Notes under the pieces: model-generated | Told to the model about the DNA's origin: nothing | The model's input: the letters and a program-made list of their open reading frames with translations, nothing else | The model's database searches: none | Assembly (NCBI GenBank): GCA_903926465.1 | Contig: CAIYJE010000092.1 | Coordinates: 1-33,148, forward strand | Origin: an uncultured Planctomycetales bacterium | GTDB taxonomy: Bacteria > Planctomycetota > Planctomycetia > Isosphaerales > Isosphaeraceae | Direction of reading: 5' to 3' | DNA length: 33,148 nucleotides | In this document: one piece after another, positions 1 to 33,148 of the stretch | Numbering within the stretch: position 1 is the stretch's first letter | Layout of the letters: each line of letters opens with the position of its first letter | Translations under genes and position numbers: made by a program

Positions 1-59
1 ACCGTTTGTAACTCAGCGCGTTCTTCATCCGACAATCGCACGATATACTTCTTCTGCAT
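1..59 (-). CDS. IS630-family transposase, N-terminal fragment (cut by window edge)
   Basis: Only the first 19 codons are inside the window. The start ATG is at 57-59 on the minus strand and reading continues leftward past position 1. The translation begins MQKKYIVRLSDEERAEL, which resembles the N-terminus of IS630-type transposases seen in planctomycetes, upstream of their helix-turn-helix domain. A strong Shine-Dalgarno sequence (AAGGAGGTG, complement of 64-72) stands a few bases before the ATG. The start codon lies in one arm of a 10-bp inverted repeat. The catalytic DDE domain would be outside the window, so intactness cannot be judged. The assignment rests on N-terminal resemblance only. 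Confidence 0.7.
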   Translation of the reverse strand, partial: MQKKYIVRLSDEERAELQT

Positions 60-89
60 GGTGCACCTCCTTGTGCAGAGCACCATGCA
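55..89 (-). repeat. Inverted repeat enclosing transposase ribosome binding site and start codon
   Basis: TGCATGGTGC at 55-64 and GCACCATGCA at 80-89 are perfect 10-bp inverted arms around a 15-base spacer. In the minus-strand transcript the Shine-Dalgarno sequence lies in the loop and the AUG lies in the 3' arm. Folding would hide the start codon. This resembles the translational damping known in some insertion sequences; the function here is inferred. Confidence 0.6.
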
Positions 90-145
90 CCAGCGACAAA
101 AAAAACACAACCCCAAACCCTAGCGGTGACTAAGCACTAGCAATG
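60..145 (-). mobile_element. Upstream terminal region of the IS630-type element
   Basis: This is the leader between the transposase start and host DNA. It contains the ribosome binding site, an A-rich run near 97-105 and the stretch TAGCGGTGACTAAGCACTAG at 121-140. IS630 elements duplicate a TA dinucleotide on insertion, and TA occurs at 121, 131 and 138. The boundary is therefore probably in this short interval, but it cannot be fixed because the other end is outside the window. Confidence 0.35.
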
Positions 146-186
146 GGATGACGGCTGTTGGCTGGGCCAAGTCGCCGGCCGTGGAA

Positions 187-1779
187 TCAGGGCAAAATTC
201 GTTGGCCAACCGCCGAGTTCAGTTTGAGCATCGCCCGGCGATGTCGAACCAGGGAGTCTCGATACTGGCGGACGATCTGATCAAAGTCATGCTCGGCCGA
301 GAGAAATGTCAGTTCATCGGCCTTGCCTGCCAGATAGAGCTTGGTAACCCGATTGTGCTCGGTCTCGGCCTTGGGCAACAGAGATCGTTCGACCCTGCGC
401 ACGGCGGCCAGGGTCACCGAATACAGCCGCTCGGCCTGGCGAACCTCCATGATCACCCGTTCTTCCAGGGCTTGGAGTTCCATGGCGGTCTGGCTCACGT
501 TCAAGTGGGCCCGGTGAATGTTTCCTTGGTTGCGATTGAAGAGTGGCAACGGAATACCCAGACCTATACCCCACGAGTGTGCGCTTTTGGCATTGAACGG
601 TCGGTTATCCTGAAACGTGTAGGGCTGGGCTAGCACGAACAGGTCTGGATACCGGTTTGCGAGGGCAAGCTGAAAATCGGCCTCGGCCCTTTCCATCCCC
701 AGCCGGTACGCCATCAGGTCGGGCCGGTTCACAAGCGCAAGCCGCATCAGAGCCTCGCCCAGGATCGGTGTTTCCTGTGCATCTTTCAGGCTCGCCCGGA
801 GTTCAATGCTCTCTGCTTCCTGGGGAGTCATCTTCAGAAGTGAGCCCAGGGTTCTCAGGTCCGATTGGTACTGTTCTTCCGCGTCGGCCAGGGCGATTTC
901 GGCAGACTCACGCTGGACTTCCAGACGCTGGTCGGGGTCTGCCTCTGGGTCTCGGCGTTTCTCGGGCTCGGCTTGCAGGTCTGCCACGGCCTGGCGCGCT
1001 TCTCGCATTGTTTCTCTAGAGGCCAGAACATCCACGAACTCGGTGTAGAGCTCGTCAATAGCCTCTCGCACGGCGTTCTGGTACTGGGCTTCAATCACAC
1101 TTCGGGCCCGGCTGGCTACCAGCGTTCTTGCTTTGCGTTTGCCCGTAATATCAAGCGGGTAGGTGATGTTCAGGTCGTACTGGGTTTGCCCGCCTGGGCG
1201 AGCCTTGGAAAATGCGCCATAGGGAACGCACATCACGTCGGTGTACAGCACCGGGTTAGCGCGAAGGCCGGCCGTCAGAATGTCGGCCTCGGCCTGTGGG
1301 ATTTCCAGTGACTTGGAAAGGAGATCTGTATTGGAGTGGACCAAGCGGTCAATCGCCTGCTCCAGGGTCAAGCCGTTGGGCGGTCCGTCATCCTCGCTAG
1401 CGGGAATGGAAAGGGTGCCAAACTGGGAACCTTCTCCGATCGGGCCACGCCGGACGGGCTGCGCCATGATCGGAAGAGCACTGGGTAACGCAGATTCCGG
1501 CGCAATCCTACTCTGGCCAGGCCCGGTGGCGTCGGGGATGAGTGTCGCCCCCCGAGTACCAAGTTGCGTCTCTAGCACGGCATCCCCCGCCCCCGGGTTA
1601 CCTCGCAGTGGGTTTTCACCCGCGCCGGGGGCCGGTCCAAGCCTGGGCTTTCGACTGGCCGGTTCAAACGTCGAACTGCCGGCGGCACCCGGTAACTGTG
1701 CCCATGTAAACTTGCCCGCGGCCAGCAAGTAAAGGCAAACCATGGCCGTGGTGGCAGTTTTTAGCACGCAACGGTTCAT
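187..1779 (-). CDS. TolC/CzcC-type outer-membrane efflux protein
   Basis: Predicted outer-membrane channel of a tripartite (RND-type) exporter, 530 residues. The start chosen is the ATG at 1777-1779 because it opens a signal peptide (NRCVLKTATTAMVCLYLLAAG, then cleavage after WAQ). An upstream in-frame extension to 1908 adds 43 residues without signal character. A low-complexity linker is followed by LTLEQAIDRLVHSN and alternating long helices, which are the two outer-membrane efflux protein repeats. The second repeat contains ANRYPDLFVLAQPYTF and GIGLGIPLPLFNRNQGN, a signature region of CzcC/CusC-like members. The C-terminus is complete. No membrane-fusion or RND gene is visible. The next DNA downstream in its direction is the IS630-type element, so the partner genes may lie beyond it or elsewhere. 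Substrate unknown; heavy-metal export is a family-level guess. Confidence 0.85.
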   Translation of the reverse strand: MNRCVLKTATTAMVCLYLLAAGKFTWAQLPGAAGSSTFEPASRKPRLGPAPGAGENPLRGNPGAGDAVLETQLGTRGATLIPDATGPGQSRIAPESALPSALPIMAQPVRRGPIGEGSQFGTLSIPASEDDGPPNGLTLEQAIDRLVHSNTDLLSKSLEIPQAEADILTAGLRANPVLYTDVMCVPYGAFSKARPGGQTQYDLNITYPLDITGKRKARTLVASRARSVIEAQYQNAVREAIDELYTEFVDVLASRETMREARQAVADLQAEPEKRRDPEADPDQRLEVQRESAEIALADAEEQYQSDLRTLGSLLKMTPQEAESIELRASLKDAQETPILGEALMRLALVNRPDLMAYRLGMERAEADFQLALANRYPDLFVLAQPYTFQDNRPFNAKSAHSWGIGLGIPLPLFNRNQGNIHRAHLNVSQTAMELQALEERVIMEVRQAERLYSVTLAAVRRVERSLLPKAETEHNRVTKLYLAGKADELTFLSAEHDFDQIVRQYRDSLVRHRRAMLKLNSAVGQRILP

Positions 1780-2072
1780 AGTTGTAAAGATGCCGGGCTC
1801 CTGCCGGTTCCCGAAGGGTCTCACACTCCGAGCGCGTCCCTTCTTGCATCGGCTGATCTGGGTGGCTCTGGCCAGAATAACGGTTGATCTCTGTACCACA
1901 GGGCTCACGCGATACCCGTAGATTTGACGAAATGTTAAACAATCTTGGAGCGGGAGCGGTGTCCGGTGTTATCATGAGTGATGAGTAAGGAGATTGCCAA
2001 CGCTTTGGCCCCGGCCCCCTGCTCTGGGGAACTTGGTGAGCGATGTCCCGTTGGTCTGGGAGAATGACATCC

Positions 2073-5000
2073 ATGGGTTATCCGATCCGCCATCTTCTGC
2101 ATCTTGCGGCCATAGTGGCGATTATCTACGGGGTGATGATTGGTTCCGGTCACGCTCAGGAGCTAGCCTCTGCAGCTGGGTCTTCACCCGCGGTTGACTA
2201 TCTCAGGCAGATCAAGCCGCTACTCAAAGAGCGCTGTTACGCGTGCCACGGATCCTTGAAGCAGAGGGCCGGTCTGCGACTGGATACCGTGAACTTGATG
2301 CGCCAGGGGGGCGATTCCGGGCCTGTCATTGAGGCTGGAAATCCCAGTGAGAGTGTGCTGCTGGAACGGGTTACGGCCACCGAAGTTGGCGTGCGGATGC
2401 CTCCCGAGCATGAAGGGGAGTTGTTCACGGCTGAGCAGGTTGGCCTCTTGAATGGCTGGATTGCCGGGGGAGCGGTGTCGCCGGTGGACGAGCAGCCCGA
2501 AGCCGATCCCAGAGATCACTGGGCGTTCAGGCCTATCACTCGCCCTCTGGTGCCCAACGTCCAGCAGGCCAATGCGACGAAGAACCCGATTGACGCCTGG
2601 ATTGCATACAAACGCGAACAGGCCGGCCTGACGCCACAGTTGGAAGCCGATCGACTGACCCTGCTGAGACGATTGTCTCTCGACCTGATCGGTTTGCCGC
2701 CCAGCGGGGACGAACTGGCGGCCATCGAAACGGACGCCCGTCCAGACTGGTATGAGCGGGCCGTGGAGCGGTTGCTGGCTGATCCCCGCCATGGAGAGCG
2801 CTGGGGGCGTCACTGGATGGATATTTGGCGGTACAGTGATTGGTGGGGGCTGGGTGACCAGCTTCGCAACAGTCAGAAGCATATTTGGCACTGGCGAGAT
2901 TGGATCGTTGAGTCACTGAATTCGAATGTGCCGTACGACGAGATGGTGCGGCAGATGCTGGCCGCCGACGAGCTTGCGCCGGCCGATATGAACAAGCTGC
3001 GGGCCAGCGGATACCTGGCTCGCAACTACTTTCTGTTCAATCGCAACCAGTGGATGGATGAAACGGTTGAGCATGTGAGCAAAGGGCTGCTTGGCCTCAC
3101 AATGAACTGCGCCAAGTGTCATGACCACAAGTATGACCCGATCTCTCAGACAGACTACTACCGGATGCGGGCGTTTTTTGAGCCTTACCACGTGCGATTG
3201 GATTTGTTGCCGGGCGAAGTCGACCTTGGCCGTGACGGGCTCCCGCGCGCGTTTGACGGCAGCCTGGATTCCCCCACCTATCGGTTCATTCGCGGGCAGG
3301 AGAACAGCCCAGACAAGTCCCAGGTTATCGCGCCCAATGTTCCCGGCGTACTGGGCTTGCCACTGCCAGAGATTCAGCCGGTCGAGCTCCCTGCCGAGGC
3401 CTGGCAACCAGGCAAACGCCCCTGGGTGGCCCGGGCGTACCTGGCCGCCGCCCAGAAGAAAAGGGCCACGGCCGAAGCGAACCTTGGCCCCGCCCAAGAA
3501 AAACTGAACGCTGCCAGCAAGCAAGAGTCTGAGTTGCTGGCCAGGCTTGCCAAGCAGGCGCCGGACCAACCTGGGTCTCCGGTTAACGCAACCGCAGGTC
3601 GTCAAGTTCAGGAACCGTTTACCACGATTGATGCCGGGCGGTGGCGGCTTTTCGGCGGAGATTGGACGCACCAGCCAGGTCGGCTCCAGCAAAGGCGAGA
3701 TGGCACCCGCGCTGTGGTGCGGCTCTTGCCAGAGATTCCCGTGGATTTCCAGGCCACGCTGCGGTTCACCATTGAAGGGGGCGAGCCTTGGCGGAGCGTG
3801 GGAATTTCGTTTGACGCCACTCAGGGCGATCCAAGCGGTAACGGTGGTCCCGGCACGAGCGAGCAGAGCGTTTATGTGAGTGCTTATGCCGGTGGGTCCA
3901 AGGTGCAGGCGGCCTGGCAGCGGGACGGGCAGTGGAACTATCCGGCCGAGGGACTGGCCGCCCGGCCAATCAACCTGAATCAGGAATACACCCTTCAAAT
4001 TCAGGTGCGGGGCACGCTTGTCAATGCCACGCTCAATGGTGAGCCGGTCATTGCCTGGCGATCACCCATGGAACGGATGCCGGGCCGGCTTCAGCTCACC
4101 CTGTTTCATGCCATTGCAACACTTCATGAATTCAACGTGGTCGCTCTCGATCCGGGTGTTTCGCTTCCCGAACCGGGCTCGGCAACCGTGGATGTGAACA
4201 CGCCGGAGGGTGCAGCCCGCGCGGTGGCCGATGCCAAAACGGCCTTGCAGGTGGCCGAACTGGCCGTTTCAACCGCCGTGGCCGAGCACCAGAGTCTTGA
4301 GGCGTTGATCCTGGCCCTGGAAAAGGCCGGAGATCCGGAGCGAACCCGGGTGGCGGTTCTGGCCGATCGAGAATTTGCGACCGCCCGGGCCAGGCAATCT
4401 GTTGCGGAAGCGGAATTGCGCTTGATTCGTGCCGCCGCTGACAAACGCGAGGCGACCGAAAAAGAGGTTGCCAACGCCAGGGATGCGCTTGAGCAGGCAA
4501 AGAAGAACCTGGATGAGCCTGGTGATCAACTAACGCTTCCCATGGGGGCGCAGTGGACCGCAACCCGTTTCTTTGATTCCACCAAAGACGATCCCAGTGT
4601 CACGTTCCCTCCGCAAAGCACAGGGCGCCGCTCTGCGCTGGCGGCCTGGATCACCGATCGCCGCAATCCACTGACCGCACGGGTGGCCGTGAACCATATT
4701 TGGGCCCGCCACTTTGGGGCCCCGCTGGTAGCGACCGTTTTTGATCTTGGTCGCAAGGGGGCGTCAACCGCCCACCCTGAGTTACTGGACTGGCTGGCCT
4801 CAGAGTTGATCGAGAGCGGCTGGGACATGAAGCATTTGCACCGGCTGATTGTTGAGTCTGAGACGTACCGATTATCAACCGCGTCCGTGGGAGCCGATGC
4901 CAGCCTGGCGCTCGATCCTGAGAATCGGCTGTTCTGGCGGCGGACGCCGGGACGGCTGGAATCTCAGGCGGTACGAGATTCGATTCTGGCGCTGGCCGGC

Positions 5001-5474
5001 AAGCTGGACCAGACCCCGGGCGGGCCGCCGGTTCCGGCCGGTGAACAGGCCCAATCGACCCGCAGGAGCCTGTACTTCTTCCACTCCAATAATGATCGCA
5101 ACCTGTTCCTGACCACGTTCGACGAAGCCCTGGTCAAAGAATGCTACCGTCGCGATCAGAGCATTGTGCCGCAGCAAGCGCTAGCCCTTTCCAATAGCCA
5201 GCTTGTGCTGGATGCTTCGCCTGCCATCGCGGCCCGCCTGACCCGAGACTTGACCGCGCTGGGGCAAGATGCCGCTGACGACTCTGCATTCATTCGCCTG
5301 GCGTTCAGGCTTTTGCTGGGTACCCAGCCCAGCAACGCAGAACTTTCGGCCAGCGCTCAGGCGCTTGGCACCTGGAAACAGAAAGCTGCCGAGGGGGCCG
5401 ATGTTCTCGCGTTCGCTCGGGCCAACCTGATCTGGGTGCTGCTGAATCACAATGACTTTGTCACGGTCCGGTAA
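2073..5474 (+). CDS. Secreted PSCyt1/DUF1549/DUF1553 protein with internal lectin-like and coiled-coil segments
   Basis: Planctomycete-type extracytoplasmic protein of about 1133 residues. The start at 2073 follows GGGAG (2058-2062) with 10-base spacing and opens a signal peptide (YPIRHLLHLAAIVAIIYGV, ending near GHAQ). In-frame ATGs at 2043 and 2064 are possible. The order is: PSCyt1 with a heme-c motif CYACH at about residues 55-59; DUF1549 at about 145-350, ending in a second CAKCH (346-350) followed by DHKYDPIS; a beta-rich insert at about 520-680 that looks like a LamG/DUF1080-type sugar-binding fold (WRLFGGDW, ATLRFTIEGGEPWRSVGISFD); an Ala/Glu/Lys-rich coiled coil at about 700-800; and DUF1553 at about 835-1110 (NPLTARVAVNHIW). 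Such proteins are normally encoded beside a DUF1501 protein, as here. Biochemical function is not established. Carbohydrate handling and redox roles are suggestions only. Confidence 0.9.
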   Translation: MGYPIRHLLHLAAIVAIIYGVMIGSGHAQELASAAGSSPAVDYLRQIKPLLKERCYACHGSLKQRAGLRLDTVNLMRQGGDSGPVIEAGNPSESVLLERVTATEVGVRMPPEHEGELFTAEQVGLLNGWIAGGAVSPVDEQPEADPRDHWAFRPITRPLVPNVQQANATKNPIDAWIAYKREQAGLTPQLEADRLTLLRRLSLDLIGLPPSGDELAAIETDARPDWYERAVERLLADPRHGERWGRHWMDIWRYSDWWGLGDQLRNSQKHIWHWRDWIVESLNSNVPYDEMVRQMLAADELAPADMNKLRASGYLARNYFLFNRNQWMDETVEHVSKGLLGLTMNCAKCHDHKYDPISQTDYYRMRAFFEPYHVRLDLLPGEVDLGRDGLPRAFDGSLDSPTYRFIRGQENSPDKSQVIAPNVPGVLGLPLPEIQPVELPAEAWQPGKRPWVARAYLAAAQKKRATAEANLGPAQEKLNAASKQESELLARLAKQAPDQPGSPVNATAGRQVQEPFTTIDAGRWRLFGGDWTHQPGRLQQRRDGTRAVVRLLPEIPVDFQATLRFTIEGGEPWRSVGISFDATQGDPSGNGGPGTSEQSVYVSAYAGGSKVQAAWQRDGQWNYPAEGLAARPINLNQEYTLQIQVRGTLVNATLNGEPVIAWRSPMERMPGRLQLTLFHAIATLHEFNVVALDPGVSLPEPGSATVDVNTPEGAARAVADAKTALQVAELAVSTAVAEHQSLEALILALEKAGDPERTRVAVLADREFATARARQSVAEAELRLIRAAADKREATEKEVANARDALEQAKKNLDEPGDQLTLPMGAQWTATRFFDSTKDDPSVTFPPQSTGRRSALAAWITDRRNPLTARVAVNHIWARHFGAPLVATVFDLGRKGASTAHPELLDWLASELIESGWDMKHLHRLIVESETYRLSTASVGADASLALDPENRLFWRRTPGRLESQAVRDSILALAGKLDQTPGGPPVPAGEQAQSTRRSLYFFHSNNDRNLFLTTFDEALVKECYRRDQSIVPQQALALSNSQLVLDASPAIAARLTRDLTALGQDAADDSAFIRLAFRLLLGTQPSNAELSASAQALGTWKQKAAEGADVLAFARANLIWVLLNHNDFVTVR

Positions 5475-5501
5475 TGGCCATTCAAATACGCGGAGCCAGA
5501 C

Positions 5502-6971
5502 ATGTTTGATCCTGTACATCAGTTCCCGAGCCGGTCTCACGCGATGTTCGGGCTCCAGCCGCGCCGGACGTTCCTGTCGGGTTTTGCCGCGATGGCGTTT
5601 GGGGCGATGTTGCATCGCGATGGAGTGGCTCGCGAAGGGGATGGATTCACGCCCCCCGATGGGAAGCCACACTTCCCGCCCAAAGCCAAGAGCGTGATCT
5701 GGCTGTTCATGAACGGCGGCGTGAGCCACATGGAGAGCTTTGACCCCAAGCCAATGCTCTCGAAATACGGTGGCAAGTCGATTGCCGAAACGCCGTATGC
5801 CGACACCCAAGATCCCAAGAAACTCGCCATCGAGCGACTGGTGGTCCCCGACGCCAACGGCAACCAGCGGAACCTGCTTTACCCGTTGCAGGTTGGGTTC
5901 AAAAAACACGGCCAGAGTGGGATCGAGATCAGCGACTGGTTCCCACATATCGCCGGCCAGGTCGATCGCATGGCCATCGTTCGCTCGATGTGGACCACCG
6001 ACAGCAACCATGGCGCCCAGACCCAGTTCCATTCCGGGCGGCATCAGAATGATGGTGATTTTCCCAACCTCGGAGCCTGGGTCCATTACGGGCTAGGCTC
6101 GCTGAACGATGATTTGCCGCAATACATCTCGATCGGGAACCGAGAGTACTGGAACAAGAAAGACGGTCATTACCTGGGCCCGGCCCATGATGCGGTGCCG
6201 CTGCGGATTGATCCGAAAAACCCCTTGGATTTTGGATCGCCAGAGCGTCCGATCACGCCCGAGTCTCAGGCTGTGGGCGTAGAACTGCTCAGAAAACTGA
6301 ACGGCATTCGTGCCGCCGAATCTCCACGCGATGCGGAGCTGGCCGCTCGCGTGGCATCTTACGAACTGGCGTTTCGGATGCAGCGGTCTGTGCCGGACGC
6401 GGTTGATTTTTCCCAGGAGAGTGAAGAGACGAAGAAGCTGTACGGGCTGGATCTGCCGCACTGCCGGGATTTTGGCATGCAAATGCTGGCCGCCCGGCGG
6501 TTGGTGGAACGGGGAGTGCGGTTTATCCAGGTTCAGCATGGCGCAGGGGGTGCAGGTGCCTGGGATGCGCACGGTGCGCTCAAGGGGAATCATCAGGGGA
6601 ATGCCTTGGCCGTTGATCAGCCGATTGGTGCGCTGCTGGAAGACCTGAGCCGGCATGGGATGCTTGACGAAACCCTGGTCGTTTTTGCCACGGAGTTCGG
6701 CCGGACGCCGGGTTCTCAGGGCTCGGACGGCCGAGATCACCATATCTTTGGCTTTAGCGTCTGGATGGCGGGTGGCGGAATCAAAGGGGGCGTGGTGCAT
6801 GGTGCAACCGATGAAATTGGCTTCCACGCGGTTGAAAATCGGCATTATGTGACCGACGTCCATGCGACGATTCTCAAGCAGCTCGGGCTTGATAGCCATC
6901 GGCTAGAGATTCCCGGCCGCAAGCGGCTGGATATTGACCATGGCAAGCCGATTGACGCGATTGTGGCGTGA
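5502..6971 (+). CDS. DUF1501 protein (sulfatase-like fold), partner of the DUF1549/DUF1553 protein
   Basis: 489 residues. The start ATG at 5502 has GGAG at 5492-5495. It begins 27 bases after the preceding stop, so the two genes are probably one transcript. The N-terminus carries a twin-arginine-like leader ([16 protein letters not shown]), suggesting folded export by Tat. DUF1501 features include [18 protein letters not shown] near the N-terminus, [16 protein letters not shown] in the middle, [20 protein letters not shown] and the glycine-rich [19 protein letters not shown] before the end. The family is related to alkaline phosphatases/sulfatases, and these His and Asp residues plausibly bind metal. 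The substrate is unknown. It is full length. Confidence 0.9.
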
Positions 6972-7295
6972 ACGGCTGGGGAAGTTGGTGCCGAGGGTCT
7001 GAGGCCATCACGCTCTGGAATTTTCTAGGTTTTGGGCCTGATTGCAGATAGGGATCTGGCCATTTGTGGGGATTGGGATAAGACAATCTTTGGGAACCAG
7101 GTTAATTGTGACTTCGGCCTTGGGTACGTGCTGTAACTCTGGGGGCTCAGGCGGATGATTTGGCCTTGTTCGCGTGGTGGGGGTGGTTGGAGTGGTCGAT
7201 TGGAAATCGGTCGTTCCCAGACTCGTGGCTTGCCCCGAGCTTTCGTGTTAAACTCTGTTGACGCGACTCAGTTTTTCCCTGGGTGAACAACCTCC
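6972..7295. other. Intergenic region between DUF1501 gene and glcD
   Basis: 324 bases without a supported gene. It must hold the end of the DUF1501 transcript and probably the glcD promoter. A TAAACT hexamer at 7249-7254 could be a -10 element, but no convincing -35 lies at the right distance. GGGTGA at 7281-7286 serves as the glcD ribosome binding site. No RNA gene, strong terminator or repeat was recognised. Confidence 0.4.
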
Positions 7296-8768
7296 ATGGC
7301 TTCCGCGACTTTGCCTGCAATCTCCGGGTCTGTTTTTGAGGCGCTCCAGGCCGACCTTACGGCCGCGCTGGGGGCCGATGGGGTCCTCGCTCACCTCGAC
7401 GAACGGCTGGTGTACGAGTGTGATGGCTACGTGGTGGAAAAGAGTGTTCCCGACCTGGTGGTTTTTCCCACCTCCACAGAAGAAGTGGTGGCGGTGGTCA
7501 AGGCTTGTAACAAGCACAATGTGCCGTTTGTGCCGCGTGGAGCGGGTACGAGCCTGGCGGGCGGCACGCTGGCGGTGGGTGGCGGAGTGATGATCTGCCT
7601 GACCCGGATGCGGCGGATTCTGGAAATCAATATTCGCGATCGGTACGCCATTGTTGAGCCTGGCGTGGTGAACGTGTGGCTGACTCGTGCACTGGCTGGA
7701 ACCGGGCTGCATTATGCCCCTGATCCTTCCAGCCAGGGGGCTTGTACGCTGGGCGGCAATGTGGCCACCAACTCGGGTGGCCCGCACACGCTGAAGTATG
7801 GCGTGACGGTGAACCATGTGCTGGGTGTGGAACTGGTTTTACCGGACGGAACGGTGGTTGAGATTGGCGGCGTAACCGAAGACGCTCCTGGCTATGACAT
7901 GGCTGGCTTGGTGGTGGGTAATGAGGGGACGTTTGGGATTGTCACGCGGGTGATTGTGCGGCTGAGCCGTGACCCCGAGGCAGGCCGGACGTTCCTTGGA
8001 GTTTTTGCGTCGGTAGAAGATTCGGCGGCGGCTATCAGTGGCATCATTGCGGCGGGCATTGTGCCGGCTGCGCTGGAAATGCTGGACAATTTGCTGATCA
8101 GGGCCATTGAAGACGCCTTCAAGTTTGGGTTTCCCACCGACGCCGGGGCGGTGTTGATTATTGAGACCGATGGCCTGGAGGCAGGCCAAGATCGAGAGGC
8201 CGAGGCGATCGTCAAGATTGTTGAGGAGAACCGAGGAGAGATCCGCAAGCGGATTCCCTGGCGGACCCGGACCGAGCCCGACTATGTGGCGATCTGGAAG
8301 AGCCGGAAGTCGGCCTTTGGAGCAATCGGCCGACTGAGTCCGTCTTACTGCACTCAAGACGGCGTGGTACCCCGCACCAAGTTGCCCGAGATCATGCGGC
8401 GGATTCAGGCGATCAGCAAGGAATCGGGCCTGCGAATTGGCAACGTCTTCCATGCGGGAGACGGCAATATTCATCCGATTGTTTTGTTTGACGAGCGGGA
8501 TCCGAAGCAAGTGGAACGGGCGCTGGATGCCAGCCACCAGATTCTGGATGCGTGTATTGAGCTGGGCGGTTCTGTGACCGGTGAGCATGGGATTGGGGTT
8601 GAGAAGCTCTCATTCATGCCCAAGTTGTTTGCTGCCGAAGACCTGGCAACGATGGTCCAGATCCGCAAGGTTTTCAACCCAGACGACCGTTGCAGTCCTC
8701 GCAAGATGTTGCCGACCGGGGCTGGGTGCATTGAAAAGACCCATCCTGGGCGGCATGCGTCGGCCTGA
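7296..8768 (+). CDS. glcD: Glycolate oxidase FAD-linked subunit GlcD
   Basis: 490 residues, close to the length of bacterial GlcD. It oxidises glycolate (or a related 2-hydroxy acid) to glyoxylate with FAD, working with GlcE and the iron-sulfur subunit GlcF. The FAD-binding PCMH fold occupies the first half, with PRGAGTSLAGG at about residues 80-90 and PSSQGACTLGGNVATNSGGP further on. The C-terminal FAD-oxidase half contains HAGDGNIHP (from about 386) and GEHGIGVEK (from about 429), both hallmarks of the D-lactate/glycolate oxidase family. The start ATG is preceded by GGGTGA with 9-base spacing. Neighbouring glcE and glcF support glycolate oxidase over D-lactate dehydrogenase, although substrate preference cannot be proven from sequence. 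Confidence 0.92.
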   Translation: MASATLPAISGSVFEALQADLTAALGADGVLAHLDERLVYECDGYVVEKSVPDLVVFPTSTEEVVAVVKACNKHNVPFVPRGAGTSLAGGTLAVGGGVMICLTRMRRILEINIRDRYAIVEPGVVNVWLTRALAGTGLHYAPDPSSQGACTLGGNVATNSGGPHTLKYGVTVNHVLGVELVLPDGTVVEIGGVTEDAPGYDMAGLVVGNEGTFGIVTRVIVRLSRDPEAGRTFLGVFASVEDSAAAISGIIAAGIVPAALEMLDNLLIRAIEDAFKFGFPTDAGAVLIIETDGLEAGQDREAEAIVKIVEENRGEIRKRIPWRTRTEPDYVAIWKSRKSAFGAIGRLSPSYCTQDGVVPRTKLPEIMRRIQAISKESGLRIGNVFHAGDGNIHPIVLFDERDPKQVERALDASHQILDACIELGGSVTGEHGIGVEKLSFMPKLFAAEDLATMVQIRKVFNPDDRCSPRKMLPTGAGCIEKTHPGRHASA

Positions 8769-8838
8769 TTCTACGGGCCTGGCAGGCTAAACCCTGTGCC
8801 GGCAAGTTCCCGAAGCCAGATTTCTGGAGTTCCTGAAG

Positions 8839-9639
8839 GTGTCAAGGCAGTTGAGATTCTCGCGCTGGAAGCGTCTCCCGGGCTTGCACCGGGTGACCGA
8901 GCGGAAAATCCCTACCCACCTCACGGAACTCCAGCGGTTCACGTTGTACTTGCCTGGCGAGCTTCTGGACCTGGCGGAAGAACTGGCCACGCAGTCTGGT
9001 GCCCGTACGCCTCAGCATTTTTGTGAAGAGTTGCTGACCAGGGCCTTGCTGGGCGAAGAAGTTGAGCAGGAGTCCAAGGTTGAAGGGATCGTCAATTCGG
9101 CGATGGCCGATGCTGCGGATTACCTGTTTCAAGAGTCGCTTGATACGGAGCGCGACCTGATCATCGAGCCGTCTGGCGGCATGCCGGCGGGCTCTCAGTT
9201 TTTCCTGCGCCTGAATGAGCCGGCGTTTCTACAACTGCCGGCGTTGCCAGGCCCGGAAGCCGAGCCGGTTTCAGGACCAGACAGGAACTTTGGGTCATCG
9301 ACGTTGGCCTCGGATGCTCGAACCGAGGTGCTCCGCCAGGCGGGTCTACAGGAACCGGTGGACCCGAGTGCGTTTCTGGTCGCTCTGAGGCAGGGTGAAT
9401 CACCTGGCGAATCTGGATTTCTGAGCCTGATCCAGGCGTTGGAAGCACTGGAGCGTTCGCTGACCCAAGATCAGCCTCTGGATCGTGAGCTTGCCTACGC
9501 CCTTCATCGACTGGCGTATGAACCCCAAGTTCTGCTGAGTGAGGCCTGGCCAGCCCTGGCCCAAGATCAAGCGACACTGCAGGGGGTGCGTATGATCCAA
9601 ACACTCGTTGAGCGGATCTTCAAAGGGCCTGGCGTGTGA
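8839..9639 (+). CDS. Unknown protein with ribbon-helix-helix-like N-terminal segment, inside the glycolate oxidase cluster
   Basis: 266 residues, not assigned to a known family. The likely start is GTG at 8839, with GGAG at 8826-8829. Residues 32-72 read as one beta strand (RFTLYLPGE) followed by two helices (LLDLAEELATQSG, RTPQHFCEELLTRALLGE), which is the pattern of a ribbon-helix-helix (CopG/MetJ-type) domain. Residues 73-150 are acidic and helical. The rest is Pro/Glu-rich, then helical (SLIQALEALERSLTQDQPLD and onward). There is no signal peptide or membrane segment. It starts 70 bases after glcD and ends 115 bases before glcE. Location suggests a regulator or accessory factor of glycolate oxidase; this is inference. 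The RHH call is by pattern only. Confidence 0.75.
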   Translation: MSRQLRFSRWKRLPGLHRVTERKIPTHLTELQRFTLYLPGELLDLAEELATQSGARTPQHFCEELLTRALLGEEVEQESKVEGIVNSAMADAADYLFQESLDTERDLIIEPSGGMPAGSQFFLRLNEPAFLQLPALPGPEAEPVSGPDRNFGSSTLASDARTEVLRQAGLQEPVDPSAFLVALRQGESPGESGFLSLIQALEALERSLTQDQPLDRELAYALHRLAYEPQVLLSEAWPALAQDQATLQGVRMIQTLVERIFKGPGV

Positions 9640-9651
9640 CCAAACTCCATC

Positions 9652-9683
9652 AAGCCACCAAGCTGGCACGCTGTGCGTGGCTT
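9652..9683 (+). other. Hairpin in the gap before glcE
   Basis: AAGCCAC (9652-9658) pairs with GTGGCTT (9677-9683), and inside them GCAC-GCT-GTGC (9666-9676) can form a second short stem. No U-run follows, so it is not a standard intrinsic terminator. It could be an attenuator, an RNA-processing site or chance. Confidence 0.3.
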
Positions 9684-9754
9684 CCAATTGTGTTTGCAAC
9701 TTGCGCTGACAATGTACACTAGAATATGAACCTGTCTTTTCTGGAGAGCGAAAT

Positions 9755-11029
9755 TTGAACTGGCCACTGGCTCCCACCGACGTCCCGATTGGTGATGGTC
9801 TTTACGCAGGTGCGAGGGAGTGTCCCAGCTCCCTCGAGAATTTGTGTCAGCTTGTACGAGACCACCGCGCTGCCGGCTCTGCAATTTATCCACAAGGCGG
9901 AGCCACGGCCCTGGATTATGGCGGTGTTCCCGCACGTCCTGGGGTGGTGATTGACGTTCGCGGCCTGGACCAGGTGATCGATTACCCGGCCGGCGATATG
10001 ACGATTACGGTTGAAGCGGGGATGACGGTTCAGCGGCTCACGGCCTTGCTGGCCGCCGAAAAGCAACGATTGCCGCTGGATATCCCGTTCGCCGACCGTG
10101 CCACGTTGGGCGGAGCCTTTGCTACGGCGGTCAGCGGCCCTCGGCGGTTCGGTTGGGGGCGGCCTCGTGACCAGATTCTGGGTATCCAGTTTGTGAAGGC
10201 CGATGGACAGGTGGTTAACGGTGGTGGCCGGGTGGTCAAGAACGTGGCCGGCTATGACTTTCCCAAGCTGCTTACCGGTTCGCTAGGATCGCTTGGCATT
10301 CTGACCCAGATGACACTGCGTGTGCGGCCAATTCCAGAGTCTTCGGCGGTGGCCTTTGCCAGTTGCCCAACCTTGGAAGACGCGGCCGAGGCGCTTGAAC
10401 GGCTGAACTTGTCAGAGACCCGTCCGGTGGCGCTGGAACTGCTCAATCCGTCGGCCGTTGGCTGGTACCAGTCCAGGGGCCTGCCGTTGATATCGGGGGC
10501 CTGGACCGTGGTAGTGGGTCTAGAAGATAACCAGGCGGCCGTGAGCTGGCAGGTTGAGAAACTGCGTGAAGAACTGGGCTCGCTGGGAGCTAAGCTGGAG
10601 GTTCTCAGTGACGGGCACGCCGACCCAGCCTGGGATGCCCTGATGCATTTTGCAGTCCAACCGCCTGGGCGGCTCACACTCAAGGTTTCGGTCCGACCCT
10701 CCGAGGTGCCGAACCTATTCGGAGAGCTGGATTCCGGCCTGTGGGCCCTGCAAGCCCATGCCGGCAACGGCATTGTGTGGTGCCACTGGATTGGCCCCTC
10801 CGAAGGGAACTCACTGGCCGATTTGCTGCCCGAGGTTGATCGGGTTCGTTCACTGGCCATCCGTGGTGGCGGTACGCTGATGATCCCGCATTGCCCAACG
10901 CCCTGGAAAGAGCGGCTTCGGGTTTGGGGTGAGCCCCGATCCGAATGGCCCTTGATGGCCCGCATCAAGGAAACGCTTGACCCTGAAGGCGTGATGAACC
11001 CTGGACGGTTTCTCGGTACAATTCATTGA
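9755..11029 (+). CDS. glcE: Glycolate oxidase FAD-binding subunit GlcE
   Basis: 424 residues. The start is TTG at 9755, supported by GGAG at 9743-9746; no ATG lies near the conserved N-terminus. The PCMH-type FAD domain contains YPQGGATALDYGG (45-57), RATLGGAFATAVSGPRRFGWG and KNVAGYDFPKLLTGSLGSLG from residue 162, closely matching GlcE of other bacteria. The C-terminal half is a diverged FAD-oxidase cap ending in TLDPEGVMNPGRF, a conserved closing motif of this superfamily. GlcE is required with GlcD and GlcF for activity in enterobacteria. It is somewhat longer than the E. coli protein (about 350 residues). The 115-base spacing upstream may contain its own promoter, but no hexamer pair was convincing. 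Confidence 0.9.
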   Translation: MNWPLAPTDVPIGDGLYAGARECPSSLENLCQLVRDHRAAGSAIYPQGGATALDYGGVPARPGVVIDVRGLDQVIDYPAGDMTITVEAGMTVQRLTALLAAEKQRLPLDIPFADRATLGGAFATAVSGPRRFGWGRPRDQILGIQFVKADGQVVNGGGRVVKNVAGYDFPKLLTGSLGSLGILTQMTLRVRPIPESSAVAFASCPTLEDAAEALERLNLSETRPVALELLNPSAVGWYQSRGLPLISGAWTVVVGLEDNQAAVSWQVEKLREELGSLGAKLEVLSDGHADPAWDALMHFAVQPPGRLTLKVSVRPSEVPNLFGELDSGLWALQAHAGNGIVWCHWIGPSEGNSLADLLPEVDRVRSLAIRGGGTLMIPHCPTPWKERLRVWGEPRSEWPLMARIKETLDPEGVMNPGRFLGTIH

Positions 11030-11032
11030 CCG

Positions 11033-11048
11033 TCGGGCTTCTGCCCGA
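11033..11048 (+). other. GC-rich hairpin just after glcE
   Basis: TCGGGC (11033-11038) and GCCCGA (11043-11048) form a perfect 6-bp stem with a TTCT loop, four bases after the glcE stop. Only a weak T tract (ATTT) follows. It may be a partial terminator or a 3'-end stabilising structure between glcE and glcF. Confidence 0.4.
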
Positions 11049-11170
11049 ACATTTCGGTCTCCTGCTGTCAATCACCGTTTCATGCCCTCCGCCCCATCCC
11101 CTGCACCGTTTTGTTTCAGGCTCTGTTGCCTGCCGACCGGTGCCGGATTCCTGACGAACCGAGCCGAGAG

Positions 11171-12499
11171 ATGACCAAAGATTCGCCGACCAGCGCACCC
11201 GGTGTTGACCTGGGGTGGCTGGCTGACAGGATCGACTACCGTCGGTACCAGGAATGCGTCCACTGCGGACTTTGCACGGCAAGCTGTCCCACCTACCTGG
11301 TAACAGGCGATGAGAACGATAGCCCACGCGGTCGCATTTATTTGATGCGTTCCGTGACCGATGGCCGGATGGCGGCCTCCGACGAAGTCCGGAAGCATCT
11401 GGATAACTGCTTGGACTGTCGCGCCTGCGAGACGGCCTGCCCCTCGGGCGTGAAGTATGGGCAAATGATCGAGCCTTACAAGATTGCCATGCAGCTTTCC
11501 CCGTCGCCTTCGGGTACGGGCAAGGTGGGCTGGCTGTTGAAGACGATCTTGCACCAGATCTTCCCGTACAAGAACCGGACTCGGCTGGCACTTGCCCCGG
11601 TGCGAGCTTTGAAGGCGGTTGGGTTGTTCGGGATCCTGGAAAAATCGGGACTGTTCAGAATTTTGCCCAAGAGCCTGCAAGCGATGGCGAACATGCTACC
11701 GGAAACGCTTCCGGCGGCAGAGCCACTTCCCGAGCGGTTGCCGGCAATCGGGCCACGTCGGGCGCGGGTGGGGCTGTTCACCGGCTGCGTTTCCGACGTG
11801 ATGTATCCGGGCACCAACTCGGCCACCGCTCGCGTGCTCCAGAGGAACGGATGCGAGGTGGTGGTTCCGCCGAATCAGGTTTGCTGTGGCGCCATCCATT
11901 ACCATTCCGGGGCCGAGAAACCAGCCATCGAACTGGCCGAACAAAACCTGCGAGCGTTCCCTTTTGATGACCTGGACGCCATTGTGGTGAACGCCGCCGG
12001 CTGTGGTGCGATGTTCAAAGATTACGTTCACCTTCTGCACAAGAGGAATCCCGAGGCCGCCGCCCGGTTCACAGCCAAGGTGCGTGATATCTCTGAATTT
12101 CTGGTGGAACTGGGGCCCATTCCGCCCACGGGTTCACTGCCGCTGGATGTGACGTACCATGACGCGTGCCACCTTTGCCATGCGCAACAGGTGCGAAGCC
12201 AGCCGCGTAAGTTGCTGGAGATGATTCCAGGCCTGAAGCTGTTGCCGTTGCCTGAATCCGAGATTTGCTGTGGTGCCGCCGGGACCTACAACCTGACACA
12301 GCCAGAGATGTCTCGTGAACTCGGTGAGCGCAAGTACGCACATATCGAAAAGACGGGTGCCACCGTGGTCGCCACAGGCAACGTCGGCTGCATCATGCAG
12401 ATTGCCAAGATCGTGCGTGACCACGAGAAACCAATCGAGGTCGTGCACCCGATTGACCTGCTGGATCGAGCCTACTCGGCGGCTCCTGCAAAGCCTTGA
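11171..12499 (+). CDS. glcF: Glycolate oxidase iron-sulfur subunit GlcF
   Basis: 442 residues. It carries electrons from the GlcD/GlcE flavins to the membrane quinone pool. Two 4Fe-4S clusters are visible: CVHCGLCTASCP (Cys 29, 32, 35, 39) and CLDCRACETACP (Cys 80, 83, 86, 90). Two CCG (cysteine-rich) domains follow, marked by GLFTGCVSDVMYP, VCCGAIHYHSG, DACHLCHAQQVRSQPR and ICCGAAGTYNL. The chosen start is the ATG at 11171. An in-frame TTG at 11111 would add 20 residues without similarity to the family start. It is the last gene of the glc cluster. Confidence 0.92.
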   Translation: MTKDSPTSAPGVDLGWLADRIDYRRYQECVHCGLCTASCPTYLVTGDENDSPRGRIYLMRSVTDGRMAASDEVRKHLDNCLDCRACETACPSGVKYGQMIEPYKIAMQLSPSPSGTGKVGWLLKTILHQIFPYKNRTRLALAPVRALKAVGLFGILEKSGLFRILPKSLQAMANMLPETLPAAEPLPERLPAIGPRRARVGLFTGCVSDVMYPGTNSATARVLQRNGCEVVVPPNQVCCGAIHYHSGAEKPAIELAEQNLRAFPFDDLDAIVVNAAGCGAMFKDYVHLLHKRNPEAAARFTAKVRDISEFLVELGPIPPTGSLPLDVTYHDACHLCHAQQVRSQPRKLLEMIPGLKLLPLPESEICCGAAGTYNLTQPEMSRELGERKYAHIEKTGATVVATGNVGCIMQIAKIVRDHEKPIEVVHPIDLLDRAYSAAPAKP

Positions 12500-12558
12500 G
12501 TTGGCATGAATCTGCGACCAGATGAATCGGTTCCCCAGAGGCGAAAGGTGGACTTTCC

Positions 12559-12948
12559 ATGCGATCCCTTCGTCCCTGTTGGAACGTTTCGAACGCGTTG
12601 ACTTTGGTTGCCGTGGTGGCGGTGGTTGGCTCACTTGCTCGGCCGTTCTTTCATCTTCAGCCGATGGAGGACTGGTCGGGGACCTGCAATAAATGCCCGA
12701 TGTTCAACCTCCGGATCTTGACCGAGCGTGGCGAGTCTACGGAGTGTGGGCCACTGATCACGCCTGGCCCGCTGAAGAGTTGTCCGCACCAGGTCATGCA
12801 ACAGGCTGCGGTAACTGCTGGCACGAGTGCGGTTGAGGCCGGTGATCGCGGCCGACCGTTCTCGGCTGCACGTGCGCTGGGTGAGGCGTGTGAGCAATGC
12901 CAGCTCAGTGGTGGCGGTTCGGAGTTGGTGGAGAGCCTGCTCCCGTGA
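12559..12948 (+). CDS. Small membrane-anchored cysteine-rich protein of unknown function
   Basis: 129 residues, family not recognised. The start ATG has AAAGGTGGA 8-10 bases upstream. Residues 12-27 form one hydrophobic segment (NALTLVAVVAVVGSLARPFF), either a membrane anchor or an uncleaved signal. The exported part has six Cys: CNKC (43-46), C63, C75 (in SCPH) and CEQC (111-114); a seventh, C7, precedes the membrane segment. Paired CxxC motifs suggest metal or Fe-S binding, or disulfides. It starts 59 bases after glcF, on the same strand, and precedes two DUF1501 genes, so it may belong to either unit. It could be a redox companion of GlcF, but nothing in the sequence proves that. Confidence 0.7.
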   Translation: MRSLRPCWNVSNALTLVAVVAVVGSLARPFFHLQPMEDWSGTCNKCPMFNLRILTERGESTECGPLITPGPLKSCPHQVMQQAAVTAGTSAVEAGDRGRPFSAARALGEACEQCQLSGGGSELVESLLP

Positions 12949-13048
12949 TCTACCAGGTCGTTACGCGATGGCAACCTGGCAAACAACGGTTTAACATGGT
13001 CTGTGGAATCGAACGAATTGCCTGCGGTCCCGTTCCAGGGGGTGGGTA

Positions 13049-14431
13049 GTGGGCCAGAACCGCGATCACGATTTATCCCCGGTACCGAACCGGCGCGGTT
13101 TTTTGCGTGCGGGTGCCGGTTGCCTGACGCTGGCTGACCTGCTGGCCTTGCGGGCCCAGGCAGACACCGTTCAACCCTTGCAGAGGGAGCGGACGGCTCT
13201 GATTATTGTCTGGCTTCAGGGCGGGGCCAGTCACCTGGAAACGTATGATCCCAAACCGGATGCTCCCTCCGAAGTGCGTGGTCCTTATGGCGCAATTTCT
13301 ACCAATGTTCCCGGGGTGCATGTCAGCGAGTTGCTTCCCATGCATGCGGCGGTGGCTGATAAGTTCAGCCTGCTGAGATCGCTGGCCCACACGGGCATCT
13401 GCCATCAGCAGGGAAATCAGCAGATGTTCACGGGGCACCCTGAGCAAATTCTCAAGCTTCGCCCAGAGCATCCAGATATGTTCTGCGTGGCCAATCAGGT
13501 GCGAACCGAGAGAGGTTCGGAGCGGGCCTTGCCCGCCTATGTGGGGGTAAACCCCATCCCTTACCTGGGCAGTTCCTACATGGGGCCAGGCTGGGAGCCG
13601 TTTGTGGTGGGGGGTGATCCGAACCTGCCCGAGTTTGTGGTGCCGGGTTTGGGTGGCGGCCATTTGCCAGACTCGGGGCCGCTGGGAGATCGGATGGGGC
13701 TGGTTCGCCGTCTCGATTCGGTGTGTGAGTTGTTCGATGATCCGGTTCGGGGCCTGGCCTTTGACTCATTCCGGGAACGGGCGTTCCGGATGCTCACAGG
13801 TCCAGAAGCACGGCGTGCATTTGACCTGTCGCTCGAAGACCCAAGAATTCGAGACCGCTATGGTCGAAATACCTGGGGCCAGCGCTGCCTGATGGCAAGA
13901 CGTTTGGTGGAGGCGGGTGTGGATCTGGTGACGACCAGCCTGGACGGCCCGCTTTGTGGGCGGGTGGGAAACTGGGACGATCACGCCGTGAACCACCACA
14001 TTTTTGATGCCATGAAACTGCGGTGTCAGGTCTTTGATCGGGCAGTCTCCGCACTCATTGAAGACATTCACGCCCGCAACCTGGATCGCCGGGTGATGGT
14101 GGTGGTTACCGGCGAGTTTGGTCGGACTCCCAAGATCAGTTATGAGGCCGACTCCACCAGTGGGGTGAAGCAGCCCGGTCGAGACCACTGGCCACATGCC
14201 GTTTCGTTACTGCTGAGCGGAGGCGGCATCACGCCTGGTCAGGTTGTGGGGTCCACCGATCGAACCGGCGCCGAGGTGCGCAGCCGCAAGGTCGGCGTGC
14301 GAGACCTGATGGCCACGCTGTATCATCATCTGGGAATTGACGCCGCCAGGCTCACTCTCACCGACCGAACCGGTCGGCCTGTTCCTGTACTCCCAACCGG
14401 CCAGCCCATTGCAGAACTGATCGGTTCGTAA
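13049..14431 (+). CDS. DUF1501 protein with twin-arginine leader (first of a tandem pair)
   Basis: 460 residues. The start is GTG at 13049, preceded by an AGGGGG ribosome binding site at about 13037-13042. The leader NRRGFLRAGAGCLTLADLLAL is a good Tat signal. DUF1501 features are IVWLQGGASHLETYDPKPDAP, the VTGEFGRTPKI motif near residue 350, GRDHWPHAVSLLLSGGGITPG and a C-terminal HHLGID segment. It is predicted to act outside the cytoplasmic membrane with an alkaline-phosphatase/sulfatase-like fold. The substrate is unknown. It is followed 46 bases later by a paralogue. No DUF1549/DUF1553 gene adjoins this pair. Confidence 0.9.
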   Translation: MGQNRDHDLSPVPNRRGFLRAGAGCLTLADLLALRAQADTVQPLQRERTALIIVWLQGGASHLETYDPKPDAPSEVRGPYGAISTNVPGVHVSELLPMHAAVADKFSLLRSLAHTGICHQQGNQQMFTGHPEQILKLRPEHPDMFCVANQVRTERGSERALPAYVGVNPIPYLGSSYMGPGWEPFVVGGDPNLPEFVVPGLGGGHLPDSGPLGDRMGLVRRLDSVCELFDDPVRGLAFDSFRERAFRMLTGPEARRAFDLSLEDPRIRDRYGRNTWGQRCLMARRLVEAGVDLVTTSLDGPLCGRVGNWDDHAVNHHIFDAMKLRCQVFDRAVSALIEDIHARNLDRRVMVVVTGEFGRTPKISYEADSTSGVKQPGRDHWPHAVSLLLSGGGITPGQVVGSTDRTGAEVRSRKVGVRDLMATLYHHLGIDAARLTLTDRTGRPVPVLPTGQPIAELIGS

Positions 14432-14477
14432 AGCGAGCCTGGTTTCGATAACCGAAGCGTGTTGGAAGTGGAAACCG

Positions 14478-15884
14478 ATGATCGACCCCCGCCTGAAACT
14501 CAACCGACGCTCATTGATCCAGCTTGGTGGCGCTGGGTATCTGGGTCTGAACCTGGGTGGGCTATGGAGGGCGCAGGCTGCTACTGCTACTGCCTCTCAG
14601 GTTGCTAGCCCCAAGGCAATCCGGGCCTGCATTCTGGTTTTTTATTACGGTGGCCCCAGTCATATTGACACCTATGATCTCAAGCCAGACGCGCCCGCTG
14701 AGATTCGTGGGGAGTTTCAGCCGATCGCGACCTCGGTTCCGGGCCTGAAGATCTCTGAGCATTTGCCACGCATGGCGCGGGTGATGGACAAGGTTGCCCT
14801 GATCCGATCCGTGCATCATGCGGCAACCTTGCATGATTCGGCCTCAATTCATGCCCTGACTGGCCGGCCGCTGGAAGGCCCAGATCGGGAACTGTTTGCC
14901 CCCCTGCCCCAGTTCTATCCCAGCTTTGGCAGTTCCGTAGCGTACATGAAGCGCTCAGAGCCTTGTGAGGTTCCGTTCGCGTCTTTGCCTTATGTGTTTC
15001 ATAATGTGGTGCCGACCCCGTGTCAGGGGGGCGGGATTCTAGGTAAGGCGTATGATCCGCTTTTGATCGACGTTGATCCAGCCAAGAAGATTTATCCGTC
15101 AGATCTGTTCCGCGTTCCCGACGGCTTGGACCTGGTACGTCAGGGGCAGCGGCGTGGCCTACTGGAAGCGCTGGATTCTGGCCATGGCGTTTCCGGCCCG
15201 ATCCAAGGTTTTTATGACAAAGCGTATCGGTTGCTGGAATCCGAGTCGATTCGCGATGCGCTGGATATTACCCGCGAGCGAGATGAGGTGCGTGAGCGGT
15301 ATGGGTTTGGAGATCCGCCGATCGATAAGGGGGAAGTGAACGGCGGCGGCGGTGAAATGGCCTATGCGCGTCAGATGAGGGGGCAGAATCTGCTGCTGGC
15401 ACGCCGGTTGGTGGAAGCCGGGGTCCCGTTTGTGAACGTGTATGACTGCCGGACTCAGGGCCAGAACTGGGACGCGCATGCCAACTGTGCCAGCCAGCAC
15501 AAACGGTTTCTGCTGCCGCTGGCCGACCAGGCGCTATCGGCACTCATCGAGGACCTTGACCAGCGAGGCTTGCTGGAATCAACCCTGGTTGTAGCGACCG
15601 GCGAGTTTGGCCGTACCCCCAAGATCAACAACACGGCCGGGCGCGATCACTGGCCAAACTGTTACACCGTGCTCATGGCCGGCGGTGGCGTAAAAGGGGG
15701 TGCGGTGTTCGGGGCCAGTGATAAGCAGGGCGCCTACCCAGCCACCGATCCGGTGACACCTGGAGACATTGCGGCCACCATTTACTGGCGGTTCGGAATT
15801 GACCATACGGCCATGATTTATGACCAGATTGGCCGGCCACACCGGTTGTCGACAGGCGAGCCGGTGCGCCAGATTTTTGGTTGA
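14478..15884 (+). CDS. DUF1501 protein with twin-arginine leader (second of the tandem pair)
   Basis: 468 residues. The start ATG at 14478 has GGAAG upstream. The leader LNRRSLIQLGGAGYLGLNLGG fits Tat export. Conserved family blocks are VFYYGGPSHIDTYDLKPDAP, HLPRMARVMDKVALIRSVHH, NWDAHANCASQHKRF, VVATGEFGRTPKINNTAGRD and VLMAGGGVKGGAVFGASDK. It is similar in plan to the preceding gene, suggesting an old tandem duplication, but is clearly diverged. Its stop is only 3 bases from the end of the convergent purine nucleoside phosphorylase gene, so the two transcripts must overlap or share a terminator region. Confidence 0.9.
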   Translation: MIDPRLKLNRRSLIQLGGAGYLGLNLGGLWRAQAATATASQVASPKAIRACILVFYYGGPSHIDTYDLKPDAPAEIRGEFQPIATSVPGLKISEHLPRMARVMDKVALIRSVHHAATLHDSASIHALTGRPLEGPDRELFAPLPQFYPSFGSSVAYMKRSEPCEVPFASLPYVFHNVVPTPCQGGGILGKAYDPLLIDVDPAKKIYPSDLFRVPDGLDLVRQGQRRGLLEALDSGHGVSGPIQGFYDKAYRLLESESIRDALDITRERDEVRERYGFGDPPIDKGEVNGGGGEMAYARQMRGQNLLLARRLVEAGVPFVNVYDCRTQGQNWDAHANCASQHKRFLLPLADQALSALIEDLDQRGLLESTLVVATGEFGRTPKINNTAGRDHWPNCYTVLMAGGGVKGGAVFGASDKQGAYPATDPVTPGDIAATIYWRFGIDHTAMIYDQIGRPHRLSTGEPVRQIFG

Positions 15885-15887
15885 AGA

Positions 15888-16739
15888 TCAGAGTTCGGAT
15901 ATTGCGGATCGAGTCATCATATTCTTGACAATCAGGTTGAGTAGCCCGTTCATCCGGCCAGCGGCGGCATTGCCGGCAGCCAGGACTTCCGCATGGTCAA
16001 TCGGTTGATCGGTAACCCCTGCGGCGGCGTTACTAACCAGGGCCAGTCCAAGCACCTCTAGCCCCATCTGCCTGGCCACAATTGCCTCTGGCACGGTGGA
16101 CATGCCCACAACGTCGGCTCCCAGGGTGCGTAGCATGCGGATCTCGGCGGGGGTCTCATAACTGGGCCCAGGTAGGGCCGCGTAAACCCCTTCGCTCATG
16201 ATCAGTCCCAGGCGTTCGGCAGCTTGCAGGGCCATTTTTCGCAGATGCGGCGAATAGACCTGAGACATGTCTGGGAACCTAGCCCCAAGTTCCTCGCAGT
16301 GGGGCCCTCGCAACGGGTTGGCCCCCATGAGGTTGAGGTGATCCGAAATGCAGAGGAAGTCGCCGGGCTGAAGGTCGGAGCGAATTCCGCCCGTGGCTGC
16401 CGTGAGGATGAGCTTTTGGACCCCAAGTCTGGCCAGCACCCGAACCGGCAAGGTGGTGGTGGTCAGGTCGTGCCCTTCGTAGAAATGAAACCGGCCCTGG
16501 AGCACGGCCACCGGTGTGTGATCAATCTGGCCGAGGATCAAACGCCCTGCGTGGCCGGGCACTGCCGGCGAGGGGAAGCCTGGGATTTCTGGATAAGGAA
16601 TGGCAGCCGCGTTTTCCACGGAATCCGCGAATTCACCCCAGCCAGATCCCAGCACCAGGCCTACCAAGGGCGCGGGGCGGCCCCTGGCTAGGATTGCTCG
16701 GACGGCTTCATCAACGGTTCCCAAAAGATTCAAAGACAT
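15888..16739 (-). CDS. punA: Purine nucleoside phosphorylase (trimeric, class I type)
   Basis: 283 residues. It cleaves purine (deoxy)nucleosides with phosphate to base plus (deoxy)ribose-1-phosphate. Visible motifs are LVLGSGWGEFAD (phosphate-binding loop), GHAGRL, QGRFHFYEGHD, a canonical signature of the trimeric class, and ALPGPSYETPAEIRML with GADVVGMSTVPEAIVARQ, which line the purine site. LVSNAAAG carries the Asn used for base recognition. It is the last gene of a three-gene salvage operon, starting 13 bases after the pyrimidine phosphorylase stop. The symbol is given by family; xapA/deoD2-type naming is equally possible. Confidence 0.92.
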   Translation of the reverse strand: MSLNLLGTVDEAVRAILARGRPAPLVGLVLGSGWGEFADSVENAAAIPYPEIPGFPSPAVPGHAGRLILGQIDHTPVAVLQGRFHFYEGHDLTTTTLPVRVLARLGVQKLILTAATGGIRSDLQPGDFLCISDHLNLMGANPLRGPHCEELGARFPDMSQVYSPHLRKMALQAAERLGLIMSEGVYAALPGPSYETPAEIRMLRTLGADVVGMSTVPEAIVARQMGLEVLGLALVSNAAAGVTDQPIDHAEVLAAGNAAAGRMNGLLNLIVKNMMTRSAISEL

Positions 16740-16752
16740 GAGAGGTTCTTGC

Positions 16753-18060
16753 TTATCCCATACGTTCGATGATGAGGTGTGGTGGATCTACGGGCTTGGC
16801 TTCAATGGTGAACGCGGCCCGCAGCCTGGACAGAAGTGGTTCGTTTGCTTCCAGCGCTCGGCTTGCATGGACGGTGGCGAGCGAATCTCCCGTGGTCACC
16901 GAATCTCCCAGCTTTCGTTGCAGGATGACGCCCACCGAGTGGTCGATGATGGAATCGACCCGTTCTCGGCCTGCGCCTAGCATCATGCACACCAGACCAA
17001 TTTCACGGGCGGCAACCTGGGTCACGTACCCGCTGTGAGTGGCCTGAATTTCAACACGCACGGGGGCGCTTGGAAGCTTGCTGGTATCGTCAATCACGCC
17101 AACGTCTCCCCCTTGGGCTTCAACCACCCTTCGGAACCGTTCGAGCGCAGATCCATCATCCAGAGCACGAAGCGCTTGGAACCGGGCGTCGTCCAGGCTA
17201 GGTGCCAGTTTGGCCAGTAGGACCATCTCTGCGGCGAGTTCAACCGAAAGTGCGACCAGATCTGGTGGACCGCCGCCGCGCAAGCATTCCACACACTCGG
17301 CCAGTTCCAGTGCGTTGCCAACCGCGTTCCCCAGCGGTTGGTCCATTCTTGTCAGCAGTGTTAGAACCGGGGTGCCGAGCTCTCGACAGATCTCGGTGAT
17401 GGTCTGGGCGAGTTCGCGAGCATCTTCGAGCCGAGGCAAGAAGGCGCCGTCGCCGGTTTTCACATCAAGAACGAGACCGTCGATCCCCTCGGCCAGTTTT
17501 TTGGAGAGGATCGAAGAGGTGATAAGGGGGATTGACTCAACGGTGGCCGTGGCGTCTCGCAGGGAGTAGAGCGTGCGGTCCGCGGGGGCAATGTCGTTGG
17601 TCTGGCCAACGAGTACCAATCCACACTCACGCAAGACTTCTTTCATGCGAGGGACAGGAAGCCGCAACTTGAAGCCGGAAATCGACTCCAGCTTGTCCAG
17701 GGTGCCGCCGGTATGTCCCAGGCCACGTCCGGAGACCATGGGCACAAAAACCCCGCAGGCCGCTGCAATTGGTGCGAGGATGAGCGATGTTTTGTCTCCC
17801 ACGCCACCGGTGCTGTGCTTGTCGATTTTGGGGCCAGGGATGTCTGAGAAGTTCAGCACCTGCCCCGAGTGCATCATGGCGCTGGTGAGCGCAGCGGTCT
17901 CGCTGCGGTTCAGGCCGCGCCAGAAGATGGCCATGAGCAGGGCCGACCACTGATAATCTGGCACGGCACCGGTACCGATCCCCTGAACCAGTTCCTGGAT
18001 CTCGGCTGGGGTCAGGCTACCCCCGTCTCGCTTTCGTCGGATCAGATCGACTGTGCGCAC
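16753..18060 (-). CDS. pdp: Pyrimidine-nucleoside (thymidine) phosphorylase
   Basis: 435 residues, the length of Bacillus-type pyrimidine-nucleoside phosphorylase. It splits uridine/thymidine with phosphate to base and sugar-1-phosphate. The start is GTG at 18058-18060 with GGGAG 8 bases upstream. The N-terminal helical domain begins MRTVDLIRRKRDGGSLTP. The glycine-rich phosphate site KHSTGGVGDKTSL, MVSGRGLGHTGGTLDKLES, LDVKTGDGAFLP and MDQPLGNAVGNALE are all present. The gene is 26 bases downstream of upp, whose enzyme uses the uracil released. deoA (thymidine phosphorylase) is the alternative name; sequence motifs do not separate the two firmly. Confidence 0.92.
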   Translation of the reverse strand: MRTVDLIRRKRDGGSLTPAEIQELVQGIGTGAVPDYQWSALLMAIFWRGLNRSETAALTSAMMHSGQVLNFSDIPGPKIDKHSTGGVGDKTSLILAPIAAACGVFVPMVSGRGLGHTGGTLDKLESISGFKLRLPVPRMKEVLRECGLVLVGQTNDIAPADRTLYSLRDATATVESIPLITSSILSKKLAEGIDGLVLDVKTGDGAFLPRLEDARELAQTITEICRELGTPVLTLLTRMDQPLGNAVGNALELAECVECLRGGGPPDLVALSVELAAEMVLLAKLAPSLDDARFQALRALDDGSALERFRRVVEAQGGDVGVIDDTSKLPSAPVRVEIQATHSGYVTQVAAREIGLVCMMLGAGRERVDSIIDHSVGVILQRKLGDSVTTGDSLATVHASRALEANEPLLSRLRAAFTIEAKPVDPPHLIIERMG

Positions 18061-18086
18061 GAGCTAGCTCCCTGGGTGTCGAGAAT

Positions 18087-18725
18087 TTAGATTAAGTTCG
18101 GGTCGGTGGCAAACTGGCGATCACCGGCATCGCCCAGGCCTGGCACAATATACCCAACCTCGTTCAGGCGGTCATCGAGCGCAGCTGTGAAGATGGGGAC
18201 GTCCGGCATCTGGGTTCGCATCCGTTCAACCCCTTCCGGAGCCGCCAGAATGGAGAGCAGGCGGATTCGTTCGATGCCAGACTTGCGCAATAATTCACAG
18301 GCTCGAACCGCCGATCCGCCGGTGGCCAGCATCGGGTCCACCAGCAGAGCTAAGGTCGAGTTGGCTCGGTGCGGTAGTCGGTTGTAGTAGGTCTTGGGTT
18401 CCAGCGTGGTTTCATCTCGGTACAGCCCCACGTGCCAGACGCACGCTTCTGGAATCAGGTCCAGCAACCCCTCGGCCATGCCCAGCCCTGCGCGCAAGAT
18501 GGGAACCACGGCCACGTTTTCGGCCAGCCGGTGGCCAGTGGTTTCTTTGAGGGGCGTACGAACCGGCTCTGTTCGGAGTGGCAGGTCGCTGGTGGCCTCG
18601 TGGCCAAGCAGTACGGCCAGCATTCGGATCAACTGGCGAAATTCGGCGGGTGACGTTCGTTCGTCACGCAATCTCGAAACTTTGCTTTGGATCAACGGAT
18701 GGGTTGAAACGTGGAGCCCGGTCAT
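18087..18725 (-). CDS. upp: Uracil phosphoribosyltransferase
   Basis: 212 residues from the ATG at 18723-18725; a TTG two codons upstream is less likely. It converts uracil plus PRPP to UMP. The PRPP-binding loop is LLVDPMLATGGSA, and the uracil-binding signature YIVPGLGDAGDRQFAT near the C-terminus is intact. RAGLGMAEGLLDLIP and GLYRDETTLEPKTYYNRLP are further family blocks. GGAAAGAAG upstream is the probable ribosome binding site. It is the first gene of the upp-pdp-punA salvage operon, reading away from the metallo-beta-lactamase operon. Confidence 0.95.
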   Translation of the reverse strand: MTGLHVSTHPLIQSKVSRLRDERTSPAEFRQLIRMLAVLLGHEATSDLPLRTEPVRTPLKETTGHRLAENVAVVPILRAGLGMAEGLLDLIPEACVWHVGLYRDETTLEPKTYYNRLPHRANSTLALLVDPMLATGGSAVRACELLRKSGIERIRLLSILAAPEGVERMRTQMPDVPIFTAALDDRLNEVGYIVPGLGDAGDRQFATDPNLI

Positions 18726-18806
18726 GGTCAATCTTCTTTCCGTGAGAGCCCAACAGGTTCGCGAGGCAAACGCAAAGATTGTGATGGGCGGGCCTCAACT
18801 TATTCC

Positions 18807-18835
18807 TTGTAATCACCCTGGGCGGTGTCATGCAA
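18807..18835 (-). promoter_or_regulatory. Candidate promoter of the upp-pdp-punA operon
   Basis: On the minus strand TTGCAT (18835-18830) and TTACAA (18812-18807) are 17 bases apart, about 80 bases before the upp start. Spacing is ideal and the -35 is fair. The -10 is weak. This was found by eye only. Confidence 0.3.
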
Positions 18836-18900
18836 GCCAGCAGCCATCAGGATGCCGGGAACAGTTGGCACGTTCGGTGGGATCTTTGGAGATGGTGCGG

Positions 18901-18936
18901 TTGTGATGGGCTTTGTTGTTCGGTTAAACTGTTAAC
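18901..18936 (+). promoter_or_regulatory. Candidate promoter with overlapping GTTAA-ACTG-TTAAC palindrome
   Basis: TTGTGA (18901-18906) and TAAACT (18925-18930) are 18 bases apart and lie about 50 bases before the metallo-beta-lactamase gene. The -10 sits in the inverted repeat GTTAA-ACTG-TTAAC (18923-18936), which could be a repressor operator. Both readings rest on pattern alone. Confidence 0.35.
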
Positions 18937-18982
18937 TCAAGGTCGACGGAGGTCACCATAGTACTTGCGGGGAACCTGCAGG

Positions 18983-19909
18983 ATGCGATTCTCGGTTCTC
19001 GCCAGTGGTTCGCGTGGTAATGCTGCTCTTGTGCGTTCTGATGGCCCAGCGTTGCTGATTGATCTGGGTGTCAGCCCTCGGTTGCTGGAATCCAGGCGAG
19101 GCGAACTCGGTGCGTCTGGTCATCCTATTGCTGCCGCATTGCTCACACATACCCATTCAGACCATGTGGATGACGCGGCGTTACGCTGGCTGGGCCAGCA
19201 GAGCATTGTTTTTTACTGCCATGAGGCGCATCGCTCAAAGCTTTCGCGTTTGACAGGATTCCAAGAGCTTGATGCCAAAGGGCTTGTGCGTCACTACGAC
19301 CAGCGGCCCTGGCTTGCGCCAAACGGGATGCAAGTGGAGGCAATTCCTCTGAGCCATGATGACCACCCCACATTTGGTTTCAGGATCGAGGCGCGGAATC
19401 GGCAGGCCGTGCGCAAGGTGAGGTCCGTTGGGTATGTGGCGGATACCGGTATCTGGACCGAGCAAACCGTGGAAGCCCTTCTCGATGTGGATGTGCTGGG
19501 TGTTGAGTTCAACCATGATGTTGGGTTGCAGCAGAACTCCACTCGGCCGGCGTTTCTGATTGGACGGGTACTTGGTCGGCGTGGGCACCTGTCCAACGAT
19601 CAAGGCGGAGAACTCATTGAGGCGGTTGTGGAACGGAGCGGCCGGCGTGGGCTTCAGGCCGTGGTGTTATTGCACCTGAGCCAAGACTGCAACCACCCAG
19701 AGTTGGCCCGCTCTGCTGCGGTTGCCGCGTTGCGAAGGGCTGGGCACCGGGCCAAAGTGCTGGTGGCGACCCAGGATGCCCCCTTGGAATATGGTGGAGT
19801 GTCAGGTCAGGCTGGAAGCCGGGCGGTTCGCAGCGGTGCTCGAACGGCCCGTGTGGTAAGCCAGGTCGTGGCTGGGAGGGTGGACCATGGCCGACTATTT
19901 CCTGAGTGA
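18983..19909 (+). CDS. Metallo-beta-lactamase-fold hydrolase (YycJ/WalJ-like)
   Basis: 308 residues from the ATG at 18983, with GGGGA at 18969-18973. A TTG six codons earlier is a weaker start. The metal-binding motif HTHSDH is at residues 56-61. The opening MRFSVLASGSRGNAALV is typical of the YycJ/WalJ group of exonuclease-like MBL proteins. SHDDHPTFGFRIE, YVADTGIW and the later HLSQDCNHPE supply the other expected metal ligands. The C-terminal 35 residues are a basic, low-complexity extension. The gene overlaps the next by 23 bases, indicating translational coupling. The substrate is unknown; nucleic acid processing is the family-level expectation. Confidence 0.85.
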   Translation: MRFSVLASGSRGNAALVRSDGPALLIDLGVSPRLLESRRGELGASGHPIAAALLTHTHSDHVDDAALRWLGQQSIVFYCHEAHRSKLSRLTGFQELDAKGLVRHYDQRPWLAPNGMQVEAIPLSHDDHPTFGFRIEARNRQAVRKVRSVGYVADTGIWTEQTVEALLDVDVLGVEFNHDVGLQQNSTRPAFLIGRVLGRRGHLSNDQGGELIEAVVERSGRRGLQAVVLLHLSQDCNHPELARSAAVAALRRAGHRAKVLVATQDAPLEYGGVSGQAGSRAVRSGARTARVVSQVVAGRVDHGRLFPE

Positions 19910-20648
19910 CATCCACCTGTGTCTCGACTGGCCCGATCGCGATCGTCGCTTGATTCAGTTCCTTGAGCAACTCGACTCAAGTGACCGTGTGTTTATTGTG
20001 GGTGATTTGTGCGATTTCTGGTTTGCCGCACAGGAACGGAACCGGCCAGACGCAATCACTCCGGGCCTGGCCAAACTCCGTGAGTTTGTCGAGCAGGGTG
20101 GAACCCTGGTTCTGCTGCTCGGAAATCACGACGCGTGGCTGGGTGATTTTTATCAGAAGCAGGTGGGCCTACCAATCAGAGGTGAACCGCTCGAAGTGGA
20201 TTCGTTCGGTCTAAAAATAAGGCTCGAACATGGGCACCGCAACAAAGCCAAACCGGTCTGGAAAGCCTGGCTGGAAGGGCACACGTTTTTTCGGATCTAT
20301 TCCGCGCTACCGACACCAATCGCCAGACTGGCCCAGCGAACGCTGGAAAAGGTCAATGCCCGAGGCCGGAAGAAGGCGGATCGCGAGATGATTGCCGCCT
20401 ACGAAGCATTTTCCGATCGACTTCAACCTGCGCCAGATATTGCCACTTTTGGGCATGTTCATGAGGTGCATGTGGCGCACCTGAACGCGACCCGTGTCGT
20501 GGTACTGGGTGATTGGTTTGAGCGGTCCAATTATTTGCGAGTGGATAGCCAAGGGGCCAAGCATCTCTCGCTTCCAGATGTCATGGCCGTTCCTGGCACG
20601 CCCGTTGTGCCCCCCATCGCCGCTCAGAATTCGTTGAGTTTGTCATGA
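19887..20648 (+). CDS. LpxH-like metallophosphoesterase (UDP-2,3-diacylglucosamine hydrolase family)
   Basis: 253 residues. The start ATG at 19887 lies inside the preceding gene and has GGGAGGGTGG upstream. All calcineurin-like metal motifs are present: SDIH (Asp8, His10), GDLCDFW (Asp40), GNHDAW (Asn80, His81), EHGH (His115, His117) and GHVHE near residue 190. The overall pattern matches LpxH-type enzymes, which cleave UDP-2,3-diacylglucosamine to lipid X in lipid A synthesis. No other lpx gene is nearby, so the substrate is uncertain. It overlaps the next gene by four bases (ATGA). Confidence 0.8.
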   Translation: MADYFLSDIHLCLDWPDRDRRLIQFLEQLDSSDRVFIVGDLCDFWFAAQERNRPDAITPGLAKLREFVEQGGTLVLLLGNHDAWLGDFYQKQVGLPIRGEPLEVDSFGLKIRLEHGHRNKAKPVWKAWLEGHTFFRIYSALPTPIARLAQRTLEKVNARGRKKADREMIAAYEAFSDRLQPAPDIATFGHVHEVHVAHLNATRVVVLGDWFERSNYLRVDSQGAKHLSLPDVMAVPGTPVVPPIAAQNSLSLS

Positions 20649-21286
20649 GTAAAATTGATCACCACCTGCACACCACCCGCTACTCTCCCGATAGTTCCAT
20701 TGATCCCTACGACCTGCTGGAGAAAGCGGTCGAACTGAAGCTCAACGGCGTCGTGATCACCGAGCACGATGAACAATGGCCGGCCGATGAGCTTGCGGAA
20801 CTTCAGAGCCACCGCCCCGAGTTGCTGGTGCTCAGCGGCGTGGAAGTCTCTGCGCGAGAAGGGCACTTTCTGGTTTACGGCTTACCGGATCTCAACGAAG
20901 TTCAGCCTGGAATCCTGCTCAGAGACTTGCTGGCCGTGGTTCACGCGTACAACGCGGCCATTGTGGGCGCCCATCCGTTTCGGTGGGGGCAAGACTTCAC
21001 GCAGATCGTGACCGATCATGGGCCGGTTTTTGATGGGCTCGAACTGGTCAGCAACAACGTAACACCTGAGACGCGCTCGGACACGGCCCACCTGCTTCAG
21101 AGTTATCCGACGATCGGTGCCACCGGTTCAAGCGATGCACACCAGCGCAGCACAATCGGTTGCTATTACACGCACTTTGAAGCCGACATTCGATCAATGG
21201 CGGACTTCGTCAGGGCCTTGAAATCTCGACGATTCCGGCCCGGTTACCAGCCCGACGGGCCTCTGTCTAGTGGGCCAGTGGAGTGA
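20645..21286 (+). CDS. PHP-domain phosphoesterase-like protein
   Basis: 213 residues. The start ATG overlaps the preceding stop (ATGA). The PHP metal-binding motifs are in order: DHHLHTTRYSPDS at the N-terminus (His7, His9), VVITEHDEQW, SGVEVSAREGHFLVYG, GAHPFRWGQ and GSSDAHQRSTIG. These are the trinuclear metal ligands of histidinol-phosphatase/polymerase-associated PHP proteins. The short length and lack of extra domains fit stand-alone PHP hydrolases, whose substrates vary (nucleotides, phosphoesters). It is the third hydrolase of a tightly overlapping trio, so the three products probably work in one process or are co-regulated. Confidence 0.85.
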   Translation: MSKIDHHLHTTRYSPDSSIDPYDLLEKAVELKLNGVVITEHDEQWPADELAELQSHRPELLVLSGVEVSAREGHFLVYGLPDLNEVQPGILLRDLLAVVHAYNAAIVGAHPFRWGQDFTQIVTDHGPVFDGLELVSNNVTPETRSDTAHLLQSYPTIGATGSSDAHQRSTIGCYYTHFEADIRSMADFVRALKSRRFRPGYQPDGPLSSGPVE

Positions 21287-21392
21287 GAGCCGTCGCGAGT
21301 TATGGTGAGCCCCGTTAGGGTGCCATCATGTACTTGTGTGTAAAAGCGTTCAATCTTTTCTATTCTCCTGAGTTTCCTTGAGGGTTCTGGCC

Positions 21393-23390
21393 TCAGGATC
21401 GATTCAGATAATGCGCCAGGATTTGCTGGTTGACCTGGGTGTTTTGCGCGTTGAAGTAAGACTGGTGTGCAAGACCTGGCTGATACTCTTGAGCGTCTGG
21501 AACGCAGAGGGTCGGGTATTCGACATCAACCTGAAACGGATGGTTCTGGATCTGGCCGCCGATCGGGTCGCCCTGGGCGTTCAGGTTCAGCCATCGGCTC
21601 ACAACGGTGGGTCTGGAACCGTCCTGGTTTTGTGGTAAAAGCCGCTGGCCAATGGGGAAAAGCGAGAGCGCCGCACCCAGCGTAAAGAAATTGCGGACCC
21701 GGCCCGAACCAGTACCTGGATCTAGCGAGCGGAGCCCTTCATAGGCGATAACGCTCCCGCATCCATGGGCAATCAGATCAACCTGGCAGCCCCCCTTGAG
21801 CAGTGGCTCCACGACCTGTTGAAAGCCGTTAAGAACTAGAATTCGCAGCTGATCATCGAACAGGTATCCAGCAAGCTCCATCAGGGCGTCGCCCGCCAGG
21901 TGAGGTAAACCGTTCTCGCTGGAGTTGGTCATGGCGTTAGCAGAGACCAGAGTTGGATTGCAGAAAGTTGGGCCGGCATTCCTGGCATTTCGACCAATCC
22001 GATCTTCGAGCGCGCCCCTGACCCGCGCCATCCATTCTTGCCTGCTCGATAGATTCCCCGGCGGTGTGGAGTCGTTTGTCCCATGCTGGTTCCAAAGAAA
22101 CTCGCGGCGAGTCTCTGGCCCACCGTTGCCATACGCGCTGGTGTAAGGCTGGAGAGCGGCCCACCAGCGATCAGAGAATCCTGGAGTCTGGGCACCAATG
22201 TCTGGAACATAGATCAGACAGCGGCCGGGTACTTGAGCAGGTTCCAGGCGGGGAGCCTGGGCTGGAGCATGCAGCGCGGCCTCCATCAGATCTGCGACCC
22301 GATTCTTCAGCCTGGTGGGCAATCCGTTTTCGGGGCTGGAGATCCAGTGAAGAACGGCGGCTACGGCCTCGGCATCGGTCGGCCCGGCGGCGGGGTCTTG
22401 GATGAGCGAGGGAATTGGCCTGAGTGTGAGTGGGGCCAGCACGTGGCTTGGTTTGGCTGGGCCATTTTCTGGTTTTTGGAAAAGCGGGCCTTTGAGATCT
22501 TGTGGCTCAAGCCTGGGTGCTTGATTGAATTGATCGTCGGCCAGGGCCTGCGTGATCAAGCTGATCAGGGACCGATGATCAATGCCCGGGCCGTGAACTC
22601 GCATGGTTTTGCAAAGCTGATAGGTGAAAACACCTCGGTGATCGTCTTCGAATTGAGCCTCAACGGCGGTCTGGTTCTGGCCACAGGCCGTGAGGATGAC
22701 CTGATCAGAACCAACGGCCGTTCGAGGGTTGGCCGTCGTTCTGGAGGCCCGTTTGATGGCCAGCGCTCTGGTTTTTTCCTGAATCGCCACGGGGGGTTCA
22801 ATAAAGCGTGTCCCAACCGCATCCGGTCCGTCGGGGTCGATGGCACTGGCGGCAAGTTCCGGGGTCAGTTCTTGTCCCTGGGCCGCGGCACGCCTCAACG
22901 TGCTTGGTACTTCCAGGCGAATTGGCTCGCCGGTGGCTGGTGAGAGCACCAACCGTGTGCCGTTACCGCTGTGACAGAGGTCCAGAATCAGAATCACTCG
23001 GACCCCTTCGGGTCGGATGTTGATCCAGCGATGCAAATCGGCATGGGTGAGAAAAGTTGCCGGATCTTTGAAATCAAGATCATGGAGGCAAAGGATCTGG
23101 GCCCTTGCATCGGGCTCGTTTCCCTCGCTATCCGCCACATACGACCCGCACCCCGCGAAGTAGAAAAAGACCTCGTCACCGGGCCTGGTATTGGCGTATA
23201 GCCATTTGAGTTGCTTGTTCAGTTCCTGGCCGGTTGCGCGTTCATCCAGCAGGGTTCTGACATTCCTGGGATCAAAAGCGAGTTGGTCCAGCAGGACCGC
23301 CTCAACATCCGCAACATCGTGAATACAGCCTCTGAGAGGCGGATACTTCTTGTATTCATTCACGCCAACCAGAAGCGCCTTGCTTGCCAT
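21393..23390 (-). CDS. Caspase-like (C14) protein fused to an alpha/beta-hydrolase-like domain, both catalytic sites altered
   Basis: 665 residues from the ATG at 23388-23390, chosen because GGAG lies 9 bases upstream and MASKALLVGVNEYKKYPPLRGC is the usual caspase-domain opening. In-frame ATG at 23405 and TTG at 23429 exist. The p20-like domain covers about residues 4-290: LRGCIHDVADVEAVL, VFFYFAGCGSY, VILILDLCHSG (Cys139), then ILTACGQNQTAVE. The catalytic His expected in (S)GHG is Cys81 (codon TGC at 23150-23148). The C-terminal part (about 390-665) looks like an alpha/beta hydrolase: CLIYVPDIG, then QVDLIAHGCGSVIAYEGL, where the nucleophile Ser is Gly543 (GGA at 21764-21762). No signal or membrane segment is seen. 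It lies 229 bases downstream of a rhomboid gene. It is either a pseudoenzyme/scaffold or uses altered chemistry. Confidence 0.85.
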   Translation of the reverse strand: MASKALLVGVNEYKKYPPLRGCIHDVADVEAVLLDQLAFDPRNVRTLLDERATGQELNKQLKWLYANTRPGDEVFFYFAGCGSYVADSEGNEPDARAQILCLHDLDFKDPATFLTHADLHRWINIRPEGVRVILILDLCHSGNGTRLVLSPATGEPIRLEVPSTLRRAAAQGQELTPELAASAIDPDGPDAVGTRFIEPPVAIQEKTRALAIKRASRTTANPRTAVGSDQVILTACGQNQTAVEAQFEDDHRGVFTYQLCKTMRVHGPGIDHRSLISLITQALADDQFNQAPRLEPQDLKGPLFQKPENGPAKPSHVLAPLTLRPIPSLIQDPAAGPTDAEAVAAVLHWISSPENGLPTRLKNRVADLMEAALHAPAQAPRLEPAQVPGRCLIYVPDIGAQTPGFSDRWWAALQPYTSAYGNGGPETRREFLWNQHGTNDSTPPGNLSSRQEWMARVRGALEDRIGRNARNAGPTFCNPTLVSANAMTNSSENGLPHLAGDALMELAGYLFDDQLRILVLNGFQQVVEPLLKGGCQVDLIAHGCGSVIAYEGLRSLDPGTGSGRVRNFFTLGAALSLFPIGQRLLPQNQDGSRPTVVSRWLNLNAQGDPIGGQIQNHPFQVDVEYPTLCVPDAQEYQPGLAHQSYFNAQNTQVNQQILAHYLNRS

Positions 23391-23522
23391 TTCGCCCAGC
23401 TCCATCCCGCCCGACAAGGTTCGCACCAACGGTGATTCCGCAAGTCCGTCGGTCGTTTTCGAGATCCTCCCCCGCGTGGGCGGCCAAAGGACGAACCAAT
23501 GTACCGACCATCACCTTTCTCA

Positions 23523-23537
23523 ATGAGGTTACCTCAT
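23523..23537. promoter_or_regulatory. Perfect 7-1-7 palindrome upstream of the caspase-like gene
   Basis: ATGAGGT-T-ACCTCAT is a perfect dyad 133 bases before the caspase-like start codon, in the 229-base gap after the rhomboid gene. Size and symmetry fit an operator for a dimeric regulator. The regulator is unknown, and chance is possible. Confidence 0.4.
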
Positions 23538-23619
23538 CGGCTGGCGGGGCCATAGAGTTTCCCTGGATTTCCTAGATTTTGCCTTGGGGTCAAATCAGGC
23601 CAAAACCAGGCATCGGGGT

Positions 23620-24930
23620 TCAAGAGGGGGCCGTCTGAACCGCTGGTTGGCCAGGCGCTTCATGCTGCTCAACGGCTGGCGGCTGCTGTTCTGGTTGAGT
23701 TGCGGGCGAATTCCCGCCCCTGGGAAGAAGAGGAGCATTGGGTTGAGACGCGTTGGGGGGCGTTCCAAGAGTGGATCGAACGCCCATTCGAAGGCACTGG
23801 TGCTGGTGGTTGGCAAGGTTCTGGCGCAGCTCTTGCTCAACCCGCTGGACGACCTGTGGCTCAAGCATCCGGAACAGTGAGATCTGGTTGGGTGTTAACC
23901 GAGAAGTCAGGCCAATCTCGGCCAGCTTGCGCCAGTAAGCCAGAACCCCGGTGGGATCCTTGGCCAGAGCATGGGTTTCTTCGTCGAGCGAGTCGACCTG
24001 CTTCAAGGCGGTGGCCAAGGTGGTACGTTCACGTTCCAGCTCAGCGAACGCGCGATCGCCTGGCTGGGCGGTGGTGGTGATGGGGGAAGCTGCCAGGCGG
24101 AGGACCAGAGGTTGGGCGACCACGGTGCGGACCAGTTGCTGACGCAATTGATAATCTTGCTGAGCCATGCGGGCAAGCTGCGCCAGATCATTTCGGTTGG
24201 ACGACATTTGACCGAAGATACTGCCAATGCCCACCAGCAGCGCGAGGGCACCAAGCAGGATTGATGTTTTGCGAGCCTGAAATCGAACCAAGAGTGGGTC
24301 GGCCAGGCCGACCAGCACCCCGGTAACTGCCCCACAGGCATGAACCAGGTTGTCCACGTGCGGGATGATCATTCCCATCGCACCGATCAGAATCAACTGG
24401 ATTCCCATCTGCCCCAGAATGTAGTCACCAAACCGCGACCGCTGCCGCCAGCCCACAATGGCAATAAGCGCGATCATTCCGCAAATGACGCCCGAACCGC
24501 CTCCACTCTGGGTGATGGCACTCTGGCCGAAGATCGGCCTGAGAAATGTGGCCATCAGGTTACTAACAATTCCCAGTACCGCGTAAAGTAGAGCAAATGT
24601 GCCGCTGCCGTACCACGGCTCAATCACCCGGCCAAGCTGGTAAAAGACGATCGTATTGATCACCAGGTGGACCAGGCTGAAATGGATGAAGGTGGCCGTT
24701 AACGTGCGTTGCCACTGCCCGCTCAGAACCGCCTCGGTGCTCAAGCTGCCGAACTGGGAAGAAACTCCCGGCTGGATGCCGCCTGAGATCCAGTTGCCGC
24801 CTTCGGCATGGAGCTTTCCCTGCGTCCACGCCATCAAGACGTAAACCACAACCCATGCGATGGCAATGACTACGGTTACCGGCGCGTACTCTTTTTCGCT
24901 CGATTCGCTGGGTGGAGCGAGTTCACTCAT
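23620..24930 (-). CDS. Rhomboid-family intramembrane serine protease with cytoplasmic C-terminal extension
   Basis: 436 residues from the ATG at 24928-24930. An ATG nine codons upstream overlaps the previous gene further. The membrane domain spans about residues 15-245. TM2 holds the His/Asn cluster (IHFSLVHLVINTIVFYQLGR, with His83, His88, Asn92). The catalytic Ser146 is in SGGGSGVICGM, and the catalytic His197 is in NLVHACGAVTG. All rhomboid essentials are therefore kept. The last 190 residues are soluble: an amphipathic, partly coiled-coil region (QQDYQLRQQLV, FAELERERTTLATALKQ), then a Pro/Gln/Ala-rich tail. The gene overlaps the DUF1802 gene by 8 bases, so the two are co-translated. The substrate is unknown; the nearby caspase-like protein has no membrane segment of its own. 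Confidence 0.88.
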   Translation of the reverse strand: MSELAPPSESSEKEYAPVTVVIAIAWVVVYVLMAWTQGKLHAEGGNWISGGIQPGVSSQFGSLSTEAVLSGQWQRTLTATFIHFSLVHLVINTIVFYQLGRVIEPWYGSGTFALLYAVLGIVSNLMATFLRPIFGQSAITQSGGGSGVICGMIALIAIVGWRQRSRFGDYILGQMGIQLILIGAMGMIIPHVDNLVHACGAVTGVLVGLADPLLVRFQARKTSILLGALALLVGIGSIFGQMSSNRNDLAQLARMAQQDYQLRQQLVRTVVAQPLVLRLAASPITTTAQPGDRAFAELERERTTLATALKQVDSLDEETHALAKDPTGVLAYWRKLAEIGLTSRLTPNQISLFRMLEPQVVQRVEQELRQNLANHQHQCLRMGVRSTLGTPPNASQPNAPLLPRGGNSPATQPEQQPPAVEQHEAPGQPAVQTAPS

Positions 24931-25513
24931 GGGAGGCCCCTGGTGGAATGGCGTCAAGTGCCTGCTGAATCGAGGTGATCGCAGCGTGATGATCTACGTC
25001 TGAAAGCACCGGTACCAGCCCCGCCATGGAGATTGGCTCTGGCAACGGCACCCACGAGTGGCAGCCCTGAAACTCGGGCCGCTGAGCAAGCCAGAAGATT
25101 TCAGGACGCTTGTAAACACGAACGGTGAGCAACCAGAGCCCCGGTGTGCGGTACCGGAAGCGACTTTCCAAAGTCTCTGGTGTCCACAGGTGGAAACAGT
25201 CTAAAGCCCTGACCTGCGCCAGGTTTTCCAGCCTGATCACGTGAACAACCTCAGCCAGACCGGTGATGGCAATCCGCGGATCGGTGGGCTCGTCGGGTGC
25301 CACCACTCTTAACCCCTGAGCTTGCTGGTGGGTATAGGTGGGGAACAGCCAGAAACGGGCATGTTCGGGCGTGAATCGTCCCTGAGCTTCAGCGATTCCC
25401 CCTTTGCGGAGGATGATCGACTGCTGGCCAGCTTCCAGAGCCTGGCAAATCCCAGCCCATTCCTTGAAAGCGATATCGCAGGATCCGGATTCAGTGAGGG
25501 CGGGAGTGTTCAT
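24923..25513 (-). CDS. DUF1802 family protein
   Basis: 196 residues. The opening motif AFKEWAGICQALEAGQQSII followed by LRKGGIAEAQGRFTPEHARF and WLFPTYTHQQ is typical of DUF1802. The C-terminal half has a conserved aromatic patch (RYRTPGLWLLTVRVYKRPE). There is no signal peptide or membrane helix, so it should be cytoplasmic. The function of the family is unknown. The start ATG overlaps the gpsA stop (ATGA), and its own stop overlaps the rhomboid start by 8 bases. It is thus the middle gene of a tightly coupled gpsA-DUF1802-rhomboid unit. Confidence 0.85.
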   Translation of the reverse strand: MNTPALTESGSCDIAFKEWAGICQALEAGQQSIILRKGGIAEAQGRFTPEHARFWLFPTYTHQQAQGLRVVAPDEPTDPRIAITGLAEVVHVIRLENLAQVRALDCFHLWTPETLESRFRYRTPGLWLLTVRVYKRPEIFWLAQRPEFQGCHSWVPLPEPISMAGLVPVLSDVDHHAAITSIQQALDAIPPGASHE

Positions 25514-26523
25514 GCGGTGGACTCTCGCTTGGGGGGGCGCAGCATGAGGTCCGAGAGTGCGTTCAGAGGGGACTTTTGCTCATAGAGAATCGCATAGACA
25601 CTTGAGCAAATTGGCATGTCAATCTGGAACCGGGTGGCCACGTCATGGACCGCTCTGGCCGTACTGACACCTTCCGCCACATTGGTCATTGAGGCGAGAA
25701 TTTGCTCAAGCGGCTCGCCGCGACCGATTCTCAAGCCCACGCCTCGATTCCGGCCGAAAGGGCTGTAGCAGGTGGTGATCAGATCTCCCACGCCGGCCAG
25801 GCCCAGGAGTGTGGCAGACTCTCCCCCGCGTGCCACCACAAAGCGGGTCATCTCAACCAGTCCACGGGTCAGAAGTGCGGCCTTGGCATTATCGCCGAAG
25901 CCCAGCCCATCGCAGATGCCCGCGGCAATTCCCATGATGTTCTTGAGCGCTCCAGACATCTCCACGCCTGGCCGGTCGGTATTGGTGTAGACCCGGAACC
26001 GGCCATGATTGAGGGAAGTCTGGACTCGCGTGTTCAGAACAGAATCTGGTCCAGCCACCACCACCGATGCCGGTAACCCGCGGGCAATTTCTTCAGCGTG
26101 GCTGGGGCCACTCAGGACCGAGATTGATCGCGGGCCCAGTTCTTCAAGAAGCACATCGCTGGGCCAGCGGAAGCTGTTGACTTCCAGCCCCTTGATCACG
26201 CTCAGAACCGGCACTCCGGCCGGTATCAGCGGAGCCAGAACCTTCAGGGTTGACCGCAGGAAGCACGAGGGAATCGCCACCACAATCAGGTCGGCCCCGG
26301 CCAGAATCACCTCAGGTTGCGAAGAGATTGGCAGGTCGCTCGGAATTGGCACTCCCGGCAGGTGGCGCGGGTTTTCCCGCAGCCTACGCATTTGCTCGGC
26401 CAGTTCGGGGTCGCGGGCCCAGAGCGCCACCGTGCCGGTATGGCCGGCGAACAGGATGGCCAGGGCCGTGCCCATCCCTCCAGATCCCAGAATGGCCACG
26501 CGACCGAACGGCGTTCCAGGCAT
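25510..26523 (-). CDS. gpsA: NAD(P)-dependent glycerol-3-phosphate dehydrogenase
   Basis: 337 residues from the ATG at 26521-26523, selected because GAGGTGA lies 5 bases before it. A GTG two codons earlier is too close to that site. It reduces dihydroxyacetone phosphate to sn-glycerol-3-phosphate for phospholipid synthesis. The Rossmann motif is AILGSGGMGTALA. LSVIKGLE contains the conserved first Lys, LSGPSHAEEIA is a family block, and MSGALKNIMGIAAGICDGLGFGDNAKAAL holds the catalytic Lys near residue 194. GVGDLITTCYSPFGRNRGVG and NVAEGVSTA complete the signature. It is co-transcribed with DUF1802 and rhomboid genes; phospholipid precursor supply next to a membrane protease may or may not be meaningful. 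Confidence 0.95.
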   Translation of the reverse strand: MPGTPFGRVAILGSGGMGTALAILFAGHTGTVALWARDPELAEQMRRLRENPRHLPGVPIPSDLPISSQPEVILAGADLIVVAIPSCFLRSTLKVLAPLIPAGVPVLSVIKGLEVNSFRWPSDVLLEELGPRSISVLSGPSHAEEIARGLPASVVVAGPDSVLNTRVQTSLNHGRFRVYTNTDRPGVEMSGALKNIMGIAAGICDGLGFGDNAKAALLTRGLVEMTRFVVARGGESATLLGLAGVGDLITTCYSPFGRNRGVGLRIGRGEPLEQILASMTNVAEGVSTARAVHDVATRFQIDMPICSSVYAILYEQKSPLNALSDLMLRPPKRESTA

Positions 26524-26589
26524 TCTCACCTCAAGGAATCACGATTGGGCATCAATCTGTTATCAAGCCGATCAATCCCAGCTCGGAGT

Positions 26590-27270
26590 TCAGCTCACTC
26601 TCAAGCGTTCAACCCAGGTACTTACCGGGAACTCCACCAGGTTGGCCACCGTATGGTCCGCTCCAGCCTCGTTTAGCTGGATCAGCGGCTTGGTGGTGCC
26701 CACGCCAATGACCAGCATGCCGGCCGCCTTGGCCGCTTGAATGCCAACCACGGCGTCTTCAAAAACCAAGGCCCGCCGGGGGTCGATGCCCGCCTTACGG
26801 GCCGCGACCAGGAAGACTTCCGGGTCTGGTTTGCCGTTGCGGATATCTTCAAGGCTGGAAATTGCGGCGAAACAATGCTTCACGCCGCAAACGTCCAAGG
26901 TCAATTCCAGGTTGGCCAACGGAGCGCTTGAGCCAATGGCAAGCACCACTCCGTGGGCCATCAAGCTGTCGATCAGTTCGCGAACGCCAGGCATGAGCGC
27001 GATCTGGCTACGGGCAACCTCTCGATAGCAATCTTCTTTCAGATTGCCGAAGCGGGCGATCTCGTCGGCCGAGGGGGCTGCGTCTCCCAGCAGCCGCTGG
27101 AAGATGCTGGGATTGGTCATGCCGAAGGTGTCATGAATAAATTCACGTGTGAATGGCAGGCCGGTGCGGCGTCCAAGTTCGAGCCAGGATTCCAGGTGCA
27201 GGTCAAAGCTGTCGACAAGTACGCCGTCGTGGTCAAAGATTACCAGACACGGCTCTTCAATTGCGCTCAA
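26590..27270 (-). CDS. HAD-superfamily phosphatase/beta-phosphoglucomutase-like hydrolase
   Basis: 226 residues if started at TTG 27268-27270, which has AAGG 9 bases upstream and gives the normal family length. The open frame extends to a GTG at 27423, but that codon lies inside a strong hairpin and the added 51 residues are Ser/Pro/Thr-rich without family likeness. HAD motifs are all present: LVIFDHDGVLVDS (nucleophile Asp13, acid Asp15), IGSSAPLAN (motif II), NGKPDPEVFL (Lys of motif III) and VFEDAVVGIQAAKAAGM (motif IV). The cap domain TFGMTNPSIFQRLLG resembles beta-phosphoglucomutase/sugar phosphatases. The substrate is not predictable. Its stop is 66 bases from the gpsA start. Confidence 0.85.
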   Translation of the reverse strand: MSAIEEPCLVIFDHDGVLVDSFDLHLESWLELGRRTGLPFTREFIHDTFGMTNPSIFQRLLGDAAPSADEIARFGNLKEDCYREVARSQIALMPGVRELIDSLMAHGVVLAIGSSAPLANLELTLDVCGVKHCFAAISSLEDIRNGKPDPEVFLVAARKAGIDPRRALVFEDAVVGIQAAKAAGMLVIGVGTTKPLIQLNEAGADHTVANLVEFPVSTWVERLRVS

Positions 27271-27410
27271 TGACGTGGGCCTTGAAAGAGTTTGAGGTGT
27301 GGATAAGGCTGATCTGGAAGCATTTGGATGCTGTCCAGATGGCTGGGCCAGAACCGTGAACGGAGCACGTGTGGATCTGGGTGGAAGTGGATCAGAGGCC
27401 GGGCTCGAAT

Positions 27411-27447
27411 GGGGGACGGTCACCTGGAATTTCAGGTGACCGCCCCC
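27411..27447. terminator. Long hairpin, probable terminator after the 686-residue secreted protein gene
   Basis: GGGGG-A-CGGTCACCTG (27411-27426) pairs with CAGGTGACCG-CCCCC (27433-27447): 15 base pairs with one bulged A and a 6-base loop. It begins 20 bases after the stop of the minus-strand gene ending at 27467. A T5 run (27451-27455) follows on the plus strand and an A5 run precedes it on the minus strand, so the structure is best suited to the plus direction but may act both ways. Confidence 0.6.
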
Positions 27448-27466
27448 AGCATTTTTCGATCGTCAA

Positions 27467-29527
27467 TCAACCCTGGGGGCGTGGGGCAAGAATCAGCCGC
27501 AGCCAGCCAGAGGGGTCTAGCGGGCTAACATCAACCAGGGCCACGTCTGGCCGGTTCAGGGCCGCAACGGGTAGGTCGAATGTCTGGCCCACAATCTTGC
27601 TGCTCAACCCAGCGGAAACTACACGAGAGACGATGGGGTTGAGCGGCTGGGCCGATGCTTCGTCTTTATCAATGGCTTTCACGCTGAACTTGGGGTCCAG
27701 GTTGAAAGAGGTGACCTTGGCCTTGAGCGCTGGGGGGACCGCGGGGTTCGATCGGTCGAGGAAGACCGACAGTCCCAGTTGGACCGATGGTGCGGCAATT
27801 CGGTAAACGCTGGCGGCTGGGCCACCCACTGCGCCGCCTTTGAGTTGCGAGGGAGCAGGCACATCAAGCTGAAAATCTGGGATGGAGACGAGCAAGTCTC
27901 CGTTGCTGGCCACGCTGTAGTCTGGAGCCCTGGACGGCTTCAGAATTCGAACCAACTGCGAAGCATTACCGGCTTGCTGGCCTTGCTGGACCGCTTCCAG
28001 ATAGGCAGGAAATTCAACGTTGCGGCTGATTTTGGGGGCGGTACCGGGCGCTGCGGTTCCGGCAGGCGCTTCAATTTGCAGCGAGGTGATGCCCTGAATT
28101 TCCGGGTTCTTGAACGCCCCATCGGTGAAATTGGCCAAGACCGAAGGGACGTGAAGATCGGCGGTAATGCCCGGTTGGAAGGACAGCAGCTTGCGAGGCT
28201 GCGGGAAGGTTGCCCGCCGCGGCTTTGGAGAGTCAAAGCTGTACAGGTTTCCGTGGGCGGTGGCGTAATTCGAACCAGTGGTCAGTCTCAGATTTGTGAT
28301 TCCGACACCGTTCGCCCCCACGGTCTGACCGTCTAGCACGTAGGGCCTGAACAGGGCATTGGCTCTGGCGGCTCCCTGCGAGGACTTGATTCCGGAAAGC
28401 TCACGAGCGTTCGAAACCACTTCGCCGGGCAGTTTCGCCATCACCCCTTGTTGAACCTTATCGGTGATCGCCTTCTGGTTCTGGCCCAGCAAAGAGGCGA
28501 ACATCCGCTTGAATCCGGCTCCGGCCACGGGCGTGGTATTCACGGCGGCGTTGACGGCGTGCTGGTAACCTTGTGCCAGTTGCAGGCCGGTGCCAATCTG
28601 GAAAAGGGCCACCATGGTCACCACGGCATCGTCTCTTGTGGTGGCCGAGAAGCGGTACATGCTGGTGGCTTGCTTGGCACGAGGGTCATTGGCTTCCATC
28701 TGCTGCTCAAAGCCCTGGATGGACGTCATGCTGGTAAAGGCCTGCTGAACCACAATCTGAACGCCGTCGGCGGTGGGCTGGAACCCAATCCCCTGCACCG
28801 GCCCGGGCGTGACGTAAGACCACTGACCTTTGAAGAAGATCGGGCCTGGTTCCACAATTCCCTTGGGCATGATGAAAGATGTGAGTGCCGAGTGGTCTAT
28901 GGTCACTTCCACGTTCGGCTGCAGGTACAAGCTTGCGAGCGCAGCCACCAAGGTGTCTGAGTGAGCATTGGCCGGCAGATCGGTTCGGGTTTGGAGCGTG
29001 CTGATGGCGTTATCGATCGACTCGGCGGCCCTGGTGCGATCGGCTGGGGTTTTGGCCCCTTCAAGTGCACCCACGGCCGGGCGCAAGGTTTTCTCAATGA
29101 AATCGGCCCAGCGCTCACGCTCTGGCGACCCCTTGGTGGTCTGTGCCAAGGTCTGGTACTCGGCCCAGGCCAGCGCAATTCGGGGCCTTAGCCAGTAACG
29201 CAGGTCGTCACGCACCTGAGCCTCTGCCGGCGAGGTCGTTTGATCCAGGGTGGCCACAGACTGGTGCAGCCGGTTCAAGGCGGCCACCCGGGCGTCTGCA
29301 TCGGTGGTGCCGGAGTAGGCCTGGAGGTCGGTCCGCAACCCCTTCACGAAGTCGGTTGCCCTGGCAAGTTCAGGGTTGGTGGCCGGGTCTAGGCCCTGCC
29401 ACTGCTTCTCAAGGCTCACGATCGAAGCTTCAATTTCCGCATAACTGGGAGCAGGAGTTGTCTGCGCCTCTCCACGTCCCATCAAACTCGTCAGTAAAAC
29501 AGTCAGGCCCAACCATGAGCATTTCAT
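27467..29527 (-). CDS. Large secreted protein of unknown family
   Basis: 686 residues. The start ATG at 29525-29527 is set by AGGGAG 6 bases upstream and by the signal peptide that follows (MKCSWLGLTVLLTSLMGRGEAQ); the open frame continues upstream to 29752 without such features. Residues 25-200 are helical and Ala/Thr-rich (YAEIEASIVSLEKQWQGLDP, DARVAALNRLHQSVATLDQ). The remainder alternates beta-rich and linker segments, with VEVTIDHSALTSFIMPKGIVEP and FQPTADGVQIVVQQAFTSM in the middle and LVDVSPLDPSGWLRLILAP at the end. No known catalytic motif and only isolated cysteines are seen. It sits after a membrane-anchored TPR gene and before a strong hairpin. Function not recognised; an envelope or surface role is plausible. 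Confidence 0.8.
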   Translation of the reverse strand: MKCSWLGLTVLLTSLMGRGEAQTTPAPSYAEIEASIVSLEKQWQGLDPATNPELARATDFVKGLRTDLQAYSGTTDADARVAALNRLHQSVATLDQTTSPAEAQVRDDLRYWLRPRIALAWAEYQTLAQTTKGSPERERWADFIEKTLRPAVGALEGAKTPADRTRAAESIDNAISTLQTRTDLPANAHSDTLVAALASLYLQPNVEVTIDHSALTSFIMPKGIVEPGPIFFKGQWSYVTPGPVQGIGFQPTADGVQIVVQQAFTSMTSIQGFEQQMEANDPRAKQATSMYRFSATTRDDAVVTMVALFQIGTGLQLAQGYQHAVNAAVNTTPVAGAGFKRMFASLLGQNQKAITDKVQQGVMAKLPGEVVSNARELSGIKSSQGAARANALFRPYVLDGQTVGANGVGITNLRLTTGSNYATAHGNLYSFDSPKPRRATFPQPRKLLSFQPGITADLHVPSVLANFTDGAFKNPEIQGITSLQIEAPAGTAAPGTAPKISRNVEFPAYLEAVQQGQQAGNASQLVRILKPSRAPDYSVASNGDLLVSIPDFQLDVPAPSQLKGGAVGGPAASVYRIAAPSVQLGLSVFLDRSNPAVPPALKAKVTSFNLDPKFSVKAIDKDEASAQPLNPIVSRVVSAGLSSKIVGQTFDLPVAALNRPDVALVDVSPLDPSGWLRLILAPRPQG

Positions 29528-29610
29528 TGCCGTCTCCCTGTAGTTAGCCTCACGCTGAATTCCGGGGGCACTCGCGAGGTGCTGCATATCAATTGTGTAT
29601 CGCCCGGCCA

Positions 29611-29631
29611 GTCGGCCCGCTTCAGGCCGAC
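29611..29631 (-). other. GC-rich hairpin in the leader of the 686-residue secreted protein gene
   Basis: GTCGGCC (29611-29617) and GGCCGAC (29625-29631) are perfect 7-bp arms with a 7-base loop. They lie 84 bases before the start codon in the 271-base gap to the TPR gene. This could be a terminator remnant of the TPR gene (no U-run) or a 5'-leader structure. Confidence 0.35.
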
Positions 29632-29798
29632 GCAGCAAGTTTCCGGAGGCAAAGCATCGTTGTAACAATTGGTCGTAATCTACCACCGAGTTTACCCAGC
29701 ATAACAACAGGCTGAGCTTCTCGTAACCGACTTGCCCGGATGCCAGAGTCACTCAGCGTGGCAAAGGCTCTTGAGGGGGCCGTCTCTGGGAGACTCGT

Positions 29799-31064
29799 CT
29801 AGCTACTGAACTCGCTGGCAATTTTGAGCCAGGCGTCTCCTTCTCGGTCGAGCCTTGCTTGCTTACAGGCACGCCCCAGTCTCTTCAGGATCTCCGGCGA
29901 GATATCGGTGGGATCTTTTTCGTAACGGTCGGCAAAGTCATTCCAGGCCTCACGTAGCGCATCTCGGCCGGCGTTGAGCTGGTTGCGTGCCTCTGCCCAG
30001 CGTGCGGCTTCTTCCTTCCGGCCCAGCCTGAGCAAGACCTGGCCATAACGATGCACGGCCTCAGAGTCATCGGGACGAGTTTGCAGATAACGCTCCTGAA
30101 AGCTTGCGGCTTGCTCCAGTTCTCCGTCGTTCTGGGCAACAATGGCCTTGATCTTCAAGATTGCGCTTCGGTCTTGGGCGATGAGTGGGAGGGAAACCAT
30201 TTGAGCTTTCAAGGTATCCATCTCTCCCTGCCTTAAAAGAACGCTCAGGTGCCGCTCTTTGAGGTCAAGGTTGTTCGGGTCGAGTTCGCTGGCCTGTTGA
30301 TACAAGCGGAGAGCTTCACCCAGATTCCCGAGCTGATCATAGGCGGCCGCCAGGCCGCCCAGAGCATTCGCGTCTGCGGGGTCGGCGGCCACAAACGGGC
30401 TCAGGAATTCAATGCTTAGTTCTGGTTTGGTTTGCTCGAACTCGCTGCGCATCCGCATCGTCAGCCCGGTCACGGTTTCCGGCCCGCTTAACTGCGGATA
30501 CATTTGCCAGAACATGGACTTGAACTCATCCCAGCGTTCCTCCATGGCAAAGATCGCCAGAAGCTCAATCTCTGCATTCACCCGGATCACGGCCCCAACT
30601 GGGCTCTTCAGAGCACAGTTCCGAAAGGCTTGCTCCGCATCACGGCCCCGATGCAACGCGAAGTGAGCTTTCCCCTCAAAATAGAACGCCTCGGGCTTTA
30701 GCAGCGAGAAATCTGGAATCTTCCGGAGCGCAGCGATAACTCCAGGCATGTCGTTGGTGCCAGTGCGAGCCCTGGCAAGCAGGAACCACGCACGAGTATC
30801 TCTGGGATCGTTCTGAGTGAGCCGTTCCGCCCCAGCCACGGCGAGCCCAAATTGCTTCTTCTTGATTGCCTGTTCAACGGCCGCCGCACTATCGGGAACC
30901 CAAGGCTGCCAGATCCAGAGGCCCACCCCCGCCGCAGCCGCCAGCGCAAGCAAAACCAGCAAAGGAATTGCCAGGCGGGACATGATGGGAGAACGGCTGG
31001 CCACGGAAATAACCTGTGTGTCTACGGTCCCAGGCGTTGAGGCGGAAGAATCTGGTGATGACAC
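29799..31064 (-). CDS. Membrane-anchored TPR-repeat protein
   Basis: 421 residues from GTG at 31062-31064; an internal ATG (30983) directly before the membrane helix is the alternative. A Ser/Thr-rich cytoplasmic stretch of about 27 residues is followed by one membrane helix (RLAIPLLVLLALAAAAGVGLW). Then come tetratricopeptide-type repeats over about residues 60-410, clearest in ANALGGLAAAYDQLGNLGEA and DSEAVHRYGQVLLRLGRKEE. Such proteins act as scaffolds on the outer face of the membrane. It is co-directional with the upstream DUF1573 gene (102-base gap) and the downstream secreted protein, so the three may be an envelope-associated unit. No partner can be named from sequence. Confidence 0.85.
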   Translation of the reverse strand: MSSPDSSASTPGTVDTQVISVASRSPIMSRLAIPLLVLLALAAAAGVGLWIWQPWVPDSAAAVEQAIKKKQFGLAVAGAERLTQNDPRDTRAWFLLARARTGTNDMPGVIAALRKIPDFSLLKPEAFYFEGKAHFALHRGRDAEQAFRNCALKSPVGAVIRVNAEIELLAIFAMEERWDEFKSMFWQMYPQLSGPETVTGLTMRMRSEFEQTKPELSIEFLSPFVAADPADANALGGLAAAYDQLGNLGEALRLYQQASELDPNNLDLKERHLSVLLRQGEMDTLKAQMVSLPLIAQDRSAILKIKAIVAQNDGELEQAASFQERYLQTRPDDSEAVHRYGQVLLRLGRKEEAARWAEARNQLNAGRDALREAWNDFADRYEKDPTDISPEILKRLGRACKQARLDREGDAWLKIASEFSS

Positions 31065-31166
31065 GGAAGAAACAGGCTCCCGGAATGCAAAAGGGAGAGT
31101 GCGGGAGAGGAAGCTTGAGATTGATCCGGCCGGTCACGCGAGGGGAGCAACCGGTTTTTGGGGAAC

Positions 31167-32258
31167 TCAGGGTGCAACGGTTCCAAAGGCCGAGAGTTTC
31201 AACGGTGGGTCTTTTTCAAGGCTGGTCTGAAATTCCATGAGGAAGTGGTAATTGCCTGGTTCCGTGGGCATTTTGAAGGAGACGGTCATTTTCTGAAGTG
31301 CTTGAGGGGTGGTAGAGGGAGCACTGGCGGCAACATCTCCCTTCGTGGGGGTCATTGCGGTGACCGTGAACGGGGCGGAAGCCCGCAAAAGCACTTCACG
31401 ACTGACCTGCTGGCCCGGTTTAAAGGTTCCAAGTGTCAGGATGGCCGGACTCAGTACCACCGCTCCCTGGACATTGGCGGTAACCGAGATCGGGATCAGC
31501 GACGTGTTGGGATCATTGGTCTTGAGCGAGATCTCGTCTTTGAAGTAACCCAGCGGAACCGTGGTCTGGAGCTTGGCCGTAAGCTTGTACTGGACCGAGG
31601 ATGCGCTTCGGGAACCGGGCACCTCTTCAGCGTCGACAACCAGATGGGGGCTTGCTGTCTCGATGCCGAAAACCCCCCAGTTGGCCTGGCCGCCGTTATA
31701 GGTGAGTAGCATCGATTGCTCTGCCGGTTTCCCACGCGTGGCTGTACCAAAATCCACCACTCCCGGGTTGAGCTGGATATCTCCCCGGATCACGCATCGA
31801 AAGTTTAAGTCTTTGGAGGCCGAGGTTGGTCGATCGAAGTTGAGTACCAGGCCGGACGACTTCGGACCTTCGAATTTGGTGGTATCGAGGGTGGCCTCGA
31901 CAAATGTCTGAGTGCCTGGAGGAATGGTGCGTGCGCCCACCTTCACTTCGGTGCAGCCGCATTTGGTCTGCCAGTCCGAAATGTGAACTTCCTGATCACT
32001 GGAATTGATCAGCCGGAAGCGGTGCTTGATCCGGGTCCCGCGTGCCACGGTGCCCAGGTCATGAATGGGGTCTGGAAACAGCGAGTCTGCCCAGGTGGCG
32101 GCGGGAACTTGCATGGGTTCAAAACCGGCAACCAAGATTGCAAGCAGGGCGAAGAACATGGTCGCACCAACTCCAAGTTCGACCGAGCTTCTGTGCCGGG
32201 TCCTGATCGTCTGTGGGCAAATCTCGGATTCAGCCGAAGTTCGCGCCATGACACTCAT
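31167..32258 (-). CDS. DUF1573 domain secreted or membrane-anchored protein
   Basis: 363 residues from the ATG at 32256-32258; ATGs at 32249 and 32159 are alternatives. A basic N-terminal stretch (TIRTRHRSS) precedes a hydrophobic segment (GVGATMFFALLAILVAGF), giving a signal peptide or anchor. Three Ig-like beta repeats follow. The first carries the DUF1573 hallmark: HDLGTVARGTRIKHRFRLIN, then TKCGCTEVKV, then PPGTQTFVEATLDT. The second starts VVDFGTATRGKPAEQSM and the third ILTLGTFKPGQQVSREV. The domain is common in Planctomycetes and Bacteroidetes and resembles ASPM-SPD2-Hydin folds. Its role is unknown, with extracytoplasmic binding expected. It is divergent from the STAS gene. Confidence 0.85.
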   Translation of the reverse strand: MSVMARTSAESEICPQTIRTRHRSSVELGVGATMFFALLAILVAGFEPMQVPAATWADSLFPDPIHDLGTVARGTRIKHRFRLINSSDQEVHISDWQTKCGCTEVKVGARTIPPGTQTFVEATLDTTKFEGPKSSGLVLNFDRPTSASKDLNFRCVIRGDIQLNPGVVDFGTATRGKPAEQSMLLTYNGGQANWGVFGIETASPHLVVDAEEVPGSRSASSVQYKLTAKLQTTVPLGYFKDEISLKTNDPNTSLIPISVTANVQGAVVLSPAILTLGTFKPGQQVSREVLLRASAPFTVTAMTPTKGDVAASAPSTTPQALQKMTVSFKMPTEPGNYHFLMEFQTSLEKDPPLKLSAFGTVAP

Positions 32259-32520
32259 CAATTGTCCGACGCAGCCCCCCTAAGTCTCAAGGGGTAACCC
32301 TCTGACGATTCTGGCCAGGATGGAGCCGAGAGGCTGGCGATTGGTCCGAAGATTGATGGAAAAGGTCACATTTCTTGAGAAAGACGAGAAAATAAGGTAC
32401 CACGTTTCTTGTGCTTGCAACTTGTTCGGCGATCCAGATTCCCGAACAATCAAACCGGTTTTGCCAGTTCTGACCCCTTGAGGTTGCCGGCTGTGCGGTT
32501 AACCAGAGAGTGTCCACTTG

Positions 32521-32973
32521 ATGTTCAATCCGTCGGCCCGGGCGAAACAGCAAGATGGCTATTTTGTTGGTGAATTCTGGGACTGCTATCGTTTAGAGCC
32601 GGCCCAGGTGCAAGAGTTGCGTAAGTTTTATGAGGTTCATGCCTCCAATGGCGGCCAGCCCGGTCTGGTGATCGACTTGGGTGGAGTGACCTTTGCCGGT
32701 TCCACGGCACTGGCCGGTTTTGTGGCCATGCGCAGGAATGGTGTTCGCATTGTTCTGTTCAATGTGGATGAGAACGTCCGCGAGGTTTTCCGGGTCAGCG
32801 GCTTGGAACCGCTGTTCGGCTTTGCGGTCGATCAAGCTGGTGCCATTCGTGAGCTCATGCGGCTCTCAGGATCGGATCTGTCTGGGACCCCGTCGCCGGA
32901 CCCGGTCTCGCCCCCTTCCGTGGCTCGTCCGACTTCAGGCCCGTTACGCAGGTTGAAAGACAAGCCGTCGTGA
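32521..32973 (+). CDS. STAS-domain protein (anti-sigma factor antagonist-like)
   Basis: 150 residues from the ATG at 32521; a TTG just before it is less likely. The core LVIDLGGVTFAGSTALAGFVAM matches the central strand and loop of STAS antagonists, with Ser61 at the position phosphorylated by partner kinases (usual form DSSGL; here GSTAL, so the preceding Asp is Gly). The following strand and helix (RIVLFNVDENVREVFRVSGL and LFGFAVDQAGAIREL) also fit. The last 35-40 residues are a Ser/Pro-rich tail. No anti-sigma kinase or sigma factor gene is seen in this window. It may act in a partner-switching pathway encoded elsewhere. Confidence 0.8.
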   Translation: MFNPSARAKQQDGYFVGEFWDCYRLEPAQVQELRKFYEVHASNGGQPGLVIDLGGVTFAGSTALAGFVAMRRNGVRIVLFNVDENVREVFRVSGLEPLFGFAVDQAGAIRELMRLSGSDLSGTPSPDPVSPPSVARPTSGPLRRLKDKPS

Positions 32974-33016
32974 GTTCTTGAGCTTGACCGCATCCCTTGG
33001 TCACACACCAGGGCGA

Positions 33017-33045
33017 TTGCGCGATTTTAGGTAATCTGGCATGAT
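33017..33045 (+). promoter_or_regulatory. Candidate promoter for the gene at the right edge
   Basis: TTGCGC (33017-33022) and CATGAT (33040-33045) are separated by exactly 17 bases and lie about 77 bases before the last start codon. Both hexamers differ from the consensus at two positions or so. Found by eye. Confidence 0.4.
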
Positions 33046-33067
33046 TGTGCCGGTGTGATTTCTGCCG

Positions 33068-33086
33068 CTTGCTGGAGGACAGCAAG
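33068..33086 (+). other. Leader hairpin with GAGGA loop
   Basis: CTTGCTG (33068-33074) and CAGCAAG (33080-33086) form a perfect 7-bp stem whose five-base loop is GAGGA, a Shine-Dalgarno-like sequence. No start codon follows at a usable distance, so it is not the ribosome binding site of a visible gene. It may be a 5'-leader element. Confidence 0.4.
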
Positions 33087-33121
33087 GGTAGAAACTATCG
33101 CGACCGCAAGGAATCCGTGCC

Positions 33122-33148
33122 ATGGCCAAAACAAAGTCTGCTCGCATG
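33122..33148 (+). CDS. Start of an unidentified gene (cut by window edge)
   Basis: Only nine codons (MAKTKSARM) are visible. AAGGA lies about 9 bases before the ATG, and a plausible promoter and leader hairpin are upstream, so a gene start is likely. The basic, Ala/Lys-rich opening does not identify a family. Confidence 0.45.

Follow-up and report, generated by a model that had tools for sequence, protein, structure and literature searches.

Both active sites replaced in one caspase-hydrolase fusion protein: a probable lineage-specific double pseudoenzyme

We describe a gene of a planctomycete bacterium that fuses an N-terminal caspase domain to a C-terminal alpha/beta-hydrolase-like domain, and in which residues at both active sites have been replaced. 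The gene lies at 21393-23390 on the reverse strand of the window, by which we mean the whole stretch of DNA analysed here; the window is the entire contig 92 (33,148 bases) of a 6.9-Mb genome in 207 contigs with a completeness of 99.66%. It forms a single open frame of 665 amino acids counted from the ATG at 23390, and the frame stays open from a TTG at 23429 down to the stop at 21393. Cys81 occupies the position of the caspase catalytic His and Gly543 that of the hydrolase nucleophile Ser. An earlier note on this DNA had reported the open frame and both replacements, and our analysis confirmed all three. We put the probability at about 0.6 that this is a lineage-specific double pseudoenzyme, with catalysis lost in both fused domains. 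The product probably folds and acts by binding, without cutting.

Results

The caspase domain has lost its catalytic histidine and its alignable calcium ligands

The caspase (C14) domain spans residues 1-309 (22464..23390, reverse strand) and has p20- and p10-like parts by Pfam and model alignment. Pfam Peptidase_C14 (PF00656) matched residues 4-300 with an E-value of 4e-22. The AlphaFold2 model of the whole protein had a mean pLDDT of 69.7 and was confident over most of the caspase part, with block pLDDT of 85-98 as far as residue 140. Residues 2-309 of the model were superposed on metacaspase 4 (6w8r_B) with Z 27.8 and rmsd 4.5 over 249 aligned residues. Both sequence and predicted fold place the domain by descent among the C14 caspase and metacaspase homologues. 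Positions 232-306 of the family profile matched Yca1 chain positions 268-340 (i-E 2.2e-05), which we take to be the p10 part, and the predicted model aligned to Yca1 134-432; the p10-region match to Yca1 was not significant for the window sequence on its own. With the p10 part identified on this assumption, the domain has the make-up of a pseudo-metacaspase, in which a substituted dyad goes with both a p20 and a p10 part. A pseudo-orthocaspase would share the substituted dyad and lack p10, which the window protein appears to have.

Cys81 (23148..23150) stands at the catalytic His position within the motif FAGCGS, and the nucleophile position is retained as Cys139 (22974..22976) within DLCHSG. 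All eight other fused members of the family have His at position 81 and Cys at 139. Across 129 aligned rows other than that of the window, some of them duplicates, position 81 was His in 127 and Gln in 2. The same picture emerged from 168 distinct caspase domains, collected with a profile that itself includes the window protein: 165 were His-Cys, one was Gln-Cys, one was unaligned at the Cys, and the window protein alone was Cys-Cys. Viral loci in this set were fetched by pattern, and one pattern permits only His or Cys at position 81. A Gln-Cys caspase (L007, motif FSGQGS) was also seen at 1501-2304 of a 2994-aa open frame in a genome of the window's family (G020).

The surroundings of the dyad were compared with TbMCA2, for which the available part of PMC4357240 assigns Cys92, Asp95, Ser156 and Asp211 to the S1 pocket and Asp173, Asp189 and Asp190 to calcium binding (numbering in our mapping is chain position minus 20). 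The S1 residues correspond to Cys22, Asp25, Ala79 and Asp137 in the window protein, so that three of the four are kept; Ala at position 79 is not rare, occurring in 14 of the 168 caspase domains, the window included. All three calcium ligands that can be aligned are replaced, and a fourth, Asp220, falls outside the alignment. Asp173 aligns with the first residue of Ala97-Gln98 (23097..23102), a pair that reads Asp-Glu in the eight other fused members. Asp189 and Asp190 align with His116-Ala117 (23040..23045), where the other fused members have Asp at 116 in all eight cases and at 117 in six. Compared with an active C14 peptidase, the domain thus has most of the S1 pocket and neither the His-Cys dyad nor the three calcium ligands compared.

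The hydrolase-like domain has lost its nucleophile and putative oxyanion loop

The alpha/beta-hydrolase-like domain comprises residues 380-665 (21396..22253, reverse strand). Set against the alignment of hydrolase-like relatives (A7), this part shows 37% identity across 284 columns (E 2.6e-49). It was unmatched in Pfam at E 0.001, and two Pfam matches at E 0.09 and 0.24 were taken as chance. At the nucleophile elbow the window protein has Gly543-Cys544 (21759..21764) within AHGCGS, a pair that reads Ser-Trp in all 14 other relatives. The motif of the family is [SAG]HSWG[TS], and not the GHSxGS that the earlier note had expected. The putative oxyanion loop is also changed, with Pro396-Asp397 (22200..22205) in place of the His-Gly found in 13 of the 13 others that have the region. 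Asp608 (21567..21569) and His642 (21465..21467), each invariant in 14 of 14 others, are retained as the candidate catalytic acid and histidine. Of what an active alpha/beta hydrolase needs, the candidate acid and His are therefore present and the elbow nucleophile is missing.

Structure prediction, which the earlier note had proposed as a check on Gly543, placed this residue in the predicted elbow turn, between a strand at 536-542 and a helix at 544-554 (block pLDDT 83-87). The model of an intact relative (L057) has a like layout, with a strand at 534-540 and a helix at 543-556. The hydrolase part was modelled less well than the caspase part, and in fold comparison of both whole-chain models the lists were filled by caspases, so that the hydrolase fold rests on this predicted elbow together with weak profile matches. 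In hydrolase-superfamily profile searches the relatives gave at best Thioesterase (E 0.004) and 3lcr_A (E 0.0074), and the window's own C-terminal part gave no match.

Other fusions of the family have intact sites

At least eight other proteins carry the same fusion: G011 (Isosphaeraceae bacterium KatS3mg108, L058), G014, G415, G522, G549, G582, G706 and L057. All have the domain order of the window protein, and L057, G011, G014 and G415 are 31-40% identical to it per domain. Unlike the window protein, all eight have an intact His-Cys dyad and elbow Ser together with the oxyanion-loop His-Gly. G011 shares its family with the window's genome, which we accordingly assign to the Isosphaeraceae. 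Hydrolase relatives that stand alone were found in G026, G036, G063, G546 and G521, while G702 has a 151-aa fragment. The alignment of 14 relatives omits five weak hydrolase-like matches, in G020, G036, G062, G013 and G063 (E 2e-8 to 7e-4).

The searches covered overlapping sets of 59 genomes of relatives, 45 of the order, 397 of the class and 392 of the phylum, together with a scan of GTDB genome contigs. Further family members may exist, since only the best two to three candidates per genome were scored in the class and phylum searches (E<=1e-30) and the contig scan kept the best 80 of 459 loci. The patterns used for the GTDB contigs avoid the catalytic residues and so introduce no bias towards intact sites. 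None of 40 caspase relatives on viral contigs was a caspase-hydrolase fusion of this family, as judged by match ranges. The genus of the window is represented among the 45 order genomes only by the window's own genome. The earlier note had held that normal sites in close relatives would indicate a strain-specific decay; half of that objection stands, in that relatives in other genera do have normal sites, and among the genomes compared the change is therefore lineage-specific.

The contig that carries the intact fusion L057 (CAIOGZ010000047.1) bears the label of a cyanobacterial metagenome-assembled genome, which suggests that either the gene crossed from one phylum to another or the contig was wrongly binned. 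In five further proteins (L095, L123, L135, L210 and L212) the domains are in reverse order, with a hydrolase-like N-terminus and a caspase C-terminus, and the elbow motif reads AHSLGSL, GHSLGSL or AHSYGGL. They come from Rhizobium, Erythrobacter and Prosthecobacter and, in two cases, from genomes of the window's class. A comparison of the hydrolase family with L095 in hhalign was weak (probability 11.5, E 0.0026). These proteins raise the possibility of more than one origin for the caspase/hydrolase pairing.

The gene sits within a conserved convergent pair

In the window, the fusion gene lies between a PHP gene (20645-21286) and a rhomboid gene (23620-24957). Among 44 other genomes of the family, 31 had their best matches to both genes on one contig, four had them on different contigs (among them G007, whose rhomboid match is weak), and in nine one or both were absent or weak. 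In all 31 the rhomboid and PHP genes were convergent and adjacent, with matched ends at most 792 bases apart, compared with 2339 bases in the window, where the interval holds the fusion gene. Best matches were picked by hand, split matches being merged in G031, G018 and G009, and the PHP match of G033, counted as weak, had an E-value of 4.7e-4. G011 carries its own fusion gene at another place, and not at the rhomboid/PHP site. The arrangement is best seen as an insertion of the fusion gene between rhomboid and PHP in the window's lineage. Codon-position GC of the gene (0.66/0.46/0.62) resembles that of its neighbours, which suggests that the insertion is old enough for the gene to have become like them in composition. 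Codon preference was inside the neighbours' range except for a lower score at residues 401-500; we infer no frameshift there, since the frame-0 family alignment crosses the whole stretch.

A search for traces of mobile elements in 20900-24200 gave 12 families of direct repeats and 3 inverted pairs. One 14-nt direct pair (86%) flanks the fusion gene and was taken as chance, since both copies lie within the two neighbouring genes. A promoter scan found none, and the six terminator-like sites in the scan all fell within the fusion gene. A plasmid search with the C-terminal domain gave no match, the defence library matched only its generic 'caspase' model, and the single NCBIfam subfamily match was under its cut-off.

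In searches of the window's genome, neither a further C14 domain (E<=0.001) nor a paralogue of any intact family member (E<=10) was found. No shared neighbours were found around four of the eight fused relatives (G011, G014, G415 and L057; frames of at least 120 aa, blastp E<=1e-5; the G014 stretch ends at a contig end). The only window gene matched there was the fusion gene, and what matched it were the fusions of these relatives themselves and, in G415, a second caspase. The latter (C1 3586896-3587942) lies on the opposite strand just past the intact fusion (3584775-3586826) and has one TAG within the matched stretch. Elsewhere in the window are a tandem pair of DUF1501 genes (13049-15884), a third DUF1501 gene (5502-6971) beside a PSCyt1/PSCyt2/PSD1 gene, and a 761-aa frame (27467-29752) with neither a Pfam match at E 0.1 nor a PADLOC match at E 0.01.

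Divergence extends beyond the active sites

The window protein departs from its relatives at 23 of 98 family-invariant columns, 10 of 48 in the caspase domain and 13 of 50 in the hydrolase domain. These columns were derived from 8 fused and 14 total relatives and replace counts of 20/65 and 23/76 from a smaller family. When each of the other members was left out in turn, it departed at 0-3 of 38-41 caspase columns and 0-6 of 30-43 hydrolase columns. Two independent losses had been proposed from the sequence at first; this falls short of the 23 invariant columns changed, and independence of the two is unsupported. The departures were enriched at catalytic, S1 and calcium positions (8/14 versus 15/84, one-sided p 0.0035; without W544, 7/13 versus 16/85, p 0.011), for position sets that were picked after the alignment was seen, and 15 of the 23 sit away from the active sites. 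In the tree the window has the longest end branch, at 1.67 changes per column, followed by L208 at 1.61, with the other end branches at 0.91 or below; a clade of G549, G582 and G706 sits on a stem of 1.0, and 8 of 12 inner branches were drawn open. Since L208 and this clade are long-branched yet have intact sites, branch length alone is not a sign of loss.

A pseudoenzyme is a likelier reading than decay, unusual chemistry or a dominant-negative role

A rather unlikely reading, though one to be taken seriously, is that of a pseudogene in early decay, in which the enzyme became unneeded in this lineage, constraint was relaxed, and stops and frameshifts are yet to come. The long window branch fits relaxed constraint, invariant residues are lost across both domains, and the location is lineage-specific, with neither a paralogue nor a shared neighbour found. 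A small share of drift could also leave the frame open: in neutral simulations on the smaller family (142 columns), which like all our runs began from the window sequence and not from an ancestor, it was open in 182/500 runs at 5 losses and in 77/500 at 10 losses. What argues against decay is the extent of the change, since drift to 23/98 changed columns left no stop in only 7/1000 runs, with indels uncounted; the smaller family gave 0/1000 at 43/142 losses, and the milder 7/1000 is the figure used. It is therefore unlikely that the whole divergence came about through neutral drift. Codon-position composition is still coding-like, and the losses are enriched at functional positions while the two S1 acids, Cys139, Asp608 and His642 are retained. 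The hydrophobic core is kept in 43/45 columns, but neutral runs also average 0.89, so that core retention hardly discriminates.

The replacements themselves could be read as a gain of unusual chemistry, with Cys81 and Cys139 facing each other in the caspase pocket to form a redox or metal site, or with Cys544 acting as a displaced nucleophile. A Cys has indeed been gained both at the caspase His position and beside the hydrolase Ser position, Cys139 is kept, and Cys-Cys occurs in just 1 of the 168 caspase domains. Against this, the caspase has also lost its calcium-ligand positions and the hydrolase the His-Gly pair of its oxyanion loop, and the alignments contain no gap that would move Cys544 onto the elbow. 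We found nothing that speaks for either the two-Cys or the HGC chemistry suggested in the earlier note, and regard such chemistry as very unlikely. Least credible is a dominant-negative role, also suggested in that note and taken here to mean a partner to some active caspase or hydrolase made by the same cell. The model for such a role is cFLIP(L), a dominant-negative partner of caspase-8. In the portion of PMC7159879 available, dominant-negative or peptide-binding roles are likewise proposed for inactive caspases. Against it, a partner was sought in a genome of high completeness, and neither a second C14 domain nor a paralogue appeared at the thresholds given above; we consider this role highly improbable.

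Discussion

A double pseudoenzyme remains the best reading of two degenerate sites within one intact frame, and was among the readings put forward in the earlier note. The gene would descend from a family of active-looking proteins that join a metacaspase-like protease to an alpha/beta-hydrolase-like domain, and it would have been placed in the gap of the conserved convergent rhomboid/PHP pair in the window's lineage. On the caspase side, the dyad His and the calcium-ligand positions would then have been lost, and on the hydrolase side the nucleophile Ser and the oxyanion loop, while the frame, the predicted caspase fold and the two S1-pocket acids would have been retained. The losses, their absence in the aligned relatives, the intact frame and the insertion site can be read off the sequences themselves. 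From these we infer that the protein has neither proteolytic nor ester-hydrolysing activity and was retained for binding. Most likely it serves as a scaffold or peptide-binding module, with an acidic pocket that could still take basic peptides. Action via a sister enzyme is not expected, as no active paralogue was found in the genome.

A more specific form of this reading, which we regard as quite unlikely in its full detail, is a selected double pseudoenzyme in which the dead caspase pocket is a receptor for basic peptides and the dead hydrolase a docking or lid module. Such a receptor might be gated by redox chemistry between Cys81 and Cys139 and could serve, for example, as a decoy in a conflict system.

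Bacterial pseudo-caspases are known and their roles are mostly open. If the double pseudoenzyme reading holds, the window protein would offer a clean case for a role of the bacterial caspase fold without catalysis, having intact relatives and no active caspase found in its genome. That both sites were lost on one and the same branch further suggests joint action, as a single unit, of the two enzymes fused in this family.

Among known systems, the yeast, trypanosome and plant metacaspases (4f6o, 4afr and 6w8r) share with the window protein the caspase fold with p20- and p10-like parts. They are active enzymes with His-Cys and calcium ligands, and to our knowledge these chains contain no hydrolase domain. 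Closer in their active sites are the bacterial pseudo-orthocaspases and pseudo-metacaspases described in the sections of PMC6426788 available, which like the window protein combine a substituted dyad with a kept acidic S1 pocket, two Asp being conserved in the known pseudo-variants. According to the same sections, pseudo forms make up 858 of 9,994 orthocaspases and 4 of 1,121 metacaspases, and the pseudo-dyads named there are Tyr-Ser, Tyr-Ala, Phe-Ser, Tyr-Asn, Tyr-Gly, His-Gly, Gln-Cys and His-Ala; the Cys-Cys of the window is not among these. Further differences from those orthocaspases, which are without p10, are that a p10-like part is present here and that a second domain is disarmed too. 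Substitution of the dyad is in itself nothing new: an excerpt of PMC3501461 gives an intact dyad in 84% of bacterial and 64% of planctomycete caspase homologues, and the part of PMC7159879 cited above describes about 70% of effector-position caspases as inactive.

That part of PMC7159879 also offers the nearest parallel to the domain pairing, in the VMAP conflict systems, where each VMAP protein with a caspase domain has an alpha/beta-hydrolase gene as its neighbour. The pairing is like that of the window protein; in VMAP systems, however, the hydrolase is a separate neighbour beside vWA-MoxR parts, whereas here it is fused into one protein, and none of the 24 other window proteins scanned had a Pfam match to vWA or MoxR/AAA. 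The locus therefore lacks, within the window, the companion genes of a vWA-MoxR system. In literature searches on related subjects we found no Cys-Cys bacterial caspase and no doubly disarmed caspase-hydrolase fusion, and a search on pseudo alpha/beta hydrolases gave nothing. Dead relatives of caspases are already known, and what sets the window protein apart is the Cys-Cys pair, the lack of an active sister among the matches in its genome, and the joint loss of both sites in one fused protein, a combination that appears to be new.
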